DNA of 64,000 bases from positions 1,364,001-1,428,000 of the forward strand of contig NZ_CDGG01000001.1 of the NCBI RefSeq assembly GCF_000821065.1. Reading direction: 5' to 3'. This DNA comes from Oceanobacillus oncorhynchi. Its GTDB lineage: Bacteria > Bacillota > Bacilli > Bacillales > Amphibacillaceae. This document shows, in pieces, positions 1 to 64,000 of the stretch (position 1 is its first letter; each line of letters starts with the position of its first letter). The notes under the pieces were generated by a model. The model saw only the letters and a program-made list of their open reading frames with translations, searched no databases and was not told where the DNA came from. The translations under genes were made by a program, and so were the position numbers.

Positions 1-14
1 GGATAGGATTGTTA

Positions 15-1025
15 TTAATTATTTTTCTCCATCCGTTCCCATTTCGAGATATAAGGATAAGGATCAAATGAAAATTCACTGTATCCATTATCTTTATACA
101 TGCCATAATGCAGGTGCGGCGGGAATTTTCCAGAAGTTCCAGGAGGGCCGTAACCAGTAGATCCGACGCTGCCTAACACGTCTCCCGGTTTTACTACCTG
201 GCCTACTTTTACATCATCCTCATAGCCGCTCATATGTCCATAATAATGATAAATATTATAGATATCCCGTATACCAATACGCCAGCCTCCATATAAGTTC
301 CATCCCATCATTTCGACCACACCATAGGTTGTTGAGCGGACAGGGACGCCGTAGGATGCAAAGATATCGGTCCCCTCATGGATGCGCAAGCCGCCAAAAC
401 CGCGGCGGTCTCCCCACGTACTGCGGTAACTGTAATTATAATCTGTATCTAAAGGAAAGGCACGATCTGTCAGGTTGATTTCGCCAAAATTTTGAAACAC
501 TTTGGCGGTGTTCATGATTGTCTGGACAGTCAAGTCACGTTTATAATGCTCCCAGAGTGCGATTTTAACATCATCCTTATGCAGACCATATGCTAAGATA
601 TGATTTGCCATCGTATAAAGGATGTCTTCAGGATCATCGGGATCTGCCTGGCCATCACCATTTCCGTCTTTACCGATTCCGCCAAATTGTCTGATAACTC
701 CCTGTTTTGTTGATTTAGCTGCATTTCCCAGCCCAAACCATGCGGTCTCTTCAAATTGTATGGAAATAACCTTTTCTTCTTCTGAGGAAGAGAGTGTGTT
801 ACGTTCGTAATTATCCATTGCAGCAAAATAATACCAAGGGACCTGGGTAAGGCTTTCTACCTTTTTGAATAGAGCCATGCGGTCTGTATATATTTGATCC
901 TCTGATTCTGCATGGACAACAGCGGTGGTTTGCATAAAGGTAAGAAAGCAGCACATAATCAGGACCGTAGTGCGAATTCTAGCCAGATAAATCACCTCCT
1001 TATGGGATAAGTATTTTTTAATCAT
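15..1025 (-). CDS. lytH: LytH-like M23 peptidoglycan endopeptidase
   Basis: Secreted M23 (LytM/gly-gly type) metallopeptidase, 336 codons from the first ATG. Zinc-site motifs are visible: HEGTD (His216, Asp220), YYGH (His264) and HLH (His304/306). An acidic Asn/Asp-Gly loop around residues 120-134 looks like a calcium-binding turn. A hydrophobic signal peptide spans about residues 15-39, ending near AVVHA. In B. subtilis the homologue LytH is a sporulation L-Ala-D-Glu endopeptidase acting in spore cortex maturation; that role is inferred here. The first ATG overlaps the stop of the upstream lipoprotein gene and has no well-spaced ribosome site. A near-ideal AAGGAGGTGA lies in front of codon 14 (CTG, base 986), so the true start may be downstream. 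Family certain, precise name likely. Confidence 0.8.
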   Translation of the reverse strand: MIKKYLSHKEVIYLARIRTTVLIMCCFLTFMQTTAVVHAESEDQIYTDRMALFKKVESLTQVPWYYFAAMDNYERNTLSSSEEEKVISIQFEETAWFGLGNAAKSTKQGVIRQFGGIGKDGNGDGQADPDDPEDILYTMANHILAYGLHKDDVKIALWEHYKRDLTVQTIMNTAKVFQNFGEINLTDRAFPLDTDYNYSYRSTWGDRRGFGGLRIHEGTDIFASYGVPVRSTTYGVVEMMGWNLYGGWRIGIRDIYNIYHYYGHMSGYEDDVKVGQVVKPGDVLGSVGSTGYGPPGTSGKFPPHLHYGMYKDNGYSEFSFDPYPYISKWERMEKNN

Positions 1026-1563
1026 CCTTCTTCATCGTGTCGACAATTTCCTGTACCAGAGGCCCGGTATCTACATCTTCATTCTCCATCACAGAATAAT
1101 GCAGGGTTTCAATGTTTTGAATCAAGCTTCTGTTATTAGAAGCATGAATCGTATAATAGCCAGGCAGTACAGACATTGCTGTTTTTTCTGCATTATCAAT
1201 TGCCATTTCTTTGGATAGGTTATCTGAAGCTTCAAAAGCAATCAAAGCTTCTTCATCCGTTACAAGCGTGGCTACTTCTTTAAAATCAGGGTTCTGTAAT
1301 AAAATGCGGGTAATCATATCAGCCATCTCTTCCCGGTCTACATGAATCTCTTTTGGTTCTGATGTATTATCTTGATTAAATTCATCCTGTGTATAACGGA
1401 CAAAACCAAGCTGATCACGAGATGGCGAATTCGTGTTTGATTCCATCTCCGGGTTTCTGTTTTTTGGATCTAATGGGTCAGAATCGGAGTTATTTTGATC
1501 TGTTGCACAAGCTGCAAGCGTTATAACAAGGCTTAATAAAATGATTCCAAATCCTTTTTTCAT
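1018..1563 (-). CDS. yutC: YhcN/YlaJ-type sporulation lipoprotein (YutC)
   Basis: A 181-residue lipoprotein with a short charged N-terminus, a hydrophobic stretch and a lipobox LAAC (Cys19), followed by an Asn/Ser/Asp-rich linker. The C-terminal half, with the TxxE..A and GYYTIH segments, fits the YhcN/YlaJ sporulation lipoprotein family. It is transcribed just ahead of the lytH-like gene, and its last codons overlap that gene's first ATG. This matches the yutC-lytH pairing known in B. subtilis. The likely location is the outer face of a forespore membrane; the molecular role is unknown. Confidence 0.75.
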   Translation of the reverse strand: MKKGFGIILLSLVITLAACATDQNNSDSDPLDPKNRNPEMESNTNSPSRDQLGFVRYTQDEFNQDNTSEPKEIHVDREEMADMITRILLQNPDFKEVATLVTDEEALIAFEASDNLSKEMAIDNAEKTAMSVLPGYYTIHASNNRSLIQNIETLHYSVMENEDVDTGPLVQEIVDTMKKDD

Positions 1564-1706
1564 CTTTAAGTCTCCTTTCCAAGAACTATTTCTTACATCT
1601 TAGTTTTGGAAAACAAGCGTAAATCATGCAGGTAATTTTTTCTGGTTTTTCTAACTGTTTCTGTGATAAACTAAGAATAATTGATAAGGAGTGTGACTAT
1701 TCTCTT

Positions 1707-1982
1707 ATGATTGAGTTAAATGGAAAAACATATGAATTAATTGAAGAAAATAAAGAAGGCTTTGAAGCAGAAGCTGTGAAAGAGCGCTATTCAGAGGTTT
1801 TATCAAAATATGATTTTATCGTAGGCGATTGGGCGTATGAACAGCTTCGTTTAAAAGGGTTTTATCATGATAATCATGCCAAAGCACCAATAGATGCGAA
1901 AATCAGCTGTTTTCAGGATTATATTTATGAATACTGTAATTTCGGCTGTGCTTATTTTGTTTTGAAAAAGATGCAGAAATAA
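1707..1982 (+). CDS. yutD: YutD family protein
   Basis: Small cytosolic protein of the YutD family (DUF1027), function unknown. Recognisable segments are YDFIVGDW, LRLKGF and a Cys-containing end (YEYCNFGCAYFVL). An in-frame ATG lies upstream at 1626, but those extra 27 residues look non-coding. The start at 1707 gives MIELNGKTYEL, which fits the family, and AAGGAG lies at 1686-1691 (spacing somewhat long at 15 nt). The gene is monocistronic and is followed by a strong bidirectional hairpin. Confidence 0.75.
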   Translation: MIELNGKTYELIEENKEGFEAEAVKERYSEVLSKYDFIVGDWAYEQLRLKGFYHDNHAKAPIDAKISCFQDYIYEYCNFGCAYFVLKKMQK

Positions 1983-2037
1983 AAGAAGTTCAATCTATCT
2001 TCTTATGGCTAAGAAGACATTTTGAACTTCTTTTTTT
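1982..2037. terminator. bidirectional terminator
   Basis: The outer stem AAAGAAGTTCAA / TTGAACTTCTTT encloses an inner stem TCTTCTTA / TAAGAAGA. It is A-rich on one side and has a run of seven T on the other. It serves yutD and the convergent small gene. Confidence 0.9.
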
Positions 2038-2053
2038 ATACAGCAGGAAAGCT

Positions 2054-2302
2054 TTAATTATCTTTTTCTTCGAGAGGATGGGCTCCGGGAGCTCTTCGTT
2101 GCAGCTTTTTATGCTGTTTTTTGTCTGCGTAGGTGAAGGCACTTGTGCGCTGCTGGCCTTCTTCCCAATCTGTTGACTTTCCAGAAACCAAGTCATGTTC
2201 ACGAATATCAGATCCAAAAGGCCCTTCGGGAAATTCCTCTGGAATGAGGGCATCATGCTGTTTTTGAACGGTTGAATGCTCTTGATAATCTTTTTTTGGC
2301 AT
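2054..2302 (-). CDS. small conserved hypothetical protein
   Basis: An 82-residue, very hydrophilic, charged protein with no membrane segment or cysteine. I do not recognise a characterised family. The start at 2302 (MPKKDYQEH) is chosen because GGGAGG lies at good spacing upstream; the ORF can extend 17 codons further without a ribosome site. The composition (many Glu, Lys, Gln, His; EEFPEGPFGSD motif) resembles small acid-rich proteins common in Bacillaceae. It is transcribed alone, downstream of the amidase gene. Confidence 0.55.
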   Translation of the reverse strand: MPKKDYQEHSTVQKQHDALIPEEFPEGPFGSDIREHDLVSGKSTDWEEGQQRTSAFTYADKKQHKKLQRRAPGAHPLEEKDN

Positions 2303-2365
2303 CGTTATTTCCCTCCCGTTAGTTTGTATTTTGTGCAGATGGAGGGAAATCACGCCTTCTAATAA

Positions 2366-3796
2366 TTACCTGTCTGTCACCTCTGCCAGCTTATACCCGC
2401 GAAAGCGTTTCGTAAGTAATTTACCCAGACGAAAAATGGCATCCTCATTACCAATACTGCTGATAATTTGTACGCCGATGGGCATGTTTTTCTCGTCTTC
2501 TCCAACTGGAATAGTCAGAGCAGGAAGCCCCCATACATTCGCATAGGCAGTATAAGGCATGTATTGCAAATAGGTTTTACGGATAGAGAAAATCTCTTTA
2601 AAAACCTGCCCGTGATCTAATGCGGACTGATAATACACGGGCATTATCAGCAGCCTTTTATCTAAATATGTTTTTAACAGCTCGTCACCCTGCTGAATGA
2701 TATCCATTATTTCCCGGACTCTTTTTTGCGAAGGTTTAAACATTTTTGCTCCAATAATGGCCCAGGATAAATATGGGTGGACATTCGTACGCTGTCTCAG
2801 TTTCTCTTTTAAAAAGGAACGCACTAATCCGGAGCGGTCATTATTAAAAGCTTCATCTTCAACCAATTTACTTCCATTAATCGACATGATTTCCTGCCAT
2901 ATTAAGGCACTGTCCCTAAAATAAGGCGGCATCACCTGCTGGACATTGTAAATTCTTTCAAGAAAATTTTCCAGCTGCCCTAATAAATTCCCTGTTCTTG
3001 TGGAAAGCGGATAGCCTGGATTAGCTGGTAATATTTCTATTTTAAATTCCTGCAATGTCTGATGCTTGAAGTGGCTTGGAGATAAAATTTCATAAATAAG
3101 CTGCATATCCTCTACAGATTTCCCCATTGGCCCGACTGTCAGCATCCGATGTTGCAGTTCATGCTGGACAGACGGAAAATGGCCTTCTGTGGAAATGGTA
3201 TCCTTCCCGGGTTTGAAACCGATAACTCCATTAAAATGAGATGGAAAACGAATGGAACCGCCAATATCTGAACCAATCCCGACAGCAGACCCGCCGGAAG
3301 CAAGCAGCGCACCTTCACCACCGCTGGAGCCTCCAGCGGTTTTGGTGATGTCCCAGGGATTATTTGTTCTGCCATATAACTTATTATCCGTTTCCTGACA
3401 GAAGCAAAGTGCAGGCGTATTTGTTTTTCCGAGTATAATAGCGCCCTCCTGCTTTAATTGCTGAACAACTTCTGCATCCTCTTGATAAATAAGGTCCTGA
3501 CGGTGTTCTAAGCCTGCTGTAGTTTTCATTCCCTTCACATGAAAGCACTCTTTGATGCTGATGGGAACTCCGTGTAATTTACCCAGAGCCCCATTATTCT
3601 GCAGCAGTTCATCTGCTTCCTGAGCCTCTTGCAGCGCTTCAGTAAATCTTTCTTCAACAACTGCATTAATGGAAGGGTTAATCGCTTTGATTTGTTCAAT
3701 AAAAGCTGTTACAGCATCTATAGAGGTTAGATGCTTCTTTTTAATTGCGGATGCTATACCCGTGGCATCCATTTTTAAAATATCTCGCTTTTCCAT
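2366..3796 (-). CDS. amidase (amidase signature family)
   Basis: A 476-residue amidase-signature enzyme hydrolysing an amide bond. The Ser-cisSer-Lys triad is visible: Lys82 in PISIKE, the Gly/Ser-rich loop GGSSGG around residues 155-160 (cis-Ser), and nucleophile Ser181 in SDIGGSIRFPS. The C-terminal third is less conserved. The physiological substrate cannot be told from sequence. It is not beside gatC or gatB and is therefore not the glutaminyl-tRNA amidotransferase subunit. Start ATG at 3796 follows AAGGAG at a somewhat long spacing. Confidence 0.85.
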   Translation of the reverse strand: MEKRDILKMDATGIASAIKKKHLTSIDAVTAFIEQIKAINPSINAVVEERFTEALQEAQEADELLQNNGALGKLHGVPISIKECFHVKGMKTTAGLEHRQDLIYQEDAEVVQQLKQEGAIILGKTNTPALCFCQETDNKLYGRTNNPWDITKTAGGSSGGEGALLASGGSAVGIGSDIGGSIRFPSHFNGVIGFKPGKDTISTEGHFPSVQHELQHRMLTVGPMGKSVEDMQLIYEILSPSHFKHQTLQEFKIEILPANPGYPLSTRTGNLLGQLENFLERIYNVQQVMPPYFRDSALIWQEIMSINGSKLVEDEAFNNDRSGLVRSFLKEKLRQRTNVHPYLSWAIIGAKMFKPSQKRVREIMDIIQQGDELLKTYLDKRLLIMPVYYQSALDHGQVFKEIFSIRKTYLQYMPYTAYANVWGLPALTIPVGEDEKNMPIGVQIISSIGNEDAIFRLGKLLTKRFRGYKLAEVTDR

Positions 3797-3980
3797 CCGG
3801 CATTTATCTCCTTCACACGTATTAGACTTACTATATCACGTTTTTTGAAAAAGAAGGAAAGATTCGCTTCTTAATTCTATACTTTATCAAGAAAGTTCAG
3901 TGAAAATACATTACAAATTATGATATGATAATAGTAGTATGGAAACATCCTTTAGTATAGACGTTTTTGGGGGAATCATA

Positions 3981-4418
3981 ATGTATTTTGTAGATCAGGA
4001 AAAAATTAATCAGACATTGACATTTATGAATGAGATTTTAGATACGTTAAAGAATCATTCCTATCACAGCCCAGTAGAATATCTTGCGTTGGAGCGCATG
4101 GCGCATGTCTTTATCGAAGGTGTGCTGGATGTAGGAAATATGATGATAGACGGTTTTATTATGAGGGATCCGGGTAGTTATGAGGATATTATTGACATCT
4201 TAACAGATGAAAAAGTTATTCCTGCGGAGGAAGAAGCAGTATATAAAGCTCTGATTCATTGGCGTAAACCTTTAGTACATGAATATCAGGCAATCGATCA
4301 TCAAAGTCTGGAGCAGTTTTTTGAAGAGCACGCAGAGGTATTTACCTATTTTTCAAAGCGGATTCATACGTATCTGCAGAATGAACTTGGCGTAGCAAAT
4401 GCTTTTTCAAATAAATAA
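3981..4418 (+). CDS. yutE: DUF86 / HepT-like protein YutE
   Basis: An all-helical 145-residue protein of the DUF86 (HepT-like) family, matching YutE of bacilli. The ATG at 3981 follows GGGGGAA; a longer frame from 3939 has no ribosome site. HepT proteins in toxin-antitoxin systems pair with an adjacent MNT nucleotidyltransferase and carry an RX4HXY motif. Here I see neither the partner nor a clear motif, so this is probably the solitary housekeeping branch. Function unknown. Confidence 0.7.
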   Translation: MYFVDQEKINQTLTFMNEILDTLKNHSYHSPVEYLALERMAHVFIEGVLDVGNMMIDGFIMRDPGSYEDIIDILTDEKVIPAEEEAVYKALIHWRKPLVHEYQAIDHQSLEQFFEEHAEVFTYFSKRIHTYLQNELGVANAFSNK

Positions 4419-4448
4419 AACGTATGTTTAAAAAGGGAGGGCAAGCGG

Positions 4449-5084
4449 ATGGGGAAACGTGTCTCGACAAAGGATAAGGTTATCCAGGTGTTGAAAGAAC
4501 AGGGTACGATAACGATGGATACACTGATGGTCCATTTTACTATCTCAGAAACAGCTGTCCGGAAGCAGATTCATACGCTTGTGCAAGAGGGATTTATTGA
4601 GGTGCAGCAGCATAAAAAAGAGATTGGACGGCCGTATCATACTTATCGTTTAACAGAGAAAAGTCAAGAAAGTTTCCCTAATCGCTATAAAGAACTCTCC
4701 TTAGACCTGCTCCATGATTTAGAAGCATTACAGGGAAAACAGCTAATCAGTGAGCTTTTAAAAAAACAGTCAACGAAGGAAAAAGAGCAATTAAAGAAGC
4801 TTTTAGATTCCTGTTCTACAAAGGAAGAAAAAGTAGCTGCGTTAAAGGATTTTCAAAATCGGAGCGGCTATATGTTTCAGGCAGAAGATAAAGGTGCGCA
4901 AGGCTTTCAATTAAATAATTTTCATTGCCCTTTTTTAGAAGTGGCAAGGGATTATCCTGTGATGTGCCAGCATGAAAAAGAAATGTATGAAGCCTTGTTT
5001 CCGAATCAGGAAATTAAGACAAAAGCGCTGCTGGTTGATGGAGATAAATGCTGTCAGTGGCGGATAGCTGCTAACTCAGAGTAA
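4449..5084 (+). CDS. ArsR/SufR-like winged-helix regulator with C-terminal cysteines
   Basis: A 211-residue transcription factor. The N-terminal 70 residues form a winged helix (DTLMVHFTISETAVRKQI recognition region, then the IGRPYHTYRLT wing). The C-terminal part carries Cys160, Cys173, Cys201 and Cys202. The C-X12-C spacing resembles the Fe-S cluster site of SufR-type COG2345 regulators, although one of the four expected positions is not Cys. A metal- or cluster-sensing role is inferred. Start ATG follows AAAGGGAGGG. It lies between yutE and the HAD phosphatase, a few kb from nfu and the iscA-like gene. Confidence 0.7.
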   Translation: MGKRVSTKDKVIQVLKEQGTITMDTLMVHFTISETAVRKQIHTLVQEGFIEVQQHKKEIGRPYHTYRLTEKSQESFPNRYKELSLDLLHDLEALQGKQLISELLKKQSTKEKEQLKKLLDSCSTKEEKVAALKDFQNRSGYMFQAEDKGAQGFQLNNFHCPFLEVARDYPVMCQHEKEMYEALFPNQEIKTKALLVDGDKCCQWRIAANSE

Positions 5085-5145
5085 ACATCGGTCAGTCAAG
5101 CGTCTTAAAATAGGTATGATGTAATCGAGATAGAGAGGTAATAAT

Positions 5146-5913
5146 GTGAAGAAATATAAAGGATATCTTATTGATTTAGACGGGACTGTTTACAGAGGGA
5201 ATGAGGTTATTCCTGAAGCAATTCCTTTTATAAAGCAATTAGCAGAAAAAAATATTCCTTATGTGTTTGTAACAAATAATTCTACAAAAAGCACCCGGGA
5301 AGTAGCTGAAAAGTTAAACGGATTAGGAATCCTGGCAAATCACAAACAGGTTGTTACCAGCAGCATGGCAACGGCGAAGTATCTGCAGGACCAATCTGTA
5401 AAAACCTGCTACTGTATCGGGCAGAGCGGTCTGAAGAACCCAATAAAAGAACATGGTATTCAATTAACGGATAGTACAGATGCGGATGCGGTTGTTGTAG
5501 GCCTGGACAGGGATATTACCTATGACAAGCTTGCTAAAGCATGCATAGCTATCCGCAAGGGTGCACAGTTTATTTCTACCAATCGGGATCACGCTATTCC
5601 AACTGAAGACGGTATGGGACCAGGCAACGGGGCTTTTACTGCTTTGATTCAGACAAGCACCCAGCAGGCGCCTGTATTTATTGGCAAGCCGGATACGGTT
5701 ATCATGAAAGAGGCATTAGATGTACTCGGTTTGCTGAGAGAGGATGTTGTAATGGTTGGAGATAATTACCAGACAGATATCCAGTCGGGAATCCATGCCG
5801 GTGTAGATACGTTATTTGTTTCTACCGGGGTGACTTCTACAGAAGAGCTGGCAACCTTTGAAGAGCAGCCGACATATATCATTGAAAATTTATCAGAATG
5901 GACCTTTGAATAG
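5146..5913 (+). CDS. yutF: HAD-IIA family phosphatase (YutF, NagD-like)
   Basis: A 255-residue haloacid dehalogenase-superfamily sugar/nucleotide phosphatase. Motif I is DLDGTVYRG (nucleophile near Asp10), motif II VTNNSTKS, and the C-terminal motif VGDNYQTDIQSG. These order it with the NagD-like HAD-IIA subfamily; YutF is the B. subtilis counterpart. The start is GTG at 5146 with GAGAGGT upstream; the ATG two bases earlier runs straight into a stop. The physiological substrate is not evident. Confidence 0.85.
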   Translation: MKKYKGYLIDLDGTVYRGNEVIPEAIPFIKQLAEKNIPYVFVTNNSTKSTREVAEKLNGLGILANHKQVVTSSMATAKYLQDQSVKTCYCIGQSGLKNPIKEHGIQLTDSTDADAVVVGLDRDITYDKLAKACIAIRKGAQFISTNRDHAIPTEDGMGPGNGAFTALIQTSTQQAPVFIGKPDTVIMKEALDVLGLLREDVVMVGDNYQTDIQSGIHAGVDTLFVSTGVTSTEELATFEEQPTYIIENLSEWTFE

Positions 5914-5969
5914 CAAAAAAGCATTCATCCCCTATCTAATATGAGCATAGGGAGGATGAATGCTTTTTT
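5914..5969. terminator. bidirectional terminator
   Basis: Stem GCATTCATCC / GGATGAATGC with an inner CCTAT / ATAGG, flanked by A6 and T6. It separates the convergent yutF and yutG genes. Confidence 0.9.
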
Positions 5970-5983
5970 GTGTCCAATGTTTT

Positions 5984-6502
5984 TTATCCATCTAATTCTT
6001 CATGTTCGTTTTCCGCATCTCCATGAGCCAGACGACTGGAGGCTGCAGCTGCGACAGCGCCGACGATATCATCTAAAAATGTGTGGATTTCGCCGCTGCT
6101 TTTATCATTCAGTTTTTCTAAGATACCGGGTTTTTGTTTATCGATATATCCAAAATTGGTCAAGCCGATGGAACCGTAAACATTGACAATAGACAAGGCA
6201 ATGACTTCATCAATTCCATATAAGCCTTCATCAATCTGAATTGTTTCCTGAAGCGGCTCGCTTAATAGCTTTTTCTCCGCCAGCATGTCTAATTCAATGC
6301 CTGTGATGACTGCATTTTGTACTTCCCTTTTCGTTAACACACGATTTACATTAAAACGGCAGGTATCCATCGTTAAATCGTTATGATATTTTGATTGCAG
6401 ATAGTATACCAATTCTGCAATATCATCTATTTTGACACCACGTTCTTTTAAAAGCTGTCTTGCTCTTACTTCAAGTTCTGTTTTGCTTGTATACTTCGTC
6501 AT
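5984..6502 (-). CDS. yutG: YutG, phosphatidylglycerophosphatase A-like protein
   Basis: A 172-residue protein of the PgpA-related YutG family. The core GYIDKQKPGILEKL, a conserved Asp-rich helix (FLDDIVGAVAAAA) and the VNRVLTKREVQNAV segment are visible. Canonical PgpA is a membrane protein, whereas this Bacillus branch has only weakly hydrophobic helices. Enzymatic role in phosphatidylglycerol synthesis is inferred from family, not shown. Start ATG is preceded by AAAGGTGTG. Confidence 0.7.
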   Translation of the reverse strand: MTKYTSKTELEVRARQLLKERGVKIDDIAELVYYLQSKYHNDLTMDTCRFNVNRVLTKREVQNAVITGIELDMLAEKKLLSEPLQETIQIDEGLYGIDEVIALSIVNVYGSIGLTNFGYIDKQKPGILEKLNDKSSGEIHTFLDDIVGAVAAAASSRLAHGDAENEHEELDG

Positions 6503-6588
6503 TTAAAACACACCTTTTTTCGATTTAATATAATTGTATAGTCCTTTCCTTCATATAGTTAATATATACGATAAGGAGGAGTTTGTTG

Positions 6589-7554
6589 ATGCCGATGTCA
6601 GAAATGCTCCGCAGTCAATACGCTATCCAGATAGAAGGGAAGCAATTCATCGAAGAGCGTGAGGGTTATCAAAAAGAGCGCTATCACTATTTTACCATTC
6701 CTGCGACAAACAAGGAAATGATATTGATGGAACAAGCCACTTTGGCCTATTTCTTAAGAGAAAACGGATTATACAATGTAGCTTATCCCATTCGGAATAT
6801 CAACGGAGATTGGTTTACCAATTATGGCAATGAACTGTGGATGGTTCTTGTATTAGACGATGAGTCACAAAGATCTCGTCAGGAAAGCCCTGGTAAAATG
6901 CTCGGTGATATTCACCGCATTGGGAGCAGTTTTCAGTATGAACCGAAGGCGATTTCAAGCTATGGGTTATGGAGAAAGCTTTGGGAAGAAAAACTGACTT
7001 TTTTTGAGGAAGAATTAACAAGACAGGCAAAAGAAGAAGGAGCGAGTAATTATTTATCTGAAGTGATGGATATTTTGCCATATATTGTAGGAATCAGCGA
7101 AAATGCTATTCAATATTTACGGGAAAGCGAAAAAGAGCAGCGCATCTTACAAACAGATCAGAGTACGGTTGCTTTTGCCAGATGGAATACATCTGAAAAG
7201 AAAATTGTTTGGACAGATGAACTCGTATATGACCATCCGACGCGTGATATTGCCGAGTATATCCGTTATGCTTTTTTACAAAATAAATCGGAGGCAGAAA
7301 TTAATCAATTTTTAAATGATTATCAAAACTATCAGCCGCTGTCTGTATTTGCGTGGAGACTTATCTTTGCCAGGTTGTTCTATCCGATCCATCTTTACGA
7401 TTTTTTAGAGGGCGCTTTCCAGTACCCGAATTCTCAAGCGTTAGAGCAATTATTAAAGCATCAAGAGGTTTATGAGAGGAGACTGGCGAGGTTTTATGAA
7501 ACGGTAGGTGTTGATGTTTCGGATTGGCAGATACCTATGATAAGCTGGTTATAA
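6589..7554 (+). CDS. yutH: spore coat-associated YutH, CotS/aminoglycoside-kinase-like fold
   Basis: A 321-residue protein resembling YutH, a spore coat-associated member of the CotS/phosphotransferase-like family. Fold-level features are the early EQATLAYFLRENG helix, GKMLGDIHRIG, and a C-terminal YDFLEGAFQYP region. The catalytic kinase residues are not clearly conserved. The frame opens with TTG TTG ATG; the ATG at 6589 is chosen because AAGGAGG (6573-6579) is 9 nt upstream. It is divergent from yutG and followed closely by a dehydrogenase gene. A forespore or mother-cell promoter is expected but I cannot place it. Confidence 0.75.
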   Translation: MPMSEMLRSQYAIQIEGKQFIEEREGYQKERYHYFTIPATNKEMILMEQATLAYFLRENGLYNVAYPIRNINGDWFTNYGNELWMVLVLDDESQRSRQESPGKMLGDIHRIGSSFQYEPKAISSYGLWRKLWEEKLTFFEEELTRQAKEEGASNYLSEVMDILPYIVGISENAIQYLRESEKEQRILQTDQSTVAFARWNTSEKKIVWTDELVYDHPTRDIAEYIRYAFLQNKSEAEINQFLNDYQNYQPLSVFAWRLIFARLFYPIHLYDFLEGAFQYPNSQALEQLLKHQEVYERRLARFYETVGVDVSDWQIPMISWL

Positions 7555-7597
7555 GCAAAAATTCATTATTTCATCGCAGGAAGGAGAATACTCGTAT

Positions 7598-8563
7598 ATG
7601 TCCAAGCCAAAGGTTTATATTACGCGCAAATTAGAGGAGAAATATGTAAAAGCTTATCAGGAACAGCTGGAAATCAGGATGTGGGAAAAAGAGGAGGAGC
7701 CTGTACCAAGAGAGACGCTTTTGAAAGAGGCTGCTGACGCAGATGCCTTATTTGCCGTATTAAGTGATTCTATTGATGAAGAGCTTCTGTCTAAAGCTCC
7801 TCAATTGAAGGTGGTTGCGAATATGGCTGTCGGTTACGATAACATCGATTTGGAAGCATGTGAGAAGCATGATGTTATCGCAGCGAATACACCCGATGTT
7901 TTATCGGAAACGACCGCAGATTTAGGCTTTTCCTTATTGATGGCTGCTGCCAGACGAATTGTAGAAGCGGATGCGTGGGTGAAGGAGGATAAGTGGCAGG
8001 CGTGGGCGCCATTTTTCTTTGCCGGCTCAGATATTCACGCAAAAACTATCGGTATTGTAGGAATGGGGAGAATTGGAGAAGCAATAGCGAAACGTGCAGC
8101 AGGTTTTGATATGAATATCCAATATCATAACCGTTCCCGTAAAAAAGATGCAGAAGAACGATTGCAAGCAACGTATGTCAGCTTTGAAGAACTTTTGGAG
8201 ACTTCTGATTTTGTTGTGACAGTAGTTCCGCATACGAAGGAAACGGATAAAATGTTTAACCGGGCTACTTTTGAAAAAATGAAATCAAGTGCTATTTTTA
8301 TTAATATCTCACGCGGAAAAGTAGTGGATGAGGATGCACTTGTCCATGCACTTAAAACGGGAGAAATCCAAGCAGCAGGGTTGGACGTCTTTGAAGAAGA
8401 GCCGATTAGAGCAGATCATCCGCTTGTCGGTTTAAATAATACCGTATGTCTTCCGCATATCGGGTCTGCCAGTGTAGAAACAAGAAAAAGAATGGTAGAG
8501 TTATGCATGGATAATATCCTGGCAGTCGTCAGCGGAAAAGAAGCAATTACACCAATTTCATAG
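7598..8563 (+). CDS. D-2-hydroxyacid (glycerate/glyoxylate) dehydrogenase
   Basis: A 321-residue NAD(P)-dependent D-isomer-specific 2-hydroxyacid dehydrogenase. The dinucleotide fold shows VGMGRIGEAIAKR. Catalytic signatures are NISRGKVVDEDAL (Arg), LDVFEEEP (Glu) and LPHIGSA (His). By overall pattern it is closest to D-glycerate/glyoxylate reductases (GyaR/GhrB type). It follows yutH by 43 bp and may be co-transcribed. The AAGGAGAA ribosome site is well spaced. Confidence 0.85.
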   Translation: MSKPKVYITRKLEEKYVKAYQEQLEIRMWEKEEEPVPRETLLKEAADADALFAVLSDSIDEELLSKAPQLKVVANMAVGYDNIDLEACEKHDVIAANTPDVLSETTADLGFSLLMAAARRIVEADAWVKEDKWQAWAPFFFAGSDIHAKTIGIVGMGRIGEAIAKRAAGFDMNIQYHNRSRKKDAEERLQATYVSFEELLETSDFVVTVVPHTKETDKMFNRATFEKMKSSAIFINISRGKVVDEDALVHALKTGEIQAAGLDVFEEEPIRADHPLVGLNNTVCLPHIGSASVETRKRMVELCMDNILAVVSGKEAITPIS

Positions 8564-8590
8564 AACAAAATTTGATTTTAAAAAAATAAA

Positions 8591-8632
8591 AAACGGAGCA
8601 GGATTTTGATATTGCCAAAAGCCTCTCCGTTT
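8591..8632. terminator. bidirectional terminator
   Basis: Outer stem AAACGGAG / CTCCGTTT with inner pairing AGG..TTTTG / CAAAA..CCT. A-rich and T-rich flanks serve the dehydrogenase gene on one strand and yutI on the other. Confidence 0.85.
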
Positions 8633-8640
8633 ATATTTAA

Positions 8641-8865
8641 TTAAAATACTTGTTCTATTTCTGTTACGCCAGGAACCTCTGCCATCAATGCACGCTCAAT
8701 TCCTGCTTTTAATGTAATGGTTGAACTAGGGCAATTGCCGCATGCTCCCATGAGACGAAGTAAAACAACGCCATCATCGTCAACGTCAACTAACTCTACG
8801 TCTCCGCCATCACGTAATAAGAATGGACGAAGCTTGCTTAATACTTCTTGTACTTGCTCTTCCAC
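8641..8865 (-). CDS. yutI: NifU C-terminal domain Fe-S carrier (Nfu/YutI)
   Basis: A 74-residue Nfu-type iron-sulfur carrier. The cluster-binding motif [11 protein letters not shown] (Cys42 and Cys45) and the [10 protein letters not shown] helix are diagnostic. Nfu proteins hold a [4Fe-4S] cluster at a dimer interface and pass it to apo-proteins such as aconitase. The start is GTG at 8865: AAAGGAG is 9 nt upstream, whereas the GTG at 8871 is too close. A Fur-like 7-1-7 palindrome sits upstream of its -10 element. Confidence 0.9.
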
Positions 8866-8892
8866 AGTCACCTACTCCTTTCCCACAAATCT

Positions 8893-8938
8893 ATTATAAC
8901 GCGGTTAAGCATAAAAATCTATTTGAAAATGATTTTCA
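8893..8938 (-). promoter_or_regulatory. yutI promoter with Fur-like palindrome
   Basis: On the minus strand TATAAT lies at 8898-8893, about 28 nt upstream of the GTG. At 8924-8938 the + strand reads TGAAAATGATTTTCA, a perfect 7-1-7 inverted repeat. It matches the Fur-box form TGATAATNATTATCA at all but one symmetrical position per arm. The -35 is weak. Regulator assignment is inference; other Fur-family repressors use related boxes. Confidence 0.5.
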
Positions 8939-9043
8939 ATTAGCTGGTTAATTTTATTTTATCTTTTTACGCTTATTTTGTAAAATAATTAATATGGAGG
9001 ACAGGCGAAAGGAAAGAGATATTTGGAAGGGGAGGGTGTTAAC

Positions 9044-9370
9044 ATGCCGGCAATAACGATAACTGTCTATGGAAGTGAACAAATCTGCGCAAGCTGTGTC
9101 GGAGCACCAAGTTCCAAAGATACGTATGAGTGGCTTCAGGCAGCAATAGGGAGGAAATATGCTTCTGACGGCGTTCAATATAATTATATCGATATCAATC
9201 AAACGCAACCAGACGCTGGTCAGCAAGCATATGTAGAGAAAATAATAGAAGAACATCTTTTTTATCCAGTTGTATGGATTAATGATAAAATGGTAGCAGA
9301 AGGAATCCCGCGTTTAAAGCCAATTTATCAAGCATTGGAAGAACTGGGACTGGAAGAAATAGAAGGATGA
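9044..9370 (+). CDS. yuzD: YuzD family protein (thioredoxin-like fold)
   Basis: A 108-residue protein of the YuzD (DUF1462) family with a small thioredoxin-like appearance: ITVYGSEQICASCVGAP places a CXXC (Cys-Ala-Ser-Cys) near the N-terminus. YPVVWINDKMVAEG resembles the cis-Pro region. The start at 9044 follows a strong GGGGAGGG; an ATG seven codons upstream lacks one. It directly precedes dapF and overlaps the longer dapF frame by 4 nt. Function unknown, possibly redox; the yutI neighbourhood hints at Fe-S or redox metabolism. Confidence 0.75.
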   Translation: MPAITITVYGSEQICASCVGAPSSKDTYEWLQAAIGRKYASDGVQYNYIDINQTQPDAGQQAYVEKIIEEHLFYPVVWINDKMVAEGIPRLKPIYQALEELGLEEIEG

Positions 9371-9390
9371 GCAGAAGAGGGGAAGAGAAG

Positions 9391-10245
9391 ATGAAAATAC
9401 CTTTTACGAAGATGCATGGGCTGGGAAATAATTATATCTATATTGATCTTTTTCAAACAGAGCTGCCAGAGAACCGGCTGTCTGAATTAGCTATCAACAT
9501 GTCAAATCAGAATACGGGCATTGGTTCGGATGGAATGATTTTGATTCATCCGGCAGAAAAAGCAGATGTAGGTATGCGTATCTTTAATAAGGACGGTTCA
9601 GAGGGAATGAATTGCGGGAATGGATTGCGCTGTACAGCTAAATATGCTTATGAAACAGGAATTGTGGATAAAAAAGAATTTACGATACAGACAAAAGCTA
9701 ATATTGTTCGGGCTACTGTGAAAGAGAATAACGAGCAGAAAGTCAACGAAGTAACCATTGATATGGGAGCTCCGATATTACAAAGAGAACAGATTCCGAT
9801 GCTTGGAGAAGCAGGAACAACTGTTATAAATGAGCCGTTCAAGGTTGCAGATAAGACACTGCATGTCACTGCGGTTTCCATGGGAAATCCGCATGTGATA
9901 ACGATGGTGGATGCGATTGATGATGCGCCGCTGACAACGCTGGGACCGGTTATTGAAAAGGATGAACGCTTCCCTGAAGGGGTTAATACAGAGTTTATTG
10001 AGGTTGTGTCAGATGAGGAAATACATTTCCGTGTCTGGGAACGCGGCTCCGGCGTGACAGAAGCATGCGGAACAGGAGCCTGTGCGGCTGTCGTTGCAGC
10101 AACATTAAATAAAAAAGTAACCAAAGGTAAAAAGATTGTTGTTCATTTAGCCGGCGGAGATTTAATCATTGAATGGAGAGAGGATGATCATATCTGGATG
10201 ACCGGCGGAGCAGAAATCATCGCATCGGGAATTTTTTATGCTTAA
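9391..10245 (+). CDS. dapF: diaminopimelate epimerase
   Basis: Interconverts LL- and meso-diaminopimelate for lysine and peptidoglycan synthesis, using two catalytic cysteines. Both are present: Cys75 in GMNCGNGLRC and Cys226 in EACGTGACAA. The opening FTKMHGLGNNY and the 284-residue length match the family. The start at 9391 has AGAGGGGAAGAG upstream; an earlier ATG at 9367 overlaps the yuzD stop but would add eight atypical residues. Probably co-transcribed with yuzD. Confidence 0.95.
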   Translation: MKIPFTKMHGLGNNYIYIDLFQTELPENRLSELAINMSNQNTGIGSDGMILIHPAEKADVGMRIFNKDGSEGMNCGNGLRCTAKYAYETGIVDKKEFTIQTKANIVRATVKENNEQKVNEVTIDMGAPILQREQIPMLGEAGTTVINEPFKVADKTLHVTAVSMGNPHVITMVDAIDDAPLTTLGPVIEKDERFPEGVNTEFIEVVSDEEIHFRVWERGSGVTEACGTGACAAVVAATLNKKVTKGKKIVVHLAGGDLIIEWREDDHIWMTGGAEIIASGIFYA

Positions 10246-10255
10246 AATGAATTAC

Positions 10256-10283
10256 TTGATTCTGACAAGTTCAGGTGTATACT
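10256..10283 (+). promoter_or_regulatory. putative SigA promoter for yutM
   Basis: TTGATT (10256-10261), a 16-nt spacer and TATACT (10278-10283), about 40 nt upstream of the yutM start. Confidence 0.65.
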
Positions 10284-10323
10284 AAACATATAGGATATAC
10301 AAGGAAAAAAGGAGGTTCAGAAG

Positions 10324-10680
10324 ATGATTATTGAACTGACTGATCGTGCAAGTGCACAGATTAAAGAAATGATGAAAGAGGAATCAGACCAGGCGATGCT
10401 TCGTTTTGGCGTGAAAGGCGGCGGCTGCAGCGGCTTATCCTACTCCTTGGGTTTTGCTGATGAAGTAAATGAGGAGTTGGATATTATTGAAACCATTAAC
10501 GGTATTCCAATCGTCTTTTTTAACCAGGATATTCCAATTATTGAAGGTACCAAGATAGATTATAAAGAAAACATGATGGGCGGCGGATTCAGCATTGATA
10601 ATCCGAACGCAATTATTTCCTGCGGATGCGGCTCTTCCTTCCGCACTGCACAAAATGCCGGCGCGCCTGGCGATTGTTAA
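10324..10680 (+). CDS. yutM: HesB/IscA-type iron-sulfur assembly protein (YutM)
   Basis: A 118-residue A-type Fe-S carrier. The three metal-binding cysteines are Cys35 (GGGCSGLSY) and Cys100/Cys102 (SCGCGSSF); an extra Cys ends the protein. A-type carriers accept clusters from the SUF machinery and hand them on. The GGAGG ribosome site is well placed, with its own promoter upstream and a terminator downstream. With yutI it makes two Fe-S maturation genes within 2 kb. Confidence 0.92.
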   Translation: MIIELTDRASAQIKEMMKEESDQAMLRFGVKGGGCSGLSYSLGFADEVNEELDIIETINGIPIVFFNQDIPIIEGTKIDYKENMMGGGFSIDNPNAIISCGCGSSFRTAQNAGAPGDC

Positions 10681-10682
10681 TT

Positions 10683-10719
10683 AAGAAAGATTGGCAGAGA
10701 AATACTGCCAATCTTTCTT
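10683..10719 (+). terminator. terminator of yutM
   Basis: A 15-bp perfect stem AAGAAAGATTGGCAG / CTGCCAATCTTTCTT with T-rich tail. Confidence 0.9.
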
Positions 10720-10838
10720 TTAAATCTTTTATCTAAATTTCTACTAAAAATATCTCCAAGATCCTCAAACTAAACAATGTGGTGTTCAAGCTCTTTTTAT
10801 CCCCAGGATTTAATGAAGTGAACTGTATAAAAAAAGAA

Positions 10839-10876
10839 AATCGTCTGAAGCAGAGAAAATTCTCATTCAAACGATT
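10839..10876 (-). terminator. terminator of yumC
   Basis: Stem AATCGT.TGAA / TTCA.ACGATT, followed on the minus strand by a T-rich run. Confidence 0.7.
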
Positions 10877-10898
10877 ATTCCATCATGTATTCCCCTTT

Positions 10899-11882
10899 TT
10901 AAAACATTGCTGTTGAGTGTTTCGGTTGAATTCTTGCTTTGGGATCGATGTAATTTTTAGCATTATTGATTGCTGTCGGCCCTTCACCAAATCCTGTTGC
11001 AATCAGTTTAACTTTTCCGTCATACGTACAAATATCTCCAGCAGCGTATATTCCAGGAATATTTGTCTCCATTTTAGAATTTACAACGATACTATTTTTT
11101 TCAATTTCTAATCCCCAGTTTTTAATTGGCCCGAGACTGGAGATGAACCCATAGTTACAAATAACATCATCGACTTCTAATTCAATCAATTCTTCTTCTT
11201 TTATCTTTTGTAAAATAAGCTTTTCAATCTTCTTATTTGCTACAATGGCTGTTGGAGCATATGGCGTCAGCTTTTCTACAGCAGAGGCCTCTAATTGCTC
11301 TACACTATGCTCATGAGCTCGGAATTGGTCTCTGCGATGAATCAATGTCACTTTAGAAGCAACTTTTTCAAGCATCAAAGCCCAGTCTACAGCTGAATCT
11401 CCGCCACCTAGAATAGCAACATGCTTGTCCTTGTATTTATTCATATCCGTCACATAATAGTGTAAGTTCGTATTTTCGTAGGCTTCGCTGTCTCCTACGT
11501 TTAATCTTCTAGGCTGAAAAGCCCCATTGCCGGCCGTGATAATCATTGTTTTTGTCAAATGAACTTCCCCGGTGTTTGACACAAGACGAAAGCTGTCATC
11601 TTCTAATCGTTCCACTGTCTCAATGGCTTGTCCAAGTACAATTTCAGGATCGAATAAATTGGCTTGTTCTTCCAGCTGGTCGACAAGCTCCTGCGCACGG
11701 ACTTTTGGAAATCCTGCAACATCGTATATATATTTCTCTGGATATAGTGCTGTTAACTGTCCTCCAATATGAGGCAGGCTTTCAATTATCTTAACACTAG
11801 CTTGACGCATGCCGCCGTAAAAGGCTGTGAATAAGCCAGTGGGTCCAGCTCCAATGATTGTTACATCAAAAACTTTCTCCAT
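10899..11882 (-). CDS. yumC: ferredoxin/flavodoxin-NADP+ reductase type 2
   Basis: A 327-residue thioredoxin-reductase-like FAD/NADPH enzyme. [16 protein letters not shown] is the FAD dinucleotide motif and [14 protein letters not shown] the NADP motif; [11 protein letters not shown] is the C-terminal FAD-binding signature. It lacks the redox CXXC of thioredoxin reductase, which defines the TrxR-like FNR (YumC) group that passes electrons between NADPH and ferredoxin or flavodoxin. Transcribed divergently from yutJ. Confidence 0.92.
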
Positions 11883-12183
11883 ACAATACCTCTTTTCTTT
11901 CTAGACGTTTACCTATCCTATGGTATCACAAACTTGTTTTAGTTTGAATTATATCGTTTCAAAAGGGAAGAAATTTTCATTTAGATAATAGCATGTCTAA
12001 ATGCTTTCTTCATAGGTATAGATAAAAAAGAGGTTTTAAAGCTTGCTATTTTTGATTAAAGCATTTAAGATAAGTTAGTATTATTACATTTTGATTACAA
12101 AACGAAGTTATTTATATGACAAAATGCGTTTTGTTTCGCATTTTAGTGATAAATTACAAAATTAATAGGAGTAGTGAAAAACC
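11883..12183. other. yumC/yutJ divergent intergenic region
   Basis: About 300 bp of AT-rich sequence between two divergent starts. It should hold both promoters, but I cannot assign convincing -35/-10 pairs, and I see no ORF, RNA or repeat. Confidence 0.5.
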
Positions 12184-13392
12184 ATGATTAAACCGCATAT
12201 TGTAATATTAGGGGCGGGTTATGGAGGTATAATGACGGCAGTTAAGCTTCAGAAACAGCTTGGAAAGAATGAAGCAGAGATAACGCTGGTTCATAAATAT
12301 GACTATCATTTTCAAGCAAGCTGTCTGCATGAAAATGCTGCTGGTACACGGCATCAAGATCGCTCCAAAATAAAAATCAAAGAAATTATTAATCGTTCTA
12401 AAATAAATTTTATTATAGATGAAGTTGTTTCTATCAAAAGAAATTCTAAAAAAATCAAGCTTAAAAATAAGGAATTACACTATGATTTACTTGTTATCGG
12501 TCTTGGCTTTGAGCCGAGGGCTGAAGGAATTCCGGGACTGGATGAACATGCTTATTCTATCACGGATATCAACAGCGCCCGTTTTGTCCGTGAGCATATC
12601 GAATATAATTTTGCCAGTTATGCGAATGCTGAAAAGAAGGATGAGAGCAAGTTAAATATTGTTATTGGCGGCGGTGGAATTCTAGGTGTTGAATTTGCAG
12701 GGGAACTGATTAATCAAATACCAGAGATATGCAGAGAATTTGACATTGAGAAAACGCAGGTGCATATTTCCATACTGGAGGAAAGTAAATCTCTTCTGCC
12801 AGGGTTCGATGAGAAACTGGCACATTACGCAGCTACGTCTCTACAATCCAGAGGAGTAGAGATTATCCATCAAGCTAAACTGAAGGAATGTCAGGATAAT
12901 AAAATTATTTATGAAACAGAAGGAAAAAATCATAAAATTTGTACACACACATTTATTTGGACTGGCGGGGTACAGGCCAATCCTGCATTTGAAAAAGCCG
13001 GACTTGCTTTGAAAAATAAAAAAATTGAAGTGGATCCCAATATGCTTTCTACAAAAGATGATTCCATATTTGTCGTTGGAGAATGTGCATATACAGCAGA
13101 TGAACATGGGGAGGAAGTCCTTCCAACTGCAAAAAAAGCTATCGAGGAATCCGCTGTAGTCGCAAAAAATGTTTCTTCCAGGTTACGGAATAAAGAACTT
13201 ACTGCTTGTCAGCCGGTTAAACAAGGAATGCTCGCCACTTTAGGTCAAGAAGACGGAGTGGCGGTTATAAAGAATCGAAAGGTGTTTGGATGGCGAGCTG
13301 TATTAGTCAAACGAATTTACGATAATCATTATTTATTTCAATTAGGCGGATGGCAATTATTACTAAAAAAAGGAAACTTTCATTTATTATAA
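12184..13392 (+). CDS. yutJ: type II NADH dehydrogenase-like oxidoreductase YutJ
   Basis: A 402-residue single-subunit NADH:quinone oxidoreductase family member. LGAGYGGIMTAV is the FAD site and VIGGGGILGVEFAGEL the NADH site; the VVGECAYTAD segment contacts FAD. A C-terminal stretch with aromatic and hydrophobic residues (YLFQLGGWQLLLKK) would form the peripheral membrane anchor. Bacilli encode several paralogues (Ndh/YjlD, YumB, YutJ); synteny beside yumC favours YutJ. Electron transfer to menaquinone fits with the men genes 16 kb away. Confidence 0.85.
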   Translation: MIKPHIVILGAGYGGIMTAVKLQKQLGKNEAEITLVHKYDYHFQASCLHENAAGTRHQDRSKIKIKEIINRSKINFIIDEVVSIKRNSKKIKLKNKELHYDLLVIGLGFEPRAEGIPGLDEHAYSITDINSARFVREHIEYNFASYANAEKKDESKLNIVIGGGGILGVEFAGELINQIPEICREFDIEKTQVHISILEESKSLLPGFDEKLAHYAATSLQSRGVEIIHQAKLKECQDNKIIYETEGKNHKICTHTFIWTGGVQANPAFEKAGLALKNKKIEVDPNMLSTKDDSIFVVGECAYTADEHGEEVLPTAKKAIEESAVVAKNVSSRLRNKELTACQPVKQGMLATLGQEDGVAVIKNRKVFGWRAVLVKRIYDNHYLFQLGGWQLLLKKGNFHLL

Positions 13393-13414
13393 ATAATAAT
13401 AGATAGAAATATAG

Positions 13415-13460
13415 TGACAAAAAAGCAAAGGTTGGCAGAAGCTGCTTTGCTTTTTTGTCA
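13415..13460. terminator. terminator after yutJ
   Basis: Long stem GACAAAAAAGCAAAG / CTTTGCTTTTTTGTC with a 14-nt loop. Confidence 0.9.
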
Positions 13461-13514
13461 TTTTAAGATAAAATGTGCTTTGTATGCATCCTTAGAAAGG
13501 ACGGAGGGAAGAGA

Positions 13515-13826
13515 ATGGTTCAACTTGTTGTTTCTGTTGTATTATATTTTGTTATCTTTTTTGGAATTGCATTTATATTAAATATGTTATTAAGAAAAAC
13601 ATGGCTGATGGCGTGCTTATATCCGATTCTAATGATTTTTATTATAGATAATGTTTCTTTTTTCAGCTATTTCACAAGTCCGGGAGAATCTTTTTCGGCG
13701 CTTGGAGAACGAATTGTTGCTTTAACAATTGCTGATATTGTGATTTTATTATCTGGTTTTATTGGAACGATTGTATCTGGTTTGGTTATCCGGTTTTTAA
13801 GGAAAAGCGGCTATCAAATGTTTTAA
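13515..13826 (+). CDS. yuiB: YuiB-like membrane protein
   Basis: A 103-residue integral membrane protein with about three hydrophobic helices (residues 1-28, 32-48 and 68-95). It matches YuiB in size and pattern (NMLLRKTWLMACLYP). The start at 13515 is preceded by GGACGGAGGGAAG; the longer frame from 13473 lacks a ribosome site. Function unknown. Confidence 0.7.
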   Translation: MVQLVVSVVLYFVIFFGIAFILNMLLRKTWLMACLYPILMIFIIDNVSFFSYFTSPGESFSALGERIVALTIADIVILLSGFIGTIVSGLVIRFLRKSGYQMF

Positions 13827-13850
13827 CAGAGAAACGGGATTACATAAAAG

Positions 13851-13887
13851 AAAAGACCAATGCTCCGAGCAGGAGCATTGGTCTTTT
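13851..13887. terminator. bidirectional terminator
   Basis: Perfect stem AAAAGACCAATGCTCC / GGAGCATTGGTCTTTT between convergent yuiB and yuiD. Confidence 0.92.
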
Positions 13888-13899
13888 GGTTCTTATGGA

Positions 13900-14379
13900 T
13901 TAATAAGAAAAAAACGGTGCAAGGGAAAAGGCAATAATAATTCCTGTGATGGCGCCAAAAAATACTTCAATCGGCTGGTGCCCGAGTAATTCTTTCAGTT
14001 CTTGTATTTTTTCGTTTTCCTTCTTTTTGCTCCAGTCTTTGGCGCTGGAGGTAATCAATTGAAAATCACGGACGAGCTGATTAATCACAATTGCCTGTTC
14101 ACCAGCCTGCCTGCGGACCCCGGAAGCATCAAACATGGTAATGACACTGAATATACAAGCAAGCGCAAATACACTTGATGATACACCTTCTGCAATGCCG
14201 ACAGCAGTAGCTAACGATGTCACTGCTGCAGAATGGCTGCTGGGCATTCCCCCTGTACTGAAAGCAAGTCCAGGCTGAAATTCTTTGGTGAAAATCAGTT
14301 TAATTGGTATCTTTATAACTTGAGCGAACACAATCGCAATGAGTGCAGCCCATAATGGGAAATTCGTTAATAAAGTCAT
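13900..14379 (-). CDS. yuiD: YuiD, divergent PAP2 family membrane protein
   Basis: A 159-residue membrane protein of the DUF212/divergent PAP2 family. The PAP2-like signature GGMPSSHSAAVTSLAT is clear, plus KIPIKLIF early and GHQPIEVFFGAITG near the end. PAP2 members are lipid phosphatases; activity in this branch is not established. The predicted helices span roughly residues 5-22, 52-100 and 138-157. The ribosome site GGAAGGAAG overlaps the beginning of the repeat-rich intergenic region. Confidence 0.85.
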   Translation of the reverse strand: MTLLTNFPLWAALIAIVFAQVIKIPIKLIFTKEFQPGLAFSTGGMPSSHSAAVTSLATAVGIAEGVSSSVFALACIFSVITMFDASGVRRQAGEQAIVINQLVRDFQLITSSAKDWSKKKENEKIQELKELLGHQPIEVFFGAITGIIIAFSLAPFFSY

Positions 14380-14420
14380 GGATGAGGGAACTTCCTTCCT
14401 AAGTAACGCATCAATTTTTG

Positions 14421-14451
14421 GCAGTTAAGAAAGTATATACTTTCTTACTGC
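14421..14451. repeat. 31-bp palindrome
   Basis: The 22-bp core TAAGAAAGTATATACTTTCTTA (14426-14447) is a perfect palindrome, bracketed by GCAG and CTGC with one unpaired base. It is too symmetrical and long for an ordinary operator and has no T tail. It may be part of a dispersed repeat or a DNA cruciform. Confidence 0.75.
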
Positions 14452-14465
14452 ATAAGTGTAGCTAA

Positions 14466-14494
14466 GGTTGTCACCTACAGGCTTGGTGACAACC
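14466..14494. repeat. hairpin GGTTGTCACC / GGTGACAACC
   Basis: A perfect 10-bp stem with a 9-nt loop, 14 bp after the preceding palindrome. There is no poly-T tail, so it is not a typical terminator. Probably part of the same intergenic repeat unit. Confidence 0.7.
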
Positions 14495-14538
14495 AAGTTT
14501 TCTAATTATTTTACCATAGTTTGTACCGGAATAAAAGA

Positions 14539-14611
14539 AAGGCTCAGGTACTATCAGGAATATGCGGTTTTGCAGATTAGAAAAGTGTATTCCTGGAAGT
14601 GCTTGAGCCTT
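14539..14611. repeat. long interrupted hairpin
   Basis: Outer arms AAGGCTCA (14539-14546) and TGAGCCTT (14604-14611), inner arms CAGGAATA (14555-14562) and TATTCCTG (14588-14595). Non-coding; it could act as a 3' structure for deoD, or be a mobile repeat. Confidence 0.65.
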
Positions 14612-14622
14612 CTCTGTAATAA

Positions 14623-14674
14623 TTTATCACGGAGAATCGTCCGTGAAACTCCCGCTGAATGAAGTTTCGTTTTA
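14623..14674. repeat. dispersed repeat, copy A, at the deoD stop codon
   Basis: Contains the hairpin CACGGA (14628-14633) / TCCGTG (14640-14645) and then CCCGCTGAATGAAG plus TTTCGTTTTA, whose last bases are the deoD stop codon read on the minus strand. A similar block ends at the menA stop (28259-28308), and a right-end-only copy lies near 57944. Confidence 0.7.
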
Positions 14675-15379
14675 TTGAATAATCGTATCTAATGCTATTT
14701 CCATCATTTCATGGAATGTGGTTTGACGCTCTTCTGCTGTTGTTTCTTCGCCGGTGATGATATGATCAGAAACAGTAAGAATGGATAATGCCTGACGTCC
14801 GTATTTCGCAGCCAGGGTATATAATGCAGTAGATTCCATTTCAATGGCAAGCACTTGATATTTGGCAAGTAATTCATTTACTTCTTTGGCATTATCACGA
14901 TAGAAGGTATCGCTTGTAAATACATTTCCGACACGGAGCTGTAATCCTTTTTCTGTTCCGGCATCATAAGCATTTTTTAATAATTCAAAGTCAGAAATTG
15001 GCGCATAATCAATGCCGTTAAAAATAAGCTGATTTATTTGCGAGTCTGTTGTGGCTCCCTGTGCCAGGATTACATCACGGACCTTGACATCTTTTTGAAT
15101 TGCACCGCATGTGCCGACGCGAATCAGTTTTTTGACATCATAACTTTGAATCAGCTCATTCACATAGATGGAGATAGAAGGGACACCCATGCCGGTTCCC
15201 TGTACAGAAACACGCTCTCCTTTGTAAGTGCCGGTATACCCGTACATGCCTCTGACTTCATTATATAATACAGCATCCTCTAAATAATTTTCTGCGATGT
15301 ATTTTGCCCGCAACGGATCACCCGGCAATAAGATTTTATCTGCTATTTCTCCCTGCTTTGCTCCGATATGTACACTCAT
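14672..15379 (-). CDS. deoD: purine nucleoside phosphorylase (DeoD type)
   Basis: Phosphorolysis of purine (deoxy)nucleosides to free base and (deoxy)ribose-1-phosphate; hexameric PNP/UDP family. Signatures: [33 protein letters not shown], the [13 protein letters not shown] nucleoside-ribose site and [14 protein letters not shown]. The start at 15379 ([10 protein letters not shown]) is chosen because GGAGGG is 9 nt upstream; the ATG two codons earlier is too close. It is a single gene here, not beside drm or pupG. Confidence 0.95.
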
Positions 15380-15543
15380 TTTCATATCCCTCCATTATTA
15401 GTTTCCGTCTTTAAATTAAAGGTATCATAAAGATTTTTGAAAAACAAATGAATCCATTTTCAAAATAAAAAGCAGAAAAATTCAAAGATTGGAACACAAA
15501 GCTGTGTATGTATAGTTGTTTCTAAACTAAGTGTGAATTCAAA

Positions 15544-15558
15544 ATGAAAGCGTATCCG
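15544..15558 (+). promoter_or_regulatory. candidate cre (CcpA) site
   Basis: ATGAAAGCGTATCCG matches the CcpA operator consensus WTGNAANCGNWWNCA at every position except the last. It lies about 155 bp before ptsH and 165 bp before deoD, in the divergent promoter region. Confidence 0.45.
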
Positions 15559-15590
15559 ATTCTTTATTTCATAAAAAAAGCAGTTATGTA

Positions 15591-15619
15591 TTTCATATTT
15601 CGTGATTTTTGTATATAAT
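15591..15619 (+). promoter_or_regulatory. putative ptsH promoter
   Basis: TATAAT at 15614-15619, with a weak TTTCAT -35 at 17-nt spacing, 80 bp upstream of ptsH. Confidence 0.5.
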
Positions 15620-15699
15620 AGAACATAGGTTTATGTGAATTAATTAATTTGGTACATAAACGATACAGGTTTTCAAAAAAAGAAAGGATGTTGTATATA

Positions 15700-15963
15700 A
15701 TGAAATCGCAAACTTTTACAATCACTGCAGAAACTGGAGTACACGCACGTCCGGCTACTTTGTTAGTAAATAAAGCTGGTCAATTTGATTCAGAAATTGA
15801 AGTGAGCTACAAAGGTAAAAATGTTAACCTTAAATCCATCATGGGTGTAATGTCTTTAGGAATTCCAAAAGGTGCTGAAATTGAAGTAAGCGCAGACGGA
15901 AAAGACGAAGCGGATGCTTTAAACGGTATCGCTGACGTAATTAAAGAACATTTAGGTGAATAA
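15700..15963 (+). CDS. ptsH: phosphocarrier protein HPr
   Basis: An 87-residue HPr. His15 (GVHARPAT) is the PEP-dependent phosphorylation site that relays phosphate from enzyme I to sugar-specific EIIA. Ser46 (NLKSIMGVMSLG) is the HPr kinase site used for CcpA co-repression. Crh, the regulatory paralogue, lacks His15, so this is true HPr. Unusually it is not followed by ptsI: it has its own promoter region and terminator. Start ATG at 15700 follows GAAAGGATG. Confidence 0.93.
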   Translation: MKSQTFTITAETGVHARPATLLVNKAGQFDSEIEVSYKGKNVNLKSIMGVMSLGIPKGAEIEVSADGKDEADALNGIADVIKEHLGE

Positions 15964-15975
15964 TTTTACATGATG

Positions 15976-16009
15976 CATAAAAGCGTCCTGATTTCAGGGC
16001 GCTTTTATG
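15976..16009 (+). terminator. terminator of ptsH
   Basis: Stem CATAAAAGCG.CCTG / CAGG.CGCTTTTATG with a 4-nt loop. Confidence 0.85.
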
Positions 16010-16095
16010 TATATACATATGGTTTTCAAAAATGCTCATATTTACATGCATCGAATATTTGATATAATTGTCTTCAGAAAGGTGTGAATAGCTTT

Positions 16096-16308
16096 ATGAT
16101 GCCATTTCTTTATTTCCCGGAAGATAAAATGGAGTATATTCCTGCAGTGATATCACTAATTATTTTTATCGCATTGGCCGTCACAGTGATGCGGTGGATG
16201 ATGAAAAAGTCGAAAAAAGATCAGGAACGTTTTGAGCAGGAGTACCAGGATGTTTTACAGCAAACGCAAAAAAATAATAATGTGACAAATACCTCCTCTA
16301 ATCAATAA
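16096..16308 (+). CDS. small single-span membrane protein
   Basis: About 70 residues: one hydrophobic helix (IPAVISLIIFIALAVTVM) followed by a basic stop-transfer patch (KKSKKDQ) and a Gln/Asn-rich cytosolic tail. I do not recognise a family. The start is uncertain: ATG at 16096 or 16099 with AGAAAGGTG upstream, or GTG at 16084. The terminator overlaps its last codons. It is expressed in the same direction as ptsH but separated from it by a terminator. Confidence 0.5.
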   Translation: MMPFLYFPEDKMEYIPAVISLIIFIALAVTVMRWMMKKSKKDQERFEQEYQDVLQQTQKNNNVTNTSSNQ

Positions 16309-16326
16309 GATTTGAGGAGTTTTTTG
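16293..16326 (+). terminator. terminator overlapping the small membrane protein gene
   Basis: Stem CTCCTC / GAGGAG, flanked by further A/T pairs, then T6. Confidence 0.75.
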
Positions 16327-16353
16327 ATTAAAAATTACTTCTTTGCCTAAACT
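16324..16353 (+). promoter_or_regulatory. possible orphaned promoter, inferred former sodC promoter
   Basis: TTGATT (16324-16329), 18-nt spacer and TAAACT (16348-16353), nine bases before the left end of the first IS. If the IS-bounded segment is flipped back, this element falls directly upstream of the sodC ribosome site. Now it points into the transposase gene. Inference from the exchanged IS flanks. Confidence 0.35.
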
Positions 16354-16387
16354 ATAAAAAAAGGCTCTATACTGAATGTGGTGGTGT

Positions 16388-16417
16388 CCTCCGTTCCATC
16401 GCCAGATGGAACGGAGG
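16388..16417. repeat. 13-bp perfect hairpin inside the IS leader
   Basis: CCTCCGTTCCATC / GATGGAACGGAGG with a 4-nt loop, 25 bp inside the IS. A second stem, CTTTTCCTCTC (16433-16443) with GAGAGGAAAAG (16480-16490), pairs with the transposase ribosome site. Both recur in copy 2. Confidence 0.8.
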
Positions 16418-16491
16418 CAAAAAAATACACTCCTTTTCCTCTCTCTGATAACCTTGAGTTGTCGAGACAAAAGGAATGGGAGAGGAAAAGA

Positions 16492-17697
16492 GTGCAACAT
16501 CATTTTATCACAGAGTTATTAGGAATTAAAGATACACATGTAGATGTGTGGGATATCAGAGAAGAAGAAAGTTATTTGATTGCGGAATTATTCACGAAAC
16601 AGCGTATGCAGAAATGTCCTTGTTGCGGGAAAAGAACGAAACGGATACACAGTTACCGCTGGCAAAGCATCCAAGGACCAGTGTTAACGACAAAAGAAGT
16701 TCATATATCTCTGCGAAAGAGACGTTATATTTGTATGTCGTGTCACCACACATTTTATGAGCGTCTCCAAATGATCCATCGGTATCAACGGTGTACGGCG
16801 AGTGTGCAAACGGCAGCGATGATGCATGCCGCTGTAAGTTCCTTTCGTACAGCGGCGCTGGTAACGGGAGTAACAGTGAATCGTGTGTTACGGTGGTTTG
16901 ATCAGAAGGAACTGCCCACCAGCAAAGTGTTACCGCGAGTCATTGCGATCGATGAGTTTAAAGGCGACGCAGATGGAGAGAGGTTTCAATTGAATGTGGT
17001 CGATGTGGAGAACCGAAGAATTATCGATATCTTGCCAGATCGAAAAGTGGAGACCATTGAAGCGTACTTAAATTCCTGCGATACAGGTAAAGTGGAAATG
17101 GTAGTAATGGATTTATCTCAAGCGTTTAAACAAGCGATTCGAAAAGCGCTGGGAAACCCATTGATTATCGCTGACCGTTTTCACTTTATGCGTCAGGCCT
17201 ACTGGGCTTTGGATGAGGTCCGCCGTGAAGTTCAAAAGCAATTGCCCAAGAAAGATCGAATTCGAATGAAACGCTCCAAAAAACTTCTGTGGAAATCATG
17301 GACAACCTGTTCGGATGATCAGAAGAAGAAAGTCCAGGAATTATTAAAGATAGATCTCCGTTTAAAGGAAGCCTATGATTTAAAGCATGAACTGGATACG
17401 TGGTTTAAGGAAAGTGATGCGCACAATGCCACAGCGGGATTAGAAGCATGTCTGGAAAAGTTGAATGCATCCAGATTAGAAGGATTTCATCGTGTCGCAC
17501 GTACATTTAAAAGATGGCAACAAGAAATTCTGCATTCTTTTATGTATCCTTTTAATAATGGCTACATAGAAGGCGTTAATAATACGATTAAAGTATTAAA
17601 AAGATTATCTTATGGAATTAAACAGTTTGATCGAATGAGAAAGAAAATTCTATGGCAACAAGAGGTAAAGCTTGTGTTAAAGCAAGCTTATAAATAA
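16492..17697 (+). CDS. ISL3-family transposase (copy 1)
   Basis: DDE transposase of the ISL3 family. The N-terminal zinc ribbon has CPCCGKRT and CMSCHHTF, followed by a helix-turn-helix. Catalytic-core landmarks are VIAIDEFKGD (first Asp), VVMDLSQAFK and IIADRFHFMRQ (second Asp region) and GYIEGVNNTIKVLKR (Glu). The start is taken as GTG at 16492, directly after GGGAGAGGAAAAG. The frame stays open upstream to 16378 but runs through the leader hairpin. Intact, so likely functional. Confidence 0.92.
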   Translation: MQHHFITELLGIKDTHVDVWDIREEESYLIAELFTKQRMQKCPCCGKRTKRIHSYRWQSIQGPVLTTKEVHISLRKRRYICMSCHHTFYERLQMIHRYQRCTASVQTAAMMHAAVSSFRTAALVTGVTVNRVLRWFDQKELPTSKVLPRVIAIDEFKGDADGERFQLNVVDVENRRIIDILPDRKVETIEAYLNSCDTGKVEMVVMDLSQAFKQAIRKALGNPLIIADRFHFMRQAYWALDEVRREVQKQLPKKDRIRMKRSKKLLWKSWTTCSDDQKKKVQELLKIDLRLKEAYDLKHELDTWFKESDAHNATAGLEACLEKLNASRLEGFHRVARTFKRWQQEILHSFMYPFNNGYIEGVNNTIKVLKRLSYGIKQFDRMRKKILWQQEVKLVLKQAYK

Positions 17698-17781
17698 AGA
17701 GGTGGAGGAATGATATTCCACCACCACATTTGACATAGAACCGTTTCTGGTCAGCTTTCTATCTTTCTGAGGAATCTTTGT

Positions 17782-17787
17782 TATAAT
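17782..17787 (+). promoter_or_regulatory. -10 element of the aminotransferase gene
   Basis: TATAAT, about 35 nt before the start codon; no good -35. It lies within the inverted segment, so this gene kept its -10. Confidence 0.45.
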
Positions 17788-17822
17788 AGAAAAATGAAAT
17801 CATGTAAGGAGGCAAACGAAGA

Positions 17823-19010
17823 ATGAGTATTTTTGAAGAGGTACATGACCGTAAGCAAACCAAATCAATGAAATGGGATATGCTTCAAAAAAGATTCCAG
17901 TCGGAAGATGTTATCCCAATGTGGGTAGCAGATATGGACTTTAAAGCCCCGGAAGCTGTGAATCAGGCGCTTATTAAACGTGCAGAGCACGGAATTTACG
18001 GATATACAGTAATCGATGAAGATGTCACATCTTCTATTACAGATTGGGTTAAAAACCGGCACGGATGGGATATCCAAGCGGACTCGCTTAACTACAGTCC
18101 TGGCGTGATCAATACGCTACATATGGCATTGCAGGCATTCACTGAACCCGGCGATAAGATTATGATTCAAACACCTGTGTACACACCCTTTTATAATATT
18201 ATAAAGGTGTTGGACCGTGAGGTTGTAAAGAATCCATTAATTCAACAAGATGACTATTACACCATAGATTTTGAGGATATGGAAAAGAAACTAGCAAGCG
18301 GTGTGAAGGCATTTATTTTATGTTCACCTCATAATCCGGTAGGGCGTGTCTGGACAGAGGAAGAGCTTCGAAAAATGGCAGAGCTGTGTTTACAATATGA
18401 TGCGATGATTTTCTCTGATGAAATTCATGCTGATTTAGTTTTCAAAGGACATAAACATCTGCCAATTGCCAGTTTATCAGAAGAAATTGCTGATAAAACC
18501 ATTACTTGCATGGCTCCCTCTAAAACTTTTAATTTAGCAGGCTTGCAAGCTTCCTATGCCGTGACGCCAAACAAGCAAAACAAACAAAAATTAGAAAAAG
18601 CATTTCTCCGTCAAGGTTTAAATAACTCTTTAAACGGAATGGCTATTACAGCTATGGAAGCAGCCTACCGTCATGGCGGGCCTTGGCTGGAAGAACTGCT
18701 CGAAGTTGTTGAAAGCCATACAGCATATATTAAAGAAATGTTTGCCGCTCATGCACCTGAACTAAAAGTAATCAAGTCGGAAGGAACCTACCTTGTCTGG
18801 GTAGATTGCTCCCAGCTGAATATGGATAAAAAAGAATTAAACCGATTCATGATTGATAAAGGACGAGTCGGCTTAAATCCTGGTCAGGACTATGGAGATG
18901 AAGGGGACGCTTTTATGCGTATTAATGTCGCATGCCCCCGGGCAACCATTGAAGAAGGCGTACAACGAATTATTCATGCAGTCGAGGCATGGAGAGCATC
19001 TACTAATTAA
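17823..19010 (+). CDS. patB: PatB/MalY-type aminotransferase, C-S lyase
   Basis: A 395-residue fold-type I PLP enzyme of the MalY/PatB group. Members are usually cystathionine beta-lyases or aminotransferases. Features: MWVADMDFKAP near the start, LCSPHNPVGRVW, FSDEIHADLVF, and the PLP lysine in APSKTFNLAGLQ. AGGAGG lies 9 nt ahead of the ATG. It sits with sodC in the 2-kb segment between two inverted IS copies. The substrate (cystathionine, cysteine, or LL-DAP/aromatic amino acids) cannot be decided from sequence. Confidence 0.88.
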   Translation: MSIFEEVHDRKQTKSMKWDMLQKRFQSEDVIPMWVADMDFKAPEAVNQALIKRAEHGIYGYTVIDEDVTSSITDWVKNRHGWDIQADSLNYSPGVINTLHMALQAFTEPGDKIMIQTPVYTPFYNIIKVLDREVVKNPLIQQDDYYTIDFEDMEKKLASGVKAFILCSPHNPVGRVWTEEELRKMAELCLQYDAMIFSDEIHADLVFKGHKHLPIASLSEEIADKTITCMAPSKTFNLAGLQASYAVTPNKQNKQKLEKAFLRQGLNNSLNGMAITAMEAAYRHGGPWLEELLEVVESHTAYIKEMFAAHAPELKVIKSEGTYLVWVDCSQLNMDKKELNRFMIDKGRVGLNPGQDYGDEGDAFMRINVACPRATIEEGVQRIIHAVEAWRASTN

Positions 19011-19024
19011 TTAGAAAAGAGTAA

Positions 19025-19056
19025 AAACTGCATTCATCCTTGGGAGAATGCAGTTT
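19025..19056. terminator. bidirectional terminator
   Basis: Stem AAACTGCATTC / GAATGCAGTTT with a 10-nt loop, between convergent patB and sodC. Confidence 0.85.
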
Positions 19057-19111
19057 CTATTATCATGAAATCAGACATTATTATATTTCACAGCCAAATG
19101 CAATTACATCT

Positions 19112-19720
19112 TTAGCCGTTTTCTTCGTTTTTCTGTTTATCATTATTTTCCGTCGGATCAGTCGGTGCGTCCTGCTCTTCCCCGCTTTGAGAATCTCCGC
19201 TGATTACTCCGCAAACGATACGGTCTCCTGAATTACCTGCCGGCTGGCTCATCCCATCATCTACCCCATCATGAATAATTAAAGAAGTTCCGTTATCTGC
19301 CGTCAGGCTATTTTTTCCTTTTTTTAATGTTGCCTCATTAATAATCAGCTCTTCTTGAACAGCCCCGTCCGCATCCGCTTCAATATTCGGGAGATCACCG
19401 ACGTGCGGTCCATCTGTTTGCATCAGACCATGGTCTTTCCCATCCGGGTTAAAATGATTTCCGCTGGAAGAAAAATCAGGCCCCTCACATTTTCCGTATT
19501 CATGAACATGTATTGCATGAAAACCAGGACTTAAACCTTCTACTTCCACATTTACAGAAACACCGCCATCGGTTTCATTTAATCTGGCTGTTCCTACACG
19601 ATCTCCATCCGCATTATACATCTCCAGCGTTTCTGAGTTTTCATGCGGCAGCAAGCATCCTGATAAAAAAAATAACATCATTAGAGAGAGCATCCATAAC
19701 TTTTTATTCCGTCGTCGCAT
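19112..19720 (-). CDS. sodC: Cu/Zn superoxide dismutase, lipoprotein
   Basis: A 202-residue extracytoplasmic superoxide dismutase. Lipobox LSGC (Cys22) implies anchoring to the outer membrane face. All metal ligands are visible: His71 and His73 (HVH), bridging His89, His97, His106 and Asp109 (PHVGDL), and His150 (IIHDG). Cys78 and Cys170 make the usual disulfide, and Arg167 is present. A long acidic, low-complexity C-terminal tail follows. AAAGGAG precedes the ATG, but only 25 bp separate the start from the end of IS copy 2, so its native promoter appears to have been removed. Confidence 0.92.
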   Translation of the reverse strand: MRRRNKKLWMLSLMMLFFLSGCLLPHENSETLEMYNADGDRVGTARLNETDGGVSVNVEVEGLSPGFHAIHVHEYGKCEGPDFSSSGNHFNPDGKDHGLMQTDGPHVGDLPNIEADADGAVQEELIINEATLKKGKNSLTADNGTSLIIHDGVDDGMSQPAGNSGDRIVCGVISGDSQSGEEQDAPTDPTENNDKQKNEENG

Positions 19721-19745
19721 CGATAAGCTCCTTTACCTTTTTTTA

Positions 19746-21125
19746 GGTTCTATGTCAAATGTGGTGGTGGAATATCATTCCTCCACCTCTTTATTTATAA
19801 GCTTGCTTTAACACAAGCTTTACCTCTTGTTGCCATAGAATTTTCTTTCTCATTCGATCAAACTGTTTAATTCCATAAGATAATCTTTTTAATACTTTAA
19901 TCGTATTATTAACGCCTTCTATGTAGCCATTATTAAAAGGATACATAAAAGAATGCAGAATTTCTTGTTGCCATCTTTTAAATGTACGTGCGACACGATG
20001 AAATCCTTCTAATCTGGATGCATTCAACTTTTCCAGACATGCTTCTAATCCCGCTGTGGCATTGTGCGCATCACTTTCCTTAAACCACGTATCCAGTTCA
20101 TGCTTTAAATCATAGGCTTCCTTTAAACGGAGATCTATCTTTAATAATTCCTGGACTTTCTTCTTCTGATCATCCGAACAGGTTGTCCATGATTTCCACA
20201 GAAGTTTTTTGGAGCGTTTCATTCGAATTCGATCTTTCTTGGGCAATTGCTTTTGAACTTCACGGCGGACCTCATCCAAAGCCCAGTAGGCCTGACGCAT
20301 AAAGTGAAAACGGTCAGCGATAATCAATGGGTTTCCCAGCGCTTTTCGAATCGCTTGTTTAAACGCTTGAGATAAATCCATTACTACCATTTCCACTTTA
20401 CCTGTATCGCAGGAATTTAAGTACGCTTCAATGGTCTCCACTTTTCGATCTGGCAAGATATCGATAATTCTTCGGTTCTCCACATCGACCACATTCAATT
20501 GAAACCTCTCTCCATCTGCGTCGCCTTTAAACTCATCGATCGCAATGACTCGCGGTAACACTTTGCTGGTGGGCAGTTCCTTCTGATCAAACCACCGTAA
20601 CACACGATTCACTGTTACTCCCGTTACCAGCGCCGCTGTACGAAAGGAACTTACAGCGGCATGCATCATCGCTGCCGTTTGCACACTCGCCGTACACCGT
20701 TGATACCGATGGATCATTTGGAGACGCTCATAAAATGTGTGGTGACACGACATACAAATATAACGTCTCTTTCGCAGAGATATATGAACTTCTTTTGTCG
20801 TTAACACTGGTCCTTGGATGCTTTGCCAGCGGTAACTGTGTATCCGTTTCGTTCTTTTCCCGCAACAAGGACATTTCTGCATACGCTGTTTCGTGAATAA
20901 TTCCGCAATCAAATAACTTTCTTCTTCTCTGATATCCCACACATCTACATGTGTATCTTTAATTCCTAATAACTCTGTGATAAAATGATGTTGCACTCTT
21001 TTCCTCTCCCATTCCTTTTGTCTCGACAACTCAAGGTTATCAGAGAGAGGAAAAGGAGTGTATTTTTTTGCCTCCGTTCCATCTGGCGATGGAACGGAGG
21101 ACACCACCACATTCAGTATAGAGCC
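19746..21125 (-). mobile_element. ISL3-family insertion sequence, copy 2 (inverted)
   Basis: A 1380-bp copy of the element at 16363-17742, in opposite orientation and encoding an identical transposase. Flanks: TTTTTTTA on the left (complement of copy 1's left flank) and CCAGAAAC on the right (complement of copy 1's right flank). Each 8-bp target duplication is thus split between the two copies. Confidence 0.95.
19791..20996 (-). CDS. ISL3-family transposase (copy 2)
   Basis: Residue-for-residue the same protein as copy 1, in inverted orientation: zinc ribbon CPCCGKRT, DDE core with VIAIDEFKGD and GYIEGVNNTIK. The same GTG start is assumed (20996), with the upstream open frame continuing to 21110. 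Identity of the two copies indicates recent duplication. Confidence 0.92.
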   Translation of the reverse strand: MQHHFITELLGIKDTHVDVWDIREEESYLIAELFTKQRMQKCPCCGKRTKRIHSYRWQSIQGPVLTTKEVHISLRKRRYICMSCHHTFYERLQMIHRYQRCTASVQTAAMMHAAVSSFRTAALVTGVTVNRVLRWFDQKELPTSKVLPRVIAIDEFKGDADGERFQLNVVDVENRRIIDILPDRKVETIEAYLNSCDTGKVEMVVMDLSQAFKQAIRKALGNPLIIADRFHFMRQAYWALDEVRREVQKQLPKKDRIRMKRSKKLLWKSWTTCSDDQKKKVQELLKIDLRLKEAYDLKHELDTWFKESDAHNATAGLEACLEKLNASRLEGFHRVARTFKRWQQEILHSFMYPFNNGYIEGVNNTIKVLKRLSYGIKQFDRMRKKILWQQEVKLVLKQAYK

Positions 21126-21320
21126 CCAGAAACTTGCAGTTATTCATTTTAGGACAAAAAAAAGCAAAGCGTGAATACGCTCTGCCTACAGGGGGAATAC
21201 GAGAAAGCCTTACAATTATAGTAATACCCGCTGTTAATAAAAATAAACCAAAAACTTTTAAAAAAGTTTATTAAATTTATTTTTATTAAAGATTGCTTAT
21301 TTAACGGTGCTCACAAATGC

Positions 21321-21377
21321 AGAAAACCTTTCTTTTATGGATTCTCTCCATAAAAGAAAGGTTTTCTATTTTTTACA
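21321..21377. terminator. long hairpin after pgi
   Basis: A 20-bp stem (21321-21340 with 21348-21367, AGAAAACCTTTC...) directly beyond the pgi stop. The clear T run lies on the + strand side. On the minus strand the U-rich part is within the stem, so termination of pgi is probable but not textbook. Confidence 0.75.
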
Positions 21378-22719
21378 ATCTCTTCTCAAGTTCTTCTTTT
21401 TCTGCTTCAAAACCAGCTTTACCAAGCAGGGCAAACATATTTTTCTTATATGCTTCTACACCAGGCTGATCGAATGGATTAACACCAAGCAGATACCCGC
21501 TGACAGCACATGCTTTTTCAAAGAAGTATACTAAATAGCCGAAAGTATATGCATCCAGTTTTGGAACCTCGATAATCAGGTTTGGAACATCACCATCTGT
21601 ATGTGCTAATAAGGTTCCTTGGAATGCTTTATCGTTAATTTCATGAATACTTTTGCCAGCCAGATAATTTAAGCCATCCAAATCATTTTCTTCTTCTTCT
21701 ACCTTCAAATTCTTCTTAGGCTCATTCACATGAAGGATGGTTTCGAAAATATTTCTTCTTCCTTCTTGGATATATTGTCCAAGGGAGTGTAAGTCTGTAG
21801 AGAAGTTGGCAGATGACGGGTAGATACCTTTTTGATCTTTCCCTTCACTTTCACCAAACAGCTGTTTCCACCATTCAGAAAAATATTGAAGCGCCGGCTC
21901 ATAATTAATGAGCAACTCAGTTACTTTTCCTTTTTGATACAGAATGTTACGCACGGTTGCATATTGATATGCCGGGTTGCGATAGACGTCAGGAACAGCC
22001 AGGTCTTCCATGGCAGTTTGTGCCCCTTTCATCATAGCATCTATATCAATGTTGCTTGCTGCAATCGGTAATAGACCTACTGCAGTTAATACAGAATAAC
22101 GTCCGCCGACATCATCAGGAATAACGAATGTTTCATAACCGTTTTCATCAGCTGTAGTTTTTAATGCGCCGCGTTTGCGGTCGGTTGTTGCATAGATACG
22201 TTTTTTAGCCTCTTCTTGACCATATTTTTCTTCCAGCAGCTTTTTAAAGATACGGAAAGCAATGGCAGGCTCTGTAGTTGTTCCACTTTTAGAAATAACA
22301 TTAATAGAGAAATCTTTATCTTTCAGTATATCTGTCAGTTCACTCATATAAGTAGAGCTTAGGTGGTGGCCAACAAAAATAACTTGAGGTGCTTTTCGCT
22401 CTTCTGAGGAAAGCAGATTTTGGAAGGAGTGGTTGAGCATTTCTAACGCTGCTTTCGCTCCAAGATAAGAACCGCCGATACCGATAACAAGCAGGATATC
22501 AGAGTCATTTTTAATTTTTTCTGCACTTTTCTTGATGCGTGCATATTCTTCCTGATCATAGTTTTTAGGTAGATCCACCCAGCCTAAAAAGTCATTACCT
22601 GCACCAATTTTTTCATGAATCATCTGGTGCGCACGCAATACAAATGGAGACAAGTTTTTAATCTCTTCTTTGCCAAAAAATGAAAGTGCTTTATCATATT
22701 TAAACGTAACATGTGTCAT
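21373..22719 (-). CDS. pgi: glucose-6-phosphate isomerase
   Basis: A 448-residue enzyme interconverting glucose-6-phosphate and fructose-6-phosphate in glycolysis and gluconeogenesis. PGI signatures are [27 protein letters not shown] (SIS-like phosphate site), [17 protein letters not shown] and the C-terminal [14 protein letters not shown]. Length fits the short Gram-positive form. Ribosome site AAGGGGG. Transcribed alone. Confidence 0.97.
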
Positions 22720-22939
22720 TTAGATTTCCCCCTTAAAAATTGATTCCATATCTTATTCTACTTTAATCTATTAATGTGATGAAATCAAGGCTAAGGGTCT
22801 GAAAGGGGGGTGCACAAAAGGAAAATAACGTTCTGGAAAAAAGGTTGAAAATAACGGGATGTTCTTAAAAAAGAGGATAATAATAGGCTGTTTAGAAGAG
22901 AAACAAAGTCCGAAGAACAGAGGTAACAGAATATGAAAA

Positions 22940-22969
22940 TCACCCAAGAGCGATAACGCTCTTGGGTGA
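22940..22969 (-). terminator. terminator of yugI
   Basis: A 13-bp perfect stem TCACCCAAGAGCG / CGCTCTTGGGTGA with an ATAA loop and T-rich flank on the minus strand. Confidence 0.9.
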
Positions 22970-22980
22970 CGATTTTTGTC

Positions 22981-23349
22981 TTACTTATTCTGTGTCTGGT
23001 CAATCCAGTCCTGCAATTTGTCCTTCAGAATATTAAAACCGCTTGAGTCATTATTAGAATCATAATTGTTTGCGGTATTCTCTTGTTTCACCGTCTCTTT
23101 TGGTGCTTCCTCGGTAGCGCGGATAGATAAAGAAATTTTTCCTTTTTCTTCATCAATTTGAATGACTTTCACATTAACTGTATCACCGACATTCAAGTGT
23201 TCATTAATATCTTTTACATATCCGTGCATGATTTCAGAAATATGAACTAACCCCTGGGTGTCTCCATCAATTGCAACAAATGCACCATAAGGCTGGATAC
23301 CAGTTACTTTTCCTTCTATTACTTGACCAATTTCTACGTTTGCAGTCAC
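22981..23349 (-). CDS. yugI: S1-domain RNA-binding protein, general stress protein 13 (YugI)
   Basis: A 122-residue protein: one S1/OB domain (residues 5-75, with GKVTGIQPYGAFVAI, GLVHISEI and KGKISLSIRAT), an acidic Asn/Ser-rich linker and a C-terminal helix (GFNILKDKLQDWI). It matches YugI/GSP13, a ribosome-associated RNA-binding protein. The start is GTG at 23349: AGGAG directly abuts the ATG at 23358, but is nine bases from the GTG. Confidence 0.85.
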   Translation of the reverse strand: MTANVEIGQVIEGKVTGIQPYGAFVAIDGDTQGLVHISEIMHGYVKDINEHLNVGDTVNVKVIQIDEEKGKISLSIRATEEAPKETVKQENTANNYDSNNDSSGFNILKDKLQDWIDQTQNK

Positions 23350-23565
23350 ATTAAACATCTCCTATATCTTTTTATACCTTTTATAAGCTATCCAAAGCGG
23401 ATGGAAAAAGAAAAACCAGATTTTGGTGAGGTTTTTATCAATTTTTGCTGAGAATCAGCTGATTAAAACCGTTATCTTTTTCTGCATCTTTTGAACACGT
23501 ACTTTTTCAACAATAAAACAGTATATCACAATCTATAGGAAATGGCTAATCTAACAATTATGCTT

Positions 23566-24570
23566 TCAATGCTGCCGTTTGCTGAGACAGATAAGGGTAT
23601 CTTTTTCTTCAAGTATATATGTTGTCTCCGGATGAAGGATATAGTCTTTTTCACGAATAATGCCAATTACTAGAATCTCTTTTTCCAAGAAAGAAGTGAC
23701 TGCTTCTGTATAGGTTCTTCCTGTTAAAGAAGAAGGTACAGCTCGATGAACAAATTTTTGCTGGGTGAGAAGGTGATAAATATCTTCAAACGGTGTCGAT
23801 TGCACCTCGGGATCCAATTCATGAAAAAACAGGCTGCTCATAAAATCATTTGATCGGATAATCGTTGTTGCTCCTGCACGGGCAGCATTATCAATCTGCT
23901 TCTTGGAGAGAATCTCGGAAACGATAGGGATATCAGGGTTATTTCCGCGAACAGCAATCGTAGTCAGTATAGTATGTGTATCCGATTCATAATCTGATTT
24001 TTGATTATCTGCAGCAATAAAAACACAGGATGCTGCTTTGATATTGGCCATATGCAGGATGGCATCTTCTGTTGCATTGCCTTTAATGTAATGGACTGGC
24101 AATTTGGTGTAAGAGAGGTTATTCAATGTCCGGTCAATGATAACGATTTTCTTATTGTAGTAATATTCGATGATTAAATGGACAAGCTGACGGGTCCGTT
24201 CATTAAAACCGATAAAGACATAATGGTCTGTTCCATGAAAAGCGAGCTTTCCTTCCTGTGATTTTTTTTCACGTTTAATAACGGTCGTAGATAAGGATGC
24301 AATATAGAATGCAATTAACCCCCCGCCGCTTAAAATTAAAAATGCAGCAAGTAATCTCCCGATTAATGTTGCCGGCACATAATCTCCATAGCCGACAGTC
24401 GCCCCGGTGACAAGCGCCCACCAAATACCATCTGTTAATGAAGGGAAGGTTTCCGGTTCAATTAAATAAATAAGGTATCCAAAGAACGGCATCGCGATCA
24501 GTACAAGCAGCAGGAGTTTCAGGATATTGGGTATACGGTAATAAAGCAGTCTGAAAAAACGTACGTTCAT
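23566..24570 (-). CDS. yugO: two-helix potassium channel with RCK domain (YugO)
   Basis: A 334-residue K+ channel: TM1 at about 17-37, pore helix and selectivity filter TVGYGD (58-63), TM2 at about 68-92, then a cytosolic TrkA-N/RCK domain from about 110. The architecture fits MthK-like channels. YugO of B. subtilis releases potassium for electrical signalling in biofilms; a similar role here is inference. Its RCK Rossmann motif is degenerate (FIGFNERTRQL), so ligand binding may differ. Confidence 0.88.
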   Translation of the reverse strand: MNVRFFRLLYYRIPNILKLLLLVLIAMPFFGYLIYLIEPETFPSLTDGIWWALVTGATVGYGDYVPATLIGRLLAAFLILSGGGLIAFYIASLSTTVIKREKKSQEGKLAFHGTDHYVFIGFNERTRQLVHLIIEYYYNKKIVIIDRTLNNLSYTKLPVHYIKGNATEDAILHMANIKAASCVFIAADNQKSDYESDTHTILTTIAVRGNNPDIPIVSEILSKKQIDNAARAGATTIIRSNDFMSSLFFHELDPEVQSTPFEDIYHLLTQQKFVHRAVPSSLTGRTYTEAVTSFLEKEILVIGIIREKDYILHPETTYILEEKDTLICLSKRQH

Positions 24571-24702
24571 CGGGAGCCCTCCAATCTATATTGGTTAGTA
24601 TGTGCAGAGAGCAGGGGTCATTATTCGTTTTCTTTTGCAGCTGCCTTGCATGCCCAGGGGGAGTGTTTTTGTCTGGAGCATTTATGAAAAAGAGGAGAGC
24701 AG

Positions 24703-24822
24703 ATGTCCGCTCCGGGAAGTCGCTTTCCGAAGCAACGCTTCAGTCTCTTCGGAAGAAAACCGCTTCCTGATCAGGTCTACCTGTTGCTTTTCCCGCAGGA
24801 GTAGACAATATCCGCTCCCATC
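24703..24822. repeat. intergenic structured repeat
   Basis: A 120-bp GC-richer block with direct octamers TCCGCTCC near each end (24705-24712 and 24811-24818). It includes CGCTTTCCG, TCTTCGGAAGAAAACCGC and CCCGCAGGAGT. It is non-coding and unlike its AT-rich surroundings. From memory, similar blocks occur dispersed in other Bacillaceae genomes; a single copy is seen here. Confidence 0.5.
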
Positions 24823-24824
24823 TT

Positions 24825-24862
24825 TAAAAAAACATCCATTACACAAGTGAATGGATGCTTTT
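24825..24862 (-). terminator. terminator of the thioredoxin-like gene
   Basis: Stem CATCCATT / AATGGATG with poly-T on the minus strand. Confidence 0.85.
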
Positions 24863-24870
24863 AGAAAATA

Positions 24871-25425
24871 TTATATTGCTTTCAACGTTTCTTTCATACT
24901 TTCATAAACAATGGACCAATTATCTTGGTCGTCCCGATAAGATTTGGAGATAAAACGATGCATTTGTTTTTGTTTTTCCTCAAAGTCATCGGCATCCTTA
25001 GAAGGAAGCTGCGCACGTGCTTCATCTATATAAGCTTGAATTTTAGACGCCCTCGGTCCCCATTTGCCAGCCTCATTTCCTTCTGAATCAATAAAAATGA
25101 TAATCGGAATTGATCTTGCTGTTCCGTTTGTCAAGTATTGATCCATTAATTCAAGATTATCTTCCCGAAGCAAAGCTTTAACAGGCATATTGACAGCCTC
25201 TGAAATTTTAAGAAGAATCGGCATATTTAACATCGCGTCGCCACACCAATCTTCTGTAAGAATAATGGCTCTTAAGTTCTTATTTTTAACTTCTTCAAAA
25301 AAGGCTTCATCAGCTGGTAATGAAAAATTATCATAGATGTATAATAAATCCTCTTTATTTACTTCCATTGCTTCAATGTATTCATCTGGATCAAGTCCTT
25401 TGTCATACCATTCGTTTAATGACAT
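24871..25425 (-). CDS. thioredoxin family protein, monothiol
   Basis: A 184-residue thioredoxin-fold protein. The active-site region is ILTEDWCGDAMLNMP, where the second Cys of WCxxC is replaced (single Cys), and ARSIPIIIFID supplies the cis-Pro loop. Such monothiol Thioredoxin_9-type proteins are common in bacilli and mostly uncharacterised. A C-terminal helical tail of about 50 residues follows the domain. Ribosome site GAGGG. Single gene with its own terminator. Confidence 0.8.
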   Translation of the reverse strand: MSLNEWYDKGLDPDEYIEAMEVNKEDLLYIYDNFSLPADEAFFEEVKNKNLRAIILTEDWCGDAMLNMPILLKISEAVNMPVKALLREDNLELMDQYLTNGTARSIPIIIFIDSEGNEAGKWGPRASKIQAYIDEARAQLPSKDADDFEEKQKQMHRFISKSYRDDQDNWSIVYESMKETLKAI

Positions 25426-25592
25426 CTATATCCCTCATTTCAATTATTTGATATAGTAAGTGTACCTTCTTCTGTAAATTTGGTAAACAGTTGTTACTTA
25501 TTATGGAGAGGTTCTGTAAATCTTCCTCCTTCAAATGAAGCGTGAATGGTAAATCACTTTAGATGGAAGAATAGGTGATAGGAGGCTATAAA

Positions 25593-26663
25593 ATGGCAGA
25601 TAAACAATATGATTTTTTAATGGATTTACTTCATACCCCGTCTCCATCAAGTATGGAAATGGAAATTCAAAAGAAATGGATCCACTATGTTAAGGAGTTT
25701 GCAGATGAAATCAGAACAGATCATGTCGGCAATGCAATTGCAGTATTGAATCCGGCTGCTCCATTTAAAGTACTTTTAGCAGGTCATTGTGATGAAATTG
25801 GCTTAATGATTCAACGCATCGATGAGCGAGGCTTTTTATTTTTTGAAAAAATGGGTGGCGTCAATCCAAAAGCAGCTGTAGGGATGCGGGTAACGGTGCT
25901 GGGCTATCAGGAAACCTTTACAGGTGTTGTTGGGGTAAATGCGCAGCATCTCGGCGGAATAAAGGGTGATTTTGATGTACAGGACTTATACATTGATTGC
26001 GGCTTCCAATCAAAGGGAGAAGCGCTCAGGAAGGTGCAGGTTGGCGATCTCTGTGTGTTCAAAACGGAGCCGGAAATATTACAGGACCGTTATATTTCAG
26101 CGAGAGGATTGGATAATCGTACCGGAGCTTTTATGGTTGCGGAGGTAATTCGCAGACTCTCTGAAAAAGGTTTGTCCATTGGTGTTTATGGCGCAAGTAC
26201 GGTCAATGAAGAAACAAATATGGGAGGGGCGTATTTTGCCGCTGCTGGTATAGAGCCGGATTTTGCCATCGCTATGGATGTAACCTTTGCAACGGACCAC
26301 CCTAATGTGAATACGAAAAAGCAAGTGGAAGTTGAGTTAGAAGGCGGTCCGGTTTTAGCTAAAGGCGCTCCAATTCACCGTAAAATCAATCAGTGGCTGA
26401 AAAAAGCAGCGAAGGAAAAAGACATACCTTTACAATATGAGTTAACGCCTAAGGCGACAAGTACAGATGCAGATAAAATGCGCTATACAGGCAAAGGTGT
26501 GCCAGTAGCGCTGGTGTCCTTGCCGCTCAGGTATATGCATTCACCTGTAGAAACAGTAAGTAAAAAAGATATGGAAATGGAAATTGAATTATTAGTAACG
26601 ATGCTTGAAAATATGACAGGAAAAGAAAATTTAAACCCATTATATGATGAGAAAAATGGATAA
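25593..26663 (+). CDS. ytoP: M42 family metallopeptidase (YtoP-like)
   Basis: A 356-residue di-zinc aminopeptidase of family M42, often mis-called endoglucanase. The ligands AGHCDEIG (His65, Asp67), ARGLDNRTG, NEETNMGG and a late MHSPVE histidine are all visible. These enzymes form tetrahedral dodecamers that trim peptides. The start at 25593 follows GATAGGAGG; an in-frame GTG at 25575 lies ahead of it. The downstream FMN riboswitch has its own promoter, so it is not part of this unit. Confidence 0.88.
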   Translation: MADKQYDFLMDLLHTPSPSSMEMEIQKKWIHYVKEFADEIRTDHVGNAIAVLNPAAPFKVLLAGHCDEIGLMIQRIDERGFLFFEKMGGVNPKAAVGMRVTVLGYQETFTGVVGVNAQHLGGIKGDFDVQDLYIDCGFQSKGEALRKVQVGDLCVFKTEPEILQDRYISARGLDNRTGAFMVAEVIRRLSEKGLSIGVYGASTVNEETNMGGAYFAAAGIEPDFAIAMDVTFATDHPNVNTKKQVEVELEGGPVLAKGAPIHRKINQWLKKAAKEKDIPLQYELTPKATSTDADKMRYTGKGVPVALVSLPLRYMHSPVETVSKKDMEMEIELLVTMLENMTGKENLNPLYDEKNG

Positions 26664-26695
26664 TGTGAAGATATATTGAATTAAAAATTTTTCTC

Positions 26696-26723
26696 TTGTC
26701 AAATGCGTTTTATATGGTATACT
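26696..26723 (+). promoter_or_regulatory. promoter of the FMN riboswitch transcript
   Basis: TTGTCA, 16-nt spacer, TATACT, ending about 27 nt before the aptamer. Confidence 0.7.
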
Positions 26724-26749
26724 ATACCTAAATTAAATATTCGATTCCA

Positions 26750-26866
26750 ATCTTCGGGGCAGGGTGTAATTCCCGACCGGCGGAAATAGTCCGCGAACTG
26801 TATAACGTTACAGTTGATCTGGTGAAATTCCAGAACCGACAGTGATAGTCTGGATGGGAGAAGATG
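26750..26866 (+). ncRNA. FMN riboswitch (RFN element)
   Basis: The conserved RFN blocks are present: TCTTCGGGGCAGGGTG, CCCGACCGGCGG, AGTCCGCGA, GATCTGGTG and CCGACAG.ATAGTCTGGATGGGAGAAGAT. P1 closes between ATCTT (26750) and AAGAT (26861). It reads FMN and controls the riboflavin transporter gene 220 bp downstream by transcription termination. Confidence 0.96.
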
Positions 26867-26927
26867 TCGAGCTTATTTTATTCACTATACGTGTATGTTT
26901 TTGCGTATTTATTTAGCGATGACACAG

Positions 26928-26962
26928 AACCCTAAAGCCTCAAAAGCTTTAGGGTTTTTTTA
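26928..26962 (+). terminator. riboswitch-controlled terminator
   Basis: AACCCTAAAGC / GCTTTAGGGTT followed by T6. The expression platform of the FMN riboswitch. Confidence 0.85.
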
Positions 26963-27086
26963 GCGGGATAGGCATGATAATGTTTAGTAAAGAGATACCG
27001 CTTTTCTGGGTTATACACAGAATAAAGAATAGCATCGAACCTTCATCACGAGTTGGAATCGGAAAAATGATGGAGGAGGCAGACTG

Positions 27087-27668
27087 ATGCAAAAAAAGAA
27101 GAAAAATCAGCTGTTAAAGTTAATTATTATCGCATTATTAAGTACTATTTCACTCGTGTTATTTTTTATCAATTTTCCGTTGCCATTTTTACCAACACCA
27201 TATTTAAAGGTCGATTTCAGTGATGTTCCAGCGTTAATCGCATCGTTGATATTCTCACCGTTGGCCGGAGTGCTTGTCGTAGGATTTAAAAACTTGTTAT
27301 ATCTGGCTGTATCTGGTTCTGGAGAGCCGATTGGCGTGTTATCTAATTTTGTGGCAGGGGTTATGATTGTATTGCCAGTATCACTCATTTATCATCGGGT
27401 CAAAGGCTTAAAAGGTCTTATTACAGGACTTGCAGCGGGTACCGTTATCATGGCGGTTGGCATGAGCGTACTCAACTATTACTTCATTTTACCGGCGTAC
27501 GGCTGGTTTATGGGCTGGGAAATGTCTGAGCAAGTGAAGTGGGTTACCGTTATCGGCGGGGTGCTTCCGTTCAATTTTATTAAAGGAATTATTATCGCGA
27601 TTTTGTTTATCCCGTTATTTAATAGAATGCAAAGCTGGATTCAGCAGCAGCGGACCAGATTTATATAA
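27087..27668 (+). CDS. ribU: riboflavin ECF transporter S component
   Basis: A 193-residue membrane protein with about six helices that binds riboflavin and works with the shared EcfAA'T energizing module. RibU landmarks are YLKVDFSDVPALIA, FKNLLYLAVSGSGEPIGVLSN and FNFIKGIIIA. The upstream FMN riboswitch independently supports the substrate. The GGAGGAGG ribosome site is strong. A terminator follows after about 60 bp. Confidence 0.95.
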   Translation: MQKKKKNQLLKLIIIALLSTISLVLFFINFPLPFLPTPYLKVDFSDVPALIASLIFSPLAGVLVVGFKNLLYLAVSGSGEPIGVLSNFVAGVMIVLPVSLIYHRVKGLKGLITGLAAGTVIMAVGMSVLNYYFILPAYGWFMGWEMSEQVKWVTVIGGVLPFNFIKGIIIAILFIPLFNRMQSWIQQQRTRFI

Positions 27669-27677
27669 AGTGAAATT

Positions 27678-27716
27678 CCTTCAGCCGGGAGCTGTAAAGA
27701 AACTTTCCGCTGAAGG
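27678..27716. repeat. hairpin after ribU
   Basis: CCTTCAGC / GCTGAAGG stem with a 23-nt loop and no T tail. It precedes the true terminator and may stabilise the 3' end. Confidence 0.5.
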
Positions 27717-27724
27717 TTATATGC

Positions 27725-27769
27725 AAAAAAAAGCAGAGACTTGGATAAAATAAGTCTCTGCTTTTTTTT
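27725..27769. terminator. bidirectional terminator
   Basis: Long stem of A8GCAGAGACTT with AAGTCTCTGCT8, between convergent ribU and yteA. Confidence 0.93.
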
Positions 27770-27792
27770 ATTCTGTTTTTAGTCCCAGATAA

Positions 27793-28146
27793 TTATTCTG
27801 TGTCGGAAGCTTCTTCCACAAGAATGCTTGCAGTAGGCAATACCTCAAGTCTTTCTTTAGGGATGGGTTTTCCGGATTTTTCACTGATTCCGTATGTGCC
27901 ATCTTCTATTCTTTGTAACGCATCGTCAATTTCTGTAATCTCTTCTTTTCGCATTAGATTGAACCCGGCCTCCCGCTGCTGTTCAAACTGCTCTGTTCCT
28001 AAATCTGCCGGATGATTATTGACGGAAGCAAGTTCATCATCTTGATTATTATCTGTTTCTATATGGGCTTCCGCTTCCTCTTTCATGTCTAAAAGCCTTT
28101 TTTTAAAATAAGTGATATCTTCTTTAGTTAAATGTTCCGCTTGCAT
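27793..28146 (-). CDS. yteA: YteA, DksA/TraR-like protein without zinc ligands
   Basis: A 117-residue YteA-type protein of the DksA/TraR family: an N-terminal coiled coil (residues 5-35, an acidic hinge near NNHPADLGTEQ, and helix 60-80), then the zinc-finger-like fold DGTYGISEKSGKPIPKERLEVLPTA. The four Cys expected in this finger are absent (Ser-x-x-Ser in the first pair), so it probably binds no zinc. The start at 28146 follows AGAAAGGATGG; the longer frame to 28209 lacks support. Confidence 0.85.
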   Translation of the reverse strand: MQAEHLTKEDITYFKKRLLDMKEEAEAHIETDNNQDDELASVNNHPADLGTEQFEQQREAGFNLMRKEEITEIDDALQRIEDGTYGISEKSGKPIPKERLEVLPTASILVEEASDTE

Positions 28147-28193
28147 GATTACCATCCTTTCTAAATGATTTATCCACAAATGCTTATAAACGA

Positions 28194-28249
28194 TGTTCAA
28201 AAAGCCCAATCAACATGACATATCAAATTTCTATCGGACTTTTTGAACA
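28194..28249. repeat. palindromic repeat with TGTTCAA ends
   Basis: Perfect 11-bp arms TGTTCAAAAAG (28194-28204) and CTTTTTGAACA (28239-28249) enclose 34 bp. It continues directly into the menA-stop repeat. A relative with TGTTCAAGAA arms lies at 29455-29506. Confidence 0.7.
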
Positions 28250-28258
28250 AGCACTTTT

Positions 28259-28308
28259 CTCACAGAGAACTGTCCGTAAAAACCCCTACTGCGTGAAGTT
28301 TCGTTTTA
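28259..28308. repeat. dispersed repeat, copy B, at the menA stop codon
   Basis: CTCACAGAGAACTGTCCGTA then CCCCTACTGCGTGAAG and TTTCGTTTTA. It aligns with copy A at 14623-14674 and likewise ends on the stop codon (TAA on the minus strand) of the gene, here menA. Confidence 0.7.
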
Positions 28309-29241
28309 GAACAATCCGGAAATTAACAAAGAGAGACCTAACAGCATCCCGTAAATTGTATTTGTTTTCGCTGTTTTTGCCATTGCCGGCATCATTTCAA
28401 TTGCTTTTGTCTTCCCCTTAAATTGGATGATGACACTGGCTGCCGGTGGAATACTCAGTAAAGTAAGGAAAGACCATAAGGGCAGAGCGCCTGTCAGTAT
28501 AAGAATAATAGTGATTGAAAATGAAACAATAAACAGCAAAGCAAGCAGCTTGATTGATTTTGGTCTACCAAGAAGAACGGCAATGGTTTTTCTTCCGCCT
28601 CTCTCATCTCCATCACGATCCCGGATATTGTTGGCAAAGTTAATACAGCCGATAAATATAGTAATTGGAAGGGAGATCCAGATCATTTCCGTCGTCACGG
28701 AAGCCGTTTGAATATAATAGGTGATCCCAATAATAACGGATCCCATCAGCACACCAGAGAATAATTCTCCAAAAGGTGTGTAGGAAATCGGAATAGGACC
28801 TCCAGTATATAAATAACCGATTGCCATGCAAAATAAACCAATAATTGCAATCCACCAGCTCGATGCGATACATATGTATACACCAATTCCAACGGATATA
28901 GCATAAAAAAGTAAAGCAATGTTACGAATCCGCTTTGGGTGCATCCCGTCCCGGACAATTGAACCGCTGATTCCGACCGATTGATCGTTATCTAATCCGC
29001 GTACAAAATCGTAGTATTCATTAAACATATTGGTAGCTGCCTGAATCAGTAAAGAGGCAACCATCATCGCAAAAAACAGCAGCCAATCAATGGTACCTTC
29101 ATTAAAAGCAATCATTGTCCCGACAAAAACAGGGACAAAGGATGCTGTCAGTGTATGCGGCCGGATTAACCGCCACCATTTATGAAATCCTTCCCGTTCA
29201 TTCAGTAATTCTTTTATATCAGCCGAATCTTTCGTCGTCAT
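28306..29241 (-). CDS. menA: 1,4-dihydroxy-2-naphthoate polyprenyltransferase
   Basis: A 311-residue UbiA-family membrane enzyme with eight to nine helices that attaches the isoprenoid tail to DHNA, giving demethylmenaquinone. Both prenyl-diphosphate motifs are present: NMFNEYYDFVRGLDND and NNIRDRDGDE. The start at 29241 (MTTKDSADIK) follows AGGAGG; 67 upstream codons in frame are probably not translated. Divergent from menF, as in other bacilli. Confidence 0.93.
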   Translation of the reverse strand: MTTKDSADIKELLNEREGFHKWWRLIRPHTLTASFVPVFVGTMIAFNEGTIDWLLFFAMMVASLLIQAATNMFNEYYDFVRGLDNDQSVGISGSIVRDGMHPKRIRNIALLFYAISVGIGVYICIASSWWIAIIGLFCMAIGYLYTGGPIPISYTPFGELFSGVLMGSVIIGITYYIQTASVTTEMIWISLPITIFIGCINFANNIRDRDGDERGGRKTIAVLLGRPKSIKLLALLFIVSFSITIILILTGALPLWSFLTLLSIPPAASVIIQFKGKTKAIEMMPAMAKTAKTNTIYGMLLGLSLLISGLF

Positions 29242-29454
29242 TACCTGCTTCCTCCTAAAAAACAATATCGTATTTATTTTAGATAAGGGACAGAGACGTG
29301 TCAAACCTATTTTGCGGGAGGAACAGACAGTTATGGATGGAAAATGAGAAAAGTATAGCAGATTTAAACGAATTAGTAGGCTTTTCTTGAGAAAGTAACG
29401 AAAAGGGCATAAAATAGGAGAGGATAAAAAATACCTGTCCAACTTATGAAAGGA

Positions 29455-29506
29455 TGTTCAAGAAGTATAATAAAAAAGAGGTTATCTCTTTTGTGATTCT
29501 TGAACA
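29455..29506. repeat. palindrome upstream of menF
   Basis: TGTTCAAGAA (29455-29464) and TTCTTGAACA (29497-29506) enclose a nested stem AAAAGAG / CTCTTTT (29474-29480 and 29486-29492). It lies 27 bp before menF and contains TATAAT. The 12-mer TTGAACACGTAC at its end recurs at 23491. Confidence 0.6.
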
Positions 29507-29532
29507 CGTACCTATTACGGAGGTTTATCAAC

Positions 29533-30933
29533 ATGATCGAAGTAAAAGAAAAACAGTTTACTGCTGAATTGGAAGCTGCTATACAGTCCGTTCATACAGA
29601 TCAAAAAAACAAACTGTTTAGTTATACGGAAAAAATAAATCCAGTTAATTTATATAGATTTTTAGAAAAAGCGGCTGATTTAAAGCTTCCTCGTACATTT
29701 TGGTCCAGTGCAAATGAAGATTTTCAAATGGCGGGGGCGGGGCATGCTTTTGAATTATCTGCTAAAGATTCTCCATCTCGCTATGAACAAGTGGAGCAGG
29801 AATGGCATGCTTTATTAAGTGATGCTGTTATTTATAACCCCTATCATGTTTCAGGTACTGGGGTTGTCGCACTTGGAGGTTTTTCTTTTGACCCGTTAAA
29901 GCCCCAGACAAAGCTGTGGGAAAACTTTCCCTGCAGTCATTTTTCTATTCCAAATTATATTCTAACTCATGCAGAAGGGAATTATTACCTTACCCTAAAT
30001 CGCTTCATCTGCACAGACGAAACGTATGCTGGTGTATTGGAGCAATTACAAGACCATCGTCAGACCCTGCTGAATAATGCAGAGAATAAGAGGGATGGAT
30101 ATGTATTGCACATTCAACGTAAAACAGAGATTGATCCGGAACAATGGAAGGAAACAATTAAAAAGGCTACAGATGTGATGAAAAATACGGCAGTTGATAA
30201 AATTGTGCTGGCAAGAGAGGTACGGCTGCATTTTAATCAATCAGCAAACATTCCCGACATTCTCAAGCGTCTTGTAGATACGCAGCCAAATACCTATGTG
30301 TTTGGCTATGAAATGGGAGAGGATTGTTTCCTTGGAGCAACGCCGGAGCGTCTCGTTAAAGTGAAAGATGACGAAGTACTTTCTACCTGTTTAGCCGGTA
30401 CAGCACCACGCGGAGAGACAATGGAAGAGGACGAGCAAATCGCTGATAATCTGTTTAGAGACCCAAAAAACCGCGAGGAGCATGATTATGTCGTGCAGAT
30501 GATCCGCAATACGATGGAGGCTTACTGTACAGATGTTAATGTTCCGTTTGAACCGGCTGTGCATCAATATAAAACACTTCAACATTTATATACGCCGGTG
30601 CGTGCAAAACTGAAAAAAAACCATCGTATTTTTTCCATTATCAGCGGTCTGCATCCGACGCCTGCTCTTGGCGGAACGCCGAGACAGGAAGCGTTAGCGT
30701 TTATCCGGGAAAATGAATTATTGGACCGGGGCTGGTACGGAGCACCTATTGGCTGGATGGACAGTAATAATCATGGAGAATTTGCTGTCGCCTTACGTTC
30801 CGCACTTATCCAAAAGGACGAAGCTTCCCTGTTTGCAGGGTGCGGAATTGTCGAGGATTCGATTCCGGAAAGTGAATATGAAGAGACTAATATTAAATTG
30901 ATGCCGATGTTATCTGTTTTAGGAGTGGATTAG
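29533..30933 (+). CDS. menF: isochorismate synthase
   Basis: A 466-residue chorismate-binding enzyme converting chorismate to isochorismate for menaquinone. Core motifs are VDKIVLAREVRLHF, YVFGYEMGEDCFLGATPERL, LAGTAPRG, HLYTPVRAKLK and GLHPTPALGGTP. The late GAPIGWMDSNNHGEFAVALR and FAGCGIVEDSIPESEYEETN segments complete the active site. The start at 29533 has CGGAGG upstream. First gene of menFDHBE; the menD start is 4 bp after its stop. Confidence 0.93.
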   Translation: MIEVKEKQFTAELEAAIQSVHTDQKNKLFSYTEKINPVNLYRFLEKAADLKLPRTFWSSANEDFQMAGAGHAFELSAKDSPSRYEQVEQEWHALLSDAVIYNPYHVSGTGVVALGGFSFDPLKPQTKLWENFPCSHFSIPNYILTHAEGNYYLTLNRFICTDETYAGVLEQLQDHRQTLLNNAENKRDGYVLHIQRKTEIDPEQWKETIKKATDVMKNTAVDKIVLAREVRLHFNQSANIPDILKRLVDTQPNTYVFGYEMGEDCFLGATPERLVKVKDDEVLSTCLAGTAPRGETMEEDEQIADNLFRDPKNREEHDYVVQMIRNTMEAYCTDVNVPFEPAVHQYKTLQHLYTPVRAKLKKNHRIFSIISGLHPTPALGGTPRQEALAFIRENELLDRGWYGAPIGWMDSNNHGEFAVALRSALIQKDEASLFAGCGIVEDSIPESEYEETNIKLMPMLSVLGVD

Positions 30934-30937
30934 AGAA

Positions 30938-32683
30938 ATGAATTATACAGAAAGCTTAACACGTTATACTGCAAACTTTATTGACGAGCTGGCGAGGAAT
31001 GGGATGACGGATGTTGTTATTTCTCCCGGCTCCAGGTCCACTCCGCTGGCGCTGGTGTTTAGAGAGCATCCATCTATCAAAGAATGGATTGTTATCGATG
31101 AAAGGTCAGCAGCCTTTTTTGCATTGGGATTAGCGAAAAAATCAAATCGGCCGGTAGCACTGGTATGTACATCAGGAACGGCTGCTGCAAATTATTATCC
31201 GGCTGTGGTAGAGGCTTTTTACAGCAGAGTGCCCCTGCTCGTTTTGACAGCGGACCGTCCGCATGAATTACGTCAGGTCGGGGCTCCGCAAGCCATTGAG
31301 CAAATAAAAATGTATGGAGATTATGTCAAATGGTTTCATGAGATGGCGACCCCGGAAGGAACGCCGCCAATGCTGCGTTATGCGCGTCAAAAAGCAGCGC
31401 AGGCTTTTGCCTTTACAGAGCAGGGGAATAAAGGGCCTGTTCAAGTAAACTTTCCCTTTAGAGAACCGCTCACGCCAGATTTCACCCTTCCTGATATTTG
31501 GGGTGCTGAAAAAGAGAAATCTACTGCCCGCATAAATAGAATGGAAGGCATGAAGTATTTAGGCGAAGAACAAATACAGGAACTTACGGCTCTTTTTGGT
31601 TCTTCTCGAAAAGGGCTCCTCGTGTGCGGACCAGAGATGAATGTAAATTTCGCAGAGCGTGTATGCGAACTGGCTCAAGTTTGGAATCTGCCTGTTCTGG
31701 CTGATCCTTTATCACAGCTGCGGACAGGGGAACATGACAAAACTCATGTCATCGAAGGGTACGATGCGTTCTTACGAGATTCGGAAATCCGTGAGCGGCT
31801 GCAGCCGGATTATATTATCCGCTTCGGAGCGATGCCGGTATCGAAAGCATATTTGTTTTATGTCAAAGAGCATAGCCATATTCCGCAGTTTGTTGTAGAA
31901 GAGAATGAAGGCTTCCGTGACCCGACCGGCAATGATACAGCTTATATCTATGCTGACCCAAGACAACTATGCAGCCAGCTGATTGAAAAAGCGCCGGATA
32001 AGCTTTCAACTGCAGCATGGCTGGATGAATGGCTGCATTATAATCAAATTGCTAAGAATCATTTATTATCTGGAGAAGAAACGCAGGTAACAGAGGGAGA
32101 AGCCGCCCGCGGAATAGCAGCGGTTATTCCTGACCAGACAACATTATATGTCGGAAACAGTATGGCTGTCCGTGATGTGGATAGCTTTTTTATGGTGTCT
32201 TCGAAGGCTGTTTCCATCCTTTGCAATCGGGGAGCTAATGGGATTGATGGTGTGATTTCAAGTGCTGTTGGTGCAGCAGCAGCTGGCCAGCGGGTTACCC
32301 TGCTGATTGGAGACCTCTCCTTTTTCCATGATATGAATGGGCTGCTGGCGGCAAAACAATACCAGCTCCCAATCACTATTGTATTAGTAAATAATAACGG
32401 TGGAGGAATTTTTTCTTTTCTTCCACAGGCTAATGATAAGAAGCATTTTGAAGCACTTTTTGGCACGCCGGTTGACTTGCCTTTTGAAAAAGCCGGAGCG
32501 TTATATGGTGCAGCTTATCAGGTTGTTTCAACAGAGCGTGCTTTAAAGGAACAGCTGGAGCAAAGTTATCAGCAATCCGGCTTATCCATCATTGAAGTGA
32601 AAACAGATCGTGATGAAAATGCTGTTTGGCACCGGGAGAAATGGAATCGTGTTATGGCAGAGATAAAAGAGGGATGGCAATGA
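30938..32683 (+). CDS. menD: SEPHCHC synthase
   Basis: A 581-residue thiamine-diphosphate enzyme condensing isochorismate with 2-oxoglutarate. The N-terminal domain has DVVISPGSRSTPLAL and ERSAAFFALGLAK (catalytic Glu); the C-terminal cofactor motif includes LIGDLSFFHDMNGL and NNNGGGIFSFLP. It starts 4 bp after menF, and its stop overlaps the menH start (ATGA). Confidence 0.95.
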   Translation: MNYTESLTRYTANFIDELARNGMTDVVISPGSRSTPLALVFREHPSIKEWIVIDERSAAFFALGLAKKSNRPVALVCTSGTAAANYYPAVVEAFYSRVPLLVLTADRPHELRQVGAPQAIEQIKMYGDYVKWFHEMATPEGTPPMLRYARQKAAQAFAFTEQGNKGPVQVNFPFREPLTPDFTLPDIWGAEKEKSTARINRMEGMKYLGEEQIQELTALFGSSRKGLLVCGPEMNVNFAERVCELAQVWNLPVLADPLSQLRTGEHDKTHVIEGYDAFLRDSEIRERLQPDYIIRFGAMPVSKAYLFYVKEHSHIPQFVVEENEGFRDPTGNDTAYIYADPRQLCSQLIEKAPDKLSTAAWLDEWLHYNQIAKNHLLSGEETQVTEGEAARGIAAVIPDQTTLYVGNSMAVRDVDSFFMVSSKAVSILCNRGANGIDGVISSAVGAAAAGQRVTLLIGDLSFFHDMNGLLAAKQYQLPITIVLVNNNGGGIFSFLPQANDKKHFEALFGTPVDLPFEKAGALYGAAYQVVSTERALKEQLEQSYQQSGLSIIEVKTDRDENAVWHREKWNRVMAEIKEGWQ

Positions 32684-33474
32684 GTCCAGCGGGTTTACCA
32701 TACGAAATCATCGGTGAAGGAGAACCTGTGCTGTTTTTACATGGATTTACCGGAACACGCGAGACCTGGCGCGAGACTTGCTCGTATTTATCCGGCTATC
32801 AATGTATTTTAGTGGATTTGCCGGGGCATGGAGAGGCAGACAGTACCATTTCTTCGATGAAAGATTGCTGTACCCTGCTTGCGGAGCTTTTAGATACATT
32901 AGGAATAAAAAAAGCGCATGTCGTCGGCTATTCTATGGGAGGAAGAACCGCACTCAGCTTTGCAATGTATTATCCGGAGTATATTGCTTCTCTTATATTA
33001 GAGAGTGCCTCTCCAGGATTAAAAGAGGAAGCTGCCCGTCGTGAAAGGAAAGAAAAGGATGAGCAGCTGGCACAGCGTATTTTAGAAAATGGCATCGAAG
33101 CATTTGTAGATACATGGCAGGAGCTTCCTTTATTCGCCACTCAAAAACAGCTGCCGGATCATGTGCAGCGGAATATCCGTAATGAACGTCTTTCTCAAAA
33201 GGAGGAAGGCTTGGCGATGTCTCTGCAGGCGATGGGAACAGGTACTCAGCCCTCCTGGTGGGGGCAATTATCAGAGCTTGCGAAACCGACTTTATTGATT
33301 GCCGGCGAAGAGGACGAGAAATTTGTCGCCATAAATCAAATGATGCAAAAAGCAATTCCACAGGCAGCATTCATGCTTTGTCCGAAAGCCGGTCATGCTG
33401 TTCATGTGGAAAAATCGCGAAACTTTGGTAAAATGGTAAATGTGTTCTTAAATGAAAATCATATTACGTCATAA
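32680..33474 (+). CDS. menH: SHCHC synthase, alpha/beta hydrolase
   Basis: A 264-residue alpha/beta hydrolase-fold enzyme eliminating pyruvate from SEPHCHC. The nucleophile is Ser85 in VVGYSMGGR, with acid GEEDEKF and His239 in AGHAVHVE. LFLHGFTGTRETW forms the oxyanion loop. The start is ATG at 32680, overlapping the menD stop by 4 nt; the ORF opens further upstream inside menD, but that part is out of context. Equivalent to B. subtilis YtxM. Confidence 0.92.
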   Translation: MSPAGLPYEIIGEGEPVLFLHGFTGTRETWRETCSYLSGYQCILVDLPGHGEADSTISSMKDCCTLLAELLDTLGIKKAHVVGYSMGGRTALSFAMYYPEYIASLILESASPGLKEEAARRERKEKDEQLAQRILENGIEAFVDTWQELPLFATQKQLPDHVQRNIRNERLSQKEEGLAMSLQAMGTGTQPSWWGQLSELAKPTLLIAGEEDEKFVAINQMMQKAIPQAAFMLCPKAGHAVHVEKSRNFGKMVNVFLNENHITS

Positions 33475-33501
33475 GCCTTGCGCTTGAAAGGAGTCATTAA
33501 C

Positions 33502-34320
33502 ATGACAGTAGAATGGCAAAAAGTGAAGAACTTTGAAGAAATAATTTATGAAAAATACAACGGGATTGCAAAAGTAACGATTAATCGTCCTGAAAAACGT
33601 AATGCCTTTACACCAAATACCGTAAAAGAAATGATTGAGGCTTTTACAGATGCAAGAGACGATTCCTCCATCGGCGTGATTGTGTTAGCTGGAGAAGGAG
33701 ATAAAGCATTTTGTTCCGGCGGAGACCAGTCTGTCCGCGGTCATGGCGGCTATGTTGGCGGCGATGAAGTTCCGCGTTTAAATGTACTTGATCTGCAGCG
33801 CTTGATCCGTACCATTCCGAAGCCGGTAGTTGCAATGGTTTCTGGATATGCAATCGGAGGCGGACACGTGCTTCATGTAGTTTGTGACTTAACGATTGCT
33901 GCAGATAATGCAATCTTTGGACAAACCGGACCAAAAGTGGGCAGCTTCGATGCAGGCTATGGTGCAGGCTATTTAGCCCGCTTAGTAGGACACAAGCGTG
34001 CACGTGAAATCTGGTACCTGTGCCGTCAATATAATGCGGAAGAAGCATATGAAATGGGATTGGTAAACACCGTGGTACCTTTGGAAAAATTAGAAGAAGA
34101 AACCTTACAATGGTGTGAAGAAATCTTAGAAAAATCGCCAATGGCATTACGCTTCCTGAAAGCATCCTTTAATGCTGATACGGATGGCTTAGCAGGACTG
34201 CAGCAGCTTGGCGGGGATGCAACCCTTCTTTACTACACAACAGATGAAGCAAAAGAAGGCAGAGACGCGTTTAAAGAAAAAAGAAAGCCGAACTTCAAAC
34301 AGTTCCCTAGATTCCCTTAA
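33502..34320 (+). CDS. menB: 1,4-dihydroxy-2-naphthoyl-CoA synthase
   Basis: A 272-residue crotonase-fold enzyme closing the second ring of the naphthoquinone. Landmarks are [36 protein letters not shown] (oxyanion glycine), [21 protein letters not shown] and the C-terminal [18 protein letters not shown] precedes the ATG at 33502. Separated from menH by 27 bp, same operon. Confidence 0.96.
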
Positions 34321-34408
34321 GTCAGTATGGAAGAAACCTTTGCAGATTACGCAAAGGTTTCTTTTCGCAAGGGAAGGAATATATTTTAATAACGACGGAG
34401 GAAGTAAA

Positions 34409-35845
34409 ATGAGTACAGTTATTCCCCATTGGCTTGATAAACAAGCCGATTTATCCCCCGATGAAACAGCCGTAGAATGGAAAGATGGCACTACCGTGAC
34501 GTTTAGCCAGCTGGCTGAAAACAGCCGGGAAAAAGCAAGAAAGCTTGCTGCCGCTGATGTAACAAAAGGTGATCATGTGGCGGTGCTTTCAGGCAACAGC
34601 ATCGAAATGATAGAGACCATTCATGCTTGCAGTTATTTAGGTGCAGTGGCTGTTTTATTAAATATGCGCTTAACTGCTTTCGAACGAAAACAGCAAATGG
34701 AAGATGCGGAAGTTACGCTGCTGGTTGCAGAAGCAGAGGAGGAGGCTTTGACAGAAATAAAACAGCTGACGTTTGAAAAACTGAATCAGTTAAAAGCCTC
34801 TCCTCATATGCAGCTTTTGGAAGAGATAGAGCTGTCTGATGTATTCACAATGATGTATACGTCCGGGACATCCGGTTTTCCGAAGGCTGTCCAGCATACG
34901 TATGAAAATCACTGGTGGAGTGCAACAAGCTCCAGCTTGAATTTTGGAAAGCACAATGACGATAAATGGCTGATTCCACTCCCGCTATTCCATGTGAGCG
35001 GATTGTCCACGATGTTAAAAGGAATTATTTACGGCATGCCAATTTACTTATTGGAAAAATTTGATGTGGAAGATGTCCACGATGCGATTATGAATAAGGA
35101 AGTAACGATTGCCTCTGTTGTCACTGTCATGCTGCAGCGCCTGGTAAGTTATCTGGGGGAATCAAGTTATCCGGAGAGTTTCCGCTGTATGCTTCTCGGA
35201 GGAGGGCCAGCCCCAGAATCGCTGCTGCAGCAAACGAAAGCAAAACAAATTCCTGTATTCCAGTCCTATGGTATGACGGAAACAGCTTCTCAAATTGTGA
35301 CATTAAGTCCGAGAGACGCACTTCGAAAAGTGGGGTCAGCAGGAAAACCGCTGTTTCCGGCGCAATTAAAAATACGCGGACAGCAGGCGAATGAAGTTGG
35401 GGAGATACTTGTTAAGGGGCCAATGGTGACACCTGGTTATTATAATAGACCAGAAGCGAATGAAAAATCTTTCTTAAATGGCTGGCTGGCAACAGGCGAT
35501 GTGGGGTATTTAGATGAAGAAGGCTTCTTATATGTGGTTGATCGCCGCAGTGATCTAATTATTTCCGGCGGGGAAAATATTTATCCGTCAGAAATTGAAA
35601 ATATATTGCTGCAGATAGAAGGAATTCGGGAAGCGGGGGTAACCGGCTTGACGGACAAGGAATGGGGAGAAATTCCGGTTGCTTTTGTTGTTACGGACAA
35701 AATGATTACAAAAGAGGAGATTCTTTCTTTCTTAAAGGATAAATTAGCACGTTATAAACATCCGAAGGAAATTCATTATATGGATCAATTACCGAGAAAT
35801 GCTGCAAATAAGCTGGTTCGTCAGGCATTAAAGAATTATCGATAG
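34409..35845 (+). CDS. menE: o-succinylbenzoate-CoA ligase
   Basis: A 478-residue adenylate-forming enzyme that makes OSB-CoA for MenB. Motifs: MYTSGTSGFPKAV (P-loop), YGMTETASQ, GWLATGDVGYLDEEGFLY and RRSDLIISGGENIYP; the C-terminal lysine is in LPRNAANKLVRQ. The start at 34409 follows GGAGGAAG. The menC gene (OSB synthase) that usually follows is absent here; the next gene encodes an unrelated membrane protein. Confidence 0.94.
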   Translation: MSTVIPHWLDKQADLSPDETAVEWKDGTTVTFSQLAENSREKARKLAAADVTKGDHVAVLSGNSIEMIETIHACSYLGAVAVLLNMRLTAFERKQQMEDAEVTLLVAEAEEEALTEIKQLTFEKLNQLKASPHMQLLEEIELSDVFTMMYTSGTSGFPKAVQHTYENHWWSATSSSLNFGKHNDDKWLIPLPLFHVSGLSTMLKGIIYGMPIYLLEKFDVEDVHDAIMNKEVTIASVVTVMLQRLVSYLGESSYPESFRCMLLGGGPAPESLLQQTKAKQIPVFQSYGMTETASQIVTLSPRDALRKVGSAGKPLFPAQLKIRGQQANEVGEILVKGPMVTPGYYNRPEANEKSFLNGWLATGDVGYLDEEGFLYVVDRRSDLIISGGENIYPSEIENILLQIEGIREAGVTGLTDKEWGEIPVAFVVTDKMITKEEILSFLKDKLARYKHPKEIHYMDQLPRNAANKLVRQALKNYR

Positions 35846-35963
35846 GCGCATAGCAAGTTTGTAACAAATTTTTTGCTGTTTCTTTACAGTTTCATAAAAT
35901 AGGTTTGGCTCTTTTTAATGACGGGTAGCGCTAACTATACTGTTTAGAAAGGGGCAAAAATCA

Positions 35964-37520
35964 ATGGAAAACTTTATGAACGATTATTTTACAGCAAACT
36001 TTTGGACTGGACTCCAAAATGTGGTTATAGCGCTTATTGTTCTTCTTATCGTATGGCTGCTTGCTAAACTGATAAGCAACGTAATAGAAAAAGCGTTAAA
36101 GAAAACGAACTGGGATGATAAGCTATTTAATCGGTTCCGGTTAAAAGGGGAACCGGTGAAGTCAGAAAAGGTTATTGCAAAAGCAGTTTATTACATACTG
36201 CTGATTGTTGCATTTATTTTGTTCTTCAATATTCTTAATCTGTCGATGATTGCTAATCCATTATCGGATTTGATCTCAACATTCTTAAATTTCATACCGG
36301 CAGTAGTGAAGGCAGCATTAATTTTACTATTGGCTTGGGTCATTGCAACCGTTGTCCAATGGATGATTGTTGAAGGAAGCAAGAAACTGCGCATTCAGCG
36401 CCTGTTTTCCAAAATAGGAGTTGCTGATTCTGAGGATGGAATCCGAAAAACAACGGAAACTATCGGGAAATTTGCGTTCTATCTTATTTTACTCCTATTT
36501 ATTCCTGGTGTACTGCAGGCTTTAAATATTCAGGGGGTTGCCGAACCGTTTAGCGGTCTGTTGGCGTCTGTTTTAAACTTTATCCCTAAACTTGCTGCAG
36601 CCATACTTATTTTTGCAGTAGGCTGGTTTGTCGGCAAGATTGTCCGCAGTGTCGTAACGAATTTATTAGACGCAGCAGGTACAGAGAAATGGATTCAAAA
36701 ATTAAAGCTGTCCAATTTATTTGAAGGGACATCTTTTGCAAAATTTGTCGGAAACATTGTTTTCATTCTTATTCTGATTCCAATTACCATCTCTGCTTTA
36801 GAACAATTGGAATTAGCAGGGATTACAGAGCCGGCGATTGGCATGCTGCACAGTGTTGTGCAGATGATTCCGAATATCTTGATTGCAATTGGTTTAATTC
36901 TGGTTGGCATCTGGTTAGGTAAACTGATTGGCGAATTTGTCAGCAGTTATCTTGCTAAATTAGGATTTAATCGTTTTGTCTCCACGGTCAGCAATAATAA
37001 AGCAGTGGACCAGGCGAAATGGACACCATCTTATATTGGCGGCTATGTTGTACAGATTTTAATTATTTTCTTCTTAACGGTGCAGGCATTGTATATTATT
37101 CAGTTGGATTTCCTGGTAGGAATTGCAACCGCAATTACTGCTTATCTGCCAAATGTTCTGGCAGCAGTGCTTATTTTGGGCATTGCTTTATTACTCGGTT
37201 CAATGGTGCAAAAAGTATTACTGCATCTGTTAAATGGACCGGCAACTGGTGTACTTGCAGGGTTTGCCAAGTATAGTATTTTGATTCTGGCAGCATTTAT
37301 GGCTGTATCCCAATTAGGTATTGCATCAACTATTGTAAATAGTGCATTTATCTTGCTGCTGGCCGCATTAGCATTGGCCTTTGGACTTGCCTTTGGTTTG
37401 GGAGGAAAAGATTTTGCAGCAAAATATCTGCAGAAATTTGATAGAACAATTGATAATACTTCCATTAATCAGGAGCAGCAGAATCGTACGGATAATACGG
37501 ACAATAATGATAATCTGTAA
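35964..37520 (+). CDS. TM_helix-repeat mechanosensitive-channel-like protein
   Basis: A 518-residue membrane protein built from internal repeats. At least four units contain a short amphipathic segment with an NxxP or IP motif followed by a hydrophobic helix and a basic end: LNFIPAVVKAALI, LNFIPKLAAAILI, VQMIPNILIAIGL and TAYLPNVLAAVLI. These are the TM_helix (PF05552) repeats seen in MscS-related proteins of bacilli. It ends with LAFGLAFGLGGKDFAAKYL but lacks a full MscS beta domain. A channel role is inferred. Monocistronic, with a terminator after it. Confidence 0.78.
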   Translation: MENFMNDYFTANFWTGLQNVVIALIVLLIVWLLAKLISNVIEKALKKTNWDDKLFNRFRLKGEPVKSEKVIAKAVYYILLIVAFILFFNILNLSMIANPLSDLISTFLNFIPAVVKAALILLLAWVIATVVQWMIVEGSKKLRIQRLFSKIGVADSEDGIRKTTETIGKFAFYLILLLFIPGVLQALNIQGVAEPFSGLLASVLNFIPKLAAAILIFAVGWFVGKIVRSVVTNLLDAAGTEKWIQKLKLSNLFEGTSFAKFVGNIVFILILIPITISALEQLELAGITEPAIGMLHSVVQMIPNILIAIGLILVGIWLGKLIGEFVSSYLAKLGFNRFVSTVSNNKAVDQAKWTPSYIGGYVVQILIIFFLTVQALYIIQLDFLVGIATAITAYLPNVLAAVLILGIALLLGSMVQKVLLHLLNGPATGVLAGFAKYSILILAAFMAVSQLGIASTIVNSAFILLLAALALAFGLAFGLGGKDFAAKYLQKFDRTIDNTSINQEQQNRTDNTDNNDNL

Positions 37521-37529
37521 TAACAGTTT

Positions 37530-37570
37530 GAAAAGGCGTGTATACCTTCAAAGGTATATGCGCTTTTTTC
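37530..37570 (+). terminator. terminator after the TM_helix protein gene
   Basis: Stem of AAAAGGCG..TATACCTT with AAGGTATATGCGCTTTT, then T-rich. Confidence 0.85.
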
Positions 37571-37626
37571 ATATTTAAGAGATTATTTTCGTTTTTTGCG
37601 GAGAATATAATCGTGAGGTGATGATA

Positions 37627-37941
37627 TTGGATAAACAAAAATATTTTATCAGTATTGGACAAGGTGAGATTTCCCGGATTCCGTATCAGGGAAATGATGA
37701 TTTTGTGATTTATGCGACGGCAGAAGAGATATTAATGCTGCGCAGAAAATTTGAAGGACTGCATGAAGCGAGTTTTGACAGCTATAAACGTTCACATATC
37801 CCTTTTGTGCCCTACCATTTGGACACTGCCAATGATGTCTATGATGAAACGATGGCAGGAGTGTATCAAGCGTTATATGATCTGGGGGATGAAAATACGA
37901 AGAACCATATTCGGACTATGGGAATATTGGATGAAGAGTAG
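37627..37941 (+). CDS. conserved small cytosolic protein
   Basis: A 104-residue protein (MDKQKYFISIGQGEI) with no membrane segment. Features are an FVIYATAEEI strand-helix, a central SFDSYKRSHIPFVPYH motif and an ENTKNHIRTMGIL end. It resembles small Bacillus proteins sometimes labelled hydrolase, but I see no catalytic motif. The TTG at 37627 is chosen because GAGGTG is six bases upstream; GTG and ATG in the same frame (37618, 37621) overlap that site. Confidence 0.6.
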   Translation: MDKQKYFISIGQGEISRIPYQGNDDFVIYATAEEILMLRRKFEGLHEASFDSYKRSHIPFVPYHLDTANDVYDETMAGVYQALYDLGDENTKNHIRTMGILDEE

Positions 37942-38092
37942 GTAAAAAAGTACTTTGGTATGAAAATGTTTAGATGATATAATAAAAAGGTACAGTATAG
38001 TGTATGGAAAATCAGAAATAAAGAATTTTTCATCAGTAAAAACAGGTTTTGTTTAGACAGGAAACATAGATAAGAAGAGGGAGTGCTTGTAG

Positions 38093-38602
38093 ATGAGAAA
38101 GCTCGCTTTAATTCTTTGTTTTACAATGATGACAGCCGTTATTTTATCTATCACTGTACCTGGAGAGTCTGCTGGCGAAGGAAACAATCAGATTGATGCA
38201 TCTGCAGAAGCAGAAGAAATGCAGCCGGATCAGGATGAAGTTATTCGCGTTATGAATGGGTTAGAAGATACATTGAAGCAGGATGCGGATGATTCGTATA
38301 AGCTGAAGCATTATGCAACAGAACAGGAGCTTACAGAAGCTTTTGAAGCATATGTTACACCAGAATTAGCCGCAGCCTTTGTTGACTATTACTTCCGGGC
38401 TGAAGCGGAAGGCGTTTATGTTATCCCGACACAAACGGAGCCATGGTTTCAAGAAGAAAATGAATATGATATGATAAATATATCAAATCATTCTGTACAA
38501 GTAGTACAGGAAAATGAAAATGACATGGTAGGGAGTTACACTCTTGTGGTGGAGATGGCATTTCAAAACGGCTGGAAAATTCAAGATATAAGCTATAAGT
38601 GA
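38093..38602 (+). CDS. secreted hypothetical protein
   Basis: A 169-residue protein with a signal peptide (residues 1-27, MRKLALILCF) and probable cleavage near GESAGE. It is acidic after the signal, with a helical middle (ELTEAFEAYVTPELAAAFVDYYF) and a strand-rich end. It has no Cys in the mature part and no recognised domain. It precedes the Nudix gene by 21 bp and may be co-transcribed. GAGGGAG precedes the ATG. Function unknown. Confidence 0.6.
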   Translation: MRKLALILCFTMMTAVILSITVPGESAGEGNNQIDASAEAEEMQPDQDEVIRVMNGLEDTLKQDADDSYKLKHYATEQELTEAFEAYVTPELAAAFVDYYFRAEAEGVYVIPTQTEPWFQEENEYDMINISNHSVQVVQENENDMVGSYTLVVEMAFQNGWKIQDISYK

Positions 38603-38623
38603 TAACAGCCCTGTGGGAAAGTA

Positions 38624-39103
38624 GTGGAAGTAGTGAACGTTTTTAAGGATTTTTACAATAATACGGTACAATTATCTTTTTTAGATCATCCATTTTCAAA
38701 AAGCCCTAAGCATGTATGGGTGATTTGCAGATATAAAGATAGATGGCTGTTAACGGATCACAAGGAAAGAGGAATTGAATTTCCTGGAGGGAAGGTCGAA
38801 CCTGGAGAGACAGCAGAGCAGGCAGCTGTCCGGGAAGTTATGGAGGAAACAGGGGCAACGGTAAACAAGCTCCATTACATTGGACAGTATAAAGTGGACG
38901 GGCGTTATGAAACAGTCATTAAGAATGTCTACTATGCGGAAATTGATGAATTGATTCCGCAATCTACTTATTATGAAACGAAAGGTCCGGTATTCCTAAA
39001 GAATATCCCGGCGAATGTAAAAAGGAAAACGGATTTTAGTTTTATTATGAAGGATACTGTACTGGAATCCTGTTTGCTCCGGATAAAAAAATCGTATGTA
39101 TAA
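38624..39103 (+). CDS. ytkD: Nudix hydrolase YtkD (8-oxo-dGTPase-like)
   Basis: A 159-residue Nudix pyrophosphohydrolase. The complete Nudix box is present: [10 protein letters not shown], then [12 protein letters not shown], fitting GX5EX7REUXEEXGU. The segment [18 protein letters not shown] and overall length match YtkD, which cleanses 8-oxo-dGTP and other nucleotides. The start is a GTG (38624 or 38633) with only a weak ribosome site. Convergent with the ytl ABC genes, as in B. subtilis. Confidence 0.85.
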
Positions 39104-39136
39104 AAATAGCAGTCAGCTGAGCGCTGGCTGCTATTT
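39103..39136. terminator. bidirectional terminator
   Basis: AAAATAGCAG.CAGC / GCTG.CTGCTATTTT between convergent ytkD and the permease gene. Confidence 0.85.
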
Positions 39137-39922
39137 TCGGATCAGCATCTGCTCTATTTTTTCTACGGTTTTGTACATAATCGCCGCAAGGATAGCGATG
39201 ATGACAAGGCTGGACATAACAAGCGTAAAATCAAATACCTGAAAGCCGTAAATAATTAAATATCCTAACCCCTGTTTGGAAACTAAATATTCCCCGACAA
39301 TAACTCCTACCCAGGATAGCCCGACATTCACCTTTAAGGTGGAGATAATAGCTGGTAAGGAGGCAGGAAAAACCGCTTCTTTAAAGCATTGCCATTTTGT
39401 TGCTTCAAAGCTCCGCAACACTTTTAAATAATTTTGGTCTACCTCGTTGAAAGCCGCAAATACAACAAGGGTGGTAACAATAACAGAAATAATAAATCCC
39501 ATCGCAATGATGGATAAATAGCCGGGACCAAGTGCTACGATGAGTATCGGGCCGAGAGCCACTTTTGGCATCGCGTTAAAAACTACCAGATAAGGATCCA
39601 TGACTTTCGCAAAACGATGAAAGCTCCAGAGCATAGAAGCAATGATAATCCCGGCAATTGTGCCGATCAAAAAGCCGAGGATGGTTTCAAGCAGCGTAAT
39701 CTGAATATGACTGAGTAAGGATCCCTCTAAGAGCCGGCTCCATATCGAGCTGAATACCCGGCTGGGCGAGCTGAAGAGCAGCGGATCTATCCAGTAAAAC
39801 CTGCTGGCTGTCTCCCAGAGAGCAAAAAATAAAATTAAAATAGACAGCTGCCAGGTCAGTACAATCTTAGCCTCTTTTTTTAATTTTTGCTGATAGAGTG
39901 CAAATAACTTAGGGCCGTTCAT
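39131..39922 (-). CDS. ytlD: ABC transporter permease (NMT1/sulfonate-type importer)
   Basis: A 263-residue permease with six predicted helices. The EAA-type loop [20 protein letters not shown] couples to the ATPase. It belongs to the SsuC/TauC/ThiX group. The start at 39922 lies 6 nt after AGGAGG and overlaps the ATPase gene end by 14 bp, showing translational coupling. Third gene of the substrate-binding protein-ATPase-permease operon. Substrate unknown; aliphatic sulfonate, nitrate-like anions and pyrimidine precursors are all seen in the family. Confidence 0.82.
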
Positions 39923-40715
39923 AAGCATCCTCCTCTAGAGGCTTTACTGTATCTTTTTGCTGGTCTAAGTCCGCCCAGATTTTATCGAAAAGCCGGCTGT
40001 ATTTTGGATGCTTTCTTGCCATAAACGGTGATTCATTTCGTAATTCAACAGGCACGTCATATACTTTTTCAATTGCACCGGGATGCGAAGACATCAGAAT
40101 AATCCGGTCGCTCATTGAAATAGCTTCCCCAATATCATGTGTTACCAGAATCGCTGTTTTTTGATAAGCTTTTAATAAATCAGCTACCAATACTTCCAGT
40201 TTTAGCTTTGTCTGAAAATCCAGAGCAGAAAAGGGTTCATCCAGTAAGAGAATTTCCGGCTCTGTGATAAGTGTTCTGATTAATGCCGCCCGCTGCCGCA
40301 TCCCTCCTGATAATTCATTAGGGTATTTATCTGCGACATTTTCTAGACCGACTTCTTCCAAAAGGGCAATTGCTCTTTGCTTTAAATCCTCTGGCTGCCG
40401 TTTTCTGATTCTGGGTCCAATGAGCACATTATCAATAATATTTTTCCAGGGAAACAGATAATCCTGCTGGAGCATGTAACCGATTTCTAAATCGCTTCCC
40501 TCTATTTTCTTACCGTTCACTAAAATATTGCCTTCAGCAGGTTGCAGCATTCCAGAGATAAGAGAGAGCAGCGTAGATTTACCACAGCCGCTTGGTCCGA
40601 GCAATGAAATGAATTCATTCTTTTTCACAGAGAAAGAGATATTGTGCAGCGCTTCTGTATATTGTTTTTTGGAGAAGTAGTAATGAGATACCCGGTCTAA
40701 TGTAAGATAAGACAT
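39909..40715 (-). CDS. ytlC: ABC transporter ATP-binding protein
   Basis: A 268-residue ATPase with Walker [14 protein letters not shown]-loop MLQQDYLF, signature [12 protein letters not shown], Walker [14 protein letters not shown] and H-loop LVTHDIGEA. It belongs to the NitD/SsuB/TauB family. It energises the co-transcribed permease and binding lipoprotein. Twelve bp separate its start from the preceding gene's stop. Confidence 0.92.
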
Positions 40716-40727
40716 TGTTGGCCTCCT

Positions 40728-41714
40728 TTATTCCCCGATAATCCGCTCTGCATACTCTGTGTTGACGAGATCTTCATAGGGAGCGTCTCCAGGGAGTTCT
40801 CCAGCTTCATCCATAATATCTTTTAGGTTTTCCCAGGCATCCTCTTTCAGCAGTGGAGATGTCGCAAAGGATCCCTGCTGTTTATAACGGTCGATGGCAT
40901 TCGCGAGCATTTCTACATCGGTATCTTCAAAATATGGCTCTACCACTTCGGCAATTTCTAACGAATCTGTTTCCTGCACCCATTGCTGTGCTTTATAGAT
41001 TGCTCTGGTAAATGCTTCGACCGTTTCCTCTTCTTCATCTAAAAAGCTTTGCTTTGCCATGAAGACAGTGTACGGCACTTGCCCGGATTCTTCTCCGAAA
41101 GAGGCGACAATCTCACCCTGGCCATTCGCTTCAAAAATACTTGCGGTTGGTTCAAATAACTGCACATACTCATAATCGCCGCTGGCAAAAGCGCCTGGAA
41201 TATTTGCAAAATCAATATTCTGAACTAAATTTAAATCTTCTTGAGGGTTGATATCATGCTGCTTCAAAACATACTCTCCAACCATCTGGGGCATTCCGCC
41301 GACACGCTGGCCGAGAAAATGGCTGTCGCGTAAATCCTCCCAATTAAATTCTTCATCTGCATCCTTGGCTACTAAAAATGTGCCGTCTGTCTGAGTCAGC
41401 TGGGCAAAGTTCACGGCGTAATCCCTGGAATCCTGAGCATAGACATAGATAGATGTTTCTGAGCCGACCAGCGCAATATCTGCGCTGTCAGATAACAGTG
41501 CTGTCATTGTCGTATCGCCGCCCCATGTTGTTTGCAAATCAACCTCCAGTCCTTCTTCTTCGAAAAAGCCTTTTTCTAAAGCAACATATTGCGGTGCATA
41601 AAAAATAGATCGTGTGACTTCTGCAAGGTCTATCTGGGTCATTTTATTTTCATTACAGGCACTAATGAGAAGCAGAGAACAAATCAATAGAATGAAACAA
41701 GCAAGCTTTCTCAT
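40728..41714 (-). CDS. ytlA: ABC transporter substrate-binding lipoprotein (NMT1-like)
   Basis: A 328-residue lipoprotein (lipobox LISAC, Cys20) of the NMT1/SsuA type. Typical segments are SIFYAPQYVALEKGFFEEEG, DIALVGSETSIY, GQRVGGMPQMVGEYVLK and KAQQWVQETDSLEIAE. The start at 41714 follows AAGGAAGGAAG; 42 in-frame upstream codons are unlikely. The ligand is not predictable; related proteins bind sulfonates, thiamine precursors or riboflavin. Confidence 0.85.
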   Translation of the reverse strand: MRKLACFILLICSLLLISACNENKMTQIDLAEVTRSIFYAPQYVALEKGFFEEEGLEVDLQTTWGGDTTMTALLSDSADIALVGSETSIYVYAQDSRDYAVNFAQLTQTDGTFLVAKDADEEFNWEDLRDSHFLGQRVGGMPQMVGEYVLKQHDINPQEDLNLVQNIDFANIPGAFASGDYEYVQLFEPTASIFEANGQGEIVASFGEESGQVPYTVFMAKQSFLDEEEETVEAFTRAIYKAQQWVQETDSLEIAEVVEPYFEDTDVEMLANAIDRYKQQGSFATSPLLKEDAWENLKDIMDEAGELPGDAPYEDLVNTEYAERIIGE

Positions 41715-41843
41715 TTTCTTCTTCCTTCCTTTCTCAAAAAACTGTTCTTGAATATCTTCTATAAATATATGTTTCGCGGGATGATTGTGTGAACGCCTAG
41801 AATTTGGAGATTTTGTGAGGTGAAAAGGAAAGAGCAGCAAGAA

Positions 41844-41877
41844 AAAAGGGTAAATCCAAATTGGAGTTTACCCTTTT
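41844..41877. terminator. terminator of pckA
   Basis: AAAAGGGTAAA.TCCAA / TTGGA.TTTACCCTTTT with short loop, just past the pckA stop. Confidence 0.85.
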
Positions 41878-41913
41878 AACGCGTGAATATGCTATTTTGG
41901 AGAAGCTGTTTGA

Positions 41914-43500
41914 TTATACTGGACGATACAGCGGACCAGCCTGTTGAATTGTTTCGCTGACTTCCGTGAATTTCTCGAAATTCATATGAAATTTTCCAGC
42001 TAATTTTTTAGCTTCCAATTCATAACTTTCCTTATCCGCCCAAGCATTTTTAGGAACAAGCACTTCATCAGGAACACCTGGAATGGATTTTGGAATAGCC
42101 AATCCGAAAATTTCATCTGTTGTTGTTTCCGCGTCATTTAACTCGCCGATTAAAGCGGAATGCACTATCGCACGCGTGTAGGATAATTTCATTCTCGTTC
42201 CCACACCGAACATGCCGCCGGTCCAGCCAGTATTAATCAGAAATACATTTGCATCAAATTTATCAATTTTTTCTCCGAGCATTTCTGCATAGACAGATGG
42301 ATTTAATGGTAAAAACGGAGATCCGAAGCATGCTGAGAATGTAGCTACAGGCTTAGTTACACCACGTTCTGTACCAGCCAGTTTGCTCGTGTATCCGCTT
42401 AAGAAATGATACATTGCCTGCTCTTTTGTCAATTTACTGATTGGCGGCAAAGTACCGGAAGCATCTGCGGTCAGGAAAATAATTGTATTTGGATGTCCAG
42501 CCACACTTGGCTCTAAGCTGTTATCAATATTTTCTAATGGATAAGCTGCCCGTGTATTTTCTGTTAACGAAGTATCATCATAATCCGGGACGCGTGTATC
42601 TTCATCCAAGGCGACATTTTCCAGAACAGATCCGTAGCGGATCGCATCAAAGATTTGCGGTTCTTTTTCTGCGGATAAATTAATGCATTTTGCATAGCAG
42701 CCGCCTTCAATATTAAAGACACCCTCGTCACTCCAGCCATGCTCATCATCACCGATTAATCTTCTGTCAATGTCAGCTGAAAGTGTGGTCTTTCCAGTTC
42801 CGGATAACCCGAAAAATAAAGCAACATCGCCTTCATCTCCAACGTTAGAGGAGCAATGCATGGACAGAACATTTTGCTCAGGGAGCAGGAAATTAGCTAC
42901 AGAGAAGATAGATTTTTTTATCTCTCCAGCATATTCTGTTCCGCCGATAAGCACAATGCGCTGTTCAAAGGAAATGAGAACAAAAGCCTCGGAGTTTGTA
43001 CCGTCAACTTCCGGGTCTGCTTTAAAACCGGGAGCGGAGATTACTGTAAAATCAGCTTCATGTAATTGCTCCATGTCTTTTTCAACAGGAATAAATAATT
43101 GTCTTGCGAATAAATTATGCCAAGCGTATTCATTGATTACCTGAATAGGCAGTTTGTATTTTTCATCCGCACCCGCATAAGCTTGCAGGTGAAAAATTTC
43201 CTCTTGGTTATCTAGATAGGCAATCACTTTGCCCAGCAGCTGATTAAAGACTTCCTCTTCAATAGACTGATTAACATTTCCCCAGTCTACCTTATCCGCT
43301 GACAAAGCATCTTTTACAATAAATTTATCTTTTGGAGAACGTCCCGTGTATTTTCCAGTGGTGGCACGGACCGCGCCAGTAGATGTTAATTTTGCTTCAT
43401 CACGATGAATAATTTTTTCAATAAGCTGGCCAACAGAATAGTTGCTGTAAATATTAGTTAAAGTGAGCTCCTCCAGTATACTTCTCCGCAATATTTTCAT
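41914..43500 (-). CDS. pckA: phosphoenolpyruvate carboxykinase (ATP)
   Basis: A 528-residue gluconeogenic enzyme converting oxaloacetate and ATP to PEP. Landmarks are [14 protein letters not shown], the kinase-1a loop [15 protein letters not shown], the metal-site segment [19 protein letters not shown], and [11 protein letters not shown]. The start is ATG at 43500 (14 nt after AAGGAG); a GTG at 43515 abuts the ribosome site. A CcpN-type operator covers its -10 region. Confidence 0.96.
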
Positions 43501-43563
43501 AAAGCAATTATTCACTCCTTAATTAATGGTTTAGAATTGATTTTATCTTGAAATATGTTTATT

Positions 43564-43591
43564 AGTATAACACATTAAATATAATAGTCCA
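43564..43591 (-). promoter_or_regulatory. pckA promoter with CcpN-like operator
   Basis: Minus strand: TGGACT (43591-43586), 16-nt spacer and TATACT (43569-43564). The 11-mer TGTGTTATACT (43574-43564) fits the CcpN consensus TRTGHYATAYW exactly and covers the -10. CcpN represses pckA and gapB during glycolytic growth in B. subtilis. Confidence 0.5.
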
Positions 43592-43638
43592 TACTAATTT
43601 ATGAAAAATTATTTTTTCTGTCACAAATGATAATAAGG

Positions 43639-43667
43639 TTGACAGGAGAGGCTTGTTTCGTTAATCT
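43639..43667 (+). promoter_or_regulatory. promoter of the S-box transcript
   Basis: TTGACA (43639-43644), 17-nt spacer, TAATCT (43662-43667), about 17 nt before the aptamer. Confidence 0.6.
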
Positions 43668-43683
43668 AAATATTGAACGGATA

Positions 43684-43789
43684 CTCTTATTTGGAGATGG
43701 TGGAGGGACAGTCCCGATGAAGCCCAGCAACCTCACTTGAAGTGAAAGGTGCTAACCTGATGCAAGGATCATTCCTTGAACAATAAGAG
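43684..43789 (+). ncRNA. SAM-I (S-box) riboswitch
   Basis: P1 pairs CTCTTAT (43684-43690) with ATAAGAG (43783-43789). The conserved core GAGATGGTGGAGGGACAG, CCCGATGAAGCCCAGCAACC and AAGGTGCTAACCTGATGC is intact. It senses S-adenosylmethionine and shuts off the SAM synthetase gene downstream. Confidence 0.97.
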
Positions 43790-43808
43790 CGAAAGGCCAA
43801 TAAGTTTT

Positions 43809-43843
43809 CCTTTCCTCATATATTTTGAAGGAGAGGTTTTTTT
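43809..43843 (+). terminator. S-box-controlled terminator
   Basis: CCTTTCCT / AGGAGAGG stem with a 12-nt loop, then T7. Confidence 0.85.
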
Positions 43844-43957
43844 GTTTTTAGGAGACTTTTTAAATATCCTCTAAAAAATGAAACCACATTGGGTGGAATG
43901 ATAAATTTATATTGAAATAGAGTTCCGTAACATTATTGGAGAAGGGGAGTTAGCCTT

Positions 43958-45157
43958 ATGGCTGCAAATCGTCGTTTATTTACTTCTGAGTCAGTTACTG
44001 AAGGGCATCCGGATAAGATGTCTGACCAAATTTCAGACGCTATTCTGGATGAGATTCTCTCGAAGGATCCGAATGCCAGAGTAGCTTGTGAAACTACGGT
44101 TACAACTGGAATTGTTTTAGTTGCCGGAGAGATTTCTACAAGTACATATGTAGATATTCCTGCAATTGTACGTGAAACAGTACAAGGAATTGGCTATACA
44201 CGGGCAAAATATGGTTTTGATTCAGAAACATGTGCTGTATTGACTGCTATTGATGAGCAGTCTCCTGATATTGCCGGCGGTGTGGATGTTGCGCTGGAAG
44301 CAAGACAAGGACAAGAAAGCGAAGAAGAAATCGAGGCAATTGGTGCCGGTGACCAGGGATTAATGTTTGGTTATGCATGTAATGAAACTGAAGAGCTGAT
44401 GCCTTTACCAATTTCTTTAGCACACCGTTTATCCAAAAGATTAGCAGATGTCCGGAAGGAAGAGATTATCGGCTATCTGCGTCCAGACGGGAAAACACAG
44501 GTAACCGTTGAATACGGTGAAGATAACCAGCCGCTGCGTGTAGATACGGTTGTCATTTCCGCGCAGCATCATCCGGATATTACGAATGAACAAATCGAAG
44601 CGGATATTATTAAACATGTTGTCGAAGCTGTTGTACCCGGTGAATTACTGGATGAAAAAACAAAGTACTATATTAACCCGACCGGGCGCTTTGTTTTAGG
44701 CGGTCCGCAAGGCGATGTCGGCTTGACCGGAAGAAAGATTATTGTAGACACTTATGGAGGCTATGCCAGACATGGCGGCGGCGCTTTTAGCGGTAAAGAT
44801 GCAACGAAAGTGGATCGTTCTGCTGCATACGCGGCCCGTTATGTTGCTAAAAATATTGTTGCTGCAGGTCTTGCTGATTCTTGTGAGGTTCAGCTGGCTT
44901 ATGCGATTGGCGTTGCACAGCCCGTTTCTATCTCAATCAATACGTTCGGTACAGGGGAAGTCAGTGAAGAGAGATTAGTGGAAGCAGTCCGGGAGCTTTT
45001 TGATTTGCGTCCGGCAGGTATTATCCGCATGCTTGATTTAAGAAGGCCAATCTTTAAAAACACAGCTGCTTACGGCCATTTCGGACGTACAGATATTACA
45101 TTCCCATGGGAAAAAACAGATAAAGTCGAAGAATTAAAAGCGTTGACTGCAAAATAA
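43958..45157 (+). CDS. metK: S-adenosylmethionine synthetase
   Basis: A 399-residue enzyme making SAM from methionine and ATP. Signatures: [50 protein letters not shown] written in parts ([15 protein letters not shown]), and [19 protein letters not shown] in parts ([15 protein letters not shown]). The SAM riboswitch upstream closes a feedback loop. GGAGAAGGGGAG precedes the ATG. Divergent from pckA, as in other bacilli. Confidence 0.97.
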
Positions 45158-45195
45158 AAAAACGTCAGGTGTTTGAAGATGCCTGACGTTTTTCT
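45156..45195. terminator. bidirectional terminator
   Basis: AAAAACGTCAGG / CCTGACGTTTTT between convergent metK and ytoA. Confidence 0.92.
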
Positions 45196-45211
45196 TTGGA
45201 ATAGGATGGTT

Positions 45212-45739
45212 TTACTCATTTCCGCCCATGTTTGTTTCTTTTAAATAATATTGTCCTTTTTCCACATAGGATTTACGGATGCGGTCCATTTCTTGATAGT
45301 CTTTATCGGTTAATTCACGAACCACTTTAGCCGGCCTACCCATAGCTAATGTGCGGGGCGGTATTTTTTTGCCCGGCGGCACCAGACTTCCTGCGCCGAC
45401 AAAAGCATGCTCCCCGATCTCTGCGCCATCTAAAATAATGGACCCCATGCCAATCAGCGCATGATGGCGTATAATTGCTGAATGCAAGGTGACTTGGTGT
45501 CCAACAGTGACATCATCTTCAAGAATTAACGGCATATCAGGACTTTGATGCAGCATAGAGAGATCCTGGACATTGGTACGCTTACCTATTTTTGTCGGTG
45601 CTACATCACCGCGAATCACCGTATGAAACCAAATACTTGCTTCTTCTTCAATCGTCACGTCTCCGTTGATTACTGCATTTTTGGCAATGAATGCGGCAGA
45701 ATCAATAGACGGGGTTATTCCTTTATATGATTCAATCAT
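45212..45739 (-). CDS. ytoA: gamma-carbonic anhydrase-like hexapeptide protein (YtoA)
   Basis: A 175-residue left-handed beta-helix protein of the gamma-CA/YrdA family. Hexapeptide repeats run from residue 15 to about 140. Candidate zinc histidines are in LHQSPD, VGHQVTLHSA and IIRHHALIGMG. GSLVPPGKKIPPRTLAMGRPAKVVR is the typical C-terminal turn. Enzyme activity is not assured in this family. GGAGG precedes the ATG. Confidence 0.88.
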   Translation of the reverse strand: MIESYKGITPSIDSAAFIAKNAVINGDVTIEEEASIWFHTVIRGDVAPTKIGKRTNVQDLSMLHQSPDMPLILEDDVTVGHQVTLHSAIIRHHALIGMGSIILDGAEIGEHAFVGAGSLVPPGKKIPPRTLAMGRPAKVVRELTDKDYQEMDRIRKSYVEKGQYYLKETNMGGNE

Positions 45740-46242
45740 TTGTATTCCTCCAACTCAGTCATATTGATTAAAGTATATCAAAGGAAATATTATCTGGAAA
45801 GGCAGTTCTAAATGAGTTGATTTTAGTACTGAATGAAGGAGAAAGACTTGTTATTCCTATCGTAATCTCCTAATTGTAGGCATATATTCTAAGTCATTTG
45901 TTTGATGTGGATAATAAGTTTGAATGTAGATTTATTTCTTTTTATCCTCTACAGATACGCATCTTTTTATGGTAGAATAAATAAGCTGGTTACTTAAGGA
46001 TAGTAATAACATAAAGAGATAAACAGAAATGCTATTCTAAGTAATTTCCACGTTGTTGATTTGACAATGGGAGCAGTAACAGATGTTCCAGTCATAACTG
46101 GAATAAGTAATTGTATAAATCTGTTTTAATCTCGCTATGGATAATGGGACATCCATACAAACAGGCGGACTTTTACAGAGAGAGAAAGTTTTGCATGTGG
46201 CGCAGAGAACTGATTTATCGTTAAAAATGGGGTTGTACTTTC
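45740..46242. other. 503-bp intergenic region without assigned function
   Basis: AT-rich, divergent spacer between ytoA and a small membrane-protein gene. I see no ORF of note, no RNA motif and no strong inverted repeat. A TTGACA lies near 46060, and a short GTTCCAGTCATAACTGGAA palindrome near 46085. Confidence 0.5.
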
Positions 46243-46632
46243 ATGTTGATTCAAATTGTAATAGGGATTTTATTTTTTATCGGTGTCTATATACTGATAA
46301 GCGATGAGCAAAAATGGCTGCGTCTGACAACATTTGGTTATTTTATTTTGCTAACTATTATTTTTGCAGCCGGATATATGAATCAGTTGAACAGCCTGCA
46401 AGACCCTGAACTGGGTGACCTTTCTGCATTGCGCGACTGGGTTTATCTATTTGGATATTTATATTCTGTCCCGCTCATGGTTGTATCAGCTTATATTTGG
46501 ATTCCCTATCCCAAAAAATATAAGACACTTCGCTCCCGTGTGCTCATGATTTCATTTATTATATTTATTATCATGACAGCCGGGCACTTCTTAAATTTAT
46601 TCTTTCGATTACTATTTTTAGGAATTGCATAA
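46243..46632 (+). CDS. four-helix membrane protein, unknown
   Basis: A 129-residue integral membrane protein with hydrophobic segments at about 2-18, 28-45, 66-86 and 100-125. There is a short conserved-looking loop IPYPKKYKTLRS between helices 3 and 4. No family recognised. Only a weak GGGG ribosome site precedes the ATG. It is convergent with ytqB, and its terminator overlaps the ytqB end. Confidence 0.6.
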   Translation: MLIQIVIGILFFIGVYILISDEQKWLRLTTFGYFILLTIIFAAGYMNQLNSLQDPELGDLSALRDWVYLFGYLYSVPLMVVSAYIWIPYPKKYKTLRSRVLMISFIIFIIMTAGHFLNLFFRLLFLGIA

Positions 46633-46668
46633 GAAACGCTCTATGATGCAGAGCGTTTCTTTTTTTCG
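46632..46668. terminator. bidirectional terminator
   Basis: AGAAACGCTC / GAGCGTTTCT followed by T-rich sequence. It overlaps the ytqB stop codon. Confidence 0.88.
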
Positions 46669-47213
46669 ATAGCAATTAAAAAAGGTGCTTGATTTTGCTG
46701 ATTGATAAATTGGTACCTGAGCACTTGATATTCTTTTTGATTTAATTGTGAAGCGTAAGAAAGAACCGCTTCTTTTTCTTCCCCGCCGCCCGGGTGTCCA
46801 TAATAAATAACCAGAACGATCAGACCGTTTGTTTTCAGTTTTTTCAATATCGCTTCAACCGAGGCGATGGTGGAGGGCGCTTTTGTGACTATTGATTTAT
46901 CGCTTTTTGGCAAATAGCCAAGGTTAAAAATAGCGCCGCCAAAAATTTCTTCTTTAATATTGCTATGTATCTTTTCATGGCTGTCCTGAATAAGGGTTAC
47001 ATTATGACAGTCATTTTCGTAAAGTGTCGCTTTCGTATTTTGAATGGCCTGCTCCTGGATATCAAATCCATATACCTTGCCGGAAGGGCCGACAGTCTGG
47101 CTTAAAAATAATGTATCATATCCGTTTCCACAGGTCGCGTCGATAGCTGTATCTCCTTCTTTCAGGCTTTCTTTTAAAAGTGCATGTGCGCAGGTTAAAA
47201 CATTTAATAGCAT
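46641..47213 (-). CDS. mnmM: tRNA (mnm5s2U34) methyltransferase MnmM (YtqB)
   Basis: A 190-residue class I SAM-dependent methyltransferase. Motif I is AIDATCGNGYDTLFL, followed by VYGFDIQEQAI and NLGYLPKSD (the catalytic-type motif), with YYGHPGGGEEKEAV near the end. YtqB is recognised as MnmM, which completes 5-methylaminomethyl-2-thiouridine at tRNA wobble position 34 in Gram-positives that lack MnmC. GGAGACAG precedes the ATG. Confidence 0.85.
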   Translation of the reverse strand: MLLNVLTCAHALLKESLKEGDTAIDATCGNGYDTLFLSQTVGPSGKVYGFDIQEQAIQNTKATLYENDCHNVTLIQDSHEKIHSNIKEEIFGGAIFNLGYLPKSDKSIVTKAPSTIASVEAILKKLKTNGLIVLVIYYGHPGGGEEKEAVLSYASQLNQKEYQVLRYQFINQQNQAPFLIAIEKKKRSAS

Positions 47214-47456
47214 GTTACTGTCTCCTTCTGTATTTTTTCCAATGGAAATATGCTGTATTTCATTATAACAAGAAAAACGGTAAAATGTTTATTGCTCCGC
47301 TTCCAATTGAATAGTCAACAGTCTGTATTATATTTTTCCTCGTGATATGGTTTCCAATTATAAAAATAAGTGTATACTAAGAAGTAAGATACGTCAGGTC
47401 AACTTGACACGGAATATTTATTTCATTATAATTCCAGTATCTATCATAAAACGAAA

Positions 47457-47697
47457 GACGATGAAAAAGGATTAGTAATAGGTTTTATCAGTTTTAGAGA
47501 AGCAGTGGGTGGTGAAAACTGCTACTGATAGACGTATGAACTCACCTTTTTAGTTTGCAGTAATGAAATCAGAGTAGTTACTGTCGTTTCATCAACGTTA
47601 CCGATGTCAAGCGAGCGCTTCTTAGCGTTAATTTGGGTGGTACCGCGGGAATAAACACAGCTTCTCGTCCCTTCATTGGGATGAGTGGCTTTTTTTA
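47457..47697 (+). ncRNA. leucine T-box leader
   Basis: T-box riboswitch ahead of leuS. The invariant T-box GGGTGGTACCGCGG is at 47635-47648. A candidate Leu specifier CTC lies at 47541-47543, in the sequence GAACTCACC. The terminator CTCGTCCC / GGGATGAG (47664-47685) is followed by T7. Uncharged tRNA-Leu would stabilise the antiterminator and allow leuS transcription. Confidence 0.93.
47664..47697 (+). terminator. T-box-controlled terminator
   Basis: CTCGTCCC / GGGATGAG (one G-U pair) then T7; mutually exclusive with the antiterminator formed by the T-box sequence. Confidence 0.88.
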
Positions 47698-47785
47698 TAC
47701 CTGATTTTATAAGAAATCGGGATATAGATGTCCGTGCCGTATGTGATTGAACGATACAAGAGTCAGGACGAAAGGAAGGATTATA

Positions 47786-50200
47786 ATGAGCTTTCAACAT
47801 CAGGAAATCGAGAGAAAATGGCAAAAATATTGGGATAACAATCAAACATTCAAAACAAATACATTTTCTAATAAAGAGAAATTTTATGCACTTGATATGT
47901 TCCCTTATCCATCCGGCCAGGGGCTGCACGTTGGCCACCCGGAAGGTTATACGGCAACTGATATTTTAGCCAGAATGAAAAGAATGCAAGGATATGAGGT
48001 CATGCATCCGATGGGCTGGGACGCTTTTGGACTTCCGGCAGAGCAATATGCCATTGATACAGGAAACAGCCCTAAAGAATTTACAGAAGCAAATATTCAA
48101 ACCTTTAAGAGACAGATTAAAGAGTTAGGCTTTTCTTATGATTGGGACCGGGAAATCAATACAACAGATCCTCATTATTATAAGTGGACACAATGGATTT
48201 TCAAAAAGCTTTATGAAAATGATTTGGCTTATATGGATGAAGTGGCTGTCAACTGGTGTCCTGCTCTTGGAACGGTGCTTGCCAATGAAGAAGTAATTGA
48301 TGGGAAGAGTGAACGCGGGGGGCATCCGGTAGTTCGTAAACCGATGAAGCAGTGGATGCTTAAAATAACGGCGTACGCAGATCGACTGCTTTCTGATTTG
48401 GAAGAATTGGATTGGCCGGAAAGCCTGAAGGAAATGCAGCGTAACTGGATTGGGCGTTCCGAAGGGGCTGAGGTGACCTTCTCCATTGAAGGACATGAGG
48501 AAACCTTTACTGTATTTACAACACGTCCGGATACATTGTTCGGAGCAACGTATGCTGTTATGGCACCAGAGCATGATTTTGTTAAAAAAATTACAACCGC
48601 AGCACAAAAAGAAGCTGTGGAAAAATATTTGCATGACGTACAAACGAAGTCTGATTTAGAACGTACGGATCTTGCCAAAGAAAAAACAGGTGTATTTACG
48701 GGAGCCTATGCGATTAATCCTGTTAATGGAGAGAAGATGCCGATCTGGGTAGCAGATTATGTATTGATGAGTTACGGAAGCGGAGCAATTATGGCAGTTC
48801 CTGGACATGACGAGCGTGACTATGAATTTGCTTCTGTGTTTGATTTGCCAATCAGAGAAGTAGTCGCTGGCGGAAATATAGAAGAGGAAGCTTATACAGG
48901 AGACGGACCCCATGTTAATTCTGGATTTTTGGATGGACTGGATAAAGATGAGGCTATTTCTAAAATGATTGAATGGCTGGAAGAAAATAAAAAAGGGACA
49001 AAGAAAATCACGTATCGTTTGCGTGACTGGCTTTTTGCAAGGCAGCGTTATTGGGGAGAGCCGATTCCAATCATTCATTGGGAAGATGGCAGCATGACTG
49101 CTGTGCCGGATGAGGAGCTTCCATTGGAACTTCCGGAAATGACCGAGATTAAACCATCGGGAACTGGAGAATCTCCGCTTGCCACGAATGGAGATTGGGT
49201 AAATGTAGTTGATCCGAAAACAGGAATGAAGGGCAGAAGAGAAACAAATACGATGCCGCAATGGGCCGGCAGCTGCTGGTACTTCCTGCGCTATGTTGAT
49301 CCGCATAATACGGAACAGCTTGCTGATCCAAAAGCATTGGAGGAATGGCTTCCAATCGACATATATATCGGCGGAGCAGAGCATGCTGTGCTTCACTTGT
49401 TATATGCACGTTTCTGGCATAAATTCCTTTATGATATTGGAGTTGTTTCCACGAAGGAGCCTTTCCAAAAATTATTTAACCAAGGGATGATTCTTGGAGA
49501 AGGTAATGAGAAAATGAGTAAATCAAAAGGAAATGTTGTTAATCCGGATGATATTATTTCTTCTCATGGCGCAGATACGCTAAGATTGTATGAAATGTTT
49601 ATGGGACCATTAGATGCTTCTGTTGCCTGGTCAACAAATGGTTTAGATGGCTCCCGGCGTTTCTTGGATCGTGTTTGGAGACTGTATATCAATGATGATA
49701 ATTCATTAACAGATAAGATTACAGATGAAGCTGCAACAGAATTAGATAAGGTTTATCATGAAACGGTTAAGAAAGTGACAGAGGACTTTGAGAATCTTCA
49801 CTTTAATACAGGTATTTCTCAAATGATGGTATTTGTAAATGAATGCTACAAAGCAGAATCAATCCCGAAAAATTACGCAGAAGGCTTTGTGAAGCTTCTT
49901 TCTCCAGTCGCTCCGCATATGTGTGAAGAGATTTGGCAAAAGCTGGGCAATGAAGATTCTATAAGCCTTGCTGGCTGGCCTGCTTACGATGAATCGAAGC
50001 TGGTGGAAGAAGAAGTGGAAGTTGTTTTGCAGGTGATGGGCAAGGTACGTGCGAAACTAAGCGTTCCAGCAGGTACTGAAAAAGACGACCTTGAAAAAAT
50101 GGCTTTAAATCAAGAAAGTATAAAAAAATGGCTGGACGGGAAGACAATTCGAAAAGTGATTGTTGTTCCAGATAAACTTGTTAATGTTGTAGCTAATTAA
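47786..50200 (+). CDS. leuS: leucyl-tRNA synthetase
   Basis: An 804-residue class Ia synthetase. The HIGH-type motif is in [10 protein letters not shown], and KMSKSKGN is the KMSKS loop. The CP1 editing domain contains [12 protein letters not shown] and [26 protein letters not shown] and [18 protein letters not shown] belong to the catalytic core. The start at 47786 follows AAAGGAAGG; in-frame upstream codons lie within the leader. Regulated by the Leu T-box. Confidence 0.97.
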
Positions 50201-50216
50201 TCCATTTTCTCTAACT

Positions 50217-50275
50217 GAAAACCGGGCTATAATCAAAATTCGCTTGGCAGAAATTGATTATAGTCCGGTTTTTCT
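50217..50275 (+). terminator. terminator of leuS
   Basis: GAAAACCGG.CTATAATCAA with TTGATTATAG.CCGGTTTTT. Confidence 0.88.
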
Positions 50276-50295
50276 ATGTTTTCTTTATAAAAAAT

Positions 50296-50604
50296 CACTA
50301 GCGTTGCATAAAGTTTTTAACCAAAAGTCAAGAAAAACAATATATTGGAAAATTAGGAATAATGGGAGTTTTCAATACAAATATCCATAAAAAAACCTTA
50401 TAATAAGGGAATGGTAGTCCTGTCCAAATCCCAAATTATAAGGAGCTCGTATAAAATTCAGAAAATGGATGAAGGGCTACCTTGCATACCCATTGTCTTT
50501 TTTTAAAATAAGACATTGTCTATATCTGAAAATTACAATAATAAATCAAAATTTACAAAGCATATTGCTTACTTTTGCATTTATTTTTTTATGCAACGCT
50601 AGTG
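50296..50604. mobile_element. MITE-like element
   Basis: A 309-bp non-coding element bounded by perfect 17-bp terminal inverted repeats CACTAGCGTTGCATAAA (50296-50312 and, inverted, 50588-50604). It is flanked by a 9-bp direct repeat ATAAAAAAT (50287-50295 and 50605-50613). There is no ORF of transposase size inside. The internal sequence shows GGTAGTCC and GGGCTACC arms. The size of the target duplication suggests mobilisation by an IS4-group or similar DDE transposase, not identified here. Confidence 0.8.
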
Positions 50605-50614
50605 ATAAAAAATA

Positions 50615-51373
50615 CTAACTGGAGGAATTATCCAAACGCGGAAGATCTGTTTGCAAGTCTGTTTCTAGCAGCATCCATTTCCCCTCATCATACATCCAAA
50701 TCGATTCCACGGTTCCAATTCCGTCTGCATGATAAGCACCACTTATTTGCTGAAAGCTCTTAAGACCTTTTTGACCTTCATCGTCTAAGTCAATGATGTC
50801 AAAAAATGCAACAGGATCAATCATAAGTGTTGTAGGTTCCAGAAGTTTACCCTGCTCATCGTATAGCTTTAAACGGATATATTCTTCTTTTTGGCCCGAG
50901 ACATCTAAAATGATGGGGTCTTCATCTGGAAGCAATTGAATGGACACTCGAAAACCATCCATAAATTCCCCTTTCACGGGCTGCTCTACTGGCAGTGGAA
51001 GCTCGATAAAATCATCTTTTTCCCATTGATTTAACTGAGAAGTATATAATCCGCCGCTTCCGCCGGTAGGACTCTGATAAAGAATATCCATGACACCGTT
51101 GTGAGTTAATTCTGCAAAATGTAATTCGGGATCGTATCCTCCACCATAGTTTATCCGCCATGTTTTATCAGTAGAGGGGCTGGAAATTTCAACCCAAATA
51201 TCTTGATAATAAACACCATCTGCAGCAAATAATTTTCCTTTTAACTCTAACAGCTCTTTCTCTCCATCTCCTGTAACATCCTCTTCATACGTTTGGATTA
51301 GCATCGCATCATTCGAAGCTGCTTCTGCCGGAGCGAAAAAGAGAGCTAAAAACAATAAACTGATATAAGCCAT
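50615..51373 (-). CDS. secreted protein with VCBS/EF-hand-like DxDGDGxxE motif
   Basis: A 252-residue exported protein. The signal peptide covers about residues 1-19, ending in APAEAA. The motif EEDVTGDGEKELLELKG resembles FG-GAP/VCBS-type calcium-binding turns; a second acidic turn is DIIDLDDEGQKGL. It is otherwise strand-rich. The start at 51373 (MAYISLL) lies 6 nt after AAGGTG. It is on the opposite strand and ends next to the MITE. Function unknown. Confidence 0.6.
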   Translation of the reverse strand: MAYISLLFLALFFAPAEAASNDAMLIQTYEEDVTGDGEKELLELKGKLFAADGVYYQDIWVEISSPSTDKTWRINYGGGYDPELHFAELTHNGVMDILYQSPTGGSGGLYTSQLNQWEKDDFIELPLPVEQPVKGEFMDGFRVSIQLLPDEDPIILDVSGQKEEYIRLKLYDEQGKLLEPTTLMIDPVAFFDIIDLDDEGQKGLKSFQQISGAYHADGIGTVESIWMYDEGKWMLLETDLQTDLPRLDNSSS

Positions 51374-51493
51374 CAATAACACCTTCTATTCATAAAATAA
51401 TTAAGTTTTGCCTTAGTTTAATCAAACGATTTGAATCCTATTCATAATGCATTTAATATAATAAAGAAGGAAAACAGAAGGAGATGAGAGAAA

Positions 51494-51802
51494 ATGGCAG
51501 ATATAAAAGAGCTTACACCGGCAGAAGTGGATACTATCAGAGAAAACGATAATATTCAGTTGATCGATGTCAGAGAAGATGAAGAAGTAGCACAAGGAAT
51601 CATTGAAAATGCTTTGCATATTCCTTTAGGCGATATACCGGCTGCTTATGAGAAATTAGATAAAGATAAGGAATATATTATGATTTGCCGGTCTGGAAGA
51701 AGAAGCCATAACGCAACCGCTTTTTTACAAGAGCAAGGGTTTAATGTATCAAACATGAGCGGCGGAATGCTGGAGTGGGATGGAGAAATTATTATTAAAT
51801 AA
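51494..51802 (+). CDS. ytwF: rhodanese-domain protein (YtwF-like)
   Basis: A 102-residue single-domain rhodanese. The active-site loop is ICRSGRRSHNA with catalytic Cys near residue 65. LIDVREDEEVAQGII and HIPLGDIP are the other family marks. It transfers sulfane sulfur; in vivo partner unknown. AGAAGGAGATGAG precedes the ATG. Monocistronic with a GC-rich terminator. Confidence 0.88.
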   Translation: MADIKELTPAEVDTIRENDNIQLIDVREDEEVAQGIIENALHIPLGDIPAAYEKLDKDKEYIMICRSGRRSHNATAFLQEQGFNVSNMSGGMLEWDGEIIIK

Positions 51803-51842
51803 TTCCATAAGCGTGACGAATTTATAGACTCTATAGAGGATA

Positions 51843-51875
51843 TTCCGCGGGAAAATAAATTCCCGCGGGATTTTT
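51843..51875 (+). terminator. terminator of the rhodanese gene
   Basis: CCGCGGGAA / TTCCCGCGG with a 6-nt loop and T5. Confidence 0.92.
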
Positions 51876-52003
51876 ATGCTGAGCAGGAGTAAGGTAACCA
51901 GACAATACGAGATTTATAATTTAATGAAGGGAGTACAAAAAAGGACATAATACAGCTTTATTTAATCCCTTCATTAGATAAAAAGAAATTTTCTCGTTTT
52001 GTG

Positions 52004-52032
52004 TTGACTTAATTTGTCGATAATGCTATAAT
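52004..52032 (+). promoter_or_regulatory. rrn promoter P1
   Basis: TTGACT (52004-52009), 17-nt spacer, TATAAT (52027-52032). Confidence 0.88.
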
Positions 52033-52086
52033 AAATTTCCAGCGTTGAGTTAGCGATTTTGTAAAAATAATTTTATAAAAAAGTTG

Positions 52087-52115
52087 TTGACGCAGCATTG
52101 GTTATCTGATATATT
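52087..52115 (+). promoter_or_regulatory. rrn promoter P2
   Basis: TTGACG (52087-52092), 17-nt spacer, TATATT (52110-52115). Tandem with P1, 83 bp apart. Confidence 0.88.
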
Positions 52116-52147
52116 AATAAAGTTGCTGATTTGAAACAGCAACAAAT

Positions 52148-52162
52148 TGCTCTTTGAAAACT
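52148..52162 (+). promoter_or_regulatory. rrn boxA-type antitermination site
   Basis: TTGCTCTTTGAAAACTGAAC in the leader, the usual boxA-like sequence before Bacillus 16S genes. Confidence 0.65.
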
Positions 52163-52257
52163 GAACAAAACAACCAGTACGAAAGAAGAAAGACAACCTC
52201 GTTTTTCTTAAAAAATAAGTCAGAAGTTGACTTCTGAAAGCTAATGTTTCAAACACT

Positions 52258-53829
<1,572 letters not shown>

Positions 53830-53895
53830 ATAACGGAATTCGTACGTGGTTGTTTGGTTCAGTTTTGAGAGAGCAATTCTCTATCATATTTAGAT

Positions 53896-53972
<77 letters not shown>

Positions 53973-53992
53973 TCTAATTATATTATATTTAT

Positions 53993-54065
53993 GGGGCCTT
54001 AGCTCAGCTGGGAGAGCGCCTGCCTTGCACGCAGGAGGTCAGCGGTTCGATCCCGCTAGGCTCCA
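53993..54065 (+). tRNA. tRNA-Ala (TGC)
   Basis: A 73-nt tRNA with anticodon TGC in CTTGCAC and T-arm GGTTCGATCCC. The G3-U70 identity pair of alanine tRNA is present. After the discriminator A comes TTTTT, so the CCA end is not encoded, unlike the neighbouring tRNA-Ile. Confidence 0.95.
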
Positions 54066-54190
54066 TTTTTGTACCTTGAAAACTAAATAAGAGTAACAAC
54101 GACATCAAACTTTAAAAATAAGGCAAAAAAGCTATTGATATAGCGACACAACTGATTACATTCTGTAATCAGCCATCTTATTCAAAAACT

Positions 54191-57113
<2,923 letters not shown>

Positions 57114-57216
57114 AGTTTTTTCATGTCACGTTACTCTTATTTAGTTTTCAGGGTGCAAATTCTTGAAAAAAAGTGTTGCATTTTCAGGAAACATCTTCAA
57201 GTTACATATTTTATTG

Positions 57217-57332
57217 TCTGGTGGCGAGAGCGAAGAGGTCACACCTGTTCCCATGCCGAACACAGAAGTTAAGTTCTTCAGCGCCAATGGTAGTTGGGGG
57301 CTTCCCCCTGCGAGAGTAGGACGTTGCCAGGC
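57217..57332 (+). rRNA. 5S ribosomal RNA
   Basis: TCTGGTGGCGAGAGCGAAGA to GGACGTTGCCAGGC, 116 nt, with complementary ends (TGGTGGCG / CGTTGCCA). Last gene of the rrn operon. Confidence 0.96.
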
Positions 57333-57338
57333 ATATTG

Positions 57339-57373
57339 AAAAAGAGTTAAGCATCATGCTTAGCTCTTTTTTT
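57339..57373 (+). terminator. rrn operon terminator
   Basis: AAAAGAG.TAAGCA / TGCTTA.CTCTTTT followed by T-rich tail. Confidence 0.9.
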
Positions 57374-57400
57374 GCATATTTTTTAGGAGAAATGCCGTTT

Positions 57401-57678
57401 TATGTCATCTGAATCTGTTCATAGTAGGTACGATGACAAAATATACAAATGTTACGTTTTTTCCACCATAAAATAGGATTTATTGTCGTAAAGGCGGATC
57501 CTTGAATGAATGCTTTGCCAGTGATAGCCATCCATGGGTTTGGTTTTTCCTCGACAAAATAGATATTTTTACATACGCCGTTTTGTGAATAACCCCGCAA
57601 CGAAATGACTTTCTTCTCTGATTCCCTGCGTTTTCGCTTCACATAGACACCTTTTATTCCTAAATAACACCGTGGCAA
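57401..57678 (-). pseudogene. ISL3 transposase fragment
   Basis: The minus-strand frame reads YLGIKGVYV (intact: LLGIKDTHV), then IQGSAFTT (IQGPVLTT), KRNICIFCHRTYYEQIQM (RRYICMSCHHTFYERLQM). The first CXXC of the zinc ribbon is lost and the frame stops after the second pair. Only the N-terminal third is left, with many substitutions, so this is an old insertion. Confidence 0.8.
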
Positions 57679-57752
57679 ATGAAGTGTATTTTTTTGTCTT
57701 CACTCTATCTATGATTGAAAACAAGAGGACGTGCCACACTTAGTATAGAGTC
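57401..57752 (-). mobile_element. ISL3-family remnant
   Basis: Decayed 5' part of an element related to the intact ISL3 copies at 16 and 20 kb. The minus-strand end GACTCTATACTAAGTGTGG (from 57752) corresponds to GGCTCTATACTGAATGTGG of the intact IS. A broken transposase N-terminus follows. The 3' two thirds and right inverted repeat are missing. Confidence 0.8.
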
Positions 57753-58038
57753 AAAAAATGTTTCATTGCTGATACGGCTCGTCTAATGGGTTTTTGCTTG
57801 TTTATCTTCAAATATCCTTTCTTTGGTATTTATTTCTGGAAGATAAATCAATTTACTGCTAAAGTAAAAATACACTTATTGCAATGAATACTTCTATTTA
57901 AATAGTTTAAAATTAATTTTCATGATAGTTGGTATGGAAAGACCCCCGCTGAATAAAGTTTTATTTTATAAAATGAAATGATAGCCTATACATATAAATA
58001 AACTGTAAAATATATAAAACAATAAGGGGGTGCAGGGA
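57753..58038. other. AT-rich spacer with repeat copy C
   Basis: No gene seen. CCCCCGCTGAATAAAG followed by TTTTATTTTAT (about 57943-57970) resembles the right end of the repeats at 14623 and 28259. The remainder is AT-rich spacer that should include the mgtC promoter. Confidence 0.45.
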
Positions 58039-58731
58039 ATGGAGTTAGAACAATTTATCGGTGATGATTTCGGAGTTATCGTGTTACGTTTGTTTATTGC
58101 TTTGCTGTTATCCGGTTTAATTGGTTTTGAGAGAGAAATTAATAATCATTCAGCCGGGTTTCGTACGCATATACTGGTAGGAGTAGGCTCTTGTTTGATG
58201 ATGATTTTATCGATTTTTGGTTTTATTACATTTATGAATCAATACGATAACATTCAATTTGACCCTGCTCGTATCCCTTCTTATGTAATTAGCGGTATCG
58301 GTTTTCTTGGGGCTGGTACCATTATTGTATATGGAGGAACCATCAAAGGATTAACAACAGCTGCTTCTATATGGGCTGTAGCAGGAATAGGATTAGTGAT
58401 TGGAGCCGGCATGTATAGTGTTGCTATTGTAACGACACTTATTATCCTTATCAGTTTAATATTTTTTAACCGGATGGAGCATTTTTTCCCTCGGTTTACA
58501 ACCAGTAATTTTATTGAATTGATTGCTTCAGAGGAATTTGAAATACATGAAGCTGTAAAATCAGTGGAAAAGAACGGTTTTACGATAAAGCAGGTTGAGA
58601 TAAAGCTGTTAGAAGGTAACAGGCGCAGAATTCATATATGGACAAATATGAAAAAGGATAATAAGTTAATTTATTTATTTGATGAAATATCGAAGCTTCC
58701 GGGAGTGGTTAATATAACAAAGCGAAATTAA
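58039..58731 (+). CDS. MgtC/SapB family membrane protein
   Basis: A 230-residue protein with an N-terminal MgtC domain of four to five helices: LIGFEREINNHSAGFRTHILVG, GIGFLGAGTI and IKGLTTAASIWAVAGIGLVIG (in parts) are family marks. A C-terminal ACT-like cytosolic domain spans residues 155-230. MgtC proteins adjust to low magnesium or phosphate stress; its role in this organism is unknown. The start at 58039 follows AAGGGGGTG. Confidence 0.85.
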   Translation: MELEQFIGDDFGVIVLRLFIALLLSGLIGFEREINNHSAGFRTHILVGVGSCLMMILSIFGFITFMNQYDNIQFDPARIPSYVISGIGFLGAGTIIVYGGTIKGLTTAASIWAVAGIGLVIGAGMYSVAIVTTLIILISLIFFNRMEHFFPRFTTSNFIELIASEEFEIHEAVKSVEKNGFTIKQVEIKLLEGNRRRIHIWTNMKKDNKLIYLFDEISKLPGVVNITKRN

Positions 58732-58809
58732 AACATAAATATTTTCATAGATTTTTATAATTATGTTTTGTTTTTTGGCCTGTTTGTCCAAAATAGAAAT
58801 ATCATCCAT

Positions 58810-58838
58810 TTGCAACTGTGGCAATTTCTTATTATAAT
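58810..58838 (+). promoter_or_regulatory. ctsR operon promoter
   Basis: TTGCAA (58810-58815), 17-nt spacer, TATAAT (58833-58838). Confidence 0.75.
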
Positions 58839-58846
58839 AAAACCAT

Positions 58847-58870
58847 AGTCAAAGTTAGTCAAAGTCAAAA
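58847..58870 (+). promoter_or_regulatory. CtsR operator
   Basis: Tandem heptads AGTCAAA (58847-58853) and AGTCAAA (58857-58863) with a 3-nt spacer, matching the CtsR box RGTCAAANANRGTCAAA. A further GTCAAAA abuts at 58864-58870. Placed just after the -10, so binding would block transcription: autoregulation by the first gene product. Confidence 0.88.
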
Positions 58871-58913
58871 GGAATAATTTATCAAATAAATTATTTGATT
58901 TGAGGTGCGAAGG

Positions 58914-59381
58914 ATGAGTAACATTTCAGATATCATTGAACAATATTTGAAAAAAGTATTACAGTCAGAAGAACAACAAGCGATTGAGATTAAAAGGAGT
59001 GAAATTGCAGATCAGTTTCAATGTGTACCTTCTCAAATAAATTATGTTATTAATACGCGTTTTACCATTGAGAAAGGGTATATCGTAGAAAGTAAACGCG
59101 GCGGTGGCGGCTATATTCGTATTATACGCATACGGCATCAGGATAAATCGGAATTGATTGATGAGATTATTTATTTAATCGGTGATTCGATTCCGCAGCG
59201 TGCTGCTATAGATATTTTAGATCGGCTTTTAGAGGAGGAGCTGATTACAGCACGTGAAGCAAAGCTGATATTGGCAAGTATTGATCGAACAACGTTAGCT
59301 TTTCAATTGCCGCTAAGAGATGAATTGCGTGCACGTATTCTTAAATCTGCATTAACTGCACTCAAGTATCTGAACGATTAA
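58914..59381 (+). CDS. ctsR: transcriptional repressor CtsR
   Basis: A 155-residue repressor of class III heat-shock genes (clpC, clpP, clpE). The N-terminal winged helix includes IADQFQCVPSQINYVINTRF and the glycine-rich wing ESKRGGGGYIRI, the target region of McsB. The helical C-terminal domain mediates dimerisation. The start at 58914 follows GAGGTG; a GTG at 58905 overlaps that site. First gene of ctsR-mcsA-mcsB-clpC. Confidence 0.96.
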   Translation: MSNISDIIEQYLKKVLQSEEQQAIEIKRSEIADQFQCVPSQINYVINTRFTIEKGYIVESKRGGGGYIRIIRIRHQDKSELIDEIIYLIGDSIPQRAAIDILDRLLEEELITAREAKLILASIDRTTLAFQLPLRDELRARILKSALTALKYLND

Positions 59382-59405
59382 TTACCTGAAGGGGGGAGGA
59401 ATCGT

Positions 59406-59966
59406 ATGGAATGCCAAGAATGCCATGAAAGAAAGGCTACCCTGCATTTTAAGCACATTATAAACGGTCAGGAGACGAAAGTGAGCCTTTGTGAAGTATG
59501 TGCAAAGAAAAAAGGTTATTTGACCTATCCGGAGGAAGGATTCTCATTAAATGACCTTTTATCTGGGCTTTTTCAAAAAGATGGAATACCTTTGAACGCT
59601 GCAGGGACAGCAAATTCCAATCAGCCTAAACAGCCGCAGGAGCTGAAATGTTCTTCTTGCGGGAGAACTTTTAGTGAATTTAAAAAAGCAGGGAAATTTG
59701 GATGTGCAAATTGTTATGCGTCCTTTGACTCCAAGGTAGAGCCTATTTTACGGCGTGTGCATGCTGGGAATACCAAACATACTGGCAGGATTCCAAAGCG
59801 TGCCGGGAAGTATATTCAGCAAAAGCAATTAATATCCTCCCACAAAGAGGAATTAAAACAGCTGATTGAAGATGAAGAATTTGAAAAAGCAGCAGTTCTG
59901 CGCGATAAAATCAGAGAGCTGGAAAAAGCGAATCATCAAGATAAGGAAGCGGGTGATAACACGTGA
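59406..59966 (+). CDS. mcsA: McsA, activator of McsB
   Basis: A 186-residue zinc protein with CXXC pairs: CQECHE at the N-terminus, [17 protein letters not shown] and CANCYAS. A C-terminal UVR/coiled-coil segment ([20 protein letters not shown]) follows. It activates the arginine kinase McsB and stabilises CtsR. GGGGGGAGG precedes the ATG. The last 4 nt overlap the mcsB GTG start. Confidence 0.94.
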
Positions 59967-61027
59967 CATTAGAATCATTTATCAATGAAGCGATTAGCCC
60001 GTGGATGCTGGAGGACGGTCCGGATAAAGACATTGTAATGAGCAGCCGTGTCCGTCTGGCCCGCAACTTTGCGGATAAATTGTACCCGACATCCGGTAAT
60101 AAGGAAGCGTTGGAAGAGGTACTGCAATTTATAAAGAAAAATTATATAAAGGAAGAGGATACGGAGCAGGATTCACTAACTTTTATACCAATGAAGCAAT
60201 TAAATATGATTGAAAAACTTGTTCTGGTGGAAAAACACTTAATAAGTCCACATTTAATCAAACATAGTGATTATGCTGCAGTGTTATTATCCGAACAGGA
60301 GCAGACCTCCATTATGGTAAATGAAGAGGATCATTTGCGTATTCAGGTGTATTATCCTGGACTTCAGCTGAAAAAAGCTTTAGAGGAAGCGTACTACTTA
60401 GATGATTGGCTGGAGGAAGAAGCCGACTATGCATTTGATGAAACAAAAGGTTATCTGACCAGCTGCCCTACCAATATTGGAACAGGCATGCGGGCTTCGA
60501 TTATGCTGCATTTGCCTGCGCTTGTACTGACAAAGCAAATCAACCGGCTTATTCCTGCAATTAATCAATTGGGACTGGTTGTCAGAGGGATATATGGTGA
60601 AGGCAGTGAGGCAAGAGGGAATATTTTTCAAATATCGAATCAGATTACACTGGGCAAGTCCGAAGAGGATATTGTGGAAGACCTGGAGAGTATTGTTAAT
60701 CAGCTTGTGGAGCACGAACGGATGGCGCGGCAGTATATTTACGAGCAATCTGAGATTAGCTTGGAGGATCGTGTCTTCCGTTCCTATGGCACGTTAAAAA
60801 ATAGCAGAATCATTGATTCGAAGGAGGCTGCTACCTGTATTTCTAATTTGCGTTTGGGAATTGATTTAGGCATAATAGAAAACATTTCCGAGAATATATT
60901 AAATGAACTGATGGTTTTAACACAGCCTGGATTCTTGCAGCACTATGCGAATAAAGCACTTCGTTCAGATGAACGTGATATCCGCAGGGCTTCAATTATT
61001 CGTGAAAGATTAAATTTGAAAAAATAG
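59963..61027 (+). CDS. mcsB: protein arginine kinase McsB
   Basis: A 354-residue phosphagen-kinase-like enzyme that tags proteins with phosphoarginine for ClpCP and inactivates CtsR. Marks: [11 protein letters not shown], the catalytic-loop [25 protein letters not shown], and [11 protein letters not shown] near the end. The start is GTG, overlapping the mcsA stop (GTGA), with GGGTGAT upstream: translational coupling. Confidence 0.95.
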
Positions 61028-61040
61028 GAGGAAAAAACAT

Positions 61041-63473
61041 ATGATGTTTGGTCGCTTTACAGAGAGGGCACAAAAGGTATTGGCATTATCTCAAGATGAG
61101 GCCGTACGATTAGGCCATAATAATATTGGAACAGAACATATTCTTCTTGGTTTAGTACGTGAAGGAGAAGGCATAGCTGCCAAGGCATTGCAATCTCTTG
61201 GGTTGGAAGTAGCTAAAATTCAAGAAGAAGTGGAAAAGCTCATTGGTGTCGGCAAGCAGCCTTCTCAATCGATTCATTATACGCCCAGAGCAAAAAAGGT
61301 TGTTGAATTATCTCAGGACGAAGCAAGAAAACTGGGCCACTCCTATGTGGGAACAGAGCATATTCTTTTAGGTTTAATCCGTGAAGGAGAAGGTGTTGCT
61401 GCCCGTGTTTTAAATAATCTTGGTGTGAGCTTAAATAAGGCCCGTCAGCAAGTTCTTCAACTGTTAGGTAGCAATGAGTCTCAGACAGGCCGTCAGGGAC
61501 GTGCAGGACAGCAAACAAACGCAAGCACCCCTACGTTAGATTCTTTAGCCCGCGATTTAACAGTCAGTGCGAAAGAAGGAAAAATTGATCCTGTTATAGG
61601 ACGCTCTAAGGAAATTGAACGTGTAATCCAAGTATTGAGCCGCCGCACCAAAAACAACCCTGTGTTGATTGGGGAGCCTGGTGTCGGAAAGACAGCTGTT
61701 GCAGAAGGACTGGCACAGCAAATCATTGATAATGAAGTACCGGAAACACTACGTGACAAACGTGTGATGACGTTAGATATGGGTACTGTGGTTGCAGGTA
61801 CAAAATATCGCGGTGAGTTTGAGGACCGTTTGAAAAAAGTAATGGAAGAAATCCGTCAATCCGGCAATGTTATTTTATTTATCGATGAACTCCATACGCT
61901 GATCGGAGCCGGGGGAGCAGAAGGTGCAATCGATGCATCAAACATTCTAAAACCGTCGCTTGCCCGCGGTGAACTGCAATGTATCGGCGCAACGACATTA
62001 GATGAATACCGGAAATATATTGAAAAGGATGCTGCGTTAGAGCGTCGTTTCCAGCCAATTCAGGTAGATGAGCCGACCTTGGATGAAACCATTCAAATCT
62101 TGAAAGGTTTAAGAGACCGCTACGAAGCGCATCACCGTGTGACTATTACAGATGAAGCGATTGAAGCAGCAGCATCTCTGTCGGATCGATATATCACAGA
62201 TCGTTTTCTGCCGGATAAGGCAATTGATTTAATCGATGAGGCTGGCTCTAAAGTACGTTTAAATTCTTACACGGTTCCGCCAAATTTAAAAGAATTAGAA
62301 CAAAAGCTGGAAGAAGTAAGGAAAGAAAAAGACGCTGCTGTCCAAAGTCAGGAATTTGAAAAAGCAGCATCCTTGCGGGACTCTGAACAGCGTTACCGTG
62401 AAAAGCTTGAGAAAACAAAGGATGAATGGAAGGAAAAACAAGGACAGACCGATTCGGAAGTAACGATGGAAGATATCGCTGCAGTGGTATCTATCTGGAC
62501 AGGGGTTCCTGTTGCAAAACTGACGAAAGATGAAAGTGACCGCCTGCTGAACATGGAAGAGATTCTTCATGATCGCGTTATTGGTCAATCGGAAGCAGTG
62601 AATGCTGTAGCTAAAGCAATCCGCCGTGCCCGTGCCGGGTTAAAAGATCCTAAACGTCCAATTGGTTCCTTTATATTCCTGGGGCCGACAGGTATCGGAA
62701 AAACAGAGCTTGCCCGCGCCCTTGCTGAAGTCATGTTTGCGGACGAGGATGCGATGATCCGAATCGATATGTCAGAGTATATGGAAAGGCATGCGACGTC
62801 CCGTTTAGTTGGTTCGCCTCCAGGCTATGTTGGCTATGAAGAGGGCGGTCAATTAACCGAACGTGTTCGCCGTAAACCATATTCTGTTGTGCTGTTGGAT
62901 GAAGTAGAAAAAGCACATCCAGAAGTCTTTAATATCCTCTTGCAGGTTCTTGAAGATGGCCGGTTAACAGATTCAAAGGGGAGAGTAGTTGATTTCCGCA
63001 ATACGGTTATTATCATGACCTCTAATGTCGGAGCAAGTGAATTAAGACGTAATAAATATGTCGGTTTTACACTAGACAATGATGAGAAGAGAGAGCATGA
63101 AGATATGAAGTCGAAGGTGATGGACGAATTGAAAAAAGCATTCCGTCCTGAATTCCTAAATCGTATTGATGAGACCATTGTGTTCCACTCCCTGGAGAGA
63201 AAACACATGAAAGATATTGCATCATTAATGCTTAAACAGCTGCAAAAACGCCTGGAAGAGCAAGAGCTGACCCTTTCCCTTACAGATAAGGCAATTGAAA
63301 AAATTGCTAATGAAGGCTTTGATCCAGAATATGGTGCCCGTCCGCTGAGACGCTCTATTCAAAGTAATATCGAGAATTTATTATCAGAAGAGTTGTTAAA
63401 GGGAACCATTCAAAAGGAACAAAAGGTGAAAATAGGGTTGAACAGCAAAGGGGAATTTATTGTCCTTTCTTAA
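61041..63473 (+). CDS. clpC: ClpC ATPase
   Basis: An 810-residue HSP100 unfoldase. The N-domain has two repeats (residues 4-70 and 80-145; [15 protein letters not shown] and [15 protein letters not shown]). The first AAA+ module has [12 protein letters not shown]; the middle coiled coil with a UVR-like motif is at about 415-470. The second AAA+ module has [12 protein letters not shown]. ClpC works with ClpP and McsB-marked substrates. AGGAGG overlaps the mcsB stop. Confidence 0.97.
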
Positions 63474-63489
63474 ACAGGATGTAAGGTAC

Positions 63490-63524
63490 AGAAAGCTAGA
63501 AGAACACGGTTCTTCTAGCTTTCT
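63490..63524 (+). terminator. terminator of the ctsR-clpC operon
   Basis: Perfect 15-bp stem AGAAAGCTAGAAGAA / TTCTTCTAGCTTTCT. Confidence 0.85.
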
Positions 63525-63685
63525 CCATTTCTCAAAAAATGCTTGTGGCATAAGTATGGAAGATTCTTTGTGAATTTGATGCTTTTCTGTAACCTATGAA
63601 AACCAGAAATAGTCTATAATAATAAATAAGGGTGGTTCAAGAGAAGACGCTAGGCTTGAATCTCACTTGAAGGAGGTTAGAAACG

Positions 63686-64000
63686 TTGGCAAAAAGGAAA
63701 ACAAAATTTGTCTGTCAGGAATGTGGATATGAATCGGCTAAGTGGATGGGGAAATGTCCAGCTTGCCATCAATGGAATACGATGGTTGAAGAAATTGAAG
63801 CTGCTTCTGTAAAAGGCAGGACAGGATACACGTCTGGTGCAGCCTCCTCACAAAAACCCGAAAAGATTACCTCCATCGAATCAAAGAAGGAACCCCGTAT
63901 TACGACGAAGATGCGGGAATTTAACCGTGTATTAGGCGGGGGAGTGGTATTAGGGTCACTGGTTTTAATTGGCGGAGATCCGGGTATTGGAAAATCAACA
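63686..64000 (+). CDS. radA: DNA repair protein RadA (partial, runs off the window)
   Basis: The first 105 codons of RadA (Sms). The zinc finger has Cys10, Cys13, Cys24 and Cys27 ([19 protein letters not shown]). The frame continues through [20 protein letters not shown] to a Walker A ending GIGKST at the window edge. RadA is a hexameric helicase for branch migration in recombination. The start is TTG at 63686 with AAGGAGG upstream. It follows clpC as in B. subtilis, but behind a terminator. Confidence 0.93.

Follow-up and report, generated by a model that had tools for sequence, protein, structure and literature searches.

Inversion of a chromosomal segment by homologous recombination between inverted copies of an insertion sequence (IS) is a general bacterial process. 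A pair of identical inverted repeats, each 1.4 kb long and separated by 2 kb, is a good substrate for homologous recombination and recombines readily, and elements that move by the copy-out-paste-in pathway ordinarily add independent new copies. The ISL3 family is named among the copy-out-paste-in families in the available part of one account (PMC9333248), and an ISL3-like fosB transposon has been reported to form circles and to make AT-rich 8-bp target duplications, in the part of the text available for it (PMC5559704). Here we describe a locus of Oceanobacillus oncorhynchi, within a window of 64,000 nucleotides (the whole stretch of DNA that was analysed), at which two ISL3-family copies enclose patB and sodC in an arrangement that looks like a real, commonplace IS-mediated inversion.

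Results

The two IS copies occupy positions 16363-17742 on the forward strand (copy 1) and 19746-21125 on the reverse strand (copy 2). The arms are 1380 nt each and 100% complementary, with 2003 nt between them, in agreement with an earlier note on this DNA, which had described two identical ISL3 copies in opposite orientation. The transposase frame of copy 1 runs from 16378 to 17697, with GTG at 16492 as the probable start (by eye), and its product matches PF01610 (DDE_Tnp_ISL3; E 4.4e-66), PF14690 (E 1.5e-12) and PF13542 (E 2.4e-6, at 27.4 bits exactly at the PF13542 cut-off), as well as the NCBIfam ISL3 model NF033550 (E 5.3e-91; 305.4 bits against a cut-off of 180). On these matches, which predict a DDE transposase with Zn-ribbon and HTH parts, the element is assigned to the ISL3 family. 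Its terminal inverted repeats are imperfect, 19 of the first 24 positions matching between the ends. Six full copies are present in the genome, each 100% identical to the query. A search of a plasmid collection gave no match to the element; in the genus, among the matches listed, the nearest near-full-length copies are 66% identical (genome G010), and fragments with 89-97% identity are found in three genomes (G008, G019 and G025).

Copy 1 is flanked by TAAAAAAA on its left (16355-16362) and GTTTCTGG on its right (17743-17750), and copy 2 by TTTTTTTA on its left (19738-19745) and CCAGAAAC on its right (21126-21133), all as read on the forward strand. These 8-mers are exact reverse complements crosswise, and the exchange of flanks between the copies that the earlier note had reported is thus confirmed. 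TAAAAAAA and TTTTTTTA would be the two halves of one target duplication, and CCAGAAAC and GTTTCTGG those of another, with the inner half of each reading as it does since the segment is inverted. As the same note had also claimed, flipping the segment restores two normal duplications. Duplications of 8 bp, a mark of ISL3 elements, are thereby found at these two sites once the window copies are uncrossed, in addition to the four of four other full copies, which have perfect ones (GTAAACAG, TAATTAAA, GTTTTATA and TTTTTTTA). Chance matching of 8-mers is ruled out as the cause of the crossed flanks: given the 8-mer composition of the window, two random 8-mers are reverse complements of each other with a probability of 3.0e-5, and both crosswise matches arise with one of about 9e-10, if the two are independent. 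The TAAAAAAA half alone is weak evidence, because this octamer occurs 27 times in the window (both strands counted) and is also the target duplication of another IS copy (L006). The case for the inversion is carried by the other duplication half and by the relatives.

The segment between the copies (17743-19745, 2003 bp) contains two convergently transcribed genes. The first, patB (17823-19010, forward strand), encodes a predicted PatB-family C-S lyase, a PLP enzyme (TIGR04350, 507.5 bits against a cut-off of 340), and the second, sodC (19112-19720, reverse strand), a predicted Cu/Zn superoxide dismutase (PF00080, E 3.9e-40) with an N-terminus that appears lipoprotein-like by eye. A patB query matched all 58 of 58 genomes, its own included, the best match in three of them (G036, G050 and G057) being only a distant aminotransferase (E 1e-26 to 1e-30). 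The sodC query matched 52 of 58 genomes, some of the matches being weak. A search with sodC gave as near relatives O. jeddahense, O. neutriphilus, O. sojae (two records) and two further Oceanobacillus strains; a seventh match is distant and cyanobacterial.

Of the 57 other genomes searched, 32 had their gene neighbourhoods compared; the remaining 25 all lie outside the genus. The 29 loci from the same genus or family (all 27 other members of the genus, and two of the family) share a single order, with deoD on the reverse strand, HPr, orf and sodC on the forward strand, and patB, pgi and S1 on the reverse strand; a further record (L122) has this ancestral order too. Judged from these loci, the ancestral sodC is a forward-strand gene on the HPr-orf side and the ancestral patB a reverse-strand gene on the pgi side. 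In the window, HPr and orf (forward) are followed by copy 1, patB (forward), sodC (reverse), copy 2 and pgi (reverse). Relatives without the IS at this locus and with the genes in the present orientation, which the earlier note had named as an observation that would speak against an inversion, were not encountered: the present orientation was found in none of the 29 loci, and the flipped one in all of them. Some of these loci have extra sequence between genes, with order and strands unchanged; for example, about 4.4 kb lie between sodC and patB in L090, L091 and L098. The pgi side is rearranged in three of the 32 loci, all from other genera (L111-L113). In two of these (L112 and L113) sodC still lies beside orf, as in the ancestral order, and at L111 a match to HPr or orf is absent.

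For a comparison with empty sites, the segment 17743-19745 was flipped, each IS was removed together with one 8-mer, and the two resulting junctions were aligned to close relatives. In each of six close relatives, this flipped, IS-free version aligned without a break across both junctions, with 78-84% identity over the left junction region (220 bp) and 84-85% over the right one (260 bp); the unflipped version gave two pieces on opposite strands, at both junctions and in all six. At the left empty site, around a single TAAAAAAA, the sequence of one relative (L087) is identical. Since the flipped version is contiguous in all six, both IS copies are missing from these close relatives, in which the segment runs the other way. 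Together with the opposite gene order in the 29 loci, this supports the inversion of the segment independently of the flanks, by comparative evidence.

Identical inverted copies, crossed duplications, and the opposite orientation with both empty sites in relatives are directly seen in the sequences compared. From these we infer, as the reading towards which we lean, an order of events in which two insertions preceded a flip by homologous recombination, rather than one intramolecular transposition. An ISL3-family element would have inserted twice, in opposite orientations and at sites some 2 kb from each other, one just upstream of sodC and the other upstream of patB, and each insertion would have generated a normal 8-bp duplication. 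Homologous recombination (presumably by RecA) between the identical 1380-bp inverted copies would then have turned the patB-sodC segment around, after which each IS would retain one half of each duplication. We prefer this route because the four of four other copies are normal and because such inverted repeats recombine readily. Counting against it is that two independent hits within 2 kb are unlikely; by our own arithmetic, about 0.013 pairs within this distance are expected for six copies in 4.6 Mb.

That coincidence of two independent nearby hits is not needed if the second copy and the inversion both arose from one intramolecular transposition in the inverting sense. A single IS or a tandem dimer of it, sitting at one of the two sites, would then have attacked the other within the same chromosome, leaving one old and one new flank at each copy. 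The flank pattern given for intramolecular transposition in the available part of an IS6 review is the pattern observed here (PMC7986276), and IS30, also a copy-out-paste-in element, yields inversions from joined-end intermediates, according to the part available of another source (PMC9333248). We regard a single event of this kind as a tentative and rather unlikely explanation. Split flanks were found at none of the four other copies, a small sample, and would be expected there were inversion-making transposition usual for this element. The matched duplications at all four suggest instead that most of its moves are different, and the single event would still have had to hit a target no more than 2 kb away, whether by chance or through local preference. 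No adjacent inversion by an ISL3 element was found among the literature matches listed, including the available parts of PMC10266640, PMC5559704, PMC7986276 and PMC9333248. The final sequence is the same for both routes.

It is improbable, in our judgement, that both IS copies are real and have normal duplications, and that the unique 2-kb piece was assembled backwards between the identical repeats. Crossed flanks identical to these also result when a contig is placed backwards, and crossed target duplications alone cannot separate that case from a true inversion. Thus, of the statement in the earlier note that the inversion is proven by exchanged flanks, the flanks stand and the word proven does not, since a mis-oriented contig gives the same letters and rRNA repeats of this assembly are mis-joined. 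The assembly, though one contig (4,608,004 bases), is faulty at these long (about 5-kb) repeats. It has one full 16S gene and five 5S loci, and five rRNA loci are collapsed: the two ends of the contig fit together as an rRNA leader next to 5S, and at four further loci, inside the contig, the rRNA leader is followed immediately by the 23S end, 5S or tRNAs, 16S/23S being missing. N runs were absent from the seven stretches examined. In four other genomes of the genus, 16S genes number 6, 9, 7 and 6 among the matches listed, against 0 in a fifth (G027).

Where shorter repeats in the same assembly can be judged, however, they mostly have the flanks of normal insertions. Matching flanks were found for 13 of 14 judgeable copies from four IS types of 1.4-1.7 kb: all four others of the ISL3-family element, three of three copies of a 1.53-kb IS (6 bp), three of three copies of a 1.57-kb IS when read by eye (13-15 bases in common; one of three by a fixed-offset count) and three of four copies of a 1.68-kb IS (exact 4-bp match). 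A further 19 copies, 13 in five groups and 6 in two groups, could hide mis-joins. The 13 (L131/L132, L134/L135, L136-L139, L140-L142 and L156/L157) have no duplication common to the whole group, and the 6 (L149-L151 and L159/L161/L162), with unclear ends, were left out of the flank count; L133, L158, L160 and L163 were left ungrouped in this control. The failure of the assembly concerns repeats of about 5 kb, whereas the orientation of the segment needs links across only 1.38 kb, which is why we rate a backward piece so low. Reference-guided ordering would, moreover, probably have given the ancestral order instead. With the assembly unreliable at long repeats, the comparative evidence supports the inversion in a degree short of proof.

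That the locus is a composite transposon, or an invertible switch under selection that governs patB or sodC, is very hard to credit: two inverted IS copies do flank two convergent genes and inversion is possible in principle, but the segment is ancestral in place, lying at the same chromosomal position in all 29 near loci, and so did not arrive as a unit, the outer 8-mers TAAAAAAA and CCAGAAAC differ, and the IS end next to each gene is the same (right) one whichever way the segment lies, which makes a regulatory switch unlikely and leaves the earlier suggestion of a reversible switch without support. Because the copies are identical and the 1380 bp beside each gene stay the same, the flip should be nearly neutral for the patB and sodC promoters; it could be reversible. 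The IS insertions, unlike the flip, might alter nearby expression. At sodC, only 25 bp lie between the IS edge and the start of the gene, and the IS separates the gene from an upstream region conserved in close relatives. By eye, TATAAT is present upstream of patB, inside the segment, and is absent from the promoter scan list. A hybrid promoter for sodC, with TTGACA in the right terminal repeat of the IS (also by eye), was not listed by the consensus scan and is not claimed.

Discussion

The finding is an ordinary IS-mediated rearrangement of a known kind. As a clean example in which relatives reveal both empty sites, it illustrates how a pair of identical inverted IS copies can rearrange a small segment of a chromosome. 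The view of IS biology is unchanged by it unless the single-event route is shown; were that route true, an ISL3 element would be able to make adjacent inversions in nature. Among the literature matches listed (titles and abstract starts) on the ISL3 mechanism, on IS inversions with flanks of this kind and on Oceanobacillus cases, there was no account of this inversion, and among those listed for the sRNA name ncr1241 in combination with two other sRNA names, ncr1241 did not occur.

The element resembles described ISL3 elements, including the fosB transposon as presented in the available part of its report (PMC5559704), in its transposase domains, its 8-bp duplications, its mostly AT-rich targets and its imperfect terminal inverted repeats. 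It differs from known ISL3 elements in having no match in the plasmid collection and, among the matches listed, nearest near-full-length copies in the genus that are 66% identical, besides the fragments of 89-97%. The locus is also like the intramolecular replicative inversions of IS6/IS26, for which the available part of the review gives one old and one target flank per inverted copy (PMC7986276); unlike IS6/IS26, the element in the window belongs to the ISL3 family, which is listed as copy-out-paste-in in the part available of PMC9333248. In common with inversions made generally by recombination between IS pairs, identical inverted copies bound the segment and the duplications are crossed. 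The inversion differs from the general case in being small (2 kb), in occurring in Oceanobacillus and in being known here from assembled sequence alone. As is typical of inversion via inverted IS copies, relatives that lack the IS at this locus have the other orientation, here in 29 of 29 loci and with empty sites in six of six.

Target choice and flanking sequences of the IS

The same octamer, TAAAAAAA/TTTTTTTA, was hit by two of the six insertions of the ISL3-family IS in this genome, namely that of a full copy elsewhere on the single-contig chromosome of the strain (L006, G000:C1:873773-875152) and that at window 16355-16362. Because these two insertions share their target, we suggest that the element prefers A/T runs. 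At the latter site the insertion interrupts the sodC leader (now at window 16341-16362 and 19721-19745) and thereby cuts a possible hairpin in its loop. In seven close relatives this hairpin (CTTTG...CAAAG) would lie over the sodC Shine-Dalgarno, as read by eye from seven predicted folds; the motif was not evident in sodC leaders of more distant relatives. Beside copy 2 of the IS, 31 bp off its outer edge, window 21157-21214 (-) matches the Bacillus sRNA family ncr1241 below threshold (40.6 bits versus a gathering score of 60, E 1.3e-5), and this stretch is well conserved in six close relatives.

rRNA operons and the assembly

Several rRNA operons of G000:C1 look collapsed (L124-L129): they lack 16S/23S, and what follows the leader immediately is the end of the 23S, a 5S or tRNAs. 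Such loci lie around 1569171-1569556, 1625776-1625993, 2475733-2476049 and 3106422-3106802, and at both contig ends. A 16S search of the genome found a sole full 16S, the window copy (operon 52258-57332). The collapse in this single-contig assembly is probably an assembly fault. In G027, a single-contig genome of the same genus, no 16S was among the 20 candidates scored in the search, despite which 5S genes were found, possibly reflecting the same kind of fault. Of the five 5S rRNA genes in the strain's own genome, three have fragments similar to this IS no more than about 350 bases away: L007 (G000:C1:1569782-1569978, 95% similar), window 57434-57626 (70% similar) and short pieces at G000:C1:4607494-4607527.

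Hairpins in the transposase leader

At the left end of the IS (window 16363-16520 (+)), the transposase leader is predicted to fold into two strong hairpins (-65.9 kcal/mol, z -6.83), the second of which spans the likely Shine-Dalgarno preceding the probable transposase start GTG at 16492. Protection against read-in transcription is known from other IS, and the leader hairpins of this ISL3-family element look like such a protection.
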